Origin: Pseudomonas sp. PDM18
Lineage (GTDB): Bacteria > Pseudomonadota > Gammaproteobacteria > Pseudomonadales > Pseudomonadaceae
NCBI RefSeq assembly: GCF_014852585.1
Contig: NZ_JACVBX010000005.1
Coordinates: 310,001 to 374,000, forward strand
DNA length: 64,000 bases
Direction of reading: 5' to 3'
Position 1 is the stretch's first letter, and each line of letters begins with the position of its first letter. Below are positions 1-64,000 of this stretch, in pieces. The position numbers were made by a program, and so were the translations under genes. The notes beneath the pieces were generated by a model that worked only from the letters and a program-made list of their open reading frames with translations, did not search any database and had not been told where the DNA came from.

Positions 1-696
1 CTGTTCGTAGAAGCCACCCTGGAGACCAGCCGCACCTCGCAGCAACTGGTGGAGCGCATGGACCGCGTGACGCACAAGATCGCCGAGATCCTGCAGTCCA
101 CCCAGGACATGGACGCCATCGCCAAGCAGACCAACCTGCTGGCACTCAACGCCGCCATCGAGGCCGCCCGCGCCGGTGAAAGCGGGCGTGGATTCGCCGT
201 GGTGGCCGACGAGGTGCGCGCGCTGTCGACCCGCTCCACGCACTTCTCCCAGGCCATCCGCGAGCACGTCGACGTGGTCTATCGCGAGATCAAGGACGCC
301 GAAGGCGCGATCAGCCAGCTGGCCGACAAGGACATGACCTTCGCCCTGGATTCGCGCCAGAAGATCCAGCGCATGCTTGACGAGCTCGACACCATGAACC
401 AGCACACCGTGAAGGTGGTGCAGGAGCTGGACCGCATTTCTCTGGAAGTTGGCGACGGCGTCAACGCCGCTGTCACCGCCCTGCAGTTCCAGGACATGAG
501 CAGCCAGCTGCTCGGCCAGATCGGCAAGCACAGCGCCCGCCTTGGCGCGCTCGCCGTCGGCCTGGGAGCGCTGGAAGGCCGCCCGCCCGGCGAGTGGAGC
601 GAACGCCTGCGCGGCGAAGTCTCCGAGCTCGGCCGCCCCCTGAGCAACCCGGTCGCCCAGACCAGCCTGAGCGCTGGCGAGGTGGAACTGTTCTGA
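1..696 (+). CDS. cttP: Methyl-accepting chemotaxis transducer, C-terminal part (CttP-like)
   Basis: The reading frame is open from the first base, so the N-terminal sensor part lies outside the window. The visible part is the cytoplasmic signalling coiled coil of a chemoreceptor. Its hairpin tip contains [20 protein letters not shown] followed by [14 protein letters not shown], the region that contacts CheA and CheW. After the tip comes a shorter helical segment with [15 protein letters not shown]. In P. aeruginosa the first gene of the che2 cluster is the transducer PA0180 (cttP), and the gene order downstream here is identical, so I infer the same gene. No CheR-binding pentapeptide of the WEEF type is at this C-terminus, unlike the Aer2-like receptor downstream. 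Confidence 0.85.
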
Positions 697-722
697 CCTG
701 AAGGCAACGCAGGAGCCCCGAC

Positions 723-773
723 ATGCTGCAGTCCGTCTTCGAATACTTGGCCAACCTCGCTCTGATCGGCTGA
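723..773 (+). CDS. Possible 16-residue peptide between cttP and cheY
   Basis: A complete short frame, ATG to TGA, reads MLQSVFEYLANLALIG. A purine-rich GCAGGAGCC stretch sits a few bases upstream at ribosome-binding distance. It starts 27 bases after the transducer stop and ends 93 bases before the cheY start. The peptide would be hydrophobic and helical. I do not recognise it. It may be a leader, a translated spacer or chance. The support is only the start, stop and ribosome-binding site. Confidence 0.22.
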   Translation: MLQSVFEYLANLALIG

Positions 774-866
774 GCCCACCCCACCATTTCCACGCGCCGG
801 GATGGCGCGAGCACTTGTGCGCCTGGCGACACGCAAACGCATTGCAATCCGAGGAGAACCAACGCA

Positions 867-1232
867 ATGGGAAAGCAGATTCTGATCGTCGATGACTCGG
901 CCTCGATCCGGCAGATGCTGAGCTTCACGCTCAAATCCGCCGGCTACGAGGTGGACGAGGCCGTGGACGGCAAGGACGGCCTGGGCAAGGCCCAGCGCAA
1001 GGCCTACAACCTGGTCTTCACCGACCAGAACATGCCGAACATGGACGGCCTGACGCTGATCCGCAGCCTGCGCGACATGGCCGGCTACCGCGTCACGCCG
1101 ATCCTCATGCTGACCACCGAATCCAGCGACGCCATGAAGCAGCAGGGCAAGAGTGCGGGCGCCACCGGCTGGCTGGTCAAGCCGTTCGACCCGCCGAAGC
1201 TGCTGGAAGTCACCCGCAAGGTCCTGCCCTAG
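867..1232 (+). CDS. cheY: CheY-like single-domain response regulator (che2 cluster, PA0179 type)
   Basis: This 121-residue protein is a stand-alone receiver domain. The acidic pair is D9-D10 in ILIVDDSASIRQML, the phosphoacceptor is D53 in FTDQNMP, the switch threonine lies in MLTTES, and the conserved lysine lies in LVKPFDP. There is no output domain, so it should act by binding a partner after phosphorylation by CheA. It precedes cheA by 11 bases in the same direction, matching PA0179 next to cheA2. GAGGAG lies upstream of the start. Whether it acts on the flagellar motor or only inside the Aer2 pathway cannot be read from the sequence. Confidence 0.93.
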   Translation: MGKQILIVDDSASIRQMLSFTLKSAGYEVDEAVDGKDGLGKAQRKAYNLVFTDQNMPNMDGLTLIRSLRDMAGYRVTPILMLTTESSDAMKQQGKSAGATGWLVKPFDPPKLLEVTRKVLP

Positions 1233-1243
1233 GGGTATCGCCG

Positions 1244-3139
1244 ATGGCCACTGGAATGGAGCAGTTCCTCCAGGTGTTCTTCGAGGAAACCGACGAGCAC
1301 CTGGCGACCCTCGAACTCCTGCTCATCGGGCTCGACCTCGATCAGCCGGACGCCGAGACGCTCAATGGCATTTTCCGCGCGGCCCACTCGATCAAGGGCT
1401 CCAGCGGCATGTTCGGTTTCGACGACCTGACCGCGGTGACCCACGAGCTGGAAACCCTGCTCGACCGCATCCGCTGCGGGCAGACCGCCCTGCACACGGA
1501 CATGATCGGCGTGTTCCTGGAAGCCCGCGACGTCCTGCAGCGCCTGCTCGACGCACACCGCAGCCAGGTGCCCGACCCGGACGTCCCGGTATCGGCCACC
1601 GTGGACCGCCTGCGCGCCTGGCTGGCAGAGCCTGTCGCAGTCGCCGCCGATGACGGATTCGGCCTGTTCGACGGCGCCCCCGCAGCGGCTGAAAACTGCG
1701 CCAGCGACGACGATACGTTCGGCTTCTTCGACGATGCGCCCGGCATGCCTGAAACCGCTGCCAGCAGCGAGGACTTCGGTTTCTTCGACGACGCCCCCGG
1801 CGCGCCGGACGTCAAACCCGTCGAGCCCTACGGCATTTTCGACAAGGCCCCCGGCGCCCCCGCGGCCGCCGCAGTGGTTACAGCACCAAGCGAGCAACCC
1901 AAGGCCGCGCCCGCCATTGCTGCCAAGCCCGCTGCCCGCACCGATAGCGAATCCAGCTCCATCCGCGTCAGCGTCGAGAAGATCGACAGCCTGATCAACC
2001 TGGTGGGGGAGCTGGTGATCACCCAGGCCATGCTCAGCCAGCTCAGCGAGGATCTCGATCCCACCCACTTCGAGCGCCTGCAGCAGGCCCTGGCGCAGCT
2101 GGAGCACAACACCCGCGACCTGCAGGAATCGGTGATGTCGATCCGCATGCTGCCGATCAGCTTCATCTTCAGCCGCTTCCCGCGCCTGGTGCACGACACC
2201 TCCGCGCGCCTGGGCAAGCAGGTCGAACTGATCCTCCAGGGCGAGCACACCGAGCTGGACAAGAGCGTCATCGAGAAGCTCAGCGACCCGCTCACCCACA
2301 TCGTCCGCAACAGCATCGACCACGGCATCGAGACGCCCGCCGAACGCCTGGCCGCCGGCAAGCCGGCACAGGGTTCGGTGAAGCTCGCCGCCAGCCACCA
2401 GGGCGGCAGCGTGGTGGTGGAAATCTCCGATGACGGCCGCGGCCTGTCCCGCGAGCGCATCCTCGCCAAGGCCCGTGAAAAGGGCTTGGCCGTGCACGAC
2501 GGGATGACCGACGCTGACGTCTGGCAACTGATCTTCATGCCCGGCTTCTCCACCGCCGAAGCGGTCACCGAGCTGTCCGGCCGGGGCGTGGGCATGGACG
2601 TGGTGCGGCGCAACATCCAGGCCATGGGCGGGCGGATCGACATCGATTCCGCGCCGGGCATGGGCACGCGCATGTGCATCCGCCTGCCGCTGACCCTGGC
2701 CATCCTCGACGGCCTGATCGTCGCCGTGGAGAAGGTCAACTACGTGGTGCCGCTGACCTACATCGTCGAGTCGCTGCAGGCCCGCGCCGACGACGTGCGC
2801 GGCCTGGCTGGCGAGGAGTCGACGGTGATCCGCGTGCGCGGCGAATACCTGCCGCTGTTCTCCCTCAACCAGCTACTGCGCATCGGCGCGGCGCCAGTGC
2901 CGCCGGAGCAGGGGATCGTGGTGATCCTCGAATCCGAGGGCAAGAGCTTCGCCCTGCAAGTGGACGAGCTGGTCGGCCAGCAGCAGGTGGTGATCAAGAG
3001 CCTGGAACAGAACTTCCGCCGGATCGACGGGATCGCCGGCGCCACCATCATGGGCGACGGCAGCGTCGCCCTGATCCTCGATGTCGATGCCCTGCCGCGT
3101 CTGGCAGCACAAGGAGAATCCACTCATGAGCGCAGCTGA
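1244..3139 (+). CDS. cheA: Chemotaxis histidine kinase CheA (che2 cluster)
   Basis: A 631-residue cytoplasmic kinase that phosphorylates the CheY and CheB proteins of this cluster. Order of parts: an HPt domain with phosphorylatable H48 in [14 protein letters not shown]; a low-complexity linker of about residues 139-207 with four FG(F/L)FD-APG motifs in place of an obvious P2 domain; the dimerisation helices near [12 protein letters not shown]; the ATP-binding domain with N box [13 protein letters not shown]1 box DDGRGL and G2 box GRGVGMDVV; and a C-terminal CheW-like domain for receptor coupling. The stop overlaps the cheW start by 14 bases, indicating translational coupling. All catalytic motifs look intact. 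Confidence 0.96.
1658..1858 (+). repeat. Four FGFFDDAPG-type motifs in the CheA linker
   Basis: Within CheA, residues about 139-207 carry [27 protein letters not shown] and YGIFDKAPG, separated by about 10-13 variable residues. The spacing and acidic-aromatic character suggest a repeated short linear binding motif in a disordered linker, where the CheY/CheB-binding P2 domain would normally be. The repeats are seen directly; the binding role is inference. Confidence 0.7.
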
Positions 3140-3611
3140 AGCCACCGCGGTGACGAGCCCGGTGCAGGAATACCTGACCTTCACCCTGGGCCGCGAGGAA
3201 TATGCCATCGACATCCTGCGGGTGCAGGAGATCCGTGGCTACGACCAGGTCACGGCGATCGCCAACGCCCCCGCCTTCATCAAGGGCGTGATCAACCTGC
3301 GCGGGGCCATCGTTCCCATCGTCGACCTGCGTATCAAGTTCAACCTGGCCGACATCAGCTATGACCAGTTCACCGTGGTGATCATCCTCAACGTCGGCCG
3401 GCGCATCGTCGGTGCGGTGGTGGACTCGGTCTCCGACGTGATCGCCCTGGCCGGCGAGGAGCTCAAGCCGCGCCCGGAATTCGCCGCCAGCTTCGACACC
3501 GAGTACCTGCTGGGCCTGGCCACCGCCGGTGAGCGGATGCTCATCCTGGTGGACATCGAAAAACTCATGACCAGCCGTGAAATGGCGCTGGTCGACGAAA
3601 CCGCCGCCTGA
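3126..3611 (+). CDS. cheW: Chemotaxis coupling protein CheW (che2 cluster)
   Basis: A 161-residue CheW-type SH3-like protein that bridges CheA and the receptors. Characteristic stretches are [20 protein letters not shown], the [14 protein letters not shown] core, and ADSVSDVI-like VVDSVSDVI near the middle. The start chosen is the ATG preceded by AAGGAG and overlapping the end of cheA, which gives the usual CheW length. It lies between cheA and the Aer2-like receptor gene, as in P. aeruginosa (PA0177), so it is expected to serve this receptor. Confidence 0.94.
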
Positions 3612-3632
3612 TCGCGACCGAGGATAATCAAC

Positions 3633-5657
3633 ATGGGTCTGTTCAACGCACACGCCGTGGCGCAGCAACGCGCCGACCGCATCACCGCCATCCTCCACAG
3701 CCTGGTGGACGGCAACCTCGACGTCGCCATCGGCGAAGCCCCGGCTGCTGGTTATGAGCGCCTCTACGACGGACTGCGCAGCGTCCAGCGCAACCTGCGC
3801 GAGCAGCGCGCCGAGCAGGCCCAGGTGGAAGCCCTGGAAGCCGGCCTGGTGGAGATGACCCGCCAGCACGAGTTGGGCTGGATCGACGAGGTGATCCCGG
3901 TGGACAAGTTCGCCGGCCGCCCGGCGCGCATCGCCAAGGGCATCAACGACCTGGTCGCCGCGCACATCGCGGTGAAGATGCGCGTCGTCGCCACCGTCAC
4001 CGCCTACGGCAAGGGCGACTACTCGGTGGACATGGACCGCCTGCCCGGCAAGAAGGCCATCATCACCGAAGCCATCGATGGCGTGCGCGACAGCCTCAAG
4101 GCCAACGCGGATGCCGCCGAGTACAACGCGCGGATCAAGAGCGCGCTGGATAACGTCTCGGCCAACGTGATGATCGCCAACAACGACCTCGAGATCATCT
4201 ACATGAACCGCACGGTGACCGAGATGCTCGGCAACGCCGAAGCCGACATCCGCAAGCAGCTGCCGAACTTCAACGCCAGCCGCCTGATGGGCGCCAACAT
4301 CGACATGTTCCACAAGAACCCGGCGCATCAGCGTGGCATGCTCGCGCACCTCACCGCGCGGCATAAGGCCGAGCTGAGCCTGGGCGGACGCCGCTTCGCC
4401 CTGGACGTGGTGCCGGTGTTCAACGACGCCGGCGAGCGCCTGGGCTCGGCCGTGCAGTGGACCGACCGCACCGAGGAATTCCGCGCCGAGCAGGAAGTCT
4501 CGCAACTGGTGGACGCCGCCGTCGCCGGCGACTTCACCAAGCGCATCGAGGCCGCGAACAAAGAGGGCTTCTTCCTGAAGATCGCCACCGGCCTGAACAA
4601 CCTGGTGGACACCGCCGACAAGGGCCTGCGCGACGTCACCCGCGTGCTCGGCGCGCTGGCCCAGGGCGACCTGACCCAGCGCATCGATGCCGACTACCAG
4701 GGCACCTTCGGCGAGCTCAAGGACTACGCCAACGAAACTGCGCAGAGCCTGTCGCGGATGCTCGGACAGATTCGCGAAGCAGCCGACACCATCCACACCG
4801 CCGCCAGCGAGATCGCCAGCGGCAACGCCGAGCTCTCAACCCGCACCGAGCAGCAGGCCTCCAGCCTGGAAGAAACCGCATCGAGCATGGAAGAGCTGAC
4901 CAGCACCGTGAAGCTCAACGCCGAGAACGCCCGCCAGGCCAACTCGCTGGCGGTGAACGCCTCCGAAGTCGCCACCGAAGGCGGCAGCGTGGTGCAGAAG
5001 GTGGTGGGCACCATGTCGGCCATCAACGACTCGGCGCGCAAGATCGCCGACATCATCGGGGTGATCGACGGCATCGCCTTCCAGACCAACATCCTCGCCC
5101 TCAACGCCGCGGTGGAAGCGGCGCGCGCCGGGGAGCAGGGCCGCGGCTTCGCGGTGGTGGCCGGTGAGGTGCGCACCCTGGCGCAGCGCTCCGCCGCCGC
5201 CGCCAAGGAGATCAAGACGCTGATCAACGACTCGGTGGACAAGGTCGAGAGCGGCAACAGCCTGGTCGCCCAGGCCGGCCAGACCATGAGTGACATCGTG
5301 GTCGCGATCAAGCGCGTCACCGACATCATGGCCGAGATCGCCGCCGCGTCCGCGGAGCAGAGCAGCGGCATCGAGGAAGTGAACGGCGCCGTGTCGCAGA
5401 TGGACGAGATGACCCAGCAGAACGCCGCGCTGGTGGAAGAAGCCGCCGCCTCGGCCGAGGCCCTGCAGGAGCAGGCCGGCATGCTCAACCAGCAGGTCGG
5501 GGTGTTCAAGCTCGAATCCATCGCCGCCACCGTGGTGCCGCTGGCTTCCGCCCGCCCGGCCCGCGCCGAGCCGACCGCGCACACCTCGCGCGCCGCCCGC
5601 GGCGTGGCCAAGGCGGTGCGCGCCAAGGGTAAAGAGGACGACTGGGAAGAGTTCTGA
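3633..5657 (+). CDS. aer2: Soluble chemoreceptor Aer2/McpB with heme PAS domain
   Basis: A 674-residue receptor with no membrane segment, close in length to P. aeruginosa Aer2 (679). The N-terminal part up to about residue 160 fits the poly-HAMP unit. A PAS domain follows. It keeps the histidine in MFHKNPAH (H227) and the tryptophan in VQWTDRTEE (W276), which align by spacing with heme-ligating H234 and oxygen-binding W283 of Aer2. More HAMP sequence and the kinase-control hairpin ([20 protein letters not shown]) come next. The protein ends in DWEEF, a tether for the cognate CheR. Oxygen or another diatomic gas is therefore the likely ligand (family knowledge). Confidence 0.93.
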
Positions 5658-5763
5658 TCGGGCGGGGCTGAGGGATGGCGGCGGCCGGAGCAATGGGAGG
5701 GTCGGCCGCCGCGCGCGGACCAGGGATGGTCAGGCGATGAACGTTGATGTAGGCGCCAAGAGC

Positions 5764-5814
5764 CCCTCACCCTAACCCTCTCCCTCTCCCTCTGGGAGAG
5801 GGTTAGGGTGAGGG
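5764..5814. repeat. Long inverted repeat of CCCTCACCCTAACCCTCTCCC type
   Basis: Two perfectly complementary 21-base arms (5764-5784 and 5794-5814) enclose a 9-base loop in the aer2-cheR gap. A related but shorter pyrimidine-rich palindrome lies upstream of bauC at 15844-15884. This is a dispersed intergenic repeat, not a standard terminator, because no T tract follows. Confidence 0.8.
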
Positions 5815-5850
5815 TAGTGCCCGCGCAGATCTTTCCCGATACCACGAGGC

Positions 5851-5916
5851 CGCATAACGCCACAGGCGTTATCCGCCATCGCGGCGGATAACCCGTGCCG
5901 GGTTATGCGCCCTACG
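5851..5916. repeat. GCATAACGCC/GGCGTTATCCGCC double-palindrome repeat
   Basis: Two adjacent palindromes (GCATAACGCC with GGCGTTAT, then GGCGGATAACCC with GGGTTATGC) end in GCGCCCTAC. The same module recurs at about 18733, 22964, 25157 and 30621 in this window. It is a REP-like family. Here it sits 28 bases before cheR, so it would be in the transcript between aer2 and cheR. Confidence 0.8.
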
Positions 5917-5943
5917 CAACCTGCTCACCACCGAGACCACCCG

Positions 5944-6786
5944 ATGTCGATCAACCTGCCCGCCCCCGAGCACGAGTTCCACTACACCCGCCGGGACTTC
6001 CAGCAGGTGCGCGAGCGCCTCTACCGGCACGCCGGCATCAGCCTCTCGGAGAACAAGCAGCAGCTGGTCTACAGCCGCCTCTCGCGGCGCCTGCGCAGCC
6101 TGCGCCTGGGCAGCTTCGCCGAGTACTTCGCCTACCTGGAGAGCCACGAGGAAGAGTGGCAGCAGTTCGTCAACGCGCTGACCACCAACCTCACCGCCTT
6201 CTTCCGCGAGAAGCACCACTTCGAGCACCTGGGCCGCTTCGCCGCCGATCAGTTGCAGGACCACCAGCCGCTGCGCTTCTGGTCCACCGCCTCGAGCACC
6301 GGCGAGGAGCCCTACTCCATGGCCATGACCCTGGTGGACGCGCTGGGCAGCTTCGCCCCGCCCATCGAGCTGATCGCCTCGGACATCGACACCGGCGTGC
6401 TCGGCCAGGCGCGCCAGGGCATCTACCCGCTGGAGCGCATCGAGGCGCTGAGCCCCGCGCAGAAGAAGCGCTTCTTCCTTCGTGGCACCGGCGGCAACGC
6501 CGGCAAGGCGCGGGTGGTGCGCGAGCTCCGGCAGATGATCGACTACCGGCAGATCAACCTGCTCGACCGCGACTGGGGCATTGCCGGAGGCCTGGACGCG
6601 ATCTTCTGCCGCAACGTGATGATCTATTTCGACAAGCCGACCCAGACCCGCCTGCTCGAACGCATGGTGCGCCTGCTGCGCCCCGGCGGGCTGTTCTTCG
6701 CCGGGCACTCGGAAAACTTCGTCCATGCCAGCCACCTGGTGCGCTCGGTGGGGCGCACCACCTACCAGGCGGTAGGGAGCCAGTGA
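5944..6786 (+). CDS. cheR: Chemotaxis protein methyltransferase CheR (CheR2)
   Basis: A 280-residue SAM-dependent glutamate methyltransferase for the receptor. The N-terminal helical domain starts at FHYTRRDFQQVRERLYRHAG. The SAM domain shows FWSTASSTGEEPYSMAM (the GEEPYS motif) and IFCRNVMIYFDKP. The ATG chosen gives the typical CheR length; an in-frame upstream extension lies in the repeat region and is unlikely. Partner: the DWEEF tail of the Aer2-like receptor, as described for CheR2 in P. aeruginosa. The stop overlaps the cheD start by one base. Confidence 0.95.
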   Translation: MSINLPAPEHEFHYTRRDFQQVRERLYRHAGISLSENKQQLVYSRLSRRLRSLRLGSFAEYFAYLESHEEEWQQFVNALTTNLTAFFREKHHFEHLGRFAADQLQDHQPLRFWSTASSTGEEPYSMAMTLVDALGSFAPPIELIASDIDTGVLGQARQGIYPLERIEALSPAQKKRFFLRGTGGNAGKARVVRELRQMIDYRQINLLDRDWGIAGGLDAIFCRNVMIYFDKPTQTRLLERMVRLLRPGGLFFAGHSENFVHASHLVRSVGRTTYQAVGSQ

Positions 6787-7379
6787 TGGGCGCGGCCCTG
6801 GACCAACCCAACCGCTACTACGACCCGCGCTTCGGCATGGAGGCGGTGAAGCTGCTGCCCGGCGAGTGCTACGTCACCGCAGAGCCGGTGATGCTGGTCA
6901 CGGTGCTCGGTTCCTGTGTCTCGGTCTGCCTGCGCGACCGCAACAGCGGTCTGGGCGGCATGAACCATTTCATGCTGCCCGGCGACACCGGTGTGCAGGG
7001 CCTGCTGTCCAATTCCGGGCGCTATGGCGTACACGCCATGGACCTGCTGATCAGCGGCCTGATGCGGCGCGGGGGCCAGCGCCGGTACTTCGAGGCCAAG
7101 GTGTTCGGCGGCGGCTCGGTGCTGAAGAACCTCAGCGCCGACGTCGGCCAGCGCAACGTCGAGTTCGTCCTGCAGTACCTGGAGGACGAGGGCATCCCGC
7201 TGACCGCCCACGACCTGCTCGACGTGCACCCGCGCAAGGTCTACTTCTTCCCCGGCAGCGGCCGGGTGCTGGTGCGCAAGCTGCGCACCCTGGCCAACGA
7301 CACGGTGCTGCAGCGCGAGCGGCAGTATTGCCAGCAACTGTCCCGTCGGGAGCGCGGCGGGAGCATCGACCTGTTCTGA
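6786..7379 (+). CDS. cheD: Chemoreceptor glutamine deamidase CheD
   Basis: A 197-residue CheD. The motif VTVLGSCVSVCLRD supplies the catalytic cysteine, and GGMNHFMLP supplies the histidine of the CheD family; the threonine/serine region is near KVFGGGSVL. The enzyme deamidates receptor glutamines and may stimulate receptor activity. The start overlaps the cheR stop (TGATG), which decides the start. cheB follows 15 bases later. The order cheR-cheD-cheB is that of PA0175-PA0173. Confidence 0.94.
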   Translation: MGAALDQPNRYYDPRFGMEAVKLLPGECYVTAEPVMLVTVLGSCVSVCLRDRNSGLGGMNHFMLPGDTGVQGLLSNSGRYGVHAMDLLISGLMRRGGQRRYFEAKVFGGGSVLKNLSADVGQRNVEFVLQYLEDEGIPLTAHDLLDVHPRKVYFFPGSGRVLVRKLRTLANDTVLQRERQYCQQLSRRERGGSIDLF

Positions 7380-7394
7380 ACGGAGGGACAAGCG

Positions 7395-8450
7395 ATGGCC
7401 GTCAAGGTCCTGATCGTCGACGACTCGGCGCTGATTCGCAGCCTGCTCAAGGACATCATTCAGAACGATCCGGAACTGCAACTGGTGGGCGCCGCACCTG
7501 ACGCCTTCGTCGCCCGCGACCTGATCAAGCAGCACTCGCCGGATGTCATCACCCTCGACGTGGAAATGCCGCGCATGGACGGCCTGACCTTTCTCGACAG
7601 GCTGATGAAGGGCCGGCCGACGCCGGTGCTGATGATCTCCTCGCTCACCGAGAAGGGCTCCGAAGCCACCCTGCGCGCGCTGGAGTTGGGCGCCATCGAC
7701 TTCATCGCCAAGCCGCGCCTGGGCATCGCCGAGGGCATGCAAGCCTACGCCGAGGAAATCTGCGCCAAGCTCAAGGCCGCCGCCCGCGCGCGCCTGCCCC
7801 GCGCCCGTCCCATCGTGTCGTCCGACGCACCGGCAACGAGCAGTGCGCCACTGCTGAGCACCGAGAAAATCTTCGCCATCGGCGCTTCTACCGGCGGCAC
7901 CGAGGCGATCAAGGAAGTCCTGCTGGGCCTGCCGCCGGACTGCCCCGGCACCGTGATCACGCTGCACATGCCGCCGGGTTTCACCAAGTCCTACGCGGAC
8001 AGACTGGACCGTCAGACGCGCCTTTCAGTGCGCGAAGCCCGCGACGGCGACCGCATCCTACCCGGCCACGTGCTGCTCGCCCCCGGCGACTTCCACATGG
8101 AAGTGCAGCGCAGCGGCGCCAACTACGTCGTGCGCCTGCACCGCGAGGCTGCGGTAAATGGACACAGGCCGGCGGTGGACGTGATGTTCAACTCCCTCGC
8201 CCGCTGCGCCGGGCGCAACCTCATCGCCGCCTTGCTCACCGGCATGGGCAAGGATGGGGCCCGCGGCTTGCAAGCGATCCGCCAGGCCGGCGGCCACACC
8301 GTCGCCCAGGACGAGGCCACCTGCGTGGTCTACGGCATGCCCCGCGAGGCAGTAGAGCTGGGCGCGGCGAAGGAAGTCCTGCCGCTGGAACGCATAGCAG
8401 GCTCGCTCCTACAGCAGGCGCGCCAGAGCGGAAGTGGGAACAGAGTCTAG
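7395..8450 (+). CDS. cheB: Chemotaxis methylesterase/glutamine deamidase CheB (CheB2)
   Basis: A 351-residue two-domain response regulator. The receiver domain has D9-D10 and phosphoacceptor D55 in TLDVEMP. The C-terminal methylesterase domain shows the catalytic serine in GASTGGTEAI, the histidine in HMPPGFTKSYADRL and the aspartate in TGMGKDGARG. Phosphorylation by CheA should activate removal of receptor methyl groups, opposing CheR. This is the last chemotaxis gene of the block; siaA starts 188 bases later in the same direction. Confidence 0.95.
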   Translation: MAVKVLIVDDSALIRSLLKDIIQNDPELQLVGAAPDAFVARDLIKQHSPDVITLDVEMPRMDGLTFLDRLMKGRPTPVLMISSLTEKGSEATLRALELGAIDFIAKPRLGIAEGMQAYAEEICAKLKAAARARLPRARPIVSSDAPATSSAPLLSTEKIFAIGASTGGTEAIKEVLLGLPPDCPGTVITLHMPPGFTKSYADRLDRQTRLSVREARDGDRILPGHVLLAPGDFHMEVQRSGANYVVRLHREAAVNGHRPAVDVMFNSLARCAGRNLIAALLTGMGKDGARGLQAIRQAGGHTVAQDEATCVVYGMPREAVELGAAKEVLPLERIAGSLLQQARQSGSGNRV

Positions 8451-8638
8451 TTCTGCAGGAATCATCTCCATACGCTGAGCGCCTTTTCCCACAGCGTCTA
8501 GACTCCGGCCAATCGACTGGCGCCAATAATATGGCGATTCGATATCAATTTGGTTTGATTGTGCCCGTATACAAAATGCACAATTGAGCTTTCGCCAAAA
8601 GACCGGCACACGGCGGGCGTAGGGGAATTGAGATAGCC

Positions 8639-10627
8639 ATGGCGGCAAGATGGGGGTTGCGCGGCAAATCGGTGGTGGCATTGCTCATCGCCTGTCTCCT
8701 GGCGCTGGTACCGGCAGTCATGCTGGGCTGGAAGGCCATGGAGGACATCCGCACGCATTTCGGCCTCGCCTTCGCGAGAAACTTCACGCTGCTCAACCAG
8801 CAGAAGATCATCGCTCCGGTTATTCGCGAGCTGGCGCTCTCGCGGCGCCTGGCCGAGTCAGTGGTAACGCAGGACTGGCTGCTGTCCGAGAACGACCCGG
8901 CACGCCGTGCGCTGTTCTTCCGTGAAGCCGAAGGCTTCCGCGCGGACCAGCACAACTACTCCTACTTCGTCGTGGTGGACTCCTCGCACCACTACTACTT
9001 CAACGACTCCAATTCCCCGCTCTCCAATTCCCCGCGCTACACCCTGAGCCGGGACGACCCCAAGGACTCCTGGTATTTCGACACCCTCGCGCGCGATGAG
9101 CCGTACAACATCAACGTCGACTACAACGAGAAACTGAAGGTCACCAAGGTCTGGTTCAACATGGTGGTGCGCGCCGGCAACGAGAAAGTCGGCCTGGCCG
9201 GCGGCGGCCTCGATCTCACCGAGTTCCTCGACCAGTTCATCTCGCGCCGTGAGGCCGGGGTGACGCCGATGATCGTCGATCCCGAGGGCGCCATCCAGGC
9301 GCACCCGGACACCCGCCTGATCGCCTACAACTCCGGCTCCAGCGGTCAGGCCAAGCATCACGTCTACGACCTGCTGGCCAATGACCAGGAACGCACCGCG
9401 CTGCGCCAGACCCTGCGCCAGGCAGAGACCAACCCCGGCGAAGTCGAAACCATGTGGGGCACCATCGACGGCAAGGAACAGCTGATCGCCACCGCCTACA
9501 TTCCGCAGTTGCGCTGGCACGTACTCAGCGCCATCGACCTGCATGCCGCGCAGGTTCTGGACAGCCGCTGGATCTGGCCGCTGGTGGGCACCCTCGCCGG
9601 GCTGCTGGCGATCCTGCTGATCGGCTTCGCCTACACCGTCGATCTGCTGGTGCTGCGCCCGCTGCGCGGCCTCAAGCAGTCGGCCAAGGCCATCGCCGCC
9701 GGGCAATACGACAGCCCGCTGCCACGCACCCGCCTGGACGAGATCGGCGAGCTGTCCAGCGCCTTCGCCAGCATGGCCGACCAGGTCCGCCGGCACACCG
9801 AGGAGTTGGAAGACAAGGTCCAGCAGCGCACCCAGGCGCTGGAGGCGGCCAACCGCGAGATGGCCGCCGCGCAGAAAAAGATCGGCGACTCCATCGACTA
9901 CGCCAGCCTGATCCAGCGCGCCATCCTTCCCGACCGCCAGTTGCAGGCCTCTCTGGGCGAGCACCATTTCGTCCTGTGGAAACCGCGCGACGTGGTCGGC
10001 GGCGACTTCTACATCTATCGCGAAGGCCCGCGAGACAGCCTGATCGGCGTGGTCGACTGCGCCGGCCACGGCGTGCCCGGCGCGCTGATGACCATGCTCG
10101 CCCTGGCTGCCATCGACCACGCCATCGACAGTGTGAAGAGCCACGACCCGGCGGCCATCCTGCGCGAGACCGACCACGTGATGCGCGGCATGCTCGGCCA
10201 GGAAGAATTCACCCACTCGCTGGCGACCAACATGGACGCCGGCCTGGTGCGCGTCGACCACCAGCGCAAGCTGCTGCACTTCTCCGGGGCGAAGATTTCC
10301 CTGTTCGCCAGCGACGGCAAAGACGTGCGCGAGTACAAGGGCGCGCGCCGCGCCATCGGCGACAAGCGCCAGGGCGACTATCAGGACGTGGAAATCCCGA
10401 TGGAAGCCGGCTGGACCTATTACCTGTGCACCGACGGCTTCCTCGACCAGGCAGGCGGCGAGCACGGCTTCGGCTTCGGCAACAGCCGCTTCGCCGATCT
10501 GTTGCTCAACCACGCGCGCCGACCATTGGCCGAGCAGGCCGATGTGTTCGCCGCTACCCTCGCCCATTACCAGGGTGAGCAGCCGCAGCGCGACGACATC
10601 ACCATTCTCTCTTTCCGCTTCGACTAG
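8639..10627 (+). CDS. siaA: Membrane PP2C-type phosphatase SiaA
   Basis: A 662-residue inner-membrane protein. It has a membrane helix near residues 12-32, a large periplasmic sensor region of Cache type, a second helix near 312-335 (LVGTLAGLLAILLIGFAY), a HAMP linker (LVLRPLRGLKQSAKAIAAGQ) and a C-terminal PP2C/SpoIIE-like domain. In the last domain, GGDFY, VVDCAGHGVPGALMTM and CTDGF hold the metal-binding aspartates. In P. aeruginosa SiaA dephosphorylates SiaC in response to surfactant or aggregation signals, which activates SiaD. The gene starts a four-gene sia operon with short gaps, directly after cheB as in PA0172-PA0169. Confidence 0.93.
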   Translation: MAARWGLRGKSVVALLIACLLALVPAVMLGWKAMEDIRTHFGLAFARNFTLLNQQKIIAPVIRELALSRRLAESVVTQDWLLSENDPARRALFFREAEGFRADQHNYSYFVVVDSSHHYYFNDSNSPLSNSPRYTLSRDDPKDSWYFDTLARDEPYNINVDYNEKLKVTKVWFNMVVRAGNEKVGLAGGGLDLTEFLDQFISRREAGVTPMIVDPEGAIQAHPDTRLIAYNSGSSGQAKHHVYDLLANDQERTALRQTLRQAETNPGEVETMWGTIDGKEQLIATAYIPQLRWHVLSAIDLHAAQVLDSRWIWPLVGTLAGLLAILLIGFAYTVDLLVLRPLRGLKQSAKAIAAGQYDSPLPRTRLDEIGELSSAFASMADQVRRHTEELEDKVQQRTQALEAANREMAAAQKKIGDSIDYASLIQRAILPDRQLQASLGEHHFVLWKPRDVVGGDFYIYREGPRDSLIGVVDCAGHGVPGALMTMLALAAIDHAIDSVKSHDPAAILRETDHVMRGMLGQEEFTHSLATNMDAGLVRVDHQRKLLHFSGAKISLFASDGKDVREYKGARRAIGDKRQGDYQDVEIPMEAGWTYYLCTDGFLDQAGGEHGFGFGNSRFADLLLNHARRPLAEQADVFAATLAHYQGEQPQRDDITILSFRFD

Positions 10628-10637
10628 GGGTTAATCC

Positions 10638-11180
10638 ATGGAATCGCTAGATCTGTTGGCCATGCGCGAGAGTTTCACCCGGCAACGTATCTTGCTCTGC
10701 TTCAACGGGCCCATCTCGCGCAGCCTGATCGAGGAAATCGGCCACGCGCTGCGCAACTACCTGCAGGCCGAGCAGGCGCACCCCAGCGAAGCGATGGACG
10801 TGTTCGCCGTCTATATCGAGATGACCCAGAACATACGCCACTACGCCACCCAGCGCGGCTACAACGAGCAGGAGGCCTCGGCCACTGTGGCGATTGCCCG
10901 CAATGACGAAGGCCACTATGTGGTCTCCGCAGGCAACCTGGTGGAACTGGCTGACGGGCAGGGCCTGGTGCGCAGCATCGAAGGCATCGCCGGGCTCGAC
11001 AAGGTCCAGCTCAAGGCGGCCTACAAGGAACAGCTGCGCCGCCCACGCGACGCCGAAGCCTCCACCGGCGCAGGTCTCGGCCTGCTGGACATCGCCCGCA
11101 AGTCCAGCGCGCCGCTCAAGACCTCCCTCACCGAACAACCCGACGGCCGCGCCTTCTTCAGCCTGCGCGCCGTGATCTGA
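10638..11180 (+). CDS. siaB: SiaB-type protein kinase that antagonises SiaA
   Basis: A 180-residue cytoplasmic protein of the SiaB (DUF6272) family, 10 bases after siaA. It has no classical kinase motif that I can mark. The middle holds EMTQNIRHYATQRGY and the C-terminal part STGAGLGLLDIARKSS, reminiscent of the N and G boxes of GHKL ATPases. In P. aeruginosa SiaB phosphorylates SiaC and so switches off c-di-GMP synthesis. Function is assigned by order and overall similarity. Confidence 0.9.
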   Translation: MESLDLLAMRESFTRQRILLCFNGPISRSLIEEIGHALRNYLQAEQAHPSEAMDVFAVYIEMTQNIRHYATQRGYNEQEASATVAIARNDEGHYVVSAGNLVELADGQGLVRSIEGIAGLDKVQLKAAYKEQLRRPRDAEASTGAGLGLLDIARKSSAPLKTSLTEQPDGRAFFSLRAVI

Positions 11181-11205
11181 ACCGCGAAATTCAGGAAGAC
11201 CCGAC

Positions 11206-11586
11206 ATGAGCGATCTCAACGTCACCGGAACCCAATCCACCCCACAGATCCACGGCGACTGGCAGGCCGGCATCCTCGCGATGCAAGGCGACTCCTACCC
11301 GGAGAACTCCTTCGAGCTGTTCGGCCAGGTCATCGAGTGGGTCGAACGCTTCCTCACCCAGGAACAGCGCCCGCTGGAACTCGACCTGCGCCTGCTGTAC
11401 CTCAACACCAGCTCGATCAAGGCCATGATGGACATCTTCGACCTGCTCGAAGAAGCCCACGGCCAGGGCCGTGTCACCCGCGTGGCGTGGCACTACGACC
11501 GACGCAACGAGCGCGTCGCCGAACTGGCCGAGGAATTCCGCGAGGACTGTACCTTCCCGTTCGTCATCCAAGCCTACGACGAGTAA
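11206..11586 (+). CDS. siaC: SiaC regulatory protein (partner switch for SiaD)
   Basis: A 126-residue small protein with a DUF1987/SiaC-type fold. T68 in LYLNTSSIKAM sits exactly at the position phosphorylated in P. aeruginosa SiaC. The unphosphorylated form binds and activates SiaD; SiaB phosphorylates it and SiaA dephosphorylates it (established in P. aeruginosa). It lies between siaB and siaD with gaps of 25 and 5 bases. The preceding AGGAAG is the ribosome-binding site. Confidence 0.93.
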   Translation: MSDLNVTGTQSTPQIHGDWQAGILAMQGDSYPENSFELFGQVIEWVERFLTQEQRPLELDLRLLYLNTSSIKAMMDIFDLLEEAHGQGRVTRVAWHYDRRNERVAELAEEFREDCTFPFVIQAYDE

Positions 11587-11591
11587 GAGCC

Positions 11592-12380
11592 ATGACTAGC
11601 GAGCGCGAGCTGGACCTGCTAATCGAAGAGCTGCTGGCCGACCCCCAGTACGAAGGCCACCCCCTGCGCGAGGCCCTGTACCAGAAGCACCAGCAATCCC
11701 TCGACCAGCTCGCGCGCCTGGAGCGCATCGCACGGATTTCCGACGGTTTCCAGTCCATGGCCCGGGCGCAGAACAGCACGCTGTCCGAGCGCTACCACAA
11801 GCAGCTGCGCCAGCTGGAAAAGGTCGCCCGCATCTCCGACCGCTACCAGGACATGATGCGCGATCTGAACATCGCGCTGAAGGAAGCCTCGACCCACGAC
11901 ACCCTCACCGGCATCGCCAATCGCCGCCTGCTGATGGAACGCCTGCGCGAAGAAAGCGAACGCGCCCAGCGCCACGGCGAGTCCTACGTGCTGGCCATGC
12001 TCGACGTCGACCGCTTCAAGCAGGTCAACGACACCTGGGGCCACGAAGTGGGCGACCGCGTGCTGGTGGAAATCGGCCGCGCCATGGAATCCGCCCTGCG
12101 CCAGTACGACCTCTGCGGTCGCTGGGGTGGCGAGGAATTCCTGCTGATCCTCCCCGATACCCGCCTGGCGGACGCCGCCGCCATCATCGAGCGCGTACGC
12201 AACGACATCCGCTGCCTGGCTGTACGCGTGGGCACCAACGCCCTGTCCGTCACCGCCAGCTTCGGCGTAGCCGAGCACCAGCCGGGCGAAAGCTATTCCC
12301 AGACCCTCAGCCGCGCCGACGCCGCCCTGCTGGACGCCAAGCGCAGCGGGCGCGACAAGTGCGAGTTCGCCACGGCATAA
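11592..12380 (+). CDS. siaD: Diguanylate cyclase SiaD
   Basis: A 262-residue soluble GGDEF protein. The N-terminal 90 residues are helical and probably hold the SiaC-binding stalk. The catalytic domain begins at THDTLTGIANRRLLMERL and has the active loop GGEEF at residues 179-183. RQYD precedes it by five residues, matching the RxxD inhibitory I-site, so product inhibition is likely. It makes c-di-GMP, linking the sia switch to aggregation and biofilm behaviour. The ATG next to siaC fits family length; a longer upstream in-frame extension would run through siaC and was discarded. Confidence 0.93.
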   Translation: MTSERELDLLIEELLADPQYEGHPLREALYQKHQQSLDQLARLERIARISDGFQSMARAQNSTLSERYHKQLRQLEKVARISDRYQDMMRDLNIALKEASTHDTLTGIANRRLLMERLREESERAQRHGESYVLAMLDVDRFKQVNDTWGHEVGDRVLVEIGRAMESALRQYDLCGRWGGEEFLLILPDTRLADAAAIIERVRNDIRCLAVRVGTNALSVTASFGVAEHQPGESYSQTLSRADAALLDAKRSGRDKCEFATA

Positions 12381-12469
12381 GCCCTCGCGCGGGCACCGCG
12401 ACATCCCCACGGCTAGCATCCCGCGGCGAAGCCGATTAAGGTCCATGGACCGCATGGAAAGGATGCAGC

Positions 12470-13276
12470 ATGGCCAACAAGTCTCCCTCCCCTCGCCAGC
12501 AGACCCATCTCGCCGTCCTGATCGACGCCGACAACGCCCCCGCCGCCATCGTCGAAGGCCTGTTCGAGGAGATCGCCAAGTACGGCGTCGCCAGCGTCAA
12601 ACGCATCTACGGCGACTGGACCAAGCCCAACCTGGGCAAATGGAAGCAGGTGCTGCTGGACCACTCCATCCAGCCCATGCAGCAGTTCGCCTACACCAGC
12701 GGCAAGAATGCCACCGACAGCGCGTTGATCATCGACGCCATGGACCTGCTCTACACCCGCCGCTTCGACGGCTTCTGCCTGGTTTCCAGCGACAGCGACT
12801 TCACCCGCCTGGCCGCGCGCCTGCGCGAGGAGGGCCTGACCGTCTACGGCTTCGGCGAGGAAAAGACGCCCAAGCCCTTCGTCTCCGCCTGCGACAAATT
12901 CATCTACACCGAGATCCTGCGCGCAGCGCCAGAGCACGTCGCCGAACCCGCACCGAGCACCGACAAGGCCGTCGCCCCGAGCACCGCCGAAGCGCCCAGG
13001 TCCGCCAGCAAACCCAAGTCGCAGAAAGTCCCGCTGGACTTTATCGCCAAGGTGCTCGACGACATCGACGGCGACGATGATGACTGGGTGCAACTGGGCG
13101 CCCTGGGACAGAACATCAGCAAGCTGCAGCCGGCGTTCGATCCGCGCCTGTACGGCTTCAAGAAGCTCAGCGACCTGATCAAGGGCCACCCCAAGCGCTT
13201 CGAACTGCAGGCGCGGGGCATCGGCAACACCGGCGGCAAGGACTTGTACGTGCGCAATGCCGGCCCGGTGCGTTAA
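12470..13276 (+). CDS. NYN-domain (LabA-like) protein with C-terminal OST-HTH/LOTUS domain
   Basis: A 268-residue protein. Residues about 10-150 form a PIN-like NYN nuclease domain: VLIDADNAPAAI and LVSSDSDFTRLAARLREEG give the acidic residues expected to bind metal, with KNATDSALIIDAMDLLY between them. A Pro/Ala-rich linker follows, then a domain resembling OST-HTH/LOTUS (FIAKVLDDIDGDDDDWVQLG to FKKLSDLIKGH), a module linked to RNA binding. RNA processing or turnover is a reasonable guess, but the substrate is unknown. It is a single-gene unit with a CTAGCAT element about 50 bases upstream. Confidence 0.82.
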   Translation: MANKSPSPRQQTHLAVLIDADNAPAAIVEGLFEEIAKYGVASVKRIYGDWTKPNLGKWKQVLLDHSIQPMQQFAYTSGKNATDSALIIDAMDLLYTRRFDGFCLVSSDSDFTRLAARLREEGLTVYGFGEEKTPKPFVSACDKFIYTEILRAAPEHVAEPAPSTDKAVAPSTAEAPRSASKPKSQKVPLDFIAKVLDDIDGDDDDWVQLGALGQNISKLQPAFDPRLYGFKKLSDLIKGHPKRFELQARGIGNTGGKDLYVRNAGPVR

Positions 13277-13348
13277 GCCTGCGTCAGCTCAATGCAGCGT
13301 CACTTCCCAGTCGTTAGGGTTGACCTTGAACCTGCAACGGAGCCGCCC

Positions 13349-13663
13349 ATGCGTCCCTGGCTGATAGCCCTGCTCCTGACCCTCGCTGCCGGTGCTGCCC
13401 ACGCCGGCACGCTGCGCTGCGGCACCAGCCTGATCAACGAAGGCGACCCGATGGACGAAGTGCTCGCCAAGTGCGGGCAGCCGGACAAGCGTGTCGTCAC
13501 ACCGCCCACAAAGCCAAGGCGCGGACCGGACGGCAAATTCATCCCCGGCCAGCCGCAGCTGGAAACCTGGATGTACGGCCCGAACAACGGTGCCTATCGC
13601 TACCTTTTCTTCCGCGACACGCAACTGCAATTGATCAACACCACGCGCAAGGAACTGCTCTGA
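13349..13663 (+). CDS. Secreted DUF2845 family protein
   Basis: A 104-residue protein with a clear signal peptide (MRPWLIALLLTLAAGAAHA, cleaved before GTLRCG). The mature part has GDPMDEVLAKCGQPD, the signature of DUF2845 and related SmpA/OmlA-like small periplasmic proteins, and ends with an aromatic-rich YRYLFFRDTQL stretch. Two cysteines (CG..., KCG) could form a disulfide. Function unknown. The start is the ATG at the signal peptide. Confidence 0.8.
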   Translation: MRPWLIALLLTLAAGAAHAGTLRCGTSLINEGDPMDEVLAKCGQPDKRVVTPPTKPRRGPDGKFIPGQPQLETWMYGPNNGAYRYLFFRDTQLQLINTTRKELL

Positions 13664-13768
13664 GCGCGCCGCGCTATTCGTACCTGTACGCCCGCCGCTA
13701 CCAAAGGTGCCTACCCATCGTGGCGGCATCTCCCTAGACTGGTCGCCTTCGCCAATCCGGAGGGCACC

Positions 13769-14194
13769 ATGCAAAGCCAATTCGATTTCACCCTTGGCAT
13801 CGACCCACAGGCACGCGACGTCGTGGTCAAGGGGCTGCTCGCCTATAACCTGGGCCAGATGGGCCGCAGCAACACCTACGACGACTTCGAACTCTACGCC
13901 CGCAGCGAAGACGGCGAAGTGGTCGGCGGCATGTTCGGCCAATCCGGCATGGGCTGGCTCTACATCGACTACCTCTGGCTGCAGGACGACCAGCGCGGCA
14001 GCGGCCTGGGCAGCCAGCTCATCGCCCTCGCCGAAGACGAAGCCCGCCGCCGCGGCTGCGTTGGCCTGTTCCTCTACACCTACAGCTTCCAGGCTCCCGG
14101 CTTCTACGAGAAACAGGGCTTCGAGCGCATGGGCGTGCTGGAAGACTGCCCGCCGGGGCATCAGCGTATCTACCTGAAGAAGCACCTGGGCTGA
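13769..14194 (+). CDS. GNAT family N-acetyltransferase
   Basis: A 141-residue acetyltransferase. The acetyl-CoA binding motif A is in LQDDQRGSGLGSQLIALAEDEARRRG, with R/QxxGxG/A as RGSGLG, followed by the FYEKQGFERMG motif B. The substrate is unknown. The start is supported by CGGAGGG eight bases upstream. A CTAGACT box about 30 bases before the ATG may be its -10 element. It converges with bauC, and a shared terminator hairpin separates them. Confidence 0.88.
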   Translation: MQSQFDFTLGIDPQARDVVVKGLLAYNLGQMGRSNTYDDFELYARSEDGEVVGGMFGQSGMGWLYIDYLWLQDDQRGSGLGSQLIALAEDEARRRGCVGLFLYTYSFQAPGFYEKQGFERMGVLEDCPPGHQRIYLKKHLG

Positions 14195-14253
14195 TTACCA
14201 GGCTTTGCGCAGGCGAGGCTGTTCTTGCACCGCGCCTTCGTTCCCCTGAAATG

Positions 14254-14283
14254 AAAAAGGCCGGTCATCAGACCGGCCTTTTT
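14254..14283. terminator. Bidirectional rho-independent terminator between the GNAT gene and bauC
   Basis: AAAAAGGCCGGTC, loop ATCA, GACCGGCCTTTTTC. The stem is perfect, with A and T runs on the two sides, so it can serve both convergent genes. Confidence 0.9.
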
Positions 14284-14301
14284 CTTATCGCTTATTCACC
14301 A

Positions 14302-15798
14302 TCAGCCATTGCTGGGGAAGGCGAACTGCGCCGCTTCGTGCGACTTGCGCTGCGGCCAGCGCTGGGTGATGGCTTTGCGCTTGGTGTAGAAGCGCACACC
14401 ATCCGGGCCGTAGGCGTGCAGGTCGCCGAACAGCGAGCGCTTCCAGCCGCCGAAGCTGTGGTAGGCCACCGGTACTGGCAGCGGTACGTTGACGCCGACC
14501 ATGCCGACTTCGATCTCGTCGCAGAACAGGCGGGCCGCTTCACCGTCACGGGTGAAGATGCAGGTGCCGTTGCCGTATTCGTGGTCGTTGATCAGCTGCA
14601 TGGCTTCTTCCAGGCTGTTCACGCGCACGATGCAGAGCACCGGGCCGAAGATTTCTTCCTGGTAGATGGTCATGTCCGGGGTGACCTTGTCGAACAGGGT
14701 ACCGCCGACGAAGAAGCCGTTCTCGTGCCCGGCCACCTTGTAGTTGCGGCCGTCGACCAGCAGCTGGGCACCCTGCTCGACGCCGGCGTCGATGTAGCCG
14801 GTGACTTTCTGCTGGGCTGCGCCGGTAACCAGCGGGCCCATGTCCAGGCCGCAGGAAGTGCCGGCGCCGATCTTCAGGGCCTTGATCTGCGGAACGATCT
14901 TCTCGACCAGCGCGTCGCCGATCTGGTCGCCCACGCAAACGGCCACGGAGATGGCCATGCAGCGCTCGCCGCAGGAGCCATAGGCCGCACCCATCAGGGC
15001 GCTGACGGCGTTGTCCAGGTCGCAGTCGGGCATCAGAACGGCGTGGTTTTTGGCGCCGCCCAGGGCCTGTACGCGCTTGCCGCGCTTGGTGCCTTCGGAA
15101 TAGATGTATTCAGCGATCGGAGTCGAGCCAACGAAGCTCAGCGCCTTCACTTCCGGTGCTTCGATCAGCGCGTCCACGGCGGTCTTATCGCCGTGCACCA
15201 CGTTCAGCACACCTTTGGGCAGGCCGGCTTCTTCGAAGAGTTCGGCGATCAGCAGGGTGGAGCTCGGGTCACGCTCGGACGGCTTGAGGATGAAGGTGTT
15301 GCCGCAGGCGATGGCCAGCGGGTACATCCACAGCGGCACCATGGCCGGGAAGTTGAACGGGGTGATGCCGGCGACCACGCCGATCGGCTGGAAGTCGCTC
15401 CAGGCGTCGATGTTCGGGCCGACATTGCGGCTGTATTCGCCTTTCAGGATTTCCGGGGCAGCGCTGGCGTATTCGACGTTCTCGATGCCGCGCTTGAGCT
15501 CACCGGCAGCGTCTTCCAGGGTCTTGCCGTGTTCTTCGCTGATCAGCTGGCTGATGCGTGCTTCGTTGGCTTCGAGCAGTTGCTTGAAGCGGAACAACAC
15601 CTGGGCGCGCTTGGCCGGGGGGGTGTTGCGCCAGGCCGGGAAGGCGGCCTTGGCGGCGTCGATGGCCTGCTGGACGGTTTCGCGGCTGGCCAGCGGGACC
15701 TTGCGGATGGCTTCGCCGGTGGACGGGTTGAAGACGTCGGCGGTACGGCCAGTGTCGGCGATCATCTCGCCGCCGATCAGGTGCTTGACGGTGGTCAT
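14302..15798 (-). CDS. bauC: CoA-acylating malonate-semialdehyde (3-oxopropanoate) dehydrogenase, BauC/MmsA family
   Basis: A 498-residue aldehyde dehydrogenase of the methylmalonate-semialdehyde type. It starts MTTVKHLIGGEMI. GITPFNFPAMVPLWM is the NAD-binding loop, FVGSTPIAEYIY the coenzyme region and GSCGERCMAIS the catalytic cysteine region. The family converts malonate semialdehyde, CoA and NAD to acetyl-CoA and CO2. Location after bauA and bauB points to beta-alanine catabolism, as PA0130 does. The same fold serves valine catabolism (mmsA), but no mmsB is nearby. The permease bauD, which follows bauC in PAO1, is absent here. Confidence 0.9.
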   Translation of the reverse strand: MTTVKHLIGGEMIADTGRTADVFNPSTGEAIRKVPLASRETVQQAIDAAKAAFPAWRNTPPAKRAQVLFRFKQLLEANEARISQLISEEHGKTLEDAAGELKRGIENVEYASAAPEILKGEYSRNVGPNIDAWSDFQPIGVVAGITPFNFPAMVPLWMYPLAIACGNTFILKPSERDPSSTLLIAELFEEAGLPKGVLNVVHGDKTAVDALIEAPEVKALSFVGSTPIAEYIYSEGTKRGKRVQALGGAKNHAVLMPDCDLDNAVSALMGAAYGSCGERCMAISVAVCVGDQIGDALVEKIVPQIKALKIGAGTSCGLDMGPLVTGAAQQKVTGYIDAGVEQGAQLLVDGRNYKVAGHENGFFVGGTLFDKVTPDMTIYQEEIFGPVLCIVRVNSLEEAMQLINDHEYGNGTCIFTRDGEAARLFCDEIEVGMVGVNVPLPVPVAYHSFGGWKRSLFGDLHAYGPDGVRFYTKRKAITQRWPQRKSHEAAQFAFPSNG

Positions 15799-15843
15799 GG
15801 GAAGTCTCTTCTCGCTTGAGTGGTTCGGGTGAAGGGCTTCAAG

Positions 15844-15884
15844 AGCCCCTCTCCCCAACCCTCTCCCTAAGGGGAGAGGGGGCT
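15844..15884. repeat. Pyrimidine-rich inverted repeat between bauB and bauC
   Basis: AGCCCCTCTCCCC pairs with GGGGAGAGGGGGCT across a loop containing AACCCTCTCCCTAA. It belongs with the longer repeat at 5764-5814. It lies in the 176-base gap between bauB and bauC and could lower read-through between them. Confidence 0.7.
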
Positions 15885-15974
15885 TGTTCGGAGTGTGGAC
15901 AAAGCCGCGTGGCTCGCCGGGAACTGCACTTTAAAAGGAGTTTCCCGGCTACGCCTTCTCGCGTGCCCGCGCAC

Positions 15975-16286
15975 TCAGGGGCTGTGCGGGTGGTCGTCGC
16001 TCTTGAGCTCGATCTCGATGAACGCCACTTCGTGATCGCAGGGATTGATCACGTTGTGCTCGGTACCGATCTGACGGGTGTAGCTCGCACCCAGGACCAG
16101 CGGCGCGCGCCGCTCGCCCTCGGGGGTTTCCAGCAGCAGTTCGCCGTTGGTCACCGGGACCACGACGTATTCCATGCCGTGGCGGTGCCAGCCAGTCTCG
16201 GCGCCGGGGGCGAAGCGCCACTCGGTGACCAGGACCTTGTCGTTATCGATCTGTACCGTCGGGACGGCCTTCGGACGCTCACCCAC
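15975..16286 (-). CDS. bauB: Small cupin protein BauB
   Basis: A 103-residue single-domain cupin. GAETGWHRHGMEYVVVP supplies the first cupin motif with paired histidines, and the second is around GTEHNVINPCDHEVAFIEIE. Metal binding is likely, but no enzyme activity is assigned to this family member. GTG is the start: it directly abuts the TAA of bauA, so the two are almost certainly co-translated. In P. aeruginosa bauB (PA0131) sits at the same place in the beta-alanine operon. Confidence 0.88.
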   Translation of the reverse strand: MGERPKAVPTVQIDNDKVLVTEWRFAPGAETGWHRHGMEYVVVPVTNGELLLETPEGERRAPLVLGASYTRQIGTEHNVINPCDHEVAFIEIELKSDDHPHSP

Positions 16287-17633
16287 TTACGCGACCCCGT
16301 TGAGGGCATCGCCCACGGCGCTGAACAGGCGGTCCAGGTCCTCGGGCTTGGCGTTGAAGGTCGGGCCGAACTGCAGGGTGTCGCCGCCGAAGCGCACGTA
16401 GAAGCCTTCTTTCCACAGCTTCATGCTGGCTTCGAACGGACGCACGATGGCATCGCCGTCACGGGCGCCAATCTGAATCGCGCCGGCCAGGCCGCAGTTG
16501 CGGATGTCGATGACGTTCTTCGCGCCCTTCAGGCCGTGCAGAGCCTTCTCGAAGTACGGAGCCAGCTCCAGCGATTGCTGAATCAGGTTCTCTTTTTCCA
16601 GCAGGTCCAGCGCGGCGATACCGGCGGCGCAAGCGACCGGATGCGCGGAGTAGGTGTAGCCATGACCGAACTCGACAGCGTATTCCGGCAGGTTCTGGCC
16701 CATGAAGGTGTCGTAGATTTCGCTGCTGGCGATCACCGCGCCCATGGGAATGGCACCGTTGGTGACCTGCTTGGCGACGTTCATGATGTCCGGCTTCACG
16801 CCGAAGAACTCGGCGCCGGTGGCCTTGCCCATACGACCGAAGGCGGTGATCACTTCGTCGAAGATCAGCAGGATGTTGTGCTGGTCGCAGATTTCGCGCA
16901 GGCGCTGCAGGTAGCCCTTCGGCGGCACCAGCACGCCGGCGGAACCGGACATCGGCTCGACGATGACCGCAGCGATGTTCGACGCGTCATGCAGCTCGAT
17001 CAGCTTCAGCAGTTCGTTGGCCAGCTCGACGCCGCCGGTTTCGGCCATGCCCTTGGTGAAGGCCATGCCCGGTTGCAGGGTATGCGGCAGGTGGTCGACA
17101 TCCATCAGTTGGCCGAACATCTTGCGGTTGCCACCGATGCCGCCCAGAGCTGTGCCGGCGACGTTCACGCCGTGGTAGCCACGGGCGCGGCCGATCAGCT
17201 TGGTCTTCTGTGCCTGGCCTTTCAGGCGCCAGTAGGCGCGGGCCATCTTGATCGAGGTGTCGGCGCACTCGGAGCCGGAACCGGTGAAGAACACGTGGTC
17301 GAGACCGGCCGGGGTCAGCTGGGTGATCTTCTCGGCCAGCTTGAAGGACAGCGGGTGGCCGTACTGGAAGGCCGGGGAGTAGTCGAGGGTGGTCAGCTGT
17401 TTGGCGACCGCGTCGGCGATTTCCTTGCGCGAGTGACCGGCGCCACAGGTCCACAAGCCCGACAGGCTGTCGTAGATCTTGCGGCCCTGGTCGTCCACCA
17501 GCCAGCTGCCTTCGGCGGCGACGATGATGCGCGGGTCTTTATGGAAGTTGCGGTTGGCGCTGAAGGGCATCCAGTGGGCCTTCAGGTTCAGTTCGCTGGC
17601 CACCGACGGGGTGACGTTCACTTGCTGGTTCAT
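16287..17633 (-). CDS. bauA: Beta-alanine:pyruvate transaminase (omega-amino acid aminotransferase)
   Basis: A 448-residue class III PLP aminotransferase, the same length as PA0132. Starting from MNQQVNVTPSVASELNLKAH it shows SLSGLWTCGAGHSRKE, FFTGSGSECADTSIKMAR for phosphate binding, ARGYHGVN, the aspartate in LLIFDEVITAFGRMG and the PLP lysine in NVAKQVTNGAIPMGAV. It moves the amino group of beta-alanine to pyruvate, giving malonate semialdehyde and alanine. It is first in bauA-bauB-bauC, transcribed away from bauR, and probably activated by BauR. Confidence 0.94.
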   Translation of the reverse strand: MNQQVNVTPSVASELNLKAHWMPFSANRNFHKDPRIIVAAEGSWLVDDQGRKIYDSLSGLWTCGAGHSRKEIADAVAKQLTTLDYSPAFQYGHPLSFKLAEKITQLTPAGLDHVFFTGSGSECADTSIKMARAYWRLKGQAQKTKLIGRARGYHGVNVAGTALGGIGGNRKMFGQLMDVDHLPHTLQPGMAFTKGMAETGGVELANELLKLIELHDASNIAAVIVEPMSGSAGVLVPPKGYLQRLREICDQHNILLIFDEVITAFGRMGKATGAEFFGVKPDIMNVAKQVTNGAIPMGAVIASSEIYDTFMGQNLPEYAVEFGHGYTYSAHPVACAAGIAALDLLEKENLIQQSLELAPYFEKALHGLKGAKNVIDIRNCGLAGAIQIGARDGDAIVRPFEASMKLWKEGFYVRFGGDTLQFGPTFNAKPEDLDRLFSAVGDALNGVA

Positions 17634-17728
17634 GCAGCTTGTCCTCGAAGACAGTCTTGTTGGGCTTGCAGGCCGCATCGTTTTTGGTGCGATGGGAGCT
17701 GCTCTTGTGGATTAAGAGTGGGCCTGAC

Positions 17729-17742
17729 TTAACGTGAGTTAA
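17729..17742. promoter_or_regulatory. Candidate BauR operator between bauA and bauR
   Basis: TTAAC-GTGA-GTTAA is a perfect inverted repeat containing a T-N11-A arrangement, the LysR-type core. It lies in the 152-base divergent gap, 96 bases from the bauA start and 44 from the bauR start. A second, weaker dyad (AGTTT...AAACT, 17763-17782) is next to the bauR ATG. The assignment is inference. Confidence 0.5.
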
Positions 17743-17785
17743 AGCTTATTCTTCTTACGTTCAGTTTCGGATTGGTAAAACTAAA

Positions 17786-18706
17786 ATGGCGAAACAACGA
17801 GCGCCTTCCCTGGGCCAGGTCAGCGACTTCGAGATCCGCCTGCTGCGCATCTTCAAAACCATAGTCGAGTGCGGCAGCTTCTCGGCCGCCGAGAGCACGC
17901 TGGGCATCAGCCGCTCGGCGATCAGCCTGCACATGGGCGACCTGGAAAAGCGCCTGGGCATGCGCCTGTGCCAGCGCGGCCGTGCAGGCTTCGCGCTGAC
18001 CGACGAGGGCCGCGAGGTGTACCGCGCGACCCAGTCGCTGCTGGCGGCGCTGGAGGGCTTCCGCGCCGAAGTGAACGAGCTGCACCAGCACCTGCGCGGC
18101 GAGCTGAACATCGGCATCATCAACAACCTGGTGACCCTGCCGCAGATGCGCATCACCCACGCCCTGCGTGCGCTCAAGGCCAGCGGGCCGGGCGTGCGGA
18201 TCAACATCGGCATGACCACGCCCAACGAGATCGAGCTGGGAGTTCTCGACGGACGGTTGCATGTGGGCGTGGTACCGCTCATCAGTCCGCTGTCGGGGCT
18301 GGAGTATTCCGCTCTCTATGAGGAGCGTTCGCTGCTGTTCTGCAGCCAGGAACACCCGCTGTTCGGGCGTGAAGATGCGGGCATCACCGTGCAGGAGATC
18401 CATGCCTGCGACGCGGTGGCGCCGAGCTACCGCATCCCGGCCGAGGCGCAGGAGCGGCATCAGGAGCTCTCCGGCAACGCCGCCGCCTCCGACCGCGAGG
18501 GCATGGCTTTCCTGATTCTCACGGGCAGTTATATCGGCTACCTGCCCGACCACTACGCCGCCGACTGGGTCGCCCAGGGTCGCCTGCGCGCGCTGCGGCC
18601 GGAGCGCTTCCACTACGACATCCCGCTGACCGTGGTGACCCGCAAGGGCCGCCGGCCGAACCTGGTGCTGGAGCGGTTCCTCGAGGCGGTGGCCCAGAGC
18701 CGTTGA
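17786..18706 (+). CDS. bauR: LysR-type regulator BauR of beta-alanine catabolism
   Basis: A 306-residue LysR protein. Its N-terminal helix-turn-helix is in FSAAESTLGISRSAISLHMGDLEKRLG, followed by the linker helix and an effector domain ending IGYLPDHYAADWVAQGRLRAL. It is divergent from bauA, as PA0133 is in P. aeruginosa, where BauR with beta-alanine activates bauABCD. It resembles the regulator of the guanidinopropionate operon at 58865, notably in the IGYLP-HYA--WVAQ-RLRA-RP stretch, so the two are paralogs of one subfamily. Confidence 0.9.
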   Translation: MAKQRAPSLGQVSDFEIRLLRIFKTIVECGSFSAAESTLGISRSAISLHMGDLEKRLGMRLCQRGRAGFALTDEGREVYRATQSLLAALEGFRAEVNELHQHLRGELNIGIINNLVTLPQMRITHALRALKASGPGVRINIGMTTPNEIELGVLDGRLHVGVVPLISPLSGLEYSALYEERSLLFCSQEHPLFGREDAGITVQEIHACDAVAPSYRIPAEAQERHQELSGNAAASDREGMAFLILTGSYIGYLPDHYAADWVAQGRLRALRPERFHYDIPLTVVTRKGRRPNLVLERFLEAVAQSR

Positions 18707-18732
18707 GCCAATCGAGAAGGCCGGCGTAGGGG

Positions 18733-18849
18733 GGATAACGTTCGACGTTATCCGCCGTTACACCGGTGCTACAAGGCACTCCGCGCTCTGCCTGGGCATC
18801 AGCAGCAAGTCACGGCGCAACGGCGTACAACCGCGAACGGTTGTACGCC
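18733..18849. repeat. Repeat-bearing spacer after bauR (18707-19097)
   Basis: The 391-base gap before the flavoprotein gene holds two palindromes: GGATAACGT-TCG-ACGTTATCC (18733-18753) and GGCGTACAACC-GCGAAC-GGTTGTACGCC (18822-18849), the latter followed by CTACG. Both resemble the REP-like family seen elsewhere, with different core letters. A CTAGCCT element at 18978-18984 may belong to a promoter. No gene is apparent. Confidence 0.65.
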
Positions 18850-19097
18850 CTACGATTTGATCCGACGCGCAGAAACCACATCCTGCCTATCCAATTTGTC
18901 GCCCCAGCCACCAAAAATCCTATAGCCCCTGCCCTGCAGCCCGCGGGCCGCGGGGTTTGCGTGGGTGCAGCTTTTCCCTAGCCTGCGACTACAAAAAACA
19001 TAATTTCGCTAATCCCAGCCTCTGAACAGAATGCGGCCAACACCTCATCGCTAGCCGCAACAAGAACAAACGTGATCAGAGTCTGAGGAAGCAAGCC

Positions 19098-20426
19098 ATG
19101 ACCGACCTGAATCCAGGCGCCTTCGGCAAGAAGTCGCTTGATAACCTGGAAATCGACACGCTGGTCGTTGGCGCCGGACAAGCCGGCGTGGCCATGAGCG
19201 AGCACCTGACCCAGCAGGGCGTGCCGCACATCGTGCTGGAAAAGAGCCGCATCGCCGAAGCCTGGCGCACCGGTCGCTGGGACTCGCTGGTCGCCAACGG
19301 CCCGGCCTGGCACGACCGCTTCCCGAACATGGAATTCCCGGTCGGCCCGGACGATTTCCCGCACAAGGAGCAGGTGGCGGATTACTTCGTCGCCTACGCC
19401 AAGCAGTTCAACGCGCCGATCCGCACCGGCGTGGAAGTGAAGAAGGTCACCCGCAACGAAGGCCGCCCCGGCTTCACCGTGGAAACCTCCGAGGGCACTA
19501 TCCAGGCCCTGCGCGTCGTCTCCGCCACCGGCCCGTTCCAGCGCCCGGTGATCCCGGCCATTGCGCCGAAGGACGAAGGCCTGTACCAGATCCACTCGGC
19601 CAAGTACTACAACCCGCAGCAACTGCCCGAAGGCGCCGTGCTGGTGATCGGCGCCGGCTCTTCCGGCGTGCAGATCGCCGACGAGCTGAACCGCGCGGGC
19701 AAGAAGACCTACCTGTCCGTGGGCGCCCATGACCGTCCGCCGCGCGCTTACCGCAACCGCGACTTCGTCTGGTGGCTGGGCGTGCTCGGCCTGTGGGACG
19801 CCGAGGAAGTGCAACCGGGTCGCGAGCACGTGACCATCGCCGTGAGCGGTGCCCGTGGTGGCGAGACCATCGACTTCCGTCGCCTGGCCAACGAGGGCAT
19901 CACCCTTACCGGCCTCACCAAGTCCTTTGCCGACGGCAAGGTGAGCTTCCAGGACGACCTGGTGGCCAACCTGAAAGCCGGCGACGACAACTACCTCGGC
20001 CTGCTCGACGCCGCCGACGCCTATATCGAGCGCAACGGCCTGGACCTGCCGCTGGAGCCGGAGGCCCGCAAGGTCTTCGCCGATGCCGAGTGCATCCGCA
20101 ATCCGATCCAGGAGCTGGACCTCGCCGACGCCGGCATCACCGCGATCATCTGGGCCACCGGCTACGCCGTGGACTTCAACTGGCTGCAGGTCGATGCCTT
20201 CGACGACAAGGGCAAGCCCAAGCACCAGCGCGGCGTGTCCCGCGAGCCGGGCGTGTACTTCGTCGGCCTGCCGTGGCTGTCCCGCCGCGGCTCCACCTTC
20301 ATCTGGGGCGTCTGGCATGACGCCAAGCACGTGGCCGGCCACATCGCCACCCAGCGCCGTTACGTCGAATATCAGGACGCCTCGCAGCGCGAAGGCTCCG
20401 TACCCAAAGCCGCATCCTGGGAGTAA
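19098..20426 (+). CDS. NAD(P)/FAD-dependent oxidoreductase (flavin monooxygenase-like)
   Basis: A 442-residue two-dinucleotide flavoprotein. The FAD GxGxxG is in LVVGAGQAGVAMSEHL, the NAD(P) site in VLVIGAGSSGVQIADEL, and the C-terminal ATG motif in AIIWATGYAVDFNW. The Baeyer-Villiger fingerprint FxGxxxHxxxW is not evident, so an N-oxidising or amine-oxidising role is more likely than ketone oxygenation. It begins a tight run with a Rid protein (3-base gap), a DUF1028 protein and an ArgE-like deacylase, suggesting oxidation of a nitrogen compound whose imine or N-acyl products are handled by the next enzymes. Substrate unknown. Confidence 0.8.
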   Translation: MTDLNPGAFGKKSLDNLEIDTLVVGAGQAGVAMSEHLTQQGVPHIVLEKSRIAEAWRTGRWDSLVANGPAWHDRFPNMEFPVGPDDFPHKEQVADYFVAYAKQFNAPIRTGVEVKKVTRNEGRPGFTVETSEGTIQALRVVSATGPFQRPVIPAIAPKDEGLYQIHSAKYYNPQQLPEGAVLVIGAGSSGVQIADELNRAGKKTYLSVGAHDRPPRAYRNRDFVWWLGVLGLWDAEEVQPGREHVTIAVSGARGGETIDFRRLANEGITLTGLTKSFADGKVSFQDDLVANLKAGDDNYLGLLDAADAYIERNGLDLPLEPEARKVFADAECIRNPIQELDLADAGITAIIWATGYAVDFNWLQVDAFDDKGKPKHQRGVSREPGVYFVGLPWLSRRGSTFIWGVWHDAKHVAGHIATQRRYVEYQDASQREGSVPKAASWE

Positions 20427-20429
20427 GAG

Positions 20430-20840
20430 ATGCCTACCCATACTCGCATTCGCATGTTCAACACCAAGGACACCTACCCGAACCAGACCCTGGACAACGA
20501 CCTCTGCCAGGCCGTGCGTGCCGGCAACACCGTGTACGTGCGCGGCCAGGTCGGTACCGACTTCGAGGGCAACCTGGTAGGGCTGGGTGACCCGCGTGCT
20601 CAGGCCGAGCAGGCGATGAAGAACGTCAAGCAACTGCTGGAAGAAGCCGGCAGCGACCTGTCGCACATCGTCAAGACCACCACCTACCTGATCGACCCGC
20701 GCTACCGCGAGCCGGTGTACCAGGAAGTCGGCAAGTGGCTGAAGGGCGTGTTCCCGATCTCCACCGGCCTGGTGGTCTCGGCCCTCGGCCAGCCGCAGTG
20801 GCTGATGGAAATCGACGTCATCGCGGTCATTCCGGACTGA
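20430..20840 (+). CDS. Rid (YjgF/YER057c/UK114) family protein
   Basis: A 136-residue Rid-fold protein, with VYVRGQVGTDFEGNLVGLGD and TTYLIDPRYREPVYQEVGKW. Archetypal RidA proteins have an arginine in the FPARS segment that activates water for imine hydrolysis; the matching segment here is FPISTG, so that position is Ser111. This is therefore not a canonical RidA deaminase but one of the other Rid subgroups often found in catabolic clusters. It starts three bases after the flavoprotein stop. Confidence 0.82.
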   Translation: MPTHTRIRMFNTKDTYPNQTLDNDLCQAVRAGNTVYVRGQVGTDFEGNLVGLGDPRAQAEQAMKNVKQLLEEAGSDLSHIVKTTTYLIDPRYREPVYQEVGKWLKGVFPISTGLVVSALGQPQWLMEIDVIAVIPD

Positions 20841-20939
20841 TCGATGAACTGAAAGACGGTGCGGCGACGCGGGACTTCCTGCCTCGCCGCTTCGTCGTTT
20901 GTGCAGGTTTGCGCGACTAGAACAAGCAAAGGAGCCACC

Positions 20940-21614
20940 ATGACCTTTTCCATCGTCGGCCGCTGCGCCGAAACCGGACAACTGGGTATCGCCATCAGCT
21001 CCTCGAGCATCGCCGTGGGCGCCCGCTGCCCCTGGGTACGCGCTGGCGTCGGCGCCGTCTCGACACAGAACATCACCCTGCCCGCCCTCGGCCCGCAGAT
21101 CCTCGACCAGCTCGAAGCCGGCCTTGAGCCGGGTGCGGCGCTGGACAAGGCGCTCTCCAGCAACGGCTACAGCCAGTACCGCCAGGTGACGGTGATCGAC
21201 CAGCACGGCAAGGTCGCGCTGTTCACCGGCAGCGAAGCGCTGGGCGTGTACAACGCCGTGGCCGGGGAAAACTGCGTGGCAGCGGGCAACCTGCTGTCGT
21301 CCCCGGCCGTGATCGAAGCCATGACCCAGGCCTTCGAAGGCGCCAACGGCTGCCTGGCCGAGCGCCTGCTGGCCGCGATGCAGGCAGCGATGGCCGCCGG
21401 TGGCGAAGCCGGTCCGGTGCATTCGGCCGCGCTGAAGGTGGTCGGCGACCTCGTCTGGCCGATCGTCGACCTGCGTGTGGATTGGGCGGACGAAGCGCCC
21501 ATCGATGAGCTGGAGCAACTCTGGGTGGCCTACAAGCCGCAGCTGGAAGACTACCTCGTGCGCGCCCTCGACCCGACCAAGGCACCCAGCTACGGTGTGC
21601 CGGGCGACGAGTAA
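20940..21614 (+). CDS. DUF1028 family (Ntn-hydrolase-like) protein
   Basis: A 224-residue DUF1028 protein starting MTFSIVGRCAETGQLGIAISS, with AVGARCPWVRAGVGAVSTQ, typical of the family. DUF1028 proteins have an Ntn-hydrolase-like fold and are suspected amidohydrolases, but no reaction is firmly established to my knowledge. AAAGGAG seven bases before the ATG fixes the start; the in-frame region before it lacks a good site. It follows the Rid gene by 99 bases and precedes an ArgE-like deacylase, with a palindromic repeat between them. Confidence 0.82.
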   Translation: MTFSIVGRCAETGQLGIAISSSSIAVGARCPWVRAGVGAVSTQNITLPALGPQILDQLEAGLEPGAALDKALSSNGYSQYRQVTVIDQHGKVALFTGSEALGVYNAVAGENCVAAGNLLSSPAVIEAMTQAFEGANGCLAERLLAAMQAAMAAGGEAGPVHSAALKVVGDLVWPIVDLRVDWADEAPIDELEQLWVAYKPQLEDYLVRALDPTKAPSYGVPGDE

Positions 21615-21624
21615 GTGACTCTCC

Positions 21625-21688
21625 TGTAGGAGCGGGCCATGCCCGCGAAGCGCTCTTTCGCCGATCGCGGGCATGGCCCGCTCCTACA
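21625..21688. repeat. REP pair TGTAGGAGCGGGCCATGCCCGCGA, inverted
   Basis: Two perfect 24-base inverted arms (21625-21648, 21665-21688) enclose 16 bases. Each arm itself contains a GCGGGC/GCCCGC dyad. It is a Pseudomonas REP-type element placed inside the operon, between the DUF1028 and deacylase genes, and is likely to affect transcript stability. Confidence 0.85.
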
Positions 21689-21712
21689 AAAGCTTTCATG
21701 CAGGACCCGACC

Positions 21713-22864
21713 ATGCCTTCCAGCCGTGAAATCCTCGCCGACCTGATCGCCTTCGACACCGTCAGCCGCAACTCCAACCTGGCGCTGATCCACTACATCC
21801 GCGACTACCTCGCAGGCTTCGGCATCGCCTGCGAGCTGTTCCACGATGCCGAAGGCGGCAAGGCCAACCTCTACGCCACGCTGGGTCCGCAGGATCGCGG
21901 CGGCGTGTGCCTGTCCGGCCACACCGATGTGGTGCCCACCGATGGCCAGCCGTGGACGGTCCCGCCGTTCGAGCTGACCGAACGCGATGGCCGCCTCTAC
22001 GGGCGCGGTACCGCGGACATGAAGGGCTACATCGCCTGCGTGCTGGCGGCGGTGCCCGCGTTCCTCGCCCAACCGCTGCGCCTGCCGGTGCACCTGGCCT
22101 TCTCCTACGACGAGGAAGTCGGCTGCCTCGGCGTGCGCTCGCTGCTCGCCGCGCTGGAGCATCGCGAACACAAGCCGATGCTGTGCATCATCGGCGAACC
22201 CACCGAACTCAAGCCGGTGCTCGGCCACAAGGGCAAGCTCGCCATGCGCTGCCAGGTGCATGGCGCGCCGTGCCACTCGGCCTATGCACCGCAGGGTGTG
22301 AACGCCATCGAGTACGCGGCGAAACTGATCGGCCGCCTCGGCGAGATCGGTACCCGCCTGGCTGCACCCGAGCGCCATGACCCGCGCTTCGATCCACCTT
22401 ACTCCACCGTGCAGACCGGCGTGATCAGCGGCGGCCGCGCGCTGAACATCGTGCCTGCCGAATGCCAGTTCGATTTCGAGGTGCGCGCGCTGCCCAGCGA
22501 CGATCCGCAACAGGTCGCCGACGACCTGCGCGCCTTCGCCGAAGCCGAGCTGCTGCCGAAGATGCGTGCGGTGAAGGCCGAGACGGACATCCGCTTCAGC
22601 GAAATTTCCGCCTACCCGGCGCTGGTCACCGACCAGCAGGCCCAGGCTGCCGAGCTGATTGCGCAGCTGACTGGCTCACGCGATTTCACCACTGTCGCCT
22701 ATGGCACCGAGGGCGGGCTGTTCCACCAGGCCGGCATCCCCACCGTGGTCTGCGGGCCGGGCAGCATGGATCAGGGCCACAAGCCGGACGAGTTCGTCAG
22801 CCTGGAGCAGTTGGCGAAGTGCGATGAAATGATGGGGCGGCTGACGGAGTGGTTGCGCGGCTGA
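21713..22864 (+). CDS. ArgE/DapE family M20 deacylase (acetylornithine deacetylase-like)
   Basis: A 383-residue M20 peptidase-family enzyme. The metal and catalytic residues are in SGHTDVVP, GRGTADMKGY, FSYDEEVGCLG, CIIGEPTEL and GTEGGLFHQAG. The length equals E. coli ArgE, and annotation pipelines would call it acetylornithine deacetylase. Most Pseudomonas make ornithine through ArgJ, so a catabolic N-acyl amino acid deacylase is at least as likely. The ATG of MPSSREIL is chosen; MQDPT, five codons upstream, is possible. It is the last gene of the flavoprotein-Rid-DUF1028 run. Confidence 0.82.
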   Translation: MPSSREILADLIAFDTVSRNSNLALIHYIRDYLAGFGIACELFHDAEGGKANLYATLGPQDRGGVCLSGHTDVVPTDGQPWTVPPFELTERDGRLYGRGTADMKGYIACVLAAVPAFLAQPLRLPVHLAFSYDEEVGCLGVRSLLAALEHREHKPMLCIIGEPTELKPVLGHKGKLAMRCQVHGAPCHSAYAPQGVNAIEYAAKLIGRLGEIGTRLAAPERHDPRFDPPYSTVQTGVISGGRALNIVPAECQFDFEVRALPSDDPQQVADDLRAFAEAELLPKMRAVKAETDIRFSEISAYPALVTDQQAQAAELIAQLTGSRDFTTVAYGTEGGLFHQAGIPTVVCGPGSMDQGHKPDEFVSLEQLAKCDEMMGRLTEWLRG

Positions 22865-22963
22865 TTCACAGCGCGGCTTACCCCGCTGCGCAGGAGCGGA
22901 CGTTGTCCGCGATGCATCCGGCTCGCTCGGAGCGGCCGGAAATCGATCGCGGATGAATCCGCT

Positions 22964-23127
22964 CGTAGGGCGCATAACCCGGAACGGGTTATCCGCCGAA
23001 TCCCTCGCGGCGGATAACGCTGGCGCGTTATCCGCCCTACGATCCCGGGATGAGGGCATGTGCTTTCAGATCAGGCTCGCCTACGAAGAGCGCATGCACC
23101 CTGTAGGAGCGAGCTTGCTCGCGAACC
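22964..23127. repeat. Two REP-type elements in the argE-like/HAD gap
   Basis: From 22964 to 23041 lies a full copy of the GTAGGGCGCATAACCC...GGGTTATCCGCC...GCGTTATCCGCCCTAC module. From 23101 to 23127 lies a single CTGTAGGAGCGAGCTTGCTCGCGAA unit. The 281-base convergent gap contains nothing else recognisable. Confidence 0.85.
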
Positions 23128-23145
23128 ACCCCCGGTCGAGGAACC

Positions 23146-23790
23146 TCAGGCAAACGCCGCCCGCAGCTCATCCAGGCTCGCGAAGTAATGCGCCGGGCTT
23201 TCCGCCATCAGCTCCTCGCGGCTGCCGAAGCCATAGCCGACGCCCGCAGCGGACAGGCCATTGCGGTGCGCGCCGATGAGGTCGTGCTTGCGGTCGCCGA
23301 TCATCAGCGTCTGTTTCAGGTCCAGTTGCTCGATGCCCAGCAGGTGCTCGATCAGCTCGACCTTGTTGGTGCGGGTGCCGTCCAGCTCGCTGCCGTAGAT
23401 CACCTTGAAGTGCCTGGCGAAGTCGAAGTGGCGGGCAATTTCCGCGGCGAACACCGTCGGTTTGCTGGTGCAGATGAACAGCGTGCGGCCCTGGCCGCCG
23501 AGCATGTGCAGCAGCTCGGCGACGCCGTCGAACACCTTGTTCTCGTACAGCCCGGTGTCCTTGAAGCGCACGCGGTAGTGGTTCACCGCTTCCCAGGCGC
23601 GCGCCTCGTCGAAGTCGTAGGTGCTCATGAAGCACTGCAGCAGCGGCGGGCCGATGAAGTGTTCGAGCTGGCGCAGGTCGGGCTCGTCGATGCCCAGTTG
23701 GGCGAGGGCGTACTGGATCGAGCGGGTGATGCCCTCGCGCGGGTCGGTGAGGGTGCCGTCGAGGTCGAAAAGGATGTTCTGGTAATGCAT
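23146..23790 (-). CDS. HAD-superfamily phosphatase (phosphoglycolate phosphatase-like)
   Basis: A 214-residue HAD hydrolase of the Gph/PGMB type. Motif I is in ILFDLDGTLTDPREGI, motif II in LFICTSKPTVFAAEI and motif IV in LMIGDRKHDLIGAHRNG, with an alpha-helical cap between I and II (FIGPPLLQCF). The aspartates needed for phosphoaspartate chemistry are present. Its substrate is unclear; phosphoglycolate or 5'-nucleotides are the usual choices. The start MHYQNILFDLDG is chosen because the upstream extension is GC-rich noise. The gene lies after the lipoprotein gene in the same direction, as near PA0065. Confidence 0.85.
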   Translation of the reverse strand: MHYQNILFDLDGTLTDPREGITRSIQYALAQLGIDEPDLRQLEHFIGPPLLQCFMSTYDFDEARAWEAVNHYRVRFKDTGLYENKVFDGVAELLHMLGGQGRTLFICTSKPTVFAAEIARHFDFARHFKVIYGSELDGTRTNKVELIEHLLGIEQLDLKQTLMIGDRKHDLIGAHRNGLSAAGVGYGFGSREELMAESPAHYFASLDELRAAFA

Positions 23791-23875
23791 GGGATCAGCG
23801 TCCGGCCGCGAAAGTCGGGCGGGAAGGATACTGCGCAGGGCCGCCCGCGCGAAGCGCGGATCGCCGAACGACACC

Positions 23876-25015
23876 TCAGGGCGCCGCGCCCTGCCCCTGT
23901 TTGAGCACGCGGAAACCGCCGCTGACGCCCACCGGCTCGGCCTCGCCGGCACCGTAGGTCCGGGCGGTGGAGTCGTCTTCAGGTACATCCTGCGGCTGCG
24001 CCAGCCGACCGGTCAGGCTCTGCTGCACGCGGGCACCGAGATGATCGACACCGGACATCACCCCGCCGTCCGGATCGCGCATCAGCGCCAGCCACTGTTC
24101 GTCGAAGGCGGCGTTGATTTCCTTGCGCAACTGAGTCTCCACTTCGGGCCGTTCGTGGTCGTTGCCGGCCATGCTGAACAGGGTGAAGGCCACCGAGATG
24201 ACCGAGCCGGCAACCTTGCCCGCCGCGCTCGCCACCACCCCGGCGATGCTGCGATTGCGCAGCTCATTCACCAGCTTGGCGCTGGTGCGCTGGGCCACTG
24301 GCGAGACGCCGCTGACCTTTGTGCCGGCGCCCGCCTTGCCCGCCGCCGTGCGGATGTCCTGCATCAGCGCAGCGAAGGCCGGCAGCTTGCCGATGTCCTT
24401 GGCGTACACCACGTCGTACAGCGAAGCATCGCGGCTGGAGGGCGTGCCGAGGGAGATCGCCGGGATGCCCATCAGGTGCTCGTCGAAAGCCTTCTGCGGG
24501 ATGCCGCGACGCTGGGGGATTTCCTTCACCGCCACGCTCAGCAGCTCGATGTAATGCCGGGTGGCCTTTTCCATCACCGCGTCAGGGTCGACCTGTTTCG
24601 CGACCGGTATCAGCACCTGCTTGCGGTACTGCTCCTGCAGGTAGACGGCCAGTTTGTCGACGGTGGGATCGAGGTCGCCGTGGGAGCCCATCTTGTACCA
24701 GGCGACCTTCATGCTCAGCCATTCCTGGGTCCAGTAGCTGGAGAACCAGGGGAGGAATTTCTCGTCGGTGCGCTGGTAGACCAGGTCCATCCACTGCTGC
24801 ATGGCCTGTTCGGCATAGGCGCGGGCCTGGGACGTGGCGGCCAGCGAAGCGGCGCCGATATCGGCGTCGACCTGGTGCCAGGTGGCTTCGGTGAGTGGCG
24901 CGGCAGGCTGGGCAGGATGATGGGCGCAAGCGCTCAGCGCCATCAGGAGCAGGGCAATGACACCGCCGCGCCACCAGGACGAAACGGTGGCGCTGGGAGA
25001 GCACAGACTGTTCAT
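23876..25015 (-). CDS. Putative lipoprotein of unknown function
   Basis: A 379-residue protein with a lipoprotein signal: a hydrophobic GGVIALLLMALSAC with the lipobox cysteine in LSAC followed by AHHP. The rest is soluble and largely helical, with a small hydrophobic glycine/alanine-rich patch (SIAGVVASAAGKVAGSVISVAF) near residues 260-285. The first residue after the cysteine is alanine, so outer-membrane sorting would be expected. I do not recognise the family. It precedes the HAD gene by 85 bases and may be cotranscribed with it. Confidence 0.75.
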   Translation of the reverse strand: MNSLCSPSATVSSWWRGGVIALLLMALSACAHHPAQPAAPLTEATWHQVDADIGAASLAATSQARAYAEQAMQQWMDLVYQRTDEKFLPWFSSYWTQEWLSMKVAWYKMGSHGDLDPTVDKLAVYLQEQYRKQVLIPVAKQVDPDAVMEKATRHYIELLSVAVKEIPQRRGIPQKAFDEHLMGIPAISLGTPSSRDASLYDVVYAKDIGKLPAFAALMQDIRTAAGKAGAGTKVSGVSPVAQRTSAKLVNELRNRSIAGVVASAAGKVAGSVISVAFTLFSMAGNDHERPEVETQLRKEINAAFDEQWLALMRDPDGGVMSGVDHLGARVQQSLTGRLAQPQDVPEDDSTARTYGAGEAEPVGVSGGFRVLKQGQGAAP

Positions 25016-25156
25016 GGCCGCTCGCCGGCTCGGCGGCGCCACGATGGCTGGCCGCCTGCTGCTGAACCCGGCCGGGCACGCGCTGGCGTCCGGTCACCTC
25101 CGGTCAGTATAGGGCGCCAGACCCTGCATGGCCGGCCGTCTGGCGGGACGACCTGG

Positions 25157-25193
25157 TTGTAGGGCGCATAACGCCTCGGGCGTTATCCGCCAT
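25157..25193. repeat. Half copy of the GCATAACGCC repeat
   Basis: GTAGGGCGCATAACGCC-TCG-GGCGTTATCCGCC is a single palindromic half of the module seen at 5851 and 22964. It occupies most of the useful space in the 217-base gap between the carbonic-anhydrase-like gene and the lipoprotein gene. Confidence 0.75.
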
Positions 25194-25232
25194 TGGAGCA
25201 TCGGCGAACCGCCCACGACAGGGCGGGCGCGG

Positions 25233-25775
25233 TCAGCCCGCATAGCCCTCGGCAATATGCTGGTCCTTCAACTTCACGTAGTTCCCGGCGGTATAGCTGA
25301 AGAACGCCCGCTCCTTGTCGGTCAACGGCCGGGCCTTCTTCACCGGGCTGCCGACATAGAGGAAGCCGCTCTCCAGTGTCTTGCCCGGCGGCACCAGGCT
25401 GCCGGCGCCGAGGATCACCTCGTCCTCGATCACCGCGCCGTCCATGACGATCGAGCCCATGCCCACCAGGATGCGGCTGCCGATGGTGCAGCCATGCAGC
25501 AGCACCTTGTGGCCGATGGTCACTTCGTCGCCGATGGTCAGCGGGAAGCCGTCCGGATTGAAGGGGCCGGCGTGGGTAATGTGCAGCACGCTGCCGTCCT
25601 GCACGCTGGTGCGCGCGCCGATGCGGATGCGGTGCATGTCGCCGCGAATGGTGACCAGCGGCCAGACCGAGCTGTCCGCGCCGATCTCCACGTCGCCGAT
25701 GACCACGGCGCTGGCGTCGACGAAGACGCGCTCGCCGAGGGATGGCGTTTTGCCCTGATAGGTTCGAATCGTCAC
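25233..25775 (-). CDS. Gamma-carbonic-anhydrase-like hexapeptide-repeat protein
   Basis: A 180-residue left-handed beta-helix protein. The hexapeptide pattern is clear (VFVDASAVVIGDVEIGADSS and so on). The zinc-binding set typical of CamH/YrdA-like proteins is suggested by RGDMHRIRIG, HITHAG and GHKVLLHGC. The real activity of this group is uncertain; carbonic anhydrase activity is often weak or absent. GTG is chosen as start because GAGGA lies eight bases upstream and it gives the family length. The gene is divergent from prlC, as PA0066 is from PA0067. Confidence 0.85.
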   Translation of the reverse strand: MTIRTYQGKTPSLGERVFVDASAVVIGDVEIGADSSVWPLVTIRGDMHRIRIGARTSVQDGSVLHITHAGPFNPDGFPLTIGDEVTIGHKVLLHGCTIGSRILVGMGSIVMDGAVIEDEVILGAGSLVPPGKTLESGFLYVGSPVKKARPLTDKERAFFSYTAGNYVKLKDQHIAEGYAG

Positions 25776-25851
25776 GATAGTCGTCCTCAAGCTGCGGTTG
25801 ACGCCGATTGTATTTAAGATGGCCGGGTGTTTCTTCAGCCAAGGTGCCACC

Positions 25852-27897
25852 GTGAGCGCGAATCCCCTTCTGCAGAGCTACGACCTGCCGCCCTTCTCCT
25901 CCATTCGCCCCGAGCACGTGAAGCCGGCCATCGAGCAGATCCTCGCCGACAACCGCGCCGCCATCGCGCGCATCCTCGCCCAGCAGAACGGCACCCCGAC
26001 CTGGGCCGGCCTGGTGCTGAGCATGGACGAACTGCATGACCGCCTGGGCAAGGCCTGGAGCCCGGTCAGCCACCTCAACGCGGTGTGCAACAGCGCCGAG
26101 CTGCGCGAGGCCTACGAGGGCTGCCTGCCGCTGCTGTCCGCCTACTGGACCGAACTGGGCCAGAACCGCGAGCTGTTCAAGGCCTACGAATCGCTGGCCA
26201 CCAGCACCGAGTCGAAGACCTTCGACGTCGCCCAGAAGACCATCCTCGAACACGCCCTGCGCGACTTCCGCCTGTCGGGTATCGACCTGCCGGCCGACCA
26301 GCAGCAGCGCTACGCCGAAATCCAGACGCGCCTGTCCGAGTTGGGCAGCCGCTTCTCCAACCAGCTGCTGGACGCCACCCAGGCCTGGACCAAGCACATC
26401 ACCGACGAAGCCGCGCTGGCCGGCCTGACCGACTCAGCCAAGGCGCAGATGCAGCAGGCCGCCCAGGCCAAGGAGCTGGACGGCTGGCTGATCAGCCTGG
26501 AGTTCCCCAGCTACTACGCGGTGATGACCTACGCGCAAGACCGCGCTCTGCGCGAAGAGGTCTACGCCGCGTACTGCACCCGCGCCTCCGATCAAGGCCC
26601 GAATGCCGGGCAGAACGACAACGGCCCGGTGATGCAGGAAATCCTCGACCTGCGCCAGGAGCTATCGCGCCTGCTGGGCTTCAAGAACTTCGCCGAGCTG
26701 TCCCTGGCCACCAAGATGGCCGAGACCCCCGAGCAGGTCCTGCACTTCCTGCGCGACCTCGCCGTGCGCAGCAAGCCCTTCGCCGCCCAGGACCTGGAAC
26801 AGCTCAAGGCCTACGCTGCCGAACAGGGCTGCCCGAACCTCTCCAGCTGGGACGCCAGCTACTTCGGCGAGAAGCTGCGTGAAGCGCGCTACAGCGTGTC
26901 CCAGGAAGCCCTGCGCGCCTACTTCCCGGTGGACAAGGTGCTCTCCGGCCTGTTCGCCATCGTGCAGAAGCTCTACGGCATCCAGATTCGCGAGCTGAAC
27001 GACTTCGAGCGCTGGCACCCGGACGTGCGGCTGTTCGAGATTGAGGAAAACGGCCAGCACGTCGGCCGCTTCTACTTCGACCTCTACGCCCGCGCCAACA
27101 AGCGTGGCGGCGCCTGGATGGATGGTGCCCGCGACCGTCGCCGCACCGCCGGTGGCGAGCTGCAATCGCCGGTGGCCTATCTGGTGTGCAACTTCACCCC
27201 GGCGGTCGGCGGCAAGCCGGCGCTGCTGACCCACGATGAAGTCACCACCCTGTTCCACGAATTCGGCCACGGCCTGCACCACCTGCTGACCCGCGTCGAG
27301 CACGCCGGTGCCTCGGGCATCAACGGCGTGGCCTGGGACGCCGTCGAGCTGCCGAGCCAGTTCATGGAGAACTGGTGCTGGGAGCCCGAGGGCCTGGCGC
27401 TGATCTCGGGTCACTATGAAACCGGCGCGCCGCTGCCCCAGGACCTGCTGGAGAAGATGCTTGCCGCGAAGAACTTCCAGTCTGGCCTGATGATGGTCCG
27501 CCAGCTGGAGTTCTCGCTGTTCGACTTCGAGCTGCACGCCACTCACGGCGATGGCCGCAGCGTGCTCGAGGTGATCGAGGCGATTCGCGATGAAGTCGCG
27601 GTGATGCGCCCGCCGGCCTACAACCGCTTCGCCAACAGCTTCGCGCATATCTTCGCCGGCGGTTACGCGGCCGGTTACTACAGCTACAAGTGGGCCGAAG
27701 TGCTGTCCGCCGACGCATTCTCCCGCTTCGAGGAAGAAGGCGTGCTCAACCCGGCGACTGGCGCGGCCTTCCGCGAGGCGATCCTGGCCAAGGGCGGCTC
27801 CCAGGAGCCGATGGCGCTGTTCGTGGCCTTCCGTGGCCGCGAGCCGTCCATCGACGCCCTGCTGCGCCACTCGGGCCTGTCCGAGGAGGCCGCGTGA
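25852..27897 (+). CDS. prlC: Oligopeptidase A (M3 metallopeptidase)
   Basis: A 681-residue cytosolic zinc oligopeptidase, one residue off the E. coli length of 680. The HExxH signature is in TTLFHEFGHGLHHLLT, with the third ligand glutamate in the following VELPSQFMENW stretch. The enzyme degrades short peptides, including cleaved signal peptides. The start is GTG in GTGAGCGCGAATCCC, preceded by AAGGTG. The downstream zinc-ribbon gene overlaps its stop codon, as in PA0067-PA0068. Confidence 0.96.
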   Translation: MSANPLLQSYDLPPFSSIRPEHVKPAIEQILADNRAAIARILAQQNGTPTWAGLVLSMDELHDRLGKAWSPVSHLNAVCNSAELREAYEGCLPLLSAYWTELGQNRELFKAYESLATSTESKTFDVAQKTILEHALRDFRLSGIDLPADQQQRYAEIQTRLSELGSRFSNQLLDATQAWTKHITDEAALAGLTDSAKAQMQQAAQAKELDGWLISLEFPSYYAVMTYAQDRALREEVYAAYCTRASDQGPNAGQNDNGPVMQEILDLRQELSRLLGFKNFAELSLATKMAETPEQVLHFLRDLAVRSKPFAAQDLEQLKAYAAEQGCPNLSSWDASYFGEKLREARYSVSQEALRAYFPVDKVLSGLFAIVQKLYGIQIRELNDFERWHPDVRLFEIEENGQHVGRFYFDLYARANKRGGAWMDGARDRRRTAGGELQSPVAYLVCNFTPAVGGKPALLTHDEVTTLFHEFGHGLHHLLTRVEHAGASGINGVAWDAVELPSQFMENWCWEPEGLALISGHYETGAPLPQDLLEKMLAAKNFQSGLMMVRQLEFSLFDFELHATHGDGRSVLEVIEAIRDEVAVMRPPAYNRFANSFAHIFAGGYAAGYYSYKWAEVLSADAFSRFEEEGVLNPATGAAFREAILAKGGSQEPMALFVAFRGREPSIDALLRHSGLSEEAA

Positions 27898-28166
27898 TGA
27901 GCGAGGTGAAGAAACGCTTCATCGCCGGGGCCGTGTGCCCGGCCTGCAGCGAACAGGACAAGATCGTCATGTGGGACGTCGACGGCGTACCACACCGCGA
28001 ATGCGTGGCCTGCGGCTACTCCGACACGCTCAACGCCCAGGGCCAGTCGGTGCCGAAAGAGCTGTCCACCCGCGTCAACACCAGCGCGCTGGAAAAGCCC
28101 AAGGACCCGAAGGTGCAGGGGGTGCAGTTCTTCCCCAATCCGAAGCTGAAAAAGCCGCAGGAATAG
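27897..28166 (+). CDS. YheV family putative zinc-ribbon protein
   Basis: An 89-residue basic protein with a CxxC...CxxC zinc ribbon: AVCPACSEQDKI and RECVACGYSD. The C-terminal tail is lysine/proline-rich. The family sits next to prlC in many gammaproteobacteria, and its function is unknown. The ATG overlaps the last base of the prlC stop (TGATGA), so the two are coupled. A strong terminator follows. Confidence 0.88.
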   Translation: MSEVKKRFIAGAVCPACSEQDKIVMWDVDGVPHRECVACGYSDTLNAQGQSVPKELSTRVNTSALEKPKDPKVQGVQFFPNPKLKKPQE

Positions 28167-28186
28167 CACCCGCGTGACGCTCAGAG

Positions 28187-28215
28187 AATGCCCCGGCTTG
28201 CCGGGGCATTTCTTT
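28187..28215 (+). terminator. Rho-independent terminator of prlC-yheV
   Basis: AATGCCCCGG-CTTG-CCGGGGCATT is a perfect 10-base stem with a 4-base loop, followed by TCTTTTT. Confidence 0.92.
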
Positions 28216-28245
28216 TTCCGCCGTTCCGGTCTTGCCGACGCCCTC

Positions 28246-28271
28246 TATAATGACCTAAATTCAGGACATTA
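28246..28271. promoter_or_regulatory. Promoter and autoregulatory operator of the first toxin-antitoxin pair
   Basis: A consensus -10 TATAAT (28246-28251) overlaps a dyad, TAATGACCT-AAATTC-AGGACATTA (28248-28271), with 8 of 9 matching positions. It ends 14 bases before the antitoxin ATG. A repressor bound here would block the promoter, as expected for antitoxin autoregulation. The -35 is weak. Confidence 0.72.
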
Positions 28272-28285
28272 TTTGGAGCCATTTC

Positions 28286-28531
28286 ATGCAGAATTTGCTG
28301 GCCAACACCGCCGTCAGCGTTTCGGAACTCAAGAAGAATCCCTCTGCGGTGCTGGCCGAATCCGGCGGTGAGCCGGTGGCGGTGCTCAATCACAACAAGG
28401 TGATGGGCTACATGGTGCCGGCGGAGCTTTTCGAGTCGATCCTGGAGCGTCTGGAAGACCTGGAGCTGGCGGAAATTGCCCGCTCGCAACTGGGAGACAA
28501 AGGCGTCCCGGTATCGCTCGATGACCTATGA
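28286..28531 (+). CDS. Type II antitoxin, Phd/YefM (StbD-like) family
   Basis: An 81-residue antitoxin. The N-terminal half (VSVSELKKNPSAVLAESGGEPVAVL... with NHNKVMGYMVPAELFE) matches the Phd/YefM DNA-binding fold. The C-terminal acidic tail (ELAEIARSQLGDKG) would wrap the toxin. It overlaps the toxin gene by 11 bases. It should repress its own promoter through the dyad just upstream and be degraded under stress to free the toxin (family knowledge). Confidence 0.88.
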   Translation: MQNLLANTAVSVSELKKNPSAVLAESGGEPVAVLNHNKVMGYMVPAELFESILERLEDLELAEIARSQLGDKGVPVSLDDL

Positions 28532-28805
28532 ACTCGAATTCCTCCCTGCCGCCTTGAAGGAATGGCACAAGCTGGGGCATACGGTGTGTGGGCAGTTCAA
28601 ACGCAAACTCGTCGAACGCCTGGAAAATCCTCGCGTCCAGGCTGACGCCCTGCACGGGCTGGCGGACCACTACAAGATCAAGCTGCGCTCGGCAGGCTAC
28701 CGACTGGTCTACCGCATCGAAGAGGAACGCGTGGTGGTTTCCGTGGTTGCCATCGGCAAGCACGAGCGCGGCGAGGCGTACAGCGCAGCGCAGGAGCGTC
28801 GCTGA
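28521..28805 (+). CDS. Type II toxin, RelE/ParE family
   Basis: A 94-residue basic protein: MTYELEFLPAALKEWHKLG, QFKRKLVERLENP, KIKLRSAGYRLVYRIEEERV and VVSVVAIGKHERGEAY. These are the standard RelE landmarks (helix pair, Arg/Lys-rich strand, LVYRI strand and terminal KRxxxxY-type tail). It is probably a ribosome-dependent mRNA interferase of the RelE/StbE subgroup rather than a gyrase-poisoning ParE. The pair lies between the prlC terminator and a phosphate transporter gene, with no mobile element visible. Confidence 0.88.
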   Translation: MTYELEFLPAALKEWHKLGHTVCGQFKRKLVERLENPRVQADALHGLADHYKIKLRSAGYRLVYRIEEERVVVSVVAIGKHERGEAYSAAQERR

Positions 28806-28997
28806 GATTTCGAGGACATTGGAGCATCAAGTGCGTATCCCGGAATCGATATCAAGGAAGGCCTCGGCCCGCTGACTTAGCATGCCCCTCCGCCCCGCTC
28901 GCCCGACCAGCCCATGATCGCCACGGCCGGCTAGTCTGTAGAGCATCGCCGCAAGGAATCCGCCAGATGCCGCCACCGACCCGAAGGAAGCGCCCCT

Positions 28998-30614
28998 GTG
29001 CTTGACCGCTTTGGCATGCTCGAGGTGATGCGCGCCTCGCGCCTGACGCAGTTCCCGATCAGCCCGGTGCTGCGCGAGACCCACGGATTCAAGGGTCGCC
29101 TGACCTTCTTCCTGCTGCTGGCCGGCGCGCTGGTGTTCACTTTTACAGCGCTCGGGCATGACATCCGCGCCAGCGGCACTCACTTGGAGCCGGGCTGGCC
29201 GATGCTGGTGGTCGCGCTGCTGATCGCCCTGGGCTTTGAATTCATCAACGGCTTCCACGACACCGCCAATGCGGTGGCCACGGTGATCTACACCAACGCC
29301 CTGCCGCCGCGCTTTGCCGTGGCCTGGTCGGGCGTGTGGAATTTCCTCGGCGTGCTCTTTTCCAGCGGTGCGGTGGCCTTCGCCATCGTCTCGCTGCTGC
29401 CGCTGGACCTGCTGCTCAAGGTAGACAGCAGTGCTGGGCTGGCGATGATCTTCGCCCTGCTGATCGCCTCAATCCTGTGGAACCTCGGCACTTGGTGGCT
29501 GGGGCTGCCGGTGTCCTCGTCGCACACACTGATCGGCTCCATCGTCGGCATCGGCCTGGCCCATGGCGCCATGGCCGGGCACCTCGGCCTATCCGGCAAC
29601 GCCTGGTCGCAATTGCTGACGGTCGGCTATGCGCTATTCCTCTCGCCGGTGGTGGGTTTCTTCGCCGCCTTCGTGCTGCTGCGGGTGGCCAGTTCGACCA
29701 TCCGCAACCGCGCGCTGTTTCACGCGCCGGAAGGCCGCACGCCGCCGCCCCGGTGGATTCGCGCAATCCTCATCCTGACCTGTACCGGCGTGTCCTTCGC
29801 CCACGGTTCCAACGACGGGCAAAAGGGCATCGGTCTGATCATGCTTATCCTGATCGCTACCGTTCCCCTTGCGTTCGCCGTGGATCGCGCCCATTCGCCC
29901 GAGCAGACCCGCCAATTGCTCGTCCTCACGCAGGCCAGCCAGGAACAGCTGCACCGCTCCGGAGGCAGCCCCGCGGCGGACCCACGCCAGGCGCTGCTCA
30001 GCTATCAGGACGACGAAGTAGTAAGGCCGGATCTTCTGCCTTCGCTGGGCAGCGTGATCGGCGATGTCAGTGCGCGCCTGGAGCGCTATGGACAGCTGGA
30101 CAAGGTGCCGGCCGAGGAAGTGCTGGACCTGCGCAACGACCTCTACCTGAGCCTGGAAACCATCCGCCTGCTGGACCGCAGCGACCAGCACTTCGAACTG
30201 GAAACCTGGAGCAGCCTGCAGGCGTTGCGCCAGGGCGGCGAGCAGGCGATCCGCTTCATCCCGGTGTGGGTGAAGGTCGCGGTGGCCCTTGCACTAGGCC
30301 TGGGCACGCTGGTGGGCTGGCGGCGCATCGTCACCACGGTCGGCGAGGGTATCGGCAAGACACCGCTGACTTATGCACAGGGCGCCTCGGCGCAGCTGGT
30401 GGCCATGCTCACCATCGGCGCGGCGGACGGCTTCGGCCTGCCGGTGTCGACGACCCAGGTGCTCTCCTCCGGCGTGGCCGGCACCATGGCGGCCAACGGC
30501 AGCGGACTGCAGTGGCCGACCATCCGCAACATGCTGCTGGCCTGGGTGCTGACCCTGCCGGCGGCCATCGGGCTCGCGGCGGGGCTGTACTGGCTGTTCA
30601 CCCGGCTGCTCTGA
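28998..30614 (+). CDS. PiT-family inorganic phosphate transporter
   Basis: A 538-residue inner-membrane permease of the PitA type. The two PiT signatures are present as duplicated motifs: EFINGFHDTANAVATVIYTNAL in the N-terminal half (quoted in part: GFHDTANAVAT) and FAHGSNDGQKGIGLIM centrally, with the end motif DGFGLPVSTTQVLSSGVAG. A long hydrophilic loop of about 140 residues separates the last membrane cluster. It takes up phosphate, probably as a metal-phosphate complex, with protons. GTG is the first start; an ATG six codons later is an alternative. A CTAGTCT element lies about 60 bases upstream. Confidence 0.88.
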   Translation: MLDRFGMLEVMRASRLTQFPISPVLRETHGFKGRLTFFLLLAGALVFTFTALGHDIRASGTHLEPGWPMLVVALLIALGFEFINGFHDTANAVATVIYTNALPPRFAVAWSGVWNFLGVLFSSGAVAFAIVSLLPLDLLLKVDSSAGLAMIFALLIASILWNLGTWWLGLPVSSSHTLIGSIVGIGLAHGAMAGHLGLSGNAWSQLLTVGYALFLSPVVGFFAAFVLLRVASSTIRNRALFHAPEGRTPPPRWIRAILILTCTGVSFAHGSNDGQKGIGLIMLILIATVPLAFAVDRAHSPEQTRQLLVLTQASQEQLHRSGGSPAADPRQALLSYQDDEVVRPDLLPSLGSVIGDVSARLERYGQLDKVPAEEVLDLRNDLYLSLETIRLLDRSDQHFELETWSSLQALRQGGEQAIRFIPVWVKVAVALALGLGTLVGWRRIVTTVGEGIGKTPLTYAQGASAQLVAMLTIGAADGFGLPVSTTQVLSSGVAGTMAANGSGLQWPTIRNMLLAWVLTLPAAIGLAAGLYWLFTRLL

Positions 30615-30620
30615 GGGGTA

Positions 30621-30786
30621 GTAGGGCGAATGACCTGGAACAGGTTATTCACCGAGAATCCTTCGACGGATAACGCTGGCGCGTTATGCGCCCTACGTCG
30701 AACTGTTGTAGGAGCGAGCTTGCTCGCGAACCGCCCAGCGCGGGAGCTGCCGGTTAGCACTGTTCGCGAGCAAGCTCGCTCCTACA
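30621..30786. repeat. Composite REP cluster between the phosphate permease and the radical SAM gene
   Basis: From 30621 to 30697 is a diverged copy of the GTAGGGCG...TTATGCGCCCTAC module. From 30707 to 30786 an inverted pair of TGTAGGAGCGAGCTTGCTCG units (arms 30707-30731 and 30762-30786, 25 bases, perfect) encloses 30 bases. It should separate the two transcription units. Confidence 0.88.
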
Positions 30787-30846
30787 GACGGTGGCGAATC
30801 ACGCCGCCGAGCAGTTAATGCTGGCTGTGGAAAACTCCGTGGATTA

Positions 30847-30862
30847 CTGTATTCATATACAG
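30847..30862 (+). promoter_or_regulatory. LexA (SOS) box upstream of the radical SAM gene
   Basis: CTGTATTCATATACAG fits the LexA consensus CTGT-N8-ACAG with the preferred AT-rich centre and is nearly palindromic. It ends 22 bases before the ATG. PA0069 is in the reported LexA regulon of P. aeruginosa, as far as I recall, which agrees. Confidence 0.88.
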
Positions 30863-30884
30863 TGTTTCTTCAGAGCTTTCCCAC

Positions 30885-31943
30885 ATGACTACTTCCCTTC
30901 CACCCCGCGGCCGGGGCACCGCCAGCAATCCGCACAACCGCTTCGCGCCGACCACCTCGGTGCCTGTGGATAACGACTGGTACGACGAGGTGCCCAAGCC
31001 CCAGGTGACCGAAATCCGCACTGAGCGGGCGAAGTCGGTGATCTCGCGCAACCAGTCGCCGGACCTGCCCTTCGACCGCTCGATCAACCCCTATCGCGGC
31101 TGCGAGCACGGCTGCATCTACTGCTATGCCCGGCCCAGCCACGCCTACTGGGACCTGTCGCCGGGGCTGGATTTCGAAACGAAACTGATCGCCAAGACCA
31201 ACGCCACGCAGGTGCTGGAAGAGGAACTGAGCCTCAAGGGCTACGTCTGCGCGCCGATCAACCTGGGCGCCAATACCGACCCGTACCAGCCCATCGAGCG
31301 CCAGCAGCGCCTGACCCGGCAGATCCTCGAAGTGCTGCTGCGCTTCCGCCATCCAGTGACCATCGTCACCAAGGGTTCGCTGATCCTGCGCGACCTCGAC
31401 CTGCTGGCGGAGTTGGCGAAACAGAACCTGGTCGCCGTGATGATCAGCCTGACCACCCTGGATGATGAGCTCAAGCGCATCCTCGAACCCCGCGCCGCCG
31501 CGCCTTCCGCGCGCCTGCGGGCAATCCGCGTGCTGCGCGAACAGGGTATTCCGGTGGGCGTGCTGTGTTCGCCGATGATCCCGATGGTCAACGACCGCGA
31601 GCTGGAAGCGCTGCTCGAAGCCGCCCACGACGCCGGCGCGCAGAGCGCCAGCTACATGATGCTGCGCCTGCCGCGCGAGGTCGGCCCGTTGTTCGAGGAA
31701 TGGCTGGCGGCGCACTACCCGCAGCGCGCCAACCATGTGATGAGCCTGATCCGCCAGCTGCGCGGCGGGGAGATCTACGACAGCCGTTTCGGACACCGCT
31801 TCCGTGGCGAGGGCCCGTTCGCCGACCTGCTGGCCAAGCGTTTCGAGGTCGCCCTGCGCCGCCTGGGCCTGAACCGGCGCGGCAGTTTCGGCCTGGATTG
31901 CACAGCGTTCGCCCCGCCGCGCAGCCAGATGAGCCTGTTCTGA
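30885..31943 (+). CDS. PA0069-family radical SAM protein (SplB-like)
   Basis: A 352-residue radical SAM protein. The 4Fe-4S motif is in CEHGCIYCYARPSHAYW (CxxxCxxC), followed by sequence like that of spore photoproduct lyase and related enzymes (PINLGANTDPYQPIERQ, VTIVTKGSLILRDLDLL). The family is named after PA0069 and has no proven reaction to my knowledge. A LexA box immediately upstream suggests a role in DNA damage, so a nucleic acid repair or modification function is an attractive inference. It is monocistronic, with a REP cluster before it. Confidence 0.9.
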   Translation: MTTSLPPRGRGTASNPHNRFAPTTSVPVDNDWYDEVPKPQVTEIRTERAKSVISRNQSPDLPFDRSINPYRGCEHGCIYCYARPSHAYWDLSPGLDFETKLIAKTNATQVLEEELSLKGYVCAPINLGANTDPYQPIERQQRLTRQILEVLLRFRHPVTIVTKGSLILRDLDLLAELAKQNLVAVMISLTTLDDELKRILEPRAAAPSARLRAIRVLREQGIPVGVLCSPMIPMVNDRELEALLEAAHDAGAQSASYMMLRLPREVGPLFEEWLAAHYPQRANHVMSLIRQLRGGEIYDSRFGHRFRGEGPFADLLAKRFEVALRRLGLNRRGSFGLDCTAFAPPRSQMSLF

Positions 31944-32222
31944 CGGTTATCGGTCGGAAGTTTCGGTAAGCGCAGTAGAATCACCGCAATATTGTCTTGC
32001 CATGATAGCTTGCCGATATCATCTTGGAATGTCGGCGAAACATCATGCAAAAGCTCATTCCAGAGCGGTTTTTTAATTTTGGTTTAATCTTCGTTGTCTA
32101 GGATTTGAACACAAAGTGACTAACCGGTCACGACGTATTTTTCCTCTCGGCTGTGTCTTTTCTCCCCAGGGAGAGCGTCGGCTGACGTGGGAAAATTCTT
32201 CGTCATTCTTCGAGGCTGATAC

Positions 32223-32939
32223 ATGAACGACAAAACGCACGGTGAGGAACACGCCCACGAATCTGCCGACGAGGCGCTGCGCCATATCGTCGAGGGCTTC
32301 CGCCAGTTCCGCCATGAGGTCTTCCCGCAACAGGAAGAACTGTTCAAGAAGCTGGCCCACGCGCAGAACCCACGCGCCATGTTCATCACCTGTGCCGACT
32401 CGCGCATCGTCCCCGAGCTGATCACCCAGAGCTCGCCCGGCGACCTGTTCGTTACCCGCAACGTCGGCAACGTGGTGCCGCCGTACGGCCAGATGAACGG
32501 CGGCGTGTCCACCGCCATCGAGTTCGCGGTGATGGCCCTGGGCGTGCAGCACATCATCGTCTGCGGCCACTCCGATTGCGGCGCGATGAAAGCGGTGCTG
32601 GCTCCGCAGACTCTGGAAGGCATGCCGACGGTGAAAGCCTGGCTGCGCCATGCCGAAGTGGCCCGCACCGTGGTCGCGCAGACCTGCGGTTGCGCCACCC
32701 AGGAACACCTGGGCGTGCTCACCGAAGAGAACGTCGTGGCCCAGCTGGACCACCTGAAGACCCACCCGTCCGTGGCCGCGCGCCTGGCTTCCGGCCAGCT
32801 GTTCATCCATGGCTGGGTGTATGACATCGAGACAAGCGCCATCAAGGCCTACGACGCCCAGGAAGGCCGCTTCCGCCCGCTAGATGGCGAAGGCCCGACG
32901 CCCAGCGCTACTCCGCGCGCGCGCTACTCTCCCCAGTAA
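32223..32939 (+). CDS. Beta-class carbonic anhydrase
   Basis: A 238-residue beta carbonic anhydrase. Zinc ligands and the catalytic pair are visible in FITCADSRIVPELI (Cys, Asp-Arg) and IIVCGHSDCGAMKAV (His, Cys). It interconverts CO2 and bicarbonate in the cytoplasm. The first 20 residues are acidic and histidine-rich. A SulP-family transporter gene follows about 190 bases downstream, as in PA0102-PA0103; such pairs often handle bicarbonate, so the transporter may move bicarbonate rather than sulfate. The 279-base upstream spacer is AT-richer than its surroundings and holds no gene. Confidence 0.94.
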   Translation: MNDKTHGEEHAHESADEALRHIVEGFRQFRHEVFPQQEELFKKLAHAQNPRAMFITCADSRIVPELITQSSPGDLFVTRNVGNVVPPYGQMNGGVSTAIEFAVMALGVQHIIVCGHSDCGAMKAVLAPQTLEGMPTVKAWLRHAEVARTVVAQTCGCATQEHLGVLTEENVVAQLDHLKTHPSVAARLASGQLFIHGWVYDIETSAIKAYDAQEGRFRPLDGEGPTPSATPRARYSPQ

Positions 32940-33133
32940 GCTGCCAGCGGCAGTAATCCCCGAGGCGCGGCGGCCCAGCAGAACAAACGCCGCGCCCGTT
33001 CCTCACTTGCTCCCTGCCTGAGGCGAACGCCCCCACCGCGTTCGCCATTCCTTGAATTGCGCGTGTCGATGCGGTCGAGACCGGCGTCGTGGGCTTTCGC
33101 GCGCCCGAAAAATGCTTGAAGGAGAACAGCGCC

Positions 33134-34669
33134 ATGTCGGCCTCCCACTCTGTTCCATCCGGGTTTTCCCAACTGCGCCAGGTACTGCCGCGCGACCTGC
33201 TCGCTTCGGTAGTGGTCTTTCTCGTCGCCCTGCCGCTGTGCATGGGTATCGCCATCGCTTCGGGCATGCCACCGGCCAAGGGCCTGTTGACCGGCATCAT
33301 CGGCGGCCTGGTGGTCGGTTTCCTCGCCGGCTCACCGCTGCAGGTCAGCGGCCCTGCGGCGGGCCTCGCGGTGCTGGTCTTTGAGCTGGTGCGCACCCAC
33401 GGCATGGCCATGCTCGGGCCGATCCTGCTGCTGGCCGGCGCGCTGCAATTGCTGGCGGGCAGGTTGCGCCTGGGCTGCTGGTTCCGCGTCACTTCACCGG
33501 CCGTGGTCTACGGCATGCTCGCGGGCATCGGCATTCTCATCGTGCTGTCGCAGGTCCACGTGATGCTCGACCTCAAGCCGCAGGCGTCCGGGCTGGATAA
33601 CCTGCTCGCCTTCCCTGCGGCACTGCTGTCCGAGACCAGCGGCTTCGACGCGGCGCTGCTCGGGCTGGGCACCATGGCCTGTATGGCGCTATGGGACCGC
33701 TTCAAACCCGGCCGGCTGCGCATGCTGCCCGGCGCACTGATCGGCGTGAGCCTGGCAACGCTGGTGAGCATTGCCCTGCAACTCGACGTGCTGCGAGTCA
33801 GCGTGCCGGAGAACCTCGGCGAAGCCATCGATTGGGTCCGCCCGAGCGACCTCGCCGCGCTGCTAGACCCGACGCTATTGCTGGCCGCCGTGGTGGTGGC
33901 CTTCATCGCCAGCGCAGAGACGCTTCTCTCGGCCGCCGCCGTGGACCGCATGCACACCGGCCCGCGCTCGGACATGGACCGCGAGCTGAGCGCCCAGGGC
34001 GTGGGCAACATGCTCTGCGGGTTGGTCGGGGCGCTGCCGATGACCGGGGTGATCGTGCGCAGCTCGGCCAACGTGCAGGCCGGTGCGCGCAGCCGCGCCT
34101 CGGCGATATTCCATGGGCTGTGGCTGCTGGGGTTCGTCGTGCTGCTGGGCGGGCTGCTGCGGCAGATCCCCATCGCCAGCCTGGCCGGCGTGCTGGTCTA
34201 CACCGGGATCAAATTGGTGGACTTGAAAGCGCTGCGTTCGCTGGGCCGCTATGGGCGTATGCCAGTGCTGGTTCATGCAGCGACCGCGCTGGCCATTGTC
34301 GCCACCGACCTGCTGACCGGCGTGCTGCTGGGCTTTGCGCTGACGGTACTGAAGCTGGTGCTCAAGGCCGCGCGGCTGAAGATCAACCTGCGCTACGACG
34401 ACGAGGGCAACGGCGCCGAACTGCGTCTGGTCGGCGCGGCGACCTTCCTCAAGGTGCCGGCGCTGTCCCGGGCCCTGCAGTCGGTGAAACCCGGCACGCA
34501 CCTGCGCGTGCCGCTGCAGCACCTGAGCTATATCGACCACGCCTGCATGGAACTGCTGGAGGATTGGGGCCGCAGTGCCGCGGCCAGCGGCTGCCGGCTG
34601 TCCATCGAAGGCAATGGCCTGCGTCGCCGCGTGGAAGGCCGAGTGCGTGCGCAGCAGAGTGCGGGCTGA
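33134..34669 (+). CDS. SulP family anion transporter with STAS domain
   Basis: A 511-residue inner-membrane protein with about 11-12 hydrophobic segments. The SulP signature region is at its start (LRQVLPRDLLASVVVFLVAL, LPLCMGIAIASGMPPAKGLL). An ELSAQGVGNMLCGLVGALPM stretch lies mid-protein, and a C-terminal STAS-like domain (FLKVPALSRALQSV to HACMELLEDWG) follows. Substrate by annotation is sulfate. The neighbouring carbonic anhydrase suggests bicarbonate. The ATG chosen has GGAG nine bases upstream. It converges with the next gene, three bases from its stop. Confidence 0.9.
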   Translation: MSASHSVPSGFSQLRQVLPRDLLASVVVFLVALPLCMGIAIASGMPPAKGLLTGIIGGLVVGFLAGSPLQVSGPAAGLAVLVFELVRTHGMAMLGPILLLAGALQLLAGRLRLGCWFRVTSPAVVYGMLAGIGILIVLSQVHVMLDLKPQASGLDNLLAFPAALLSETSGFDAALLGLGTMACMALWDRFKPGRLRMLPGALIGVSLATLVSIALQLDVLRVSVPENLGEAIDWVRPSDLAALLDPTLLLAAVVVAFIASAETLLSAAAVDRMHTGPRSDMDRELSAQGVGNMLCGLVGALPMTGVIVRSSANVQAGARSRASAIFHGLWLLGFVVLLGGLLRQIPIASLAGVLVYTGIKLVDLKALRSLGRYGRMPVLVHAATALAIVATDLLTGVLLGFALTVLKLVLKAARLKINLRYDDEGNGAELRLVGAATFLKVPALSRALQSVKPGTHLRVPLQHLSYIDHACMELLEDWGRSAAASGCRLSIEGNGLRRRVEGRVRAQQSAG

Positions 34670-34672
34670 GCC

Positions 34673-35317
34673 TCAGTCGCGGCCCAGCTCCAGCTCGACC
34701 CCAAACTGCCGCGACAGGCACGGCCACTGTTGCCAGGCCATGACCACCTGCGGATCGTTGAGGCTGGCGCGGTAGCTGACGGCGGACTCGGAACTGAAGG
34801 TGCTGTCGTCGAGCATGCCGTCGACCGCGTGGTGCACCGCCTCATCCAGCTGGTTGGCGAAGGGTTCGCCGATCAGCTGGTGCGCCACCAGGTTGGCCAC
34901 CGTGGTGTCGAGCGGGATCAGCGGCTGGTTGAAGTGGGCGATGTAGCGATCGTTCACCTCTTCCACCAGGCGGTGGGCTAGGTAGGCCTCGTCGAGCAGC
35001 GCATCGAGGCCGTCGTGGCCGTCGAGCAGCGCAGGCGGAGTGAGGAAGAACTGCTCGGCGAGCTTGAGCACCGGCTTGATGCGGTCTTCGATGCCGGCGG
35101 CGCGGGCCACCGCGTTGGCGGCGTCGAGGAAATCCGGCACCTGTTCGATGTAGGCGTGGACGAAGCGCGTCAGCGTGCCGCTGGGGTCTTCTCCCGTCAG
35201 GGCGATGCTCTTGTGCAGGCTTTGCAGTTGGCTCTGGATCAGGCGGGCGAGATGGCCATGGCGGGATTCGAGCAGGTGGGCATTCCGGATCAGCTCACGC
35301 AGTGCAGCGGTGTTCAT
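34673..35317 (-). CDS. Conserved hypothetical protein (PA0104-like)
   Basis: A 214-residue soluble, mainly helical protein starting MNTAALRELIRNAHLLESRH. There is no signal peptide or membrane helix. Acidic clusters and repeated hydrophobic heptads suggest a helical bundle. I cannot name a domain. It sits between the SulP gene and the cytochrome oxidase operon on the opposite strand, as PA0104 does, so it is conserved in place in Pseudomonas. An in-frame extension of 17 codons upstream is possible but has no ribosome-binding site. Confidence 0.75.
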   Translation of the reverse strand: MNTAALRELIRNAHLLESRHGHLARLIQSQLQSLHKSIALTGEDPSGTLTRFVHAYIEQVPDFLDAANAVARAAGIEDRIKPVLKLAEQFFLTPPALLDGHDGLDALLDEAYLAHRLVEEVNDRYIAHFNQPLIPLDTTVANLVAHQLIGEPFANQLDEAVHHAVDGMLDDSTFSSESAVSYRASLNDPQVVMAWQQWPCLSRQFGVELELGRD

Positions 35318-35516
35318 GACAGCTCCAAGACAGCGGGTTTGGAAAGTGAAGAAACACCTTAGCCGCACCCCGGGCGTAGCTAAGACGCGATTGTCATATT
35401 CACGGACTGTTTATGCCGACGTGGCATATCAGACGGCCACCATCTTACTCCAAAGCCGCGCCATCCGTGGCTTTCAGATCGCAGTTCGGTCTTTCAAACA
35501 GAGTTTTTACTCTGCG

Positions 35517-35544
35517 TTGTTATGTCGCAACCCGTGGCTATACT
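35517..35544 (+). promoter_or_regulatory. Candidate stationary-phase (RpoS-type) promoter of coxB
   Basis: TTGTTA, 16 bases, TATACT, with C before the -10 giving CTATACT, the form favoured by sigma-S. It leaves a leader of about 185 bases before coxB. P. aeruginosa coxBA is reported to be RpoS-dependent. The rest of the 417-base gap between PA0104-like and coxB holds no gene I can see. Confidence 0.55.
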
Positions 35545-35734
35545 CCGCTTCGACACACCGAAAACCTGATGGACCCGGCCTGCCCTGCGTGCTGCCGAGG
35601 TACGACGTCAAAGTAAGTTGTCTTGGCGGTCACTCCCTTGGCCGTTGGCTTGTTCAGGCTCGATCCCTCTGGAATGGGGATCGCAGCCAGGGCGCTATGC
35701 CGGCGGGATAAAAACAACGATAAGGGGAACCCGA

Positions 35735-36859
35735 ATGCTGCGACATCCACGAGTCTGGATGGGCTTCCTTTTGCTCTTGGCTTTCAGTCAGGCAAACGCC
35801 GCCTGGACGGTCAACATGACCCCCGGTGCGACAGAAGTCAGCCGTAACGTTTTCGATCTTCACATGACGATCTTCTGGATCTGCGTGGTCATCGGCATCG
35901 TCGTCTTTGGCGCGATGTTCTGGTCGATGATCGTCCACCGCCGGTCCACCGGGCAGCAGCCCGCGCATTTCCACGAGAGCACCACGGTGGAAATCCTCTG
36001 GACCGTCATTCCCTTCCTGATCCTGGTGGTGATGGCCGTTCCGGCCACCAAGACGCTGATCCACATGTACGACACCTCGGAGCCCGAGCTGGACGTGCAG
36101 GTCACCGGCTACCAGTGGAAGTGGCAGTACAAATACCTGGGCCAGGACGTGGAGTTCTTCTCCAACCTCGCCACGCCCCAGGACCAGATCCACAACAAGG
36201 CCGACAAGGACGAGCACTACCTGCTCGAGGTGGACAACCCGCTGGTGCTGCCAGCCGGGGTCAAGGTGCGCTTCCTGGTCACCTCCAGCGACGTGATCCA
36301 CTCCTGGTGGGTGCCGGCCTTCGCGGTCAAGCGCGACGCCATTCCTGGCTTCGTCAACGAGGCCTGGACCAAGGTCGACCAGCCCGGCGTTTACCGCGGC
36401 CAGTGCGCCGAGCTGTGCGGCAAGGACCACGGCTTCATGCCCATCGTGGTGGACGTGAAGTCCAAGCCCGACTTCGACAAGTGGCTGGCCGAGCGCAAGG
36501 AAGAGGCGGTCAAGCTCAAGGAGCTGACCAGCAAGGAATGGACGAAGGAAGAGCTGGTCGCCCGCGGGGACAAGGTCTACCACACCATCTGCGCCGCCTG
36601 TCACCAGCCTGAGGGCCAAGGCATGCCGCCGATGTTCCCGGCGCTCAAGGGTTCGAAGATCGTCACCGGGCCCAAGGAGCACCACCTGGAGACCGTGTTC
36701 AACGGCGTGCCGGGCACGGCCATGGCGGCCTTCGGCAAGCAACTCTCGGAAGTCGACATCGCCGCGGTGATCACTTTCGAGCGCAACGCCTGGGGCAACA
36801 ACGACGGCGACATGGTGACCCCGCAAGAAGTGGTCGCCTACAAGCAGAAACAACAATAA
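35735..36859 (+). CDS. coxB: Cytochrome c oxidase subunit II with fused cytochrome c domain
   Basis: A 374-residue CoxB. A signal peptide (FLLLLAFSQANA) is followed by two membrane helices, then the CuA domain with WVPAFAVKRDAIPG and the ligands in CAELCGKDHGFM. A C-terminal cytochrome c domain has the heme motif CAACH and a methionine in GMPPMFPALKG. The fused heme makes this a caa3-type oxidase. Electrons enter here from cytochrome c. GATAAGGGG lies upstream of the ATG. coxA follows by ten bases. Confidence 0.96.
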   Translation: MLRHPRVWMGFLLLLAFSQANAAWTVNMTPGATEVSRNVFDLHMTIFWICVVIGIVVFGAMFWSMIVHRRSTGQQPAHFHESTTVEILWTVIPFLILVVMAVPATKTLIHMYDTSEPELDVQVTGYQWKWQYKYLGQDVEFFSNLATPQDQIHNKADKDEHYLLEVDNPLVLPAGVKVRFLVTSSDVIHSWWVPAFAVKRDAIPGFVNEAWTKVDQPGVYRGQCAELCGKDHGFMPIVVDVKSKPDFDKWLAERKEEAVKLKELTSKEWTKEELVARGDKVYHTICAACHQPEGQGMPPMFPALKGSKIVTGPKEHHLETVFNGVPGTAMAAFGKQLSEVDIAAVITFERNAWGNNDGDMVTPQEVVAYKQKQQ

Positions 36860-36869
36860 GGAGGCCGCG

Positions 36870-38465
36870 ATGAGTACAGTGATCGATCACCCCGACCATT
36901 CTCACGCCGGCGACCACCACCACGGCCCCGCCAAGGGCCTGATGCGCTGGGTACTGACCACCAACCACAAGGACATCGGCACGCTGTACCTGTGGTTCAG
37001 CTTCTGCGCCTTCCTGCTGGGCGGCTCCTTCGCCATGGTGATCCGCGCCGAACTGTTCCAGCCGGGCCTGCAGATCGTCGAGCCGGCGTTCTTCAACCAG
37101 ATGACCACCATGCACGGCCTGGTGATGGTCTTCGGTGCAGTGATGCCGGCCTTCGTCGGCCTGGCCAACTGGATGGTGCCGCTGATGATCGGCGCGCCGG
37201 ACATGGCCCTGCCACGCATGAACAACTTCAGCTTCTGGCTGCTGCCGGCGGCCTTCGGCCTGCTGGTGAGCACCCTGTTCATGCCCGGCGGCGGCCCGAA
37301 CTTCGGCTGGACCTTCTACGCGCCGTTGTCGACGACTTTCGCGCCGCACAGCGTGACCTTCTTCATCTTCGCCATCCACCTGATGGGCATGAGTTCGATC
37401 ATGGGCGCGATCAACGTGATCGCCACCATCCTCAACCTGCGCGCCCCGGGCATGACGCTGATGAAGATGCCGCTGTTCGTCTGGACCTGGCTGATCACCG
37501 CCTTCCTGCTGATTGCGGTGATGCCGGTACTGGCGGGTTGCGTGACGATGATGCTGATGGACATCCACTTCGGCACCAGCTTCTTCAGCGCGGCCGGCGG
37601 GGGCGACCCGGTGCTGTTCCAGCACGTGTTCTGGTTCTTCGGCCACCCCGAGGTGTACATCATGATCCTGCCGGCATTCGGCGCCGTCAGCTCGATCATC
37701 CCGGCCTTCAGCCGCAAACCGCTGTTCGGCTACACCTCGATGGTCTACGCCACCGCCTCGATCGCCTTCCTGTCCTTCGTCGTGTGGGCGCACCACATGT
37801 TCGTGGTGGGCATCCCGCTGGTGGGCGAGCTGTTCTTCATGTACGCGACCATGCTGATCGCCGTGCCCACCGGGGTGAAGGTGTTCAACTGGGCGTCGAC
37901 CATGTGGCAAGGCTCGCTGACCTTCGAGACGCCGATGCTGTTCGCCGTGGCCTTCGTCATCCTGTTCACCATCGGTGGCTTCTCCGGGCTGATGCTGGCC
38001 ATCGCCCCGGCGGACTTCCAGTACCAGGACACCTACTTCGTGGTGGCGCACTTCCACTACGTGCTAGTGCCCGGCGCGATCTTCGGCATCTTCGCCTCGG
38101 CCTACTACTGGCTGCCGAAGTGGACCGGCCACATGTACGACGAGACGCTGGGCAAGCTGCACTTCTGGATGAGCTTCATCGGCATGAACCTGGCGTTCTT
38201 CCCGATGCACTTCGTCGGGCTGGCCGGCATGCCGCGGCGGATCCCGGACTACAACCTGCAGTTCGCCGACTTCAACATGGTTTCGTCCGTCGGCGCCTTC
38301 ATGTTCGGCACCACGCAGCTGCTGTTCCTGTTCATCGTCATCAAGTGCATCAAGGGCGGCAAGCCGGCACCGGCGAAGCCGTGGGATGGCGCGGAAGGCC
38401 TGGAGTGGACCATTCCGTCACCGGCGCCGTACCACACCTTCAGCACGCCGCCCGAGGTGAAGTAA
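36870..38465 (+). CDS. coxA: Cytochrome c oxidase subunit I
   Basis: A 531-residue, 12-helix catalytic subunit. Heme and copper ligands are visible in FFNQMTTMHGLVMVF (low-spin heme His), FWFFGHPEVYIMILPAFG (His-Tyr pair of CuB), VWAHHMFVVG (CuB histidines) and VVAHFHYVL (heme a3 and a histidines). The GHPEVY glutamate places it in the A-family oxidases with a glutamate D channel. It reduces oxygen and pumps protons. Next in the operon come ctaG and coxC. Confidence 0.97.
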   Translation: MSTVIDHPDHSHAGDHHHGPAKGLMRWVLTTNHKDIGTLYLWFSFCAFLLGGSFAMVIRAELFQPGLQIVEPAFFNQMTTMHGLVMVFGAVMPAFVGLANWMVPLMIGAPDMALPRMNNFSFWLLPAAFGLLVSTLFMPGGGPNFGWTFYAPLSTTFAPHSVTFFIFAIHLMGMSSIMGAINVIATILNLRAPGMTLMKMPLFVWTWLITAFLLIAVMPVLAGCVTMMLMDIHFGTSFFSAAGGGDPVLFQHVFWFFGHPEVYIMILPAFGAVSSIIPAFSRKPLFGYTSMVYATASIAFLSFVVWAHHMFVVGIPLVGELFFMYATMLIAVPTGVKVFNWASTMWQGSLTFETPMLFAVAFVILFTIGGFSGLMLAIAPADFQYQDTYFVVAHFHYVLVPGAIFGIFASAYYWLPKWTGHMYDETLGKLHFWMSFIGMNLAFFPMHFVGLAGMPRRIPDYNLQFADFNMVSSVGAFMFGTTQLLFLFIVIKCIKGGKPAPAKPWDGAEGLEWTIPSPAPYHTFSTPPEVK

Positions 38466-38476
38466 GGGCTTACCTC

Positions 38477-38551
38477 TAGGGGCGAGCTTGCTCGCGAACG
38501 TTTTTTCCTGAAGCCCCGGCGTCAGGCAGTTCGCGAGCAAGCTCGCTCCTA
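38477..38551. repeat. Inverted REP pair between coxA and ctaG
   Basis: Arms at 38477-38499 and 38529-38551 (GGCGAGCTTGCTCGCGAAC and its complement) enclose 29 bases that include a T6 run. It lies within the oxidase operon, so it probably affects mRNA ends rather than separating units. Confidence 0.85.
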
Positions 38552-38569
38552 CAAGTGAGGATTCGATCC

Positions 38570-39127
38570 ATGAGCGACGGCAACATCGAAACGCGCAAGC
38601 TGGTGACCCGGCTGGTCATAGCCGTGGTTGCCATGTTCGCCTTCGGCTTCGCCCTCGTGCCGCTGTACGACGTGATGTGCAAGGCACTGGGCATCAACGG
38701 CAAGACCTCCGGCAGCGCCTACCAGGGCGACGGCCAGGTGGTCGATCAGTCGCGCGAGGTGAAGATCCAGTTCGTCGCCAACAACAACATCGACATGGTC
38801 TGGGAGTTTCATCCCGAGGCCGAGCAGCTGGTGGTGCATCCCGGCGCGGTGAACCAGATGCTGTTCGTCGCCTACAACCCCACTGACAAGCCGATGACCG
38901 CCCAGGCGATCCCGAGCATCGCGCCGTCGGTGGCAGCCACCTACTTCCACAAGACCGAATGCTTCTGCTTCACCCAGCAGGTCCTGCAGCCGGGCGAGCG
39001 CATCGAAATGCCGGTGCGCTTCATCGTCGACCGCGACCTGCCCAAGGATGTGCGTCACCTGACGCTTGCTTACACGCTGTTCGACATCACTGCCCGCAAG
39101 CCACCCGTGGCCAGTAACGAGCGCTGA
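38570..39127 (+). CDS. ctaG: Cytochrome c oxidase assembly protein CtaG (Cox11)
   Basis: A 185-residue protein with one N-terminal membrane helix (LVIAVVAMFAFGFALVPLYD) and a periplasmic copper-binding domain. The copper cysteines are in TECFCFTQQVL. It delivers copper to the CuB site of CoxA. GAGG lies before the chosen ATG. The position between coxA and coxC is standard for Pseudomonas (PA0107). Confidence 0.95.
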   Translation: MSDGNIETRKLVTRLVIAVVAMFAFGFALVPLYDVMCKALGINGKTSGSAYQGDGQVVDQSREVKIQFVANNNIDMVWEFHPEAEQLVVHPGAVNQMLFVAYNPTDKPMTAQAIPSIAPSVAATYFHKTECFCFTQQVLQPGERIEMPVRFIVDRDLPKDVRHLTLAYTLFDITARKPPVASNER

Positions 39128-39149
39128 AGGGCAAAGGAGAACAAGAGAG

Positions 39150-40037
39150 ATGGCAACCCACGATCCCTATTATGTCCCCGCGCAGAGCAAGTGGCCGATC
39201 ATCGCCACCATCGGCATGCTGGTGACGATGTTTGGCGTCGGCACCTGGATGAACGACATGAGCGCCGGCAAGGAACACTCCCACGGCCCGTGGATCTTCT
39301 TCGCCGGCGGACTGATCCTGGCGTACATGCTGTTCGGCTGGTTCGGCAACGTCATCAAGGAAAGCCGTGGCGGGCTCTACAGCCCGCAGATGGACCGCTC
39401 GTTCCGCTGGGGCATGAGCTGGTTCATCTTCTCGGAGGTGATGTTCTTCGCCGCCTTCTTCGGCGCGCTGTTCTACGTACGCCACTTCGTCAACCCATGG
39501 CTGGGCGGCGAAGGTCACCATGGCATCTCGCACATGCTCTGGCCGCAGTTCGAAACCGGCTGGCCGCAGCTCAACAACCCGGACAACAAGCTGTTCCCGC
39601 CGCCCAAGGAAGTGATCGATCCGTGGAAGCTGCCACTGATCAACACCCTGCTACTGGTCACCTCCAGCTTCACCGTGACCTTCGCCCACCACGCGCTTAA
39701 GAAGAACCATCGCGGCCCGCTGAAGATGTGGCTGGCGGCGACCGTGGCGCTGGGTGCCTGTTTCATCGTGCTGCAGGCCTACGAGTACCACGAGGCCTAT
39801 AGCGAACTGGGGCTGACCCTGGGCTCGGGTATCTACGGCGCGACCTTCTTCATGCTCACCGGCTTCCACGGCGCCCACGTGACCATCGGCGCGATCATGC
39901 TGAGCATCATGCTGATTCGCATCATTCGGGGGCACTTCGACGCCGACAAACACTTCGGCTTCGAGGCGGCCAGCTGGTACTGGCACTTCGTCGACGTGGT
40001 GTGGATCGGGCTGTTCATCTTCGTTTACGTGCTGTGA
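39150..40037 (+). CDS. coxC: Cytochrome c oxidase subunit III
   Basis: A 295-residue, seven-helix CoxC. Typical segments are WGMSWFIFSEVMFFAAFFGALF (in part SEVMFFAAFFGALF), the LTGFHGAHVTIGA motif and the C-terminal FEAASWYWHFVDVVWIGLF. It stabilises subunit I and supports proton delivery; it binds no metal. AAAGGAG precedes the ATG. A terminator-like hairpin lies just after its stop. Confidence 0.96.
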   Translation: MATHDPYYVPAQSKWPIIATIGMLVTMFGVGTWMNDMSAGKEHSHGPWIFFAGGLILAYMLFGWFGNVIKESRGGLYSPQMDRSFRWGMSWFIFSEVMFFAAFFGALFYVRHFVNPWLGGEGHHGISHMLWPQFETGWPQLNNPDNKLFPPPKEVIDPWKLPLINTLLLVTSSFTVTFAHHALKKNHRGPLKMWLAATVALGACFIVLQAYEYHEAYSELGLTLGSGIYGATFFMLTGFHGAHVTIGAIMLSIMLIRIIRGHFDADKHFGFEAASWYWHFVDVVWIGLFIFVYVL

Positions 40038-40045
40038 AGCGCGGT

Positions 40046-40072
40046 GGCGCGGGCCTTGGCCCGCGCCTTTTT
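40046..40072 (+). terminator. Rho-independent terminator after coxC
   Basis: GGCGCGGGCC-TT-GGCCCGCGCC is a perfect stem followed by TTTTT, nine bases after the coxC stop. It also ends near the convergent small gene at 40078. Confidence 0.88.
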
Positions 40073-40077
40073 CGAGA

Positions 40078-40287
40078 TCAGAAGTGCCAGGGGGCGGAGC
40101 TGCCGAGTTGGCCGCTGAAGAAACCCCAGGCGATGAGAGCGACGGTCAGGGCGGTAAGGGTGACACGCACGGTCAGCGCGTTGACCACCCGCGAACCGTG
40201 GCCCTCGTCCTTGACCAGAAAGAACAGGCCACTGAACAGACTGACGACGGTCGCCAGCAACAACAGAACGATCGCAGCTTTGAGCAC
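40078..40287 (-). CDS. Twin-transmembrane DUF2909 family protein
   Basis: A 69-residue membrane protein with two hydrophobic helices, LKAAIVLLLLATVVSLFSGLFFL (quoted part: AIVLLLLATVVSLFSGLFFL) and LTALTVALIAWGFF, joined by a basic/acidic turn. The GTG start has AGGAGG six bases upstream, an unusually good site that decides it. It is encoded against the oxidase operon between coxC and surf1, like PA0109. Function unknown; a role in oxidase biogenesis is only suggested by place. Confidence 0.85.
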   Translation of the reverse strand: MLKAAIVLLLLATVVSLFSGLFFLVKDEGHGSRVVNALTVRVTLTALTVALIAWGFFSGQLGSSAPWHF

Positions 40288-40331
40288 TACCGGCCTCCTG
40301 TCCGCAGGGGACTGGGGTTGAGGGGGATGTC

Positions 40332-41111
40332 TTGCAGTATAGCCAGCACGCATCTGAGCACGGCTCCGATCCAGATCGGCAAGGCCGCGCCGCACGCGCC
40401 TTCCGGCCCGGCATCGCGCCGACCCTGGTGGTCCTCGCACTGCTGCCGGTACTGATCGGCCTGGGCTTCTGGCAACTGTCGCGCGCCGCCGAAAAACGCA
40501 CCCTGCTCGCCGCCGCCGAAGTGCAGCGCCAGCAGGACCCGATCAGCATCGCCGAGCTCGAACGCCAGCCGCCGCGCAGCTATGTCCGCGTGCGTCTGCA
40601 AGGCCAGCTCGACGCTGAGCACACTGCCCTGCTCGACAACCGCACCCGCAACGGCCAGGCCGGCGTCGAGGTGCTGCAGCCCTTCTTCGACCGCGTCGGC
40701 CACCAGTGGCTGCTGGTCAATCGCGGCTGGGTGCCCTGGCCCGACCGCCGCGTGCCGCCGAAGATCGATACGCCCAGCCACGACCTGCTGCTGGACGCCT
40801 GGACCTACATCCCCGCAGCCGCTGGCCCGAGCGCTCCGCTCGCCAGCTGGCCGCGCCTGATTACCCAGGTGGACGCCCCGTTCCTGTGGGACCAGCTCGG
40901 CCGCGAAGGCAGCCCCCTGGAAATCCGCCTGGAGCCGGGCGACGCCGCCTTCGACACCGACTGGCCGATCGTCGCCATGCCCCCGGAACGCCACGTCGGC
41001 TATGCCGTGCAGTGGTTCGCCCTGGCCATCGCGCTTTCCGCCCTTTACCTCTACCTCGGCATCCGTCGCGCACGGGAGACCTTCGACCATGACCGCCATG
41101 ACTCTGCCTGA
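40332..41111 (+). CDS. SURF1-family cytochrome oxidase assembly protein
   Basis: A 259-residue protein with one membrane helix near the N-terminus (TLVVLALLPVLIGLGFWQLSRA) and one near the C-terminus (WFALAIALSALYLYLGI), the SURF1 layout. Signature pieces are GFWQLSRAAEKRTLL and LLVNRGWVPWPD. It helps insert heme a into CoxA. No ATG is available in the frame; TTG at the given start has GAGGGGGA five bases upstream and is the best choice. It overlaps the next gene by 23 bases. Confidence 0.85.
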   Translation: MQYSQHASEHGSDPDRQGRAARAFRPGIAPTLVVLALLPVLIGLGFWQLSRAAEKRTLLAAAEVQRQQDPISIAELERQPPRSYVRVRLQGQLDAEHTALLDNRTRNGQAGVEVLQPFFDRVGHQWLLVNRGWVPWPDRRVPPKIDTPSHDLLLDAWTYIPAAAGPSAPLASWPRLITQVDAPFLWDQLGREGSPLEIRLEPGDAAFDTDWPIVAMPPERHVGYAVQWFALAIALSALYLYLGIRRARETFDHDRHDSA

Positions 41112-41652
41112 CGCCTCCGCCCGCCGCCGCGGGCGCGTGCAACTGCTGCTGATCCTCGGCTTTGTGCTGGGGCCGATGCTGCTCGCCACCGCCATGTACA
41201 AGTTGCAGTTCTGGGTGCCGGAAGGCCGCAGCTACCACGGCGACCTGATCGCCACCGGGCAGACCCCAGCGGACCTCGGCGTGCAGGACGACAAGGCCGG
41301 CGACCAGTGGCAACTGCTGGTGACCGCGCCGGAAACCTGCACCACTGATTGCCAGCAACTCGTCTACCTGGCGCGCCAGATCAACATCGGCCTGGGTCGC
41401 GAAGCCAGCCGCGCCGAACACGCCCTCGCCTTCGCCAAGCCTTTGCCGGCGGAGTTCACCGGCCTGCTCGACAAGGACTACCCGCGCCTGCAGCGCCTGG
41501 GCCTGACGCCCAACCAGCACACCGGCGCCCAGCCGCAACTGTGGATAGTCGATCCCCACGGCAACCTGGTGCTGCGCTACGACGCCAAGGCCAACGGCAA
41601 GTCGATCCTCAAGGACCTGCAGCTGCTGCTGAAGCTTTCGAACATCGGTTAA
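41089..41652 (+). CDS. Membrane-anchored hypothetical protein of the oxidase cluster (PA0111-like)
   Basis: A 187-residue protein: one N-terminal membrane helix (LLLILGFVLGPMLLATAMY), then a periplasmic domain with a single CTTDC motif (ETCTTDCQQLVYLARQ) that resembles a thioredoxin-like or Sco-like CxxxC site. The end reads LWIVDPHGNLVLRYD, also Sco-like. A copper or redox role in oxidase maturation is plausible. The start overlaps the surf1 end; an ATG three codons later is an alternative. Confidence 0.78.
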   Translation: MTAMTLPDASARRRGRVQLLLILGFVLGPMLLATAMYKLQFWVPEGRSYHGDLIATGQTPADLGVQDDKAGDQWQLLVTAPETCTTDCQQLVYLARQINIGLGREASRAEHALAFAKPLPAEFTGLLDKDYPRLQRLGLTPNQHTGAQPQLWIVDPHGNLVLRYDAKANGKSILKDLQLLLKLSNIG

Positions 41653-41694
41653 GCCGGTCGAGCCCCACGACAACAACAAGATCGGGAGCGATGC

Positions 41695-42768
41695 ATGATC
41701 CAGGCAAGACGCAAACCCGCCTTCTACCTCGCCGTTCTGGCCACGGCGCTGGCCTTCGTGGTGATCCTGCTGGGCGCCTATACCCGCCTGACCCACGCCG
41801 GCCTCGGCTGCCCGGACTGGCCCGGCTGCTACGGCTTCGTCCACGTGCCGCTGAACGAGGCGCAACTGGCCCACGCCGAAATGCACTTCCCCGACTCGCC
41901 GGTGGAGGCGCAGAAGGGCTGGAACGAGATGATCCATCGCTATTTCGCCGGGAGCCTCGGCCTGCTGATCCTCGGACTGGCGGTGCACGCACTGGTACGC
42001 CGCGGCCGCGACGGCCAACCGATGCGCCTGCCGCTGGTGCTGCTCGCAGTGGTGATCGCCCAGGCCGCGTTCGGCATGTGGACGGTCACCCTCAAGCTCT
42101 GGCCGCAGGTGGTTACCGCGCATCTTCTCGGCGGCTTCACCACGCTGTCGCTGCTATTCCTGCTCAGCCTGCGCCTGTCCGGCGCTTTCGCCCCACTGCA
42201 GCTGCCTTCGAAGCTGCGCGCGCTGGCGGCCCTGGCGCTGCTGATGGTGATCGGGCAGATCACCCTCGGCGGCTGGGTCAGCAGCAACTACGCGGCAGTG
42301 GCCTGCATCGACCTGCCGATGTGCCACGGCGAGTGGTGGCCGAACATGGACTTCGCCAACGGCTTCCACCTCACCCAGCACATCGGCCCGAACTACCTGG
42401 GCGGCCAGCTCGACAGCGACGCCCGCACGGCCATCCACATGACCCACCGCATGGGCGCGCTGTGCGTGACCGCGGTGATCCTGCTGCTGGCCTGGAACCT
42501 CCAGCGCCACGGCCTGATCGGCATTACCGCACTGATGCTGCTGGGGCTGTCCCTGCAGATTGGCCTAGGCATCAGCAACGTGCTGCTGCACCTGCCGCTG
42601 TCGGTAGCGGTGGCGCACAACGGCGGCGGCGCGTTCCTGCTGCTGATGCTGGTACTGGTGAATTACCGGGTGCGCGCCCCCGCAGCAAAACACGTCGAGC
42701 TGCCTGCCAGCAGCCCGATCACCCTGGACGCCCTGGAGCGCCCGGTGGCCTATCCGTCTCAGGGATGA
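41695..42768 (+). CDS. ctaA: Heme A synthase CtaA (Cox15)
   Basis: A 357-residue, eight-helix membrane protein. Landmarks are LGAYTRLTHAGLGCPDWPGCYG, EMIHRYFAGSLGL, TAHLLGGFTTLSLLF and IHMTHRMGALC, which hold the conserved histidines binding hemes. A CIDLPMCHG cysteine pair lies in the second half. It oxidises the C8 methyl of heme O to form heme A, after CtaB makes heme O. Co-directional with the ctaB and sco genes. Confidence 0.94.
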   Translation: MIQARRKPAFYLAVLATALAFVVILLGAYTRLTHAGLGCPDWPGCYGFVHVPLNEAQLAHAEMHFPDSPVEAQKGWNEMIHRYFAGSLGLLILGLAVHALVRRGRDGQPMRLPLVLLAVVIAQAAFGMWTVTLKLWPQVVTAHLLGGFTTLSLLFLLSLRLSGAFAPLQLPSKLRALAALALLMVIGQITLGGWVSSNYAAVACIDLPMCHGEWWPNMDFANGFHLTQHIGPNYLGGQLDSDARTAIHMTHRMGALCVTAVILLLAWNLQRHGLIGITALMLLGLSLQIGLGISNVLLHLPLSVAVAHNGGGAFLLLMLVLVNYRVRAPAAKHVELPASSPITLDALERPVAYPSQG

Positions 42769-42849
42769 AATGGCAGGGATGACATTGCACGGTTGAGCAC
42801 GATGGCCGGCAACGCGCCGGTCCCCATCAAGAAGTCAGGAGAAATGCCC

Positions 42850-43752
42850 ATGGCCAGCGTCATCAGCACTTCCAGCCAAGCCAGCTGGCGCGACCTGCTC
42901 GAACTGACCAAACCCAAGGTGGTCCTGCTCATGCTGATCACCTCGCTGATCGGCATGCTGCTCGCCACCAAGGCCGGCGTGCCTTGGCAGGTGCTGGTCT
43001 TCGGCAACCTCGGCATCGGCCTGTGCGCCGGCGGCGCGGCAGCAGTGAACCACGTTGTGGACCGGCGCATCGACTCGATCATGGCGCGCACCCACAAGCG
43101 CCCGCTGGCCGAAGGACGCGTCTCGCCGCCCATCGCGCTGGGCTTTGCCATGCTGCTGTCGGTGGCCGGGATGGCGGTGCTGCTGGTGTTCACGAATGAG
43201 TTGACGGCCTGGCTGACGCTGGCTTCGCTGCTCGGCTACGCTGCGCTCTACACCGGCTTCCTCAAGCGCGCCACGCCGCAGAACATCGTCATCGGCGGCC
43301 TCGCCGGGGCCGCCCCGCCGCTGCTGGGCTGGGTTGCGGTGACCGGGCAGATCTCCGCCGAACCGCTGCTGCTGGTGCTGATCATCTTCGCCTGGACCCC
43401 GCCGCACTTCTGGGCTCTGTGCCTGCACCGCAAGGACGAGTACGCCAAGGCCGACATCCCGATGCTGCCGGTGACCCACGGCGAGCACTACACCAAGCTG
43501 CACATCCTGCTCTACACCCTGGTGCTGTTCGCCGTGACGCTGATGCCCTTCGCCATCCACATGGCCGGGCTGGTCTACCTGCTCGCCGCGCTGGCCCTGG
43601 GCGCGCGCTTCCTCGACTGGGCCTGGGCGCTCTACTGCGGCAGCCGACCCCATGCGGCGATCAAGACCTTCAAGTACTCTATCGCCTACCTGTTCCTGCT
43701 GTTCATCGCGCTGCTGGTGGACCACTACCTGCCGCTGCACCTGAACTACTGA
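42850..43752 (+). CDS. ctaB: Protoheme IX farnesyltransferase (heme O synthase)
   Basis: A 300-residue UbiA-family prenyltransferase with about eight or nine membrane helices. The polyprenyl diphosphate motif is in NHVVDRRIDSIMARTHKRPL, and the second in HRKDEYAKADIPMLPVTHG. It adds a farnesyl group to heme B, giving heme O for CtaA. The ATG chosen has AGGAGA seven bases upstream and gives the typical length; the ATGs and TTG further upstream have poorer sites. Also called cyoE; here it serves an A-type oxidase. Confidence 0.93.
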   Translation: MASVISTSSQASWRDLLELTKPKVVLLMLITSLIGMLLATKAGVPWQVLVFGNLGIGLCAGGAAAVNHVVDRRIDSIMARTHKRPLAEGRVSPPIALGFAMLLSVAGMAVLLVFTNELTAWLTLASLLGYAALYTGFLKRATPQNIVIGGLAGAAPPLLGWVAVTGQISAEPLLLVLIIFAWTPPHFWALCLHRKDEYAKADIPMLPVTHGEHYTKLHILLYTLVLFAVTLMPFAIHMAGLVYLLAALALGARFLDWAWALYCGSRPHAAIKTFKYSIAYLFLLFIALLVDHYLPLHLNY

Positions 43753-43832
43753 GGCCGGTTCGCGGGTTCGCTCCAAAGGAGCGGCCCCGCGAATCCGGCG
43801 CTCGCCCAGACGTCCCGACCCACGAGAACCCC

Positions 43833-44468
43833 ATGTCCCGAGTCAACAAGACCGTCTTCATCCTCGTCGCCATCGTCGCCCTGATCCTCGGCCTTACCGT
43901 TCAGAAGGTGCTCAACCAGCGCCACCAGCTCGATCCGACCGTGCTACTCGACGCCGGCATCGTGATCCTGCCGCAAACCCGCAGCGTCCCTGACCTCGCC
44001 CTCACCGACCAGGACGGCCAGCCGTTCCAGACCGCCAGCCTGAAGGACAAGTGGTCGCTACTGTTCTTCGGTTACACCTTCTGCCCGGACGTCTGTCCCA
44101 CCACCCTAGCGCAACTGCGCGAGCTGCAGAGCAAGCTGCCGCCAGAAGTGGCGAAAAACCTGCAGGTGGTGTTCGTCAGCGTCGACCCGCACCGCGATAC
44201 AGCGCCGCGCATCAAGGAATACCTCGGTTTCTTCAATGCCGGCTTCAAGGGCATCACCGGCTCGGAAGAGAACGTGCAGAAGCTGGCCAACGCCATGAGC
44301 ATCCCCTACATCCCGGCCGACACCAGCAAGCCCAACTACACCGTCGACCACAGCGGCAACCTGGTCATCATCGGCCCGGACAACACCCAGCACGGCTTCA
44401 TCCGCGCCCCGCTGCACAACGACAAGCTGGTCGCCCAGCTGCCTGGCGTGGTCAACGCCAGCAACTGA
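43833..44468 (+). CDS. SCO1/SenC family copper chaperone
   Basis: A 211-residue protein with an N-terminal membrane anchor (VFILVAIVALILGLTVQKV) and a thioredoxin-like domain. The copper-binding CxxxC is in FCPDVCPTTLAQL, and the distal histidine in YTVDHSGNLVII. It matures the CuA centre of CoxB. It ends the oxidase assembly run, with a strong terminator after it. It corresponds to PA0114. Confidence 0.92.
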   Translation: MSRVNKTVFILVAIVALILGLTVQKVLNQRHQLDPTVLLDAGIVILPQTRSVPDLALTDQDGQPFQTASLKDKWSLLFFGYTFCPDVCPTTLAQLRELQSKLPPEVAKNLQVVFVSVDPHRDTAPRIKEYLGFFNAGFKGITGSEENVQKLANAMSIPYIPADTSKPNYTVDHSGNLVIIGPDNTQHGFIRAPLHNDKLVAQLPGVVNASN

Positions 44469-44491
44469 CCCGCGACACCGTGTCCCACCCC

Positions 44492-44527
44492 CAACGGCCA
44501 CCCGATAAAGGTGGCCGTTGTTTTTTC
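44492..44527 (+). terminator. Rho-independent terminator after the sco gene
   Basis: CAACGGCCACC-CGATAAA-GGTGGCCGTTG is an 11-base perfect stem followed by TTTTTTCC. Confidence 0.92.
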
Positions 44528-45082
44528 CGTGTCACTCCCGCTTTCCCCGGACAAATCCGAACTTTCTGCTAAACCTCTTCTCAGGGCTCTGGCGCGGTGT
44601 AACACGCGGCCTTGAAGCTTCCCACCGAAATTCCTGACCCCGTAGTCAATGTAAAAAATCTGCTACAGGAAATCAGGCATCAGGAATGACTCATACTCCA
44701 TATTAGAAACATTAATTAACACCTATGCCTGAGCCTGTTGCAGGATTACCGGGCCTTTCGGTGGGCATGGGGAGCCTCTGATGGGTGGTCATTCACGGCG
44801 AGGATGACATTTCCGTCCGGTCACAATAGGCAATTAGGCTAAACGCCAGGGCTCACGCGGCCTCGGCGGCGACCGGAAAACCACGAGTCCAAACGTGACT
44901 TGTAGTTATCGCTTCGTACCACTCCAGAACTTCTTGATGCCCTCCAGGTTCGATTGCACAATGCCGCGGCCACCGGGTCACAGCCCGGTCACAAAATAAG
45001 AACTAGACCGTTGCCAGTTAGATAACCCGGGTCGCCGACGTAGTAACCCGGACAATCCCAGGATCACGCAGGAGATTTGCAA
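44528..45082. other. Long spacer before pntAA
   Basis: About 555 bases after the sco terminator hold no convincing gene. One stretch (about 44690-44725) is AT-rich for this genome, with ATTAATTAACACC, and could carry a promoter. Further on, GGTCACAGCCCGGTCACAAA contains a direct repeat of CCGGTCACA. A structured pnt leader or a small RNA is possible; I can support neither. Confidence 0.4.
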
Positions 45083-46201
45083 GTGCAGATCGGTGTACCC
45101 CTCGAGACCCAAGCCGGTGAGACGCGGGTCGCAGCAACGCCGGAGACGGTCAAGAAACTGATCGGGCAGGGCCATCAGGTCGTCATTCAGAGCGGTGCGG
45201 GCGTCAGCGCCAGCCAGCCGGATGCCGCCTATGAAGCCGTTGGCGCGAAGATCGGCACTGCCGCCGATGCCTACGGTTCGGAGCTTGTGCTGAAGGTTGT
45301 CGCGCCCAACGAAAGCGAGCTGGCGCAGATGAAGCCGGGTACCGTGCTGATCGGCATGCTCAACCCGTTCAACAACGAGAACATCGCCCGCATGGCCGAA
45401 CGCGGCGTTACCGCCTTCGCCCTCGAGGCCGCGCCGCGTACTTCCCGCGCGCAGAGCCTGGACGTGCTCTCATCCCAGGCCAACATTGCCGGCTACAAGG
45501 CCGTGTTGCTCGCTGCCCACCACTACCCGCGCTTCATGCCCATGCTGATGACCGCCGCCGGCACCGTTAAGGCCGCGCGCGTGCTGATCCTCGGCGCCGG
45601 AGTTGCCGGCCTGCAGGCCATTGCCACGGCCAAACGCCTGGGTGCGGTGATCGAAGCGTCGGACGTACGTCCGGCGGTGAAGGAGCAGATCGAGTCCCTG
45701 GGCGCCAAGTTCGTCGACGTGCCCTACGAGACCGATGAAGAGCGCGAGTGCGCCGAAGGCGTTGGCGGCTACGCCCGCCCGATGCCGGCTTCGTGGATGG
45801 AGCGCCAGGCCAAGGCCGTGCACGAGCGCGCCAAGCAGTCGGACATCGTCATCACCACCGCGCTGATTCCGGGCCGCAAGGCGCCGACCCTGCTGCATGA
45901 GGCGACCGTCGCCGAAATGAAGCCGGGCTCGGTAGTCATCGACCTCGCGGCATCGCAAGGCGGCAACTGCCCGCTGACCGAGGCCGACCAGGTCGTGGTC
46001 AAGCACGGCGTGACCATCGTCGGCCTGAGCAACCTGGCCGCGCTGGTGCCGGCGGATGCCTCCGCACTCTACGCACGCAACCTGCTCGACTTCCTCAAGC
46101 TCACTCTGACCGCCGAAGGCTTCACGGTGAACCTGGAAGACGACATCGTCGCCGCGTGCCTGATGTGCCGTGACGGCCAGATCGTGCGCAAGAACGGCTG
46201 A
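45083..46201 (+). CDS. pntAA: Proton-translocating NAD(P) transhydrogenase, alpha subunit part 1
   Basis: A 372-residue NAD(H)-binding domain I of transhydrogenase. It starts QIGVPLETQAGETRVAATPE. The Rossmann motif is in RVLILGAGVAGLQAIATAKR, and the mobile-loop region is around GGYARPMPASWM. GTG is the start, with AGGAG eight bases upstream. The alpha subunit is split, with the membrane part encoded by the next gene, as in PA0195/PA0195.1. Together with PntB it transfers hydride from NADH to NADP, driven by proton entry. Confidence 0.95.
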   Translation: MQIGVPLETQAGETRVAATPETVKKLIGQGHQVVIQSGAGVSASQPDAAYEAVGAKIGTAADAYGSELVLKVVAPNESELAQMKPGTVLIGMLNPFNNENIARMAERGVTAFALEAAPRTSRAQSLDVLSSQANIAGYKAVLLAAHHYPRFMPMLMTAAGTVKAARVLILGAGVAGLQAIATAKRLGAVIEASDVRPAVKEQIESLGAKFVDVPYETDEERECAEGVGGYARPMPASWMERQAKAVHERAKQSDIVITTALIPGRKAPTLLHEATVAEMKPGSVVIDLAASQGGNCPLTEADQVVVKHGVTIVGLSNLAALVPADASALYARNLLDFLKLTLTAEGFTVNLEDDIVAACLMCRDGQIVRKNG

Positions 46202-46263
46202 AGCCCTTCTTATATAAGAACGCGCCGGACCCCGCGTCCGGCCCTGAAGACCGGTGAGAAACT

Positions 46264-46578
46264 ATGGAAGACATGCTGATCTCCCACGGCATCTACAACC
46301 TGATCATCTTCGTGCTGGCGATCTACGTCGGCTACCACGTGGTCTGGAACGTCACCCCTGCCCTGCACACCCCGCTGATGGCAGTGACCAACGCCATCTC
46401 GGCCATCGTGATCGTCGGCGCCATGCTGGCCGCCGCCCTGACCGTCACCCCGCTGGGCAAGGCCATGGGCACACTGGCCGTGGCCCTGGCTGCGGTGAAT
46501 GTGTTCGGTGGCTTCCTGGTCACCCGCCGCATGCTGGAAATGTTCAAAAAGAAAGCGCCGAAGGCGGAGAAGCACTGA
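46264..46578 (+). CDS. pntAB: NAD(P) transhydrogenase, alpha subunit part 2 (membrane)
   Basis: A 104-residue protein with three hydrophobic segments ([49 protein letters not shown]) and ending [12 protein letters not shown]. It forms part of the transmembrane proton channel domain. It is separated from pntAA by 62 bases and followed by pntB after one base. Confidence 0.93.
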
Positions 46579-46579
46579 C

Positions 46580-48016
46580 ATGAGCATGAACCTCGTCACC
46601 CTCCTCTACCTCATTGCCTCGGTCTGCTTCATCCAGGCCCTGAAAGGCCTGTCGCACCCGACCACGTCGCGCCGCGGCAACCTGTTCGGCATGATCGGCA
46701 TGGCCATCGCCGCGCTGACCACCGTCGCCCTGGTGTTCAAGATCAGCAGCGAGATCGCCACCACCGGCATCGTCTACGTGATCATCGGCCTGCTGGTCGG
46801 CGGCACCGCCGGTTCGATCATGGCCAAGCGCGTCGAGATGACCAAGATGCCGGAACTGGTCGCCTTCATGCACAGCATGATCGGCCTGGCCGCCGTGTTC
46901 ATCGCCATCGCCGCCGTGGTCGAGCCGCAGTCGCTGGGCATCGTGCAGAACCTGGGCGACACCATCCCGACTGGCAACCGCCTGGAGCTGTTCCTCGGCG
47001 CGGCCATCGGCGCCATCACCTTCTCCGGTTCGGTGATCGCCTTCGGCAAGCTGTCGGGCAAGTACAAGTTCCGCCTGTTCCAGGGCGCCCCGGTGCAGTT
47101 CACCGGCCAGCACATGCTCAACCTGGTGCTCGGCCTGACCACCCTGGGCCTGGGCCTGCTGTTCATGTTCACCGGCAACCTGACCGCCTTCGTCGTGATG
47201 CTGGCCCTGGCCTTCATCCTCGGCGTGCTGATCATCATCCCGATCGGCGGCGCGGACATGCCGGTCGTGGTGTCGATGCTGAACTCCTACTCCGGCTGGG
47301 CCGCGGCAGGTATCGGCTTCTCGCTGAACAACTCGATGCTGATCATCGCCGGTTCCCTTGTGGGCTCCTCGGGCGCGATCCTCTCCTACATCATGTGCAA
47401 GGCGATGAACCGCTCGTTCTTCAACGTCATCCTCGGTGGCTTCGGCGCCGAAGCGGACGCTGGCGGCGCGGCGGGTGCGAAAGAAGCCCGCCCGGTGAAA
47501 TCCGGTTCGGCCGACGACGCCTCCTTCCTGCTGACCAACGCCGACAGCGTGATCATCGTTCCCGGCTACGGCCTGGCGGTGGCCCGTGCTCAGCACGCGC
47601 TGATGGAACTGGCCGAGAAGCTGACCCATCGCGGCGTCAACGTGAAGTTCGCCATCCACCCGGTTGCCGGCCGTATGCCGGGCCACATGAACGTCCTGCT
47701 GGCCGAGGCCGAAGTGCCTTACGAGCAGGTGTTCGAGATGGAAGACATCAACTCCGAGTTCGGCCAGACCGACGTGGTGCTGGTACTGGGCGCCAACGAC
47801 GTGGTGAACCCGGCCGCGAAGAACGATCCGAAGTCGCCGATCGCCGGCATGCCGATCCTCGAGGCCTACAAAGCCAAGACCGTGATCGTCAACAAGCGCT
47901 CGATGGCCAGCGGCTATGCCGGCCTGGACAACGAACTGTTCTACCTGGACAAGACCATGATGGTCTTCGGCGACGCCAAGAAAGTCATCGAAGACATGGT
48001 CAAGGCAGTCGAATAA
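46580..48016 (+). CDS. pntB: NAD(P) transhydrogenase, beta subunit
   Basis: A 478-residue PntB. The N-terminal half is membrane-spanning (VTLLYLIASVCFIQALKGLSHP...), and the C-terminal NADP-binding domain III is marked by VIIVPGYGLAVARAQHAL, the GRMPGHMNVLLAEAEVPY stretch and VLGANDVVNPAAK. It follows pntAB by one base. It provides NADPH and balances the two nicotinamide pools. A terminator lies 20 bases after the stop. Confidence 0.96.
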   Translation: MSMNLVTLLYLIASVCFIQALKGLSHPTTSRRGNLFGMIGMAIAALTTVALVFKISSEIATTGIVYVIIGLLVGGTAGSIMAKRVEMTKMPELVAFMHSMIGLAAVFIAIAAVVEPQSLGIVQNLGDTIPTGNRLELFLGAAIGAITFSGSVIAFGKLSGKYKFRLFQGAPVQFTGQHMLNLVLGLTTLGLGLLFMFTGNLTAFVVMLALAFILGVLIIIPIGGADMPVVVSMLNSYSGWAAAGIGFSLNNSMLIIAGSLVGSSGAILSYIMCKAMNRSFFNVILGGFGAEADAGGAAGAKEARPVKSGSADDASFLLTNADSVIIVPGYGLAVARAQHALMELAEKLTHRGVNVKFAIHPVAGRMPGHMNVLLAEAEVPYEQVFEMEDINSEFGQTDVVLVLGANDVVNPAAKNDPKSPIAGMPILEAYKAKTVIVNKRSMASGYAGLDNELFYLDKTMMVFGDAKKVIEDMVKAVE

Positions 48017-48036
48017 CCTCGATCGTCGCCCTACAA

Positions 48037-48068
48037 GACACCGGCCTAGCGCCGGTGTCCTTGTTTTT
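48037..48068 (+). terminator. Rho-independent terminator of pnt
   Basis: GACACCGGC-CTAGC-GCCGGTGTC is a perfect 9-base stem, followed by CTTGTTTTT. Confidence 0.9.
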
Positions 48069-48203
48069 GCCGACGCATTAGCCTGTAGCCATGCAACGTG
48101 GTTAGATAACGCCGCCGGCTCCTCCGGAGAGGGGAAGTGTCAGGCACCTATGACCGTCATGGCGCGTGCGCCAAACTACAACAAGAAAGCCAAAGAAGTC
48201 ACG

Positions 48204-49937
48204 ATGACAACTACCAGCATTTCGCAGCGACAGTACTCGCTGGGCAACGCCCTCAGCGTGTTCGCCGCCCTGGTCTATATCGCGTTCTACCTTTTGGGCT
48301 ACTTCTTCATCGAGGAAGACAGCTACATCTATTTCCGAGTCGCCGAGAACATCGCTCACGGCTATGGCTACGTGTTCAATATTGGCGATATCCCGATCGA
48401 GTCGGGCAGCGGACCACTGTGGCAATTCCTGCTGGCGCTCGGCGTGCTGCTCGGCTGCAACGTGGTGGTGCTGGCGAAGCTCATGGGGATGCTCTTCGGT
48501 CTGGCTACCCTGTATGTCTTCCATCACACCGCCGGCCGGCTCTCAACGCCCGTTGTGGCGGGCTGGCTGACCCTCGCGCTGGCAGCCAGCGTCCCCTTCA
48601 TCTGGTGGACCGGCAGCGGCCTGGAAGTATCGCTCTATACCCTCCTGCTCAGCGTCTGCGTGGCAGTGGCCTGCGCGCCCGAACCGTACCGTGACGGCTG
48701 GCTGAGCGTGCTGCCGTTTGCCCTGCTGCTCTTCGCCCGCCCCGAAGCCTTCATCAGCGTGGGCGTATTTGTCCTGTATCTGCTCGCGAGCGACCGGCGC
48801 GCCTTAGCGTTCCGAACGCTGCTGCTGGCCGCACTGAGCTACGGCGGGTACCTGGTGTTCCGCTACTTCTATTTCGATGAAGTGCAGATCAGTGCCTTCT
48901 ACGCAAAGATCTCGGTCGATGGTGTGCTCTGGGACTACCTCTGGACAGCCCTGCGCCAGTACCGCCTGGTGTACCTGCTGGCGCTTGTGTTGCCAGCCGC
49001 CCTGCTGTGGCGTCGCGACGCCGCCAATGGCCCCTTCGTCCTGCTGCTGCTCTTGAGTTGCGGCGGGCTCTACTTCGCCGCCGCCAATTACGACTTCAAG
49101 ATCTACCATCGCTTCTTCGCCCACAGCCTGCCGGTGTTGCTGCTGCTGGTCGCCGTCGCGATAGCGCGTCTGCTGGCATTCGCGCCGAAGACGCTCAAGC
49201 CAGTTCTGGTCGGCTACGTCGCCGTCGCCTGCATCGCCGTGGCGTGGATGCCGCGTGTGCCGGGGCTGTTCGAACACACCCGCAACCCGTTCTATACCGT
49301 GCTGGACCTGCTGCGCGAGCAGCCGGCCACGACCCTGTCGGCACTCGGCTCGAAGCTGGCCGCCCCGCATGCCACCACCGTCCTCGATGACACGCTGCAG
49401 GCCCGCGTACCCTACGTCATCAACGCGAACTACCAGGCACTGGTCGGCCACTTCCTGCATGACAACTACCCGCAAGGACTGACCATCGGCTACGACCAGA
49501 TGGGACAGACTCCGTACTTCGCCGGCGCGCAGCAAAACTTCGTCGACTTCCTCGGCCTGGCGACGCGCCCGATCTCGCTGTATTACTTCAACCAGAACGC
49601 CCGCGACAGCAAGAGCAAGACCCTCTACAAGCAGGTGGTCGACCCGCTGCTGCAACACCAGCGCCCGGAAGACCGCGATATCGACCAGCAAGGCGCGCTC
49701 GCATCGGTGGAGCAATCCAATCCCGACGTCATCATCATTCACACGCTGGTCGCCAGTTCCGACAAGACGCTCACCTACCACGTGCGCAACAGCGACTGGT
49801 TCAAGCAGAACTACGTGCTGCGCTACAGCCTGGCCACCTGGCTGCTGGTCTACGAGCGCAAGGACCTGTCGTTCCCGCTCAAGGCGAAGAACCTGCCGGC
49901 AGCCCTGCAGTTCCGCGAGATGCCGGACAACGGCTAA
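48204..49937 (+). CDS. Putative GT-C-fold membrane glycosyltransferase-like protein
   Basis: A 577-residue integral membrane protein with roughly ten hydrophobic segments in the first 370 residues, then a periplasmic domain of about 200 residues (VLDDTLQARVPYVINANYQA, TIGYDQMGQTPYFAGAQQ). Right after the first helix comes an acidic loop, FFIEEDSYIYFRVAENI, where lipid-linked sugar transferases of the GT-C fold hold their catalytic acids. No closer family is recognised. The start is uncertain: an ATG 18 codons upstream is in frame, and neither has a strong ribosome-binding site. A damaged tandem copy follows. Confidence 0.65.
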   Translation: MTTTSISQRQYSLGNALSVFAALVYIAFYLLGYFFIEEDSYIYFRVAENIAHGYGYVFNIGDIPIESGSGPLWQFLLALGVLLGCNVVVLAKLMGMLFGLATLYVFHHTAGRLSTPVVAGWLTLALAASVPFIWWTGSGLEVSLYTLLLSVCVAVACAPEPYRDGWLSVLPFALLLFARPEAFISVGVFVLYLLASDRRALAFRTLLLAALSYGGYLVFRYFYFDEVQISAFYAKISVDGVLWDYLWTALRQYRLVYLLALVLPAALLWRRDAANGPFVLLLLLSCGGLYFAAANYDFKIYHRFFAHSLPVLLLLVAVAIARLLAFAPKTLKPVLVGYVAVACIAVAWMPRVPGLFEHTRNPFYTVLDLLREQPATTLSALGSKLAAPHATTVLDDTLQARVPYVINANYQALVGHFLHDNYPQGLTIGYDQMGQTPYFAGAQQNFVDFLGLATRPISLYYFNQNARDSKSKTLYKQVVDPLLQHQRPEDRDIDQQGALASVEQSNPDVIIIHTLVASSDKTLTYHVRNSDWFKQNYVLRYSLATWLLVYERKDLSFPLKAKNLPAALQFREMPDNG

Positions 49938-50024
49938 TTGCGGCTCCACTAACCGCTCGCGCCGAGCCTTCCCCGCGTAGCGTCCGAGCCGGTACACGGT
50001 GGGCGCCGCGCCCCAACAGCAAAG

Positions 50025-51827
50025 ATGACAAGAATCTACGCCATGTCCGCCCCCACGATGTCCACCCGAGAAAACCTGACGGGCCGCATGCTCGCCCTGC
50101 TGGCGCTATTCCTCTACTTCGTCCTCACGGCGCTCGCCTACTTCTATATCGAGGAAGACAGCTACATCTATTTCCGCGCCGCGGAAACATCGCAAATGGC
50201 TACGGATACGTCTTCAACATCGGCGACATGCCGGTCGAGACCGGCAGCGGGCCACTCTGGCAGTACCTGCTGGCCCTGGGCATCTACCTTGGTGCCACGC
50301 CGATCCTGATGGTCAAGCTACTAGGCCTGGCCTGTGGCCTGGGCACGGTGTACCTGGTGTACCTGGCCGGCCGAAACTTCGCCAACCCGGCCTGGGGCGG
50401 AGCCGCGGCACTAATGATCGCCGGCAGCACCCCATTCGTGTGGTGAGCCAACAGCGGCCTGGAACTGGCGGCCTACACCCTGCTGCTTTCGGGTTGCCTG
50501 CTAATCAGCTCGCGTCCGGTAAAGATCGGCTGGCTGCCCGCTCTGCCCTTCGCCCTGCTACTGTTCGCGCGCCCGGAAGCTTTCCTGGTGGTACCGTTCT
50601 TCATTTCTTCGCCTTCACCCGACAGCGCGCATTCGCCCTGCGTATCTTCGCGCTCTGCGCGGCGAGCTATTCGGCGTACCTCTTGTTTCGCTTCTTCTAC
50701 TTCGGCGAAGTCCAGATCAGCGCGTTCTACGCCAAGATCACAGCGGAAGGCACCCACTGGCCCTACGTCTGGTTCGTCCTCCAGGAGCTGCGCATCGTCT
50801 ACCCGATCGCCCTGGCGATTCCGGCGGCCCTGCTGCTGCGCCACATGCAGCAGCAGGCGCACTTCTCCCTGCTAGTGGCGTTGTCGCTAATGGGAATCTT
50901 CTTCGCCGGCTCGAACTTCGACTTCAACCCTACTTCCGCTTCTACACGCTCGCCCTACCCCAGTTTTATCTGCTGTTTGCCTGCGCGGGCTACGCGCTCA
51001 GCCAGCTTTCCTGGCGCCCGGCTCGCGCCGTAGTCGCGCTGTACGCCTTCTGCGCGGTGATCGCCGTTATTTGGATTCCGCGCATCGAGTTGTTTGCTGG
51101 CCGCAGACCCAACGCGCTGCTGCTGATGGGTCGCCTAGTGGTGGAGGATCCGGCTGGCGCGTTGGCGTCGTACCGCGACAAGCTGCGCGACCCGCAAAGC
51201 CACGTACCGCTCGACGACGCGCTGGCACAGCGCTCGCCGATGCTGGCTGCACAGAGCCTCGACGGCAACTACCAGGCCGCCATCGGCCACTTCCTGCGGG
51301 AGAACTACCCCGACGGCCTGTGCATCGTCTACGACCAGATGGGACAAACCGCCTACCTGGCCGGCATTCAGCAGCAGTTCGTCGACCTGCTCGGCCTCGC
51401 CTCGCCCCCGGTGTCGCTGTACTACTTCAACCTCAACGCCGCCAACAACAGCGCCAAGCAGCTTTACAAGCTCGTGGCCGACCCGCTGATCGGCCTGCGT
51501 TCCAACGCTGATCACGACATAGGCCTGGAGGGCGCAATGCAATATGTCTACGACAAGAACCCGGACGTGGTGCTGATCCACGGCTTCGTCACGCGCAACC
51601 CGCTGACGCTCACCTACCACCTGTCCAACAGCCAGTGGCTACTCGACAACTACGTGCCGCGCTATCGACTGGCACACTGGGTAACTGTCTACGAACGCAA
51701 AGATCGTCAATACCCGCTGAAGGCCGTCAGCTTCCCGCCGGTACTGGAGTTCGAATCTCTCCAGAACTCCGCTCATCGGCCCCTGGCCGCTGACGGAGCG
51801 GCCATTGACTTCAGGCAACCCGCATGA
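50025..51827 (+). pseudogene. Decayed tandem paralog of the GT-C-like membrane protein
   Basis: The products of several frames together match the intact upstream gene over its whole length. AYFYIEEDSYIYFRAAE at the start leaves frame near 50190; NIGDMPVETGSGPLWQYLL continues in a second frame. An in-frame TGA at 50444 stands where the intact gene has the second Trp of FIWW. The frame changes again near 50600 (ALRIFALCAASYSAYLLFRF) and near 50930, after which 51057-51827 encodes the intact-looking C-terminal part (YDQMGQTAYLAGIQQQFVDL). At least three frameshifts and one nonsense change make a pseudogene far more likely than a working gene. The final 256-codon stretch could be translated only from an internal start. 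Confidence 0.85.
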
Positions 51828-51943
51828 ACTTTGGTAGTAAGAAGGCAACCAGCCGGGTGATTTTGCGACCTTGGTATAAGAGCCAAAAATCGCCGAATCC
51901 CTAGACTGGCCGCCTCGCACTTCCTACTGCCCGAGGTTTTCCC

Positions 51944-53440
51944 ATGTTCCGTGATCGCGTGCGTATGTCCTCCCTGTTGGACAAGGTGATGACTGCCGAC
52001 CAGGCCGCGGCCCTTATCAAGGACGGCATGACCGTCGGCATGAGCGGTTTCACCCGTGCCGGCGAAGCCAAAGCCGTACCCAAGGCCCTCGCCGAGCGCG
52101 CCAAGCAGGAGCCGCTGCGCATCAGCCTGATGACCGGCGCCAGCCTGGGCAACGACCTCGACAAGCAGCTCACCGAAGCCGGCGTCCTGGCCCGTCGCAT
52201 GCCCTTCCAGGTCGACAGCACCCTGCGCAAGGCGATCAACGCCGGCGAAGTGATGTTCATCGACCAGCACCTCTCCGAGACCGTCGAGCAACTGCGCAAC
52301 CACCAGCTCAAGCTGCCGGACATCGCCGTCATCGAAGCCGTCGCCATCACCGAAGAAGGCCACATCGTGCCGACCACTTCGGTGGGCAACTCGGCCAGCT
52401 TCGCGATCTTCGCCAAGCAGGTGATCGTCGAGATCAACGTCGCGCACAACACCAACCTGGAAGGCCTGCACGACATCTACATCCCGACCTACCGCCCGAC
52501 CCGCACGCCGATCCCGCTGACCAAGGTCGACGACCGCATCGGCAGTACCGCCATCCCGATCCCGGCGGAAAAGATCGTCGCCATCGTCGTCAACGACCAG
52601 GCGGACTCCCCGTCCACCGTGCTGCCGCCGGACGACGAAACCCAGGGCATCGCCAACCACCTGATCGACTTCTTCAAGCGTGAAGTGGACGCCGGCCGCA
52701 TGAGCAACAGCCTCGGCCCGCTGCAGGCCGGCATCGGCAGCATCGCCAACGCGGTGATGTGCGGCCTGATCGAGTCGCCCTTCGAGAACCTGACCATGTA
52801 CTCCGAAGTACTGCAGGACTCGACCTTCGACCTGATCGACGCCGGCAAGCTGCGCTTCGCCTCTGGCAGCTCCATCACTCTGTCGACGCGCCGCAACGCC
52901 GACGTGTTCGGCAACCTGGAGCGCTACAAGGACAAGCTGGTACTGCGCCCGCAGGAAATCTCCAACCACCCCGAAGTGGTCCGTCGCTTAGGCATCATCG
53001 GCATCAACACCGCTCTGGAATTTGACATCTACGGCAACGTGAACTCCACCCACGTGGGCGGCACCAAGATGATGAACGGCATCGGCGGCTCGGGCGACTT
53101 CGCCCGCAACGCGCACCTGGCCATCTTCGTCACCAAGTCCATCGCCAAGGGCGGCAACATCTCCAGCGTGGTGCCGATGGTCAGCCACGTCGACCACACC
53201 GAGCACGACGTGGACATCCTCGTCACCGAAGTCGGCCTGGCGGACCTGCGTGGCCTGGCACCGCGCGAGCGCGCCCGGGTGATCATCGACAACTGTGTGC
53301 ACCCGTCCTACCGCGACGCCCTGAACAGTTACTTCGATGCCGCCTGCGAGCGCGGCGGCCATACCCCGCACATCCTGCGCGAGGCCCTGGAGTGGCATAT
53401 CAACCTGGAAGAACGCGGCCACATGCTGGCGGCGAGCTGA
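51944..53440 (+). CDS. Acetyl-CoA hydrolase/transferase family protein (succinyl-CoA:acetate CoA-transferase type)
   Basis: A 498-residue class I CoA-transferase-like protein. SGFTRAGEAKAVPKALAER and the glycine-rich GIGGSGDFARNAHLAIF are typical. The active-site glutamate is expected in NTALEFDIYGNVNSTHVGG. It probably moves CoA between succinate and acetate (Cat1/AarC type) or hydrolyses acetyl-CoA; it resembles PA5445. The ATG of MFRDRVRM is used, and MSSLLDK eight codons on is possible. A CTAGACT element 37 bases upstream of the ATG may be its -10. Confidence 0.88.
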   Translation: MFRDRVRMSSLLDKVMTADQAAALIKDGMTVGMSGFTRAGEAKAVPKALAERAKQEPLRISLMTGASLGNDLDKQLTEAGVLARRMPFQVDSTLRKAINAGEVMFIDQHLSETVEQLRNHQLKLPDIAVIEAVAITEEGHIVPTTSVGNSASFAIFAKQVIVEINVAHNTNLEGLHDIYIPTYRPTRTPIPLTKVDDRIGSTAIPIPAEKIVAIVVNDQADSPSTVLPPDDETQGIANHLIDFFKREVDAGRMSNSLGPLQAGIGSIANAVMCGLIESPFENLTMYSEVLQDSTFDLIDAGKLRFASGSSITLSTRRNADVFGNLERYKDKLVLRPQEISNHPEVVRRLGIIGINTALEFDIYGNVNSTHVGGTKMMNGIGGSGDFARNAHLAIFVTKSIAKGGNISSVVPMVSHVDHTEHDVDILVTEVGLADLRGLAPRERARVIIDNCVHPSYRDALNSYFDAACERGGHTPHILREALEWHINLEERGHMLAAS

Positions 53441-53634
53441 TTCCAGACGCTTTGCGGGTCATTCAGCAATGAATGGCCCGCAAGGGTTTACAGCCGGAAA
53501 AAAACCACGTAAAAACACTCCTGAACAGATTTTTATCCCGCTCCAACTGTTCAGCTTCCCCCGCGGCCATCTTGGCCGGCAGCCTCGAAAAACCTCAGAC
53601 ACCTACCAATTGCGCACCAGAATGGAGCGCAACG

Positions 53635-53711
53635 GTACAGTTCGCCCCGAAAAAGACCATTACAGTTCAAAATTACAATCGCCTGACCAGCCGCAATACA
53701 GTGCAACTGTA
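53635..53711. promoter_or_regulatory. Cluster of TACAGTT boxes upstream of the first DUF1127 gene
   Basis: GTACAGTTC (53635), TACAGTTC (53661) and the perfect dyad TACAGT-GCA-ACTGTA (53697-53711) lie within 77 bases, ending 86 bases before the DUF1127 start. The same letters recur after that gene (AACTGTAC, 54045) and before the second DUF1127 gene (GTACAGTTC, 54164). This is probably an operator array. The 357-base gap holds no gene that I accept. Confidence 0.6.
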
Positions 53712-53797
53712 CCTGTCATCCTTGACCAAAAAGTCAGATCATATGCTCAATCCATTCAGCAACTGACTACTCGCCACAAGCGAGAAGGATGACCACC

Positions 53798-54004
53798 ATG
53801 GAACGTACCCTCGGTTCCGCAGCCCTCAGCACCACCCGTAGCACCTCCAGCGCCCACCGTGGCCTCGTCGGCACTGTTCGCCTGTGGCAGCGCCGCATGG
53901 AAAGCCGCCGTCAGCTGGCTCGCCTGGACTCCCGCCTGCTGGCCGACGCCGGCATCAGCGAAGCCCAGCGTTACGCCGAACTGAACAAGCCGTTCTGGCG
54001 CTGA
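53798..54004 (+). CDS. DUF1127 small arginine-rich protein
   Basis: A 68-residue basic protein ending LDSRLLADAGISEAQRYAELNKPFWR, the DUF1127 signature (LADIGIS--- then KPFW). The middle is arginine-rich (LWQRRMESRRQLARLD). DUF1127 proteins in alphaproteobacteria have been linked to RNA binding and to phosphate and carbon metabolism; the role in Pseudomonas is not known to me. The ATG chosen has GAGAAGG nine bases upstream; another ATG lies three codons before it. Confidence 0.85.
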   Translation: MERTLGSAALSTTRSTSSAHRGLVGTVRLWQRRMESRRQLARLDSRLLADAGISEAQRYAELNKPFWR

Positions 54005-54163
54005 TCCAACAGTACAACTGAGCCGCACCTTCCAGGCTCGCCCTAACTGTACTGGTAGATTGCCTGAGGCCGCTCACCTGGAGCGGCCCTTGGCATTCTG
54101 GAAACCCGCTTTTTTGTACCGTCTCCCTCGCTGATCACAGAACAGCCAGCTGCAACCACGGCG

Positions 54164-54172
54164 GTACAGTTC
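54164..54172. promoter_or_regulatory. GTACAGTTC box upstream of the second DUF1127 gene
   Basis: GTACAGTTC is followed 14 bases later by GCTGTAC, giving an inverted pair spaced about one helical turn or more. It is identical to the box at 53635. It lies 112 bases before the second DUF1127 start, so both small genes may share one regulator. Confidence 0.5.
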
Positions 54173-54283
54173 TGAATTTCGCTTCGCTGTACTCCCGCAA
54201 TTACCCTTCGCTGCCTCTAATGCGCCGGCTCGACGAATGCGAGCCTGTACCGACAGTCCACCACGGTCACGAGGAGGCCCGTC

Positions 54284-54481
54284 ATGGAACGCGCACTGTC
54301 ATCCGATCTGCCCACTCCGGCCCCCGCCCTGCTACGTCGTCTACCAGCCTTGCTTGGCGAATGGCTGCGCAATGCCCGCACCCGCCGTCAGCTCGCCGAA
54401 CTCACCAGCCAGCAACTGGCCGACATCGGCATCAGCCCCAGCGAACGTATACGGGAAATCTCGAAACCATTCTGGCGCTGA
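54284..54481 (+). CDS. Second DUF1127 small protein
   Basis: A 65-residue paralog of the preceding DUF1127 protein. It ends LTSQQLADIGISPSERIREISKPFWR; the last five residues match its neighbour. The N-terminal half is proline-rich, then LLGEWLRNARTRRQLAEL gives the basic helix. GAGGAGG about six bases before the ATG is a strong ribosome-binding site. The two genes are 280 bases apart, each with its own upstream TACAGTT box. Confidence 0.85.
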   Translation: MERALSSDLPTPAPALLRRLPALLGEWLRNARTRRQLAELTSQQLADIGISPSERIREISKPFWR

Positions 54482-54573
54482 ATGCTGGTGACGCCGGTCA
54501 GTCTTGGCTAGTCTGAGCACAGTTAGAGTGGCCGCCCCGGCCACCTTTGCTTGGTCTTATCCGGAGCCACTCC

Positions 54574-54894
54574 ATGAAGAACAGCCTTCGCCTGATCGCT
54601 GCCGCCGCCTTGATCGGCTGCGCCACTGGCGCCTATGCCACCAGCTTCGTCTACACCACCGACCTGTCGGTGCGCGCCACCGGCGCCACTTCCGACGGCA
54701 CCTCGGACCTGAGCAACTCCTTCAAGGACGACAAGATCGTTCTCGAAGCCCGTGACGACGCGGCCACCTTCGTTGCCAGCCAGGGCCAGATCCGCGGCGC
54801 GCACCTGGAAGCCGCCCTCGCCCACATCCGCAGCAAGCTGCCGACCCTGGCCGCCAATGACCAGCAGCTGGCCCAGGCCATCCTGACCATCTGA
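54574..54894 (+). CDS. Secreted DUF2388 family protein, copy 1
   Basis: A 106-residue protein with a signal peptide (LRLIAAAALIGCATGAYA, cleavage before TSFVYT). The mature part ends in the shared block EARDDAATFVASQGQIRGAH then LEAALAHIRSKLP and LAQAILTI. DUF2388 is almost confined to pseudomonads, and its function is unknown. It is the first of three tandem copies. A CTAGTCT element lies 60 bases before the ATG. Confidence 0.85.
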   Translation: MKNSLRLIAAAALIGCATGAYATSFVYTTDLSVRATGATSDGTSDLSNSFKDDKIVLEARDDAATFVASQGQIRGAHLEAALAHIRSKLPTLAANDQQLAQAILTI

Positions 54895-55000
54895 TCGGCT
54901 GAACCCTCCGCGCCGGGCGCTCCGCCCGGCGCTCTGCGCTGGCTCTCGCCCGCGCATTCCGTTAGCCTTGGCGGCCGTGCTTTCTCGATTGTCCAAGCCC

Positions 55001-55294
55001 ATGCGTACCCTGCTGTTCCTGCTGCCGCTGCTGACCTGTTCGCTGCCCGCCTGGGCATTCGACCAGACCACCCAGTTTCCGGTCGCGACCAGCTACGCCA
55101 CCAGCCAGGTCACCAGCGCGCCCTTCGACAACAAACTGCTGCGCGGCGCCCGCGACGACGCGGCGCAGTTCGTTGCCACCGATGGAGCCCTGCGCGGTGC
55201 CCGCCTGGAGGCAGCGCTGCACTGGCTGCGCCAGCGGCATCCGGAGCTGGCGGCGAACGATCGGGAACTGGCCGAAGCAATTCTTGCCAAATAA
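55001..55294 (+). CDS. Secreted DUF2388 family protein, copy 2
   Basis: A 97-residue paralog. Signal peptide MRTLLFLLPLLTCSLPAWA, then FDQTTQFPVATSYATSQ and the shared block GARDDAAQFVATDGALRGAR, LEAALHWLRQRHPEL and LAEAILAK. It lies 106 bases after copy 1 and 37 before copy 3. The ATG at the signal peptide is preferred over an upstream TTG. Confidence 0.82.
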   Translation: MRTLLFLLPLLTCSLPAWAFDQTTQFPVATSYATSQVTSAPFDNKLLRGARDDAAQFVATDGALRGARLEAALHWLRQRHPELAANDRELAEAILAK

Positions 55295-55331
55295 GTCGTG
55301 AGCAGCTCCCGCTGCCCTTTCGGAGACATCC

Positions 55332-55667
55332 ATGCGCCTCAGCTCGCTTTCCAAGAGCCCCCTGATCCTCGGCCTCCTCCTTGCCGCCTGCGCCTCCACC
55401 GCCCAGGCCCAATCGGTGATCCGCGTGTTCAACATCACCACCAACGCCTTCGCCCGCAGCATCGACTTCACCTCGGACACCACCACCTCCGTGCGTGACA
55501 TGAAAGTCGTCCGCGAAGCCCGTGACGATGCCGCCAGCTACGTTGGCAGCGACGGCGCGATCCGTGGTGCGCAACTGGAAGCCGCGTTCAAGGTACTGCG
55601 CGAGCAGGTGCCGCAGGCTCGCGAAGCCTCCGACCAGGACCTGGCCGAAGCCATCCTCGCTCTGTGA
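55332..55667 (+). CDS. Secreted DUF2388 family protein, copy 3
   Basis: A 111-residue paralog. Signal peptide around LILGLLLAACASTAQA; the AAC could also be read as a lipobox-like site, but the -1 context is weak. The shared block is EARDDAASYVGSDGAIRGAQ, LEAAFKVLREQVP and LAEAILAL. Its TGA overlaps the GTG start of the DUF4105 gene, so copy 3 and DUF4105 are translationally coupled, suggesting that the DUF2388 proteins work with the DUF4105 protein. Confidence 0.84.
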   Translation: MRLSSLSKSPLILGLLLAACASTAQAQSVIRVFNITTNAFARSIDFTSDTTTSVRDMKVVREARDDAASYVGSDGAIRGAQLEAAFKVLREQVPQAREASDQDLAEAILAL

Positions 55668-57622
55668 GACTCCGGGCTGGCCGCTGGCTGGCGGCCCTGG
55701 CACTGCTTGTCGCCGCCAGCAGCCACGCCGCGCTCCGCCTGGAACTGGAAGCCGACGGCCTGAACGCCGCCCAGCGCCAGGCCAGCCAGCAACTGCTGGA
55801 CGAAGCCCTCCACACCCTGCCGGACAGCTTCGTGCAGCACCTGGACCGCAGCGTCCAGGTGCAGTGGCGCGACGACCTGCCCAGCAATGGCATGGGCCGC
55901 ACCCTGCGCCCCGGCGCCATCGCCCTGAATACCCGCTATCTCGGCCCGCTCACCGACGGCAGCGCCGCCACCGAGCAGACCGGCCGCACCCACGGCACCC
56001 TGCGCCGCGAACTGCTGGCCACCCTGCTCCATGAGCTGACCCACCTCTACGACCGCGCGCGCCTCTGGGATACCGACGAAGGCCGGGTGATCCGTCGCTG
56101 CACGATGCGCGACAAGAGCCTGGGTCGCGTCGGCGCACCGGACGATTGCCACGGCCAGACCGGCCGCCGCTTCAGTCTCTCGGACGACCCTCGCCTGCTC
56201 GACCTTGCCGGCTGGCCGCAATACGCCGGCAAACATGGCGAGCGCGAACAGCACAACCGTTTCCTGCTGCGCAGCCCGGACCGCTACGAGCTGACCAACC
56301 CGCGCGAGTACGTCGCGGTGAACATGGAGTACTTCCTCCTCGACCGCAGCTTCGCCTGCCGCCGCCCGGCTCTGTACCGCTACTACGCGGAACGCTTCGG
56401 CGAGCGCCCGCACGACGAATGCTCGACCCGGTACGCCTACCTCAACGCCGGCCGCGACTTCGGCCGCCAGCCACTGGGCTACCTCGACCCGGAGCGCGTC
56501 TACGAGGTCGACTATCTGATCGCCGAGGCCAACACCGAGATCGCCAGTCGCTGGGGCCACACCATGCTCCGCCTGGTGGTCTGCGCGCCGGGTCGACCGC
56601 GCGGCCCCGCCTGCCGCCTGGACCTGGACCAGCATCTGGTGCTGTCCTACCGCGCCTTCGTCGGCGACCTGCAGCTCTCCAGCTGGGACGGCCTGACCGG
56701 CGCCTACCCCTCGCGCCTGTTCGTGCTGCCGCTGTCCCAGGTGATCGAGGAATACACCAAGGTCGAGCTGCGCAGCCTCGCGTCCATTCCGCTCAAGCTC
56801 AGCCGTGACGAAGTCGCCAGCCTGGTGGAGCGCGCCGCACAGAGCCACTGGAGCTACGACGGCAATTACTACTTCCTGTCCAACAACTGCGCGGTGGAGA
56901 CGCTCAAGCTGCTGCGCAGCGGCATCCAGCGCCAAAGCCTGCAGACCATGGACAGCATCACGCCCTACGGCGTACTCGGCCTGCTGGAGAACAAGGGCAT
57001 CGCCGACGCCAGCGTGCTGGACAACCCCAAGGAAGCCCTGCGCCTGGGCTACCGCTTCGACTCCTTCCGCGACCGCTACCAGGCCATGTTCGACGTGCTG
57101 AAGCAGCGCATGAACGTCCCGCAGGACAAGGTCGAGGACTGGCTCGCCCTCCCCGCCGTCGACCGCCGCCCCTGGTTCGACAAAGCCGACCTGCGCTCCA
57201 GCGCCGCCCTGCTGCTGCTCGAACAGGCCTCGCTGCGCCGCCAACTGCTGTTGGCCCAGGACGAACTCAAGCGCCTGTACCTGAGCAACCCGGACGCCAT
57301 GAACAGCAAGCCGGACCTTGCAGCGGCCGGCAAGACACTGCAGCAGATCCTCGACGACAGCGGCTTCCTCAGCCGCCCGGCCGAGCTGCTCGACGGCGGT
57401 TACGGCCTGCCCCAGGTGTCGGACACAGCGACCCTGGAGAAGCAGACGCAGCAACGCCAGCAGCGTCTGCGCCAGCTCAGCGACAACCTCGACCGCGAAG
57501 TACGCGCCCTGCTCACTCCGGAGCGCCGTGACGAGTTGGCCGCGCTGGAAGCCAACACCAAGCAGATCGGCGCGCACCTGCGCGAGCTGCACAAGGCGTC
57601 AGGCGGGCTGGAGCTGCCCTGA
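55664..57622 (+). CDS. DUF4105 family exported protein with HELTH metallopeptidase-like motif
   Basis: A 652-residue exported protein. The signal peptide is WLAALALLVAASSHA. The N-terminal third contains LLATLLHELTHLYDRARLWD, an HExxH zinc-binding motif, and a later ALYRYYAERFGERPHDEC region. The central DUF4105 domain is marked by ANTEIASRWGHTMLRLVVCAP, a Cys/His arrangement, and YYFLSNNCAVETLKLL. The C-terminal 150 residues are coiled-coil rich. A periplasmic or outer-membrane hydrolase is a reasonable inference. GTG overlapping the preceding TGA decides the start. Confidence 0.85.
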   Translation: MRLRAGRWLAALALLVAASSHAALRLELEADGLNAAQRQASQQLLDEALHTLPDSFVQHLDRSVQVQWRDDLPSNGMGRTLRPGAIALNTRYLGPLTDGSAATEQTGRTHGTLRRELLATLLHELTHLYDRARLWDTDEGRVIRRCTMRDKSLGRVGAPDDCHGQTGRRFSLSDDPRLLDLAGWPQYAGKHGEREQHNRFLLRSPDRYELTNPREYVAVNMEYFLLDRSFACRRPALYRYYAERFGERPHDECSTRYAYLNAGRDFGRQPLGYLDPERVYEVDYLIAEANTEIASRWGHTMLRLVVCAPGRPRGPACRLDLDQHLVLSYRAFVGDLQLSSWDGLTGAYPSRLFVLPLSQVIEEYTKVELRSLASIPLKLSRDEVASLVERAAQSHWSYDGNYYFLSNNCAVETLKLLRSGIQRQSLQTMDSITPYGVLGLLENKGIADASVLDNPKEALRLGYRFDSFRDRYQAMFDVLKQRMNVPQDKVEDWLALPAVDRRPWFDKADLRSSAALLLLEQASLRRQLLLAQDELKRLYLSNPDAMNSKPDLAAAGKTLQQILDDSGFLSRPAELLDGGYGLPQVSDTATLEKQTQQRQQRLRQLSDNLDREVRALLTPERRDELAALEANTKQIGAHLRELHKASGGLELP

Positions 57623-57640
57623 CAGCCTCCGGACAGCCCT

Positions 57641-57712
57641 GTTCGCGAGCAAGCTCGCTCCTACAAGAGCGCTACGGTGCAGCTCTTCGTAGGAGCGAGC
57701 TTGCTCGCGAAC
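57641..57712. repeat. Inverted REP pair after the DUF4105 gene
   Basis: GTTCGCGAGCAAGCTCGCTC (with CTAC) and its exact complement form 24-base arms at 57641-57664 and 57689-57712 around 24 bases. It lies in the convergent gap between the DUF4105 gene and the GFA gene. Confidence 0.88.
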
Positions 57713-57731
57713 CAAAGCGCAACAGCGGACG

Positions 57732-58133
57732 CTAGAGCTTCTCCTCCCACTCCTCCTCAAGCTGCTCATCCAGGTGAATCCAGGGCAGCCGGCTCTTCAC
57801 CCAGATATGCCGGTCCGGCACTACGGTCGCCACTTCGTCCAGCGTCGCCGTGGTCAGGTCCAGCGTCTCGGGCGCATGGTCGGTGAACAGCGCCAGTTGC
57901 GCGCCGCAGCTGCCGCAGAAGTAGCGCAGGCAGGTGGCCGAGGAGCGATACTCGGCCGGCTTGCCCTGGGTCCAGCGGAAGCTGCCGATGGGCACCGTCA
58001 CCCAGGTAGTGACAATGCCGCCAGTGGTGCGCCGGCAGACGGAGCAATGGCAATGGGCGACGTCGGTCAACGGTGCATCGCATTCGTAACGCAGCTGGCC
58101 GCAATGGCAGCCGCCGGCATGTACATCGCTCAT
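57732..58133 (-). CDS. GFA-family (CENP-V type) zinc protein
   Basis: A 133-residue protein of the glutathione-dependent formaldehyde-activating (Gfa) family. Zinc ligands are in GGCHCGQLRYEC, AHCHCSVCRRTTGG and YFCGSCGAQLAL. The family name comes from one enzyme; most members have no proven activity. The gene is 12 bases after the dioxygenase gene and is the last of the gpu run, so it may be cotranscribed. The C-terminus is acidic (LEEEWEEKL). Confidence 0.86.
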   Translation of the reverse strand: MSDVHAGGCHCGQLRYECDAPLTDVAHCHCSVCRRTTGGIVTTWVTVPIGSFRWTQGKPAEYRSSATCLRYFCGSCGAQLALFTDHAPETLDLTTATLDEVATVVPDRHIWVKSRLPWIHLDEQLEEEWEEKL

Positions 58134-58145
58134 CAGAACCTCCGT

Positions 58146-58868
58146 TCAGTCGTATTCAGCCGCCTCGTGGTCGCCCAGCAAGCGGCGTTGGCGCGCCGTA
58201 CAGGCAGCGAGCACCTCGGGGTTGAAGGTCCAGTTCAGATAGGGCGAGAACTTCTGCGCGACCATCCGGCGTCCATAGTGCACCTGCAGCAGGTAGCGCG
58301 TGCGCTCGCTCAGGTTACGACTGCCGGCGTGCCACAGGTCGCTGCGAAACAGCAGGCAATCGCCCGCGCGGCAGAGCACCGGCTCGGCCGTCCTGCCCGC
58401 CCATTCGCGCTCGTCCGGTGCCGGCGCGCGGCCTGCGCGATGGCTGCCGGGAATCACCCAAGTCGGACACAGCTGCTCATTGATGTCATCGAGATAGACC
58501 TGCGCGGTGCAGATGAACATTGGCAGTTCCAGGTCCGCTCCCGGAAGCGCAACGGGCAGGTAGTCCTGGTGCATGTCCGCGCCGATGAAGCCGGGATGGC
58601 AGCGCCAGGCGGTCTGGCCGATCACATGGCAGTCCGCGCCCAGCGCGGCTTCCGCAAGCTCGATCAACCCCGGTGGATCGAGAAAGGGCAGCCAGCTCGG
58701 CGAGCGGTTGAACACGCACTTGTAGTGATCCACCAGCCCTTCGTAGTCCCAGTGCAGCGGGCGCAGGTCGTCGATCAGCGTACGCACCTGGGCCACCTGC
58801 TTGGCGTCCAGCAGGCCGCGCAGCAGGACGAAGCCTTCCTCGCGCAATGCCTGCAGGCCGTCGCTCAT
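58146..58868 (-). CDS. PhyH-family 2-oxoglutarate/Fe(II) dioxygenase
   Basis: A 240-residue phytanoyl-CoA dioxygenase-like protein. The iron triad is visible as HQD in GADMHQDYLPVALPG and the distal histidine in LWHAGSRNLSERTRYLL, where the following arginine can bind 2-oxoglutarate. The substrate is unknown. The start overlaps the gpuR stop by four bases (ATGA), so it is coupled to the guanidinopropionate regulator. Its place suggests a hydroxylation linked to guanidino or beta-amino acid metabolism. Confidence 0.85.
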   Translation of the reverse strand: MSDGLQALREEGFVLLRGLLDAKQVAQVRTLIDDLRPLHWDYEGLVDHYKCVFNRSPSWLPFLDPPGLIELAEAALGADCHVIGQTAWRCHPGFIGADMHQDYLPVALPGADLELPMFICTAQVYLDDINEQLCPTWVIPGSHRAGRAPAPDEREWAGRTAEPVLCRAGDCLLFRSDLWHAGSRNLSERTRYLLQVHYGRRMVAQKFSPYLNWTFNPEVLAACTARQRRLLGDHEAAEYD

Positions 58869-59788
58869 GCCGGCTCCCCGCTACCCAGTTCAGCCTGGGC
58901 GCGCTCAAGGGCGTCGAGGAAGGCGCCCAGCACCTCGCCCGGCTCGGCACCCTGGCGCGTTACGCAATGGAACTCCGAAACATAGGCCAGCTGCGCAGGG
59001 CGGATCGCCCGCAAGCGATCCTGTGCGACCCATTCCGTCGCGTAGTGCGTGGGCAGGTAGCCGATGAAGGTGCCGCTGAACACCAGGTTGGCGATGGCCT
59101 CCATGCTGTAGGCATTGGTGGCGCGACTGAAGACCAGCCCGTGGGGCCGGCGGCTTTCGGTCATGTAGCCGCGGCCGACGTATTCGGCCGCGCAGATCTG
59201 CTCCAGGGAAGGCTCGTCCTGCGCACGCTCGAAGAACGGGTGCCCCTGGGCGCAGTAGAGGTTCTGCTCTTCGCGGAACAGCAGTTGGTAGCGCAGCCCC
59301 GACAAGCGATGATGGAAGGCGCCGATGGCCAGTTGCAGGCGTTCCTCCAGCACGGCGTTTTCCAGCTCGTCCGGGCGCTGGGTGTGCAGGTTCAGGCGCA
59401 CCCTCGGGTTACCCGCGCGGAACAGCCGGAGCGCCAGCGGCAGCGGCCAGCAGTGCTGGCCGAGCACACCGTCGACGCAGCCCAGGTGCAGCACTTCCCG
59501 ATCGCGGCCGCCGAGGCCGGTCACCTGCTCGCGGAAGCGCTCGATGTCGACGAACAACCCGAGCGCCGCCTCGTAAAGCTGCTGCCCTTCCTCGGTGAGC
59601 TGGAAACCGCTGCTGCCGCGCCGGCATAGCGAATAGCCCAGGCGCAGTTCGAGATCGCGCACCAGCACGCTCAGCCGCGACAGGCTGGTGTTCAGGCGTA
59701 CCTGGGCGGCGGTGAAGCCGCCCGCCTCGACGATGGTGCAGAAGGTGCGCAGCAGGCGCAGGTCGATATCGGAAAGATTGCCCAGCAT
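58865..59788 (-). CDS. gpuR: LysR-type regulator of guanidinopropionate utilisation
   Basis: A 307-residue LysR regulator with a helix-turn-helix in FTAAQVRLNTSLSRLSVLVRDLE and an effector domain ending FIGYLPTHYATEWVAQDRLRAI. It follows the hydrolase gene on the same strand, the gpuP-gpuA-gpuR order of PA0287-PA0289. Activation by 3-guanidinopropionate is expected from P. aeruginosa. It is a clear relative of the bauR product. GbuR of the guanidinobutyrate system is the main alternative identity. Confidence 0.8.
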   Translation of the reverse strand: MLGNLSDIDLRLLRTFCTIVEAGGFTAAQVRLNTSLSRLSVLVRDLELRLGYSLCRRGSSGFQLTEEGQQLYEAALGLFVDIERFREQVTGLGGRDREVLHLGCVDGVLGQHCWPLPLALRLFRAGNPRVRLNLHTQRPDELENAVLEERLQLAIGAFHHRLSGLRYQLLFREEQNLYCAQGHPFFERAQDEPSLEQICAAEYVGRGYMTESRRPHGLVFSRATNAYSMEAIANLVFSGTFIGYLPTHYATEWVAQDRLRAIRPAQLAYVSEFHCVTRQGAEPGEVLGAFLDALERAQAELGSGEPA

Positions 59789-59863
59789 GGGAGTTCTCGT
59801 GGCGGCGGGCGCAGGCCTTTCGTTATAGCGCCGAGCGCGCCGCCCCGTGAACCCCCAGGGTGG

Positions 59864-60820
59864 TCAACGGCGTGCGGCGACCGAATCAGCGAGCACGCAG
59901 AGCAGCTCGAACATCATGGTGGCGCCCACCAGCGCGGTCGCCCCGCCCTGGTCGAACGGCGGCGAAACCTCCACCACATCGGCGCCGATCAGGTTCAACC
60001 CCTGCAGTCCGCGGATCATGTGCTGCGCCTCCAGGGTCGTCATGCCACCGATCTCCGGCGTTCCGGTGCCGGGCGCGTAGGCCGGGTCGAGCACGTCGAC
60101 ATCGAAGGTCACGTAGGTCGGGCCCTGCCCCACCACCCGACGCACTTCGGCCAGCGTGGCGGCGACGCCCAGGTCGGCGAACTCTTCCATGTGGATCACC
60201 CGGATGCCTTGCTCAAGGGCGAAGGCTTCGTCGTCGGCGTCGTAGATCGAGCCGCGAATGCCGATCTGCACCGTGCGTTTCGGGTCCAGCAGCCCTTCCT
60301 CGATGGCGCGACGGAACGGCGTGCCGTGGGTATAGGGGTTGTCGCCGAAGTAGCGGTCGTTGGTGTCGGAGTGGGCGTCGAAATGCACCATGCCAATGGG
60401 TCGCTCGGCGGCCAGCGCGCGGAAGATCGGCAGGGTCACCAGGTGGTCGCCGCCGACCGACAGCGGAACGGTGCCGGCGGCGTGGATGCGCCGGTAGAAG
60501 CCCTCGATCTGCTTGAGCGAATCGAGCAGGTCGATGGGGTTCACCGGAGCGTCGCCGATGTCGCCGATGCGCAGCAGGTCATAGGGTGCGATATGGCTGA
60601 CGTGGTGCACCTTGCGCATCAGGCTCGACTGGTTGCGCACCTCGCGCGGCCCGTGACGGGCGCCGGCGCGGTTGGTGGTGCCGCCGTCCCAGGGCACGCC
60701 GAGCAGGGCGATATCCACCTGCGCCGGGTCCTCGAAGATCGGCAGGCGCATGAAGCTGGGGATGCCGGCGAAACGCGGAATCTGGGCGGCGTCCAGGGGC
60801 TGCGGGAAATCATGGGGCAT
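59864..60820 (-). CDS. gpuA: 3-Guanidinopropionase (ureohydrolase, agmatinase family)
   Basis: A 318-residue binuclear-manganese ureohydrolase. Metal ligands sit in VGGDHLVTLPI, VHFDAHSDTND and FDVDVLDPAYAPG. The N-terminal QPLDAAQIPRFAGIPSFMRL and the WDGGTTNRAGARHGPREVRN loop resemble PA0288 more than guanidinobutyrase GbuA, as far as I recall those sequences. The reaction would be 3-guanidinopropionate plus water to beta-alanine and urea, feeding BauA. It is 25 bases downstream of the transporter gene. Confidence 0.82.
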   Translation of the reverse strand: MPHDFPQPLDAAQIPRFAGIPSFMRLPIFEDPAQVDIALLGVPWDGGTTNRAGARHGPREVRNQSSLMRKVHHVSHIAPYDLLRIGDIGDAPVNPIDLLDSLKQIEGFYRRIHAAGTVPLSVGGDHLVTLPIFRALAAERPIGMVHFDAHSDTNDRYFGDNPYTHGTPFRRAIEEGLLDPKRTVQIGIRGSIYDADDEAFALEQGIRVIHMEEFADLGVAATLAEVRRVVGQGPTYVTFDVDVLDPAYAPGTGTPEIGGMTTLEAQHMIRGLQGLNLIGADVVEVSPPFDQGGATALVGATMMFELLCVLADSVAARR

Positions 60821-60845
60821 GGGGCGTCTCCTGTCGGATTGAGGT

Positions 60846-62231
60846 TCAGTCGGCCTGCGCCTGCAGGCTGGCGGCGGGTGCGCCGGCGAGGCTGACCACC
60901 ACGAAGGTGATTAGGCTGGCGAGCAGGCCGTAGGCGATGGGGGTATTGGCGAGCACGCCATCGATGGCCATGAAGGCGACCACCACCAGGCAGCCGACCA
61001 CGATGCTGGCCATGGCTCCGCGTGCGGAGGCACGACGCCACAGCAGGGCGCCGAGGATGGGCACGAGCAGGCCGCCGACCAGCAGGTTGTAGGCGATGCT
61101 CAGGGCACCGATGACGTCGTTCACCAGGCATGCCAGGGCCAGCATCACCACGCCCATCATCAAGGTGAACAGGCGGCTCTCACGCAGGCCGTTGGGCGCG
61201 CCAGGGCGCAGGAAGCGTGCATAGATGTCCTCCTGGAACACCGTGGCGGCCGCCAGCAGGCAGCCCGAGGCGGTGGACATGATGGCCGACAGCGCCGCCG
61301 CGACCACCAGCCCGCGCAGGCCTGGCTGGAGCACCTGGCGGGTGACTTCGGCGTAAGCGTTTTCCGGCACTGCCAGGTTGGGCAGCAGAACGTGGGCGGC
61401 GGCGCCGATCAGTGCACAGGCCAGGCCATAGAGCATGCAGTAGACGCCCGCGCCGAGGCCGGCGTAGCGCACCACTTTCTCGCTGCGCGCGGTGAACACG
61501 CGCTGCCAGATGTCCTGGCCAATGAGCGCGCCGAAGAAGTACAGCAGGAAGTAGGTGAGGATGGTGTCCAGGCCGATGTGGCCGAGATCGAAGAAGCCCG
61601 CCGGCAGCACTTCCTGCATGCGCGACAGGCCGCCCGCCTCGTGAATTGACAGCGGCAGCAGCACGGCGAAGATGCCGAGGGTCTTGATCACGAACTGGAT
61701 GATGTCGGTGAGGGTCAGCGACCACATGCCGCCAATCACCGAATAAACGATGACGATGCCACCGCCGCAGAGGATCGCCGGGATGCGCGGGATCTCGAAG
61801 ACCACCTCGGTCACCGAGCCGATGGCAATGGTCGCGGTAACCGCCACCATCAGGTCGTAGGCGACCATCACGATGCCGCCGATCAGCCGCGAGGACGCCT
61901 GGTAGCGCTGCTCGAGGATCTGCGTGACGGTGTAGACCTTCAGCCTCGCGATCTGCCGCGAGAACACCAGGCTGAGGACGATGATCCCCAGGCCGAGCAT
62001 GAACACCAGCCACAGGCCGGACAGCCCGTAGAGGTAGCCCAGCTTCACCGTGCCGATGGTGGACGCGCCACCGAGCACCACCGCAGCCATGGTGCCCAGG
62101 TAGAGCCCTGGGCCGAGGCGACGCCCGGCGACGAGGAAGTCGTTCTGGTTGCGCGCCTTGCGCATTCCGTACCAGCCCAGGGCAAGCATGCCCAGGGCGT
62201 AGACCAGCATGATCAGGTAATCGAGCAGCAT
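60846..62231 (-). CDS. gpuP: Sodium:solute symporter (SSF family), probable 3-guanidinopropionate permease
   Basis: A 461-residue membrane protein with about 12-13 hydrophobic segments. SSF features are KARNQNDFLVAGRRLGPG in the first loop and AALSAIMSTASGCLLAAATV, the family signature near helix 8. It resembles PanF/PutP relatives, so uptake of a small zwitterion with sodium is likely. As the first gene of the gpu run, its substrate is inferred to be 3-guanidinopropionate. The ATG chosen has GGAG ten bases upstream. Confidence 0.82.
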   Translation of the reverse strand: MLLDYLIMLVYALGMLALGWYGMRKARNQNDFLVAGRRLGPGLYLGTMAAVVLGGASTIGTVKLGYLYGLSGLWLVFMLGLGIIVLSLVFSRQIARLKVYTVTQILEQRYQASSRLIGGIVMVAYDLMVAVTATIAIGSVTEVVFEIPRIPAILCGGGIVIVYSVIGGMWSLTLTDIIQFVIKTLGIFAVLLPLSIHEAGGLSRMQEVLPAGFFDLGHIGLDTILTYFLLYFFGALIGQDIWQRVFTARSEKVVRYAGLGAGVYCMLYGLACALIGAAAHVLLPNLAVPENAYAEVTRQVLQPGLRGLVVAAALSAIMSTASGCLLAAATVFQEDIYARFLRPGAPNGLRESRLFTLMMGVVMLALACLVNDVIGALSIAYNLLVGGLLVPILGALLWRRASARGAMASIVVGCLVVVAFMAIDGVLANTPIAYGLLASLITFVVVSLAGAPAASLQAQAD

Positions 62232-62329
62232 GGCGGGGGGCTCCTGTTGTTGTTGTGTGGGAATCAGGCCTTCGCCCCGCCAGCCTGATGCCCCTCGCCC
62301 CGCCAACAAATCCCCGAAGCCGGAAGCCA

Positions 62330-62349
62330 ACTTTCGCCGCCACGAAAGT
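62330..62349. promoter_or_regulatory. Candidate GpuR operator upstream of gpuP
   Basis: ACTTTCG-CCGCCA-CGAAAGT is a perfect 7-base inverted repeat with T-N11-A spacing, 98 bases before the gpuP start. It is a good LysR-type site by form. The rest of the 262-base gap includes the promoter of the second toxin-antitoxin pair. Confidence 0.55.
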
Positions 62350-62434
62350 GCTGCTCCAGCCCGCATCCACAGGCCTTCAGACGCCCTCCCGGGCGCTCGA
62401 AGCAAAAAACTTCTCCCTCCTCAAGTGCTTGATT

Positions 62435-62471
62435 CGTATACGTATGTTATCGTTGTAAACACTGTATACAG
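62435..62471. promoter_or_regulatory. Palindromes in the promoter of the second toxin-antitoxin pair
   Basis: CGTATACG (62435-62442) and CTGTATACAG (62462-62471) are short perfect palindromes sharing GTATAC, 19 bases apart. They lie 23 bases before the antitoxin GTG in an AT-rich stretch. They are likely autoregulatory half-sites. The second resembles a LexA half-site but lacks the CTGT-N8-ACAG spacing. Confidence 0.55.
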
Positions 62472-62493
62472 CGTAAACGGAGCTGTTCAAAAA

Positions 62494-62721
62494 GTGACCA
62501 CCGTTGTCTCGTTCCGCGCCGATGACGCCCTTGTGGCGGCGCTGGACCAACTGGCCCGCGCCACCCACCGGGACCGGCCCTACCACCTGCGCCAGGCGCT
62601 GGCGCAGTACCTGGAACGCCAGAGTTGGCACGTGGCGGCCATCGATGAAGGGGTGGCGGACGCCGATGCCGGCCACCTGTTGGAGCACGCGACCATCGAA
62701 GCCAAGTGGGGCCTGGCATGA
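62494..62721 (+). CDS. Type II antitoxin, ribbon-helix-helix (ParD/RelB-like)
   Basis: A 75-residue antitoxin starting at GTG (VTTVVSFRADDALVAALDQL). The N-terminal ribbon-helix-helix pattern TTVVSFRADDALVAALDQLA fits DNA binding. The tail has ADADAGHLLEHATIEAKWG, an acidic segment for toxin binding. GGAG lies 11 bases before the GTG, and no ATG is available in frame. The ATGA overlap with the toxin gene supports both genes. Confidence 0.85.
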   Translation: MTTVVSFRADDALVAALDQLARATHRDRPYHLRQALAQYLERQSWHVAAIDEGVADADAGHLLEHATIEAKWGLA

Positions 62722-62999
62722 GCCTGCAGTGGACGCATAAGGCCGCCGCCGATCTGGACGCCATCTACGACCATTACGTCGTGCTGATCGGCCCGGAGAA
62801 GGCGCTGCGGGCCATCCAGGACATCGTCGAGCAGGTCAGCCCGCTGGCGAACCTGGAGCAAAGCAGCAGCGGTGTGCCCAGCGAGGTGCCCGGCGTGCGC
62901 GAATTGTTGGTCGAGCGCTGGCCGTACCAGGCCGCTTTCCGAGTAAAGGGCCGTTCTGTGCAGATTTTGCGCATCGACCGTGTGGATAACTCGGGGTAA
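62718..62999 (+). CDS. Type II toxin, RelE/ParE family
   Basis: A 93-residue toxin. MSLQWTHKAAADLDAIYDHY, GPEKALRAIQDIVEQVSPL, PSEVPGVRELLVERWPYQAA and RVKGRSVQILRIDRV are ParE-like landmarks, including the PGxRELxV strand. ParE proteins poison DNA gyrase; RelE proteins cut mRNA. Sequence form favours the ParE side. It ends shortly before an AT-rich spacer and a terminator. Confidence 0.87.
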   Translation: MSLQWTHKAAADLDAIYDHYVVLIGPEKALRAIQDIVEQVSPLANLEQSSSGVPSEVPGVRELLVERWPYQAAFRVKGRSVQILRIDRVDNSG

Positions 63000-63187
63000 A
63001 AGTGGCCACACGGTTACAAGATATTTCAGAGTATTGACTTTTTAATCTGGTTAAAAAGCAATCAAATGCACACTTCTCGGGAAGCTGGTCTCTTTATCGA
63101 CCATTCTGAAATTCATGGATTTTCAGTGACCAGATGGCGCAACAATGGTCACGGAATCTCAGCGACGCCTGGCTTTTTCCAGGCAAC

Positions 63188-63216
63188 AAAAAACCCGGCC
63201 TTGGCCGGGTTTTTTC
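63188..63216. terminator. Bidirectional rho-independent terminator
   Basis: AAAAAACCCGGCC-TT-GGCCGGGTTTTTT is a perfect stem with A and T runs on both sides. It lies between the toxin gene and the convergent DUF2218 gene. Confidence 0.92.
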
Positions 63217-63250
63217 GTTTTTGCGCTTTTTCGCTTTTTCGCCAGCGCTA

Positions 63251-63538
63251 TCAGGCGGCTTGCCAGTTCACCGGCAGCTGGCCTTCTTTCCAGGCGAAAC
63301 GGTCGAGGTGGCTGACCACCACGTTCTGCAGGCGCTCGAGGCCTTCCGCATCAGCGGACTCGGCGTCCATCAGCAGCGCTTCCGGGGTCGCGTGCAGGCG
63401 GCAGGTGCCGAAATCGAAGGGCAGCACGCCACGGTCGTCGGTCAATTCGACCGGCAGCTTGTGGGCGAAGTGGTTGCACAGGCGCTTGAGATAGCGCGCG
63501 GCATCGGGGGTAGGGACGGTGGCACGGCTCGAAGGCAT
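63251..63538 (-). CDS. DUF2218 family protein
   Basis: A 95-residue small soluble protein: MPSSRATVPTPDAARYLKRL, NHFAHKLPVEL, GVLPFDFGTCRLHATPEALL and VVVSHLDRFAWKEG. This matches the DUF2218 family of about 90-100 residues, function unknown. The start is an ATG with AGAAGAG upstream. It is divergent from the LysR gene, 97 bases apart, and may be that regulator's target. Confidence 0.84.
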   Translation of the reverse strand: MPSSRATVPTPDAARYLKRLCNHFAHKLPVELTDDRGVLPFDFGTCRLHATPEALLMDAESADAEGLERLQNVVVSHLDRFAWKEGQLPVNWQAA

Positions 63539-63635
63539 CTTTTCTCTTCTCCATTTTGGGAGATGACATCCTAGGCGTCGGCAATCAAGGGAAAAACCCG
63601 CTATTTTGCCTTTCACTCTTTAGCGGAGCTTCACA

Positions 63636-64000
63636 ATGGACAATCTTCGCGGCATGGCGGTATTCGCCACCGTGGTCGCCCGCGGCTCCATGGCGGCTGC
63701 GGCCGAAGCGCTGGGCATGACGCCTTCGGCGGTCAGCCAGCAGATCCGCAAGCTCGAAGCCCACGCCCAGGTCACGCTGCTGCACCGCACCACCCGCAAG
63801 CTGACGCTGACCGAGGCCGGCGAAGCCTTCTACCGAAGTTGCGCGCAGATGCTCGCCATCGCCGAGGAGGCCGAGCAGCGCCTGGGCGAATGGCGCGAGG
63901 CGCCGGTGGGCGAACTGCGTCTGGCCGCGCCGGTGGGCTTCTCCGGCAAGCTGATCACCGAGGCGCTGCGCCCGCTGCTGGAGAATCATCGCCAACTGCG
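63636..64000 (+). CDS. LysR-type transcriptional regulator, N-terminal part
   Basis: The gene runs off the window after 121 codons. The visible part is the winged helix-turn-helix (FATVVARGSMAAAAEALGMT, PSAVSQQIRKLEAHAQVTLL, RTTRKLTLTEAGEAFY) and the linker helix, then the start of the effector domain (LRLAAPVGFSGKLITEAL). It belongs to the broad AaeR/DmlR-like LysR group. It is divergent from the DUF2218 gene. Confidence 0.92.
   Translation, partial: MDNLRGMAVFATVVARGSMAAAAEALGMTPSAVSQQIRKLEAHAQVTLLHRTTRKLTLTEAGEAFYRSCAQMLAIAEEAEQRLGEWREAPVGELRLAAPVGFSGKLITEALRPLLENHRQL

Follow-up and report, generated by a model that had tools for sequence, protein, structure and literature searches.

A four-gene cluster beside a bau-like group very probably corresponds to hinFLHG, the lower half of histamine catabolism

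The four genes at positions 19098–22864 of the window, the whole 64,000-nucleotide stretch of DNA that was analysed, very probably constitute hinFLHG, the lower half of histamine catabolism, which would carry imidazole-4-acetate (ImAA) to aspartate. An earlier note on this DNA had read them as one conserved catabolic unit, and that part of its reading stands. Its claims that the cluster is unassigned and encodes an undescribed pathway do not, and its suggested link to bauR is unsupported. The set matches hinFLHG as presented in excerpts of two publications on histamine catabolism (PMC8231116, PMC6467879), and the operon, credited there to a 2018 paper and reviewed in 2021, has very probably already been described. 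Under the hin names they would carry, the genes and the features upstream of them are:

17786–18706: LysR gene (bauR in the earlier note), ending 391 bases 5' of hinF and lying 3' of a bauA-like/cupin/mmsA group
18991–19009, + strand: candidate HinK (LysR) site ACAAAAAACATAATTTCGC, starting 107 nt 5' of hinF, pattern ACAAANNNNATAATTT
19098–20426, + strand: putative hinF, 442 aa, flavoprotein, Pyr_redox_3/FMO-like
20430–20840, + strand: putative hinL, 136 aa, Rid protein, PF01042
20940–21614 (reading frame open from 20859), + strand: putative hinH, DUF1028 protein, PF06267
21698–22864, + strand: putative hinG, 388 aa, M20 peptidase, ArgE-like

All four open reading frames lie on the + strand, as first described, and Pfam and NCBIfam models agree with the families originally proposed (flavoprotein, Rid, DUF1028 and ArgE-like deacylase). 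The listing of reading frames gives gaps of 3 and then 99 bases between hinF, hinL and hinH, matching the earlier values; the third gap is 83 bases if hinG begins at ATG 21698, and the 98 bases previously given presuppose the second start, ATG 21713, either of which could be the true one. The start of hinH is most likely ATG 20940, which opens the protein with Met-Thr-Phe-Ser, because all 76 of the HinH genes readable 3' of the Rid gene among 80 named loci open with MTFS. An antisense open reading frame of 898 aa (18978–21674, − strand) crosses hinF, hinL and hinH and is most likely a high-GC artefact. A simple scan of 18700–23200 for promoters and terminators detected no sigma-70-type site and three terminator-like sites against 2.8 expected by chance, a level at which the scan is uninformative on transcript ends.

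The gene order and families fit the published F-L-H-G arrangement one to one on a single strand. This match to the published HinF, HinL, HinH and HinG (AWA45227–AWA45230) was judged by family, order and context, and HinH of the published operon is equated with the DUF1028 protein by position and exclusion. In excerpts of a review on histamine, hinFLHG are the enzymes for the conversion of imidazole-4-acetate to aspartate, the P. aeruginosa genes are PA5393 (hinF), PA5392 (hinL), PA5391 (hinH) and PA5390 (hinG) with log2 inductions by histamine of 7.9–11.1, and HinK binds the hinD and hinF promoters (PMC8231116). Excerpts of the second publication list HinF as EC 1.14.13.5, HinL as an enamine deaminase, HinH as an amidase and HinG as an amidase of EC 3.5.1.8 (PMC6467879).

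In one locus from the genus (L075), genes for an aldehyde dehydrogenase, an amino-acid permease and a class III aminotransferase come immediately after the set, and a LysR gene lies next on the opposite strand. The families of these genes were read by similarity to Pfam-scanned genes; these neighbours are presumably the hinD-hinA-hinC-hinK group of histamine catabolism. The succession of hinFLHG and hinD-hinA-hinC recurs in several named loci, for example in P. putida 31753 (L172), P. protegens 14B2 (L181) and P. donghuensis (L173). The window genome itself carries hinC, hinD and hinK on another contig (C5), 84%, 80% and 82% identical, respectively, to the hinFLHG-linked genes of L075. That cluster (L193:2383–10226) consists of hinK, a carbon-nitrogen hydrolase gene placed between hinK and hinD, hinD, hinC, a solute-binding protein and an NCS1-type permease; a search of the window genome, run without a positive control, returned no match to the HinA-type permease of L075. 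HinC and HinK each occur in all 25 genus genomes and are both present in the window genome, and histamine use is therefore expected in the window strain. At E 1e-90, HinK was found in 13 of 398 phylum genomes, all inside the 19 with HinL at ≥85% identity (hypergeometric 3e-20, ignoring kinship); with up to six candidates scored per genome, the remaining 6 of these 19 had no HinK at this threshold. Of the 80 named loci, 32 have HinK at ≥70% identity, 19 HinD, 18 HinC and 9 the L075-type HinA (≥60%); at least one of hinK, hinC and hinD at ≥70% is present in 39, and none is in the fetched stretch in 41.

These neighbourhoods also bear on the possibility that imidazole-acetate or a related imidazole acid is imported directly, with hinFLHG used alone and histamine not the usual starting point. 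Seventeen of the 80 named loci combine hinK (≥70%) with an NCS1-type permease, with hinC and hinD (70%) absent from the fetched stretch (examples are L108, L125, L135, L137 and L162), and the hinDC cluster of the window genome also includes an NCS1 permease. However, the stretches span at most 9 kb per side and hinC and hinD may sit elsewhere, and the occurrence of hinC and hinK in the window genome and throughout the genus sample makes direct import as the usual route improbable. Rut-like pyrimidine, pyridoxine and thiamine routes, prompted by NCS1, GMC and NMT1 neighbours, were dropped on the hinDAC linkage, and homarine catabolism was dropped with nothing relevant among the literature matches listed.

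The earlier note had proposed a neighbourhood search for the four families and had staked its reading on the conservation of the set, which proved to be strong. DUF1028 is present in all 25 genus genomes and all four genes are together at each of these 25 loci, a grouping that is far from chance. In the class sample, DUF1028 at E 1e-20 is limited to 10 of 274 genomes, the window genome included; the short loci of the other nine hold all four genes in two cases and three genes without M20 in one, and the set was not seen in six. In the phylum sample, the Rid protein at E 1e-45 occurs in 29 of 398 genomes, at 85–100% identity in 19 and at 55–69% in 10 more, which may be paralogues. The 80 named loci are the best 80 Rid matches of at least 577, and 73 of them keep the four-gene order on a single strand within 2.5 kb. 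A locus was scored as ordered when its flavoprotein, DUF1028 and M20 matches shared the strand of the Rid gene at distances from it of up to 2.5, 1.5 and 2.5 kb, respectively. Among the seven misses, L110, L122 and L130 are without DUF1028 and M20 near Rid (in L110 and L122 both lie at other places in the fetched sequence), L118 and L150 are without M20, L140 is without the flavoprotein and L178 has Rid alone. Median identities in these loci are 74% for the flavoprotein (78 loci), 75% for DUF1028 (79), 72% for M20 (76) and 97% for Rid (80, range 95–100%), the last being partly selected because the loci were chosen as the best Rid matches. Rid evolves at a far lower rate than the other three proteins, with for example 90% identity versus 49–68% in L068 and L069.

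In the scheme proposed here, HinC (aminotransferase) and HinD (aldehyde dehydrogenase), from the other contig, would convert histamine to ImAA, and HinF would use NAD(P)H and O2 to hydroxylate the imidazole ring. HinH, perhaps with Thr2 as nucleophile, would then open the cyclic amide of imidazolone acetate, HinL would hydrolyse the C=N bond of the resulting N-formimino-aspartate with release of ammonia, and HinG would remove formate from N-formyl-aspartate to leave aspartate. Imidazolone acetate, N-formimino-aspartate and N-formyl-aspartate would be the intermediates of the route. HinK, a LysR regulator responsive to ImAA, would probably activate both the upstream and the hinFLHG parts. The order of chemistry anticipated in the earlier note, oxidation followed by handling of an imine or enamine and then amide hydrolysis, holds up well in its fit to hinFLHG. 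The gene set, its order, its conservation and the partner genes in this scheme are drawn from the sequence and neighbourhood of the window genome, the pathway and the EC numbers of HinF and HinG are taken from papers on other strains, and we infer the steps given to HinH and HinL, the intermediates and the control by HinK in the window strain. The primary papers on the hin genes are reportedly de la Torre 2018 and Wang 2021, and the 2018 paper may already have assigned the HinH and HinL steps. Among the literature matches listed for formiminoaspartate and related terms, judged by title and opening of the abstract, the histamine review (PMC8231116) was the only one to concern these enzymes.

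HinF carries GxGxxG motifs at residues 25 and 185 and ATGY at 353–356, and is presumed to be an FAD- and NAD(P)H-type monooxygenase, the imidazole-4-acetate monooxygenase of EC 1.14.13.5. Its closest NCBIfam model is MSMEG_0569 (TIGR04046), which we take to be the Nit1C cluster flavoprotein, and a score of 361 bits, under the cut-off of 498, led to the rejection of HinF as a protein of that type. In 11 of 40 wider Rid stretches no HinF was seen. Four of these (L094, L096, L099 and L102) hold a member of the HpaB-type monooxygenase family, which adjoins Rid in L096, L099 and L102 and lies 8 kb off in L094, and a flavin reductase family member is present in L094, L099 and L102; both families were named from one Pfam-scanned representative each. 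The HpaB-type gene fits an oxygenation step, and no such substitute was seen in the other seven stretches. Separately, a PhyH-type dioxygenase and an amino-acid-type ABC transporter gene stand 5' of hinF in L119, L123, L130 and L134, hinting at another imidazole substrate.

The alignment with RidA-type proteins (1oni) places Ser111 of HinL at the position of the RidA catalytic arginine, which is absent from HinL, as had been pointed out from the window alone. Serine occupies this position in 81 of 81 close Rid matches and, in the search of 40 stretches, in 38 of 39 wider matches, the remaining one having cysteine. In published excerpts on the family, approximately 10% of RidA proteins also have serine at the catalytic arginine position, and the activity of the arginine-less Rid4–Rid7 subfamilies is described as unknown (PMC4433059).

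HinH passes the PF06267 model with 236.7 bits against a curated cut-off of 26.2, and 2imh is a solved relative. The literature searched returned no paper on DUF1028, either alone or combined with other words. Thr2 is invariant in 17 aligned HinH sequences. N-terminal nucleophile hydrolases use an exposed N-terminal residue as nucleophile, and the MTFS start would expose Thr2 likewise, which makes Thr2 a possible nucleophile of HinH on the basis of this precedent and the Thr2 start. Taken together, it is conceivable, at slightly less than even likelihood, that the Ser-for-Arg site of HinL hydrolyses an amidine-type C=N bond, as an N-formimino-aspartate deiminase (EC 3.5.3.5), and that the DUF1028 protein HinH is an N-terminal-threonine hydrolase opening the imidazolone ring.

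HinG has the M20 and dimerisation domains in Pfam and is presumed from the gene order and the published EC number to be the N-formylaspartate amidohydrolase of EC 3.5.1.8. The gene could instead be the acetylornithine deacetylase of arginine biosynthesis and a neighbour by chance, for it passes TIGR01892, the equivalog model for ArgE acetylornithine deacetylase (414.5 bits, cut-off 297.7), and scores above the cut-off of NF005710. Despite these model scores, the genomic context argues for HinG over ArgE: in 73 of the 80 named loci, which come from several genera, the gene keeps its place 3' of hinL and hinH, and PA5390 is induced by histamine (log2 7.9) with the rest of its operon in the excerpts of the review (PMC8231116). 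A biosynthetic deacetylase placed there by chance is thus very improbable.

An AT-rich block is conserved 5' of hinF and a similar block lies 5' of the window genome's own hinD. The pattern of the candidate HinK site was drawn from these two upstream sequences, and it is exact in front of both genes. Across 81 sequences 5' of hinF it is exact in 32 and has one mismatch in 8 more, and none of 405 base shuffles contained it at 0–1 mismatch. In nine other hinD upstream sequences it has one mismatch in one, two in one and 3–5 in seven, where 50 shuffles gave 3–6. The pattern is absent from all 15 named loci in which the best HinK match is below 60%, and also (≥3 mismatches) from 14 of the 31 with hinF and HinK at ≥70%.

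The earlier note had proposed a so far undescribed route that degrades an N-substituted amino acid and, from the position of the cluster, a tie through BauR to the catabolism of beta-alanine or polyamines. The nearby LysR gene, itself 3' of the bauA-like/cupin/mmsA group, is consistent with such a tie, and the bauA-like/mmsA/LysR group also adjoins the cluster in four of six longer stretches from other genus genomes. Against this, the bau group is adjacent in only 6 of the 80 named loci, Pseudomonas, Burkholderia, Paraburkholderia and other bacteria have hinFLHG without this neighbour, hinK lies on the other contig, and a matching operon has been published with a function. The bau group next to hinFLHG looks lineage-specific, a connection with bauR, beta-alanine or polyamines finds no support, and a BauR-linked pathway is highly unlikely.

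The identification of the cluster as hinFLHG is primarily of value as a correction, placing a known pathway behind genes that family models label as flavoprotein, Rid, DUF1028 and 'acetylornithine deacetylase'. The operon also offers a concrete candidate substrate for one Ser-type Rid. If true, the reading of HinL and HinH would link both the Ser-type Rids and DUF1028, a family of unknown function by name, to a specific reaction. The result is an ordinary, already described operon at a lineage-specific site, for which a modest enzymatic question remains.

Among known systems, the Rut pyrimidine pathway combines a monooxygenase acting on an N-heterocycle (RutA), an amide hydrolase (RutB) and a Rid protein (RutC); the other Rut enzymes belong to other families, and the RutC model matches HinL weakly (32 against a cut-off of 169). 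The MSMEG_0569 flavin oxidoreductase resembles HinF as the nearest NCBIfam model and differs in that HinF misses its cut-off. The RidA imine deaminase shares PF01042 with HinL, but its catalytic arginine is replaced by serine in HinL and nearly all orthologues seen. The closest counterparts are hinFLHG of P. putida U and PA5393–PA5390 of P. aeruginosa PAO1. The window cluster differs from these in its lineage-specific place 3' of a bau-like group, and the window genome in its hinDC cluster, where an NCS1 permease is present and a HinA-type transporter was not detected, but the four genes share the same families, order and strand, and hinC, hinD and hinK are present in the window genome.
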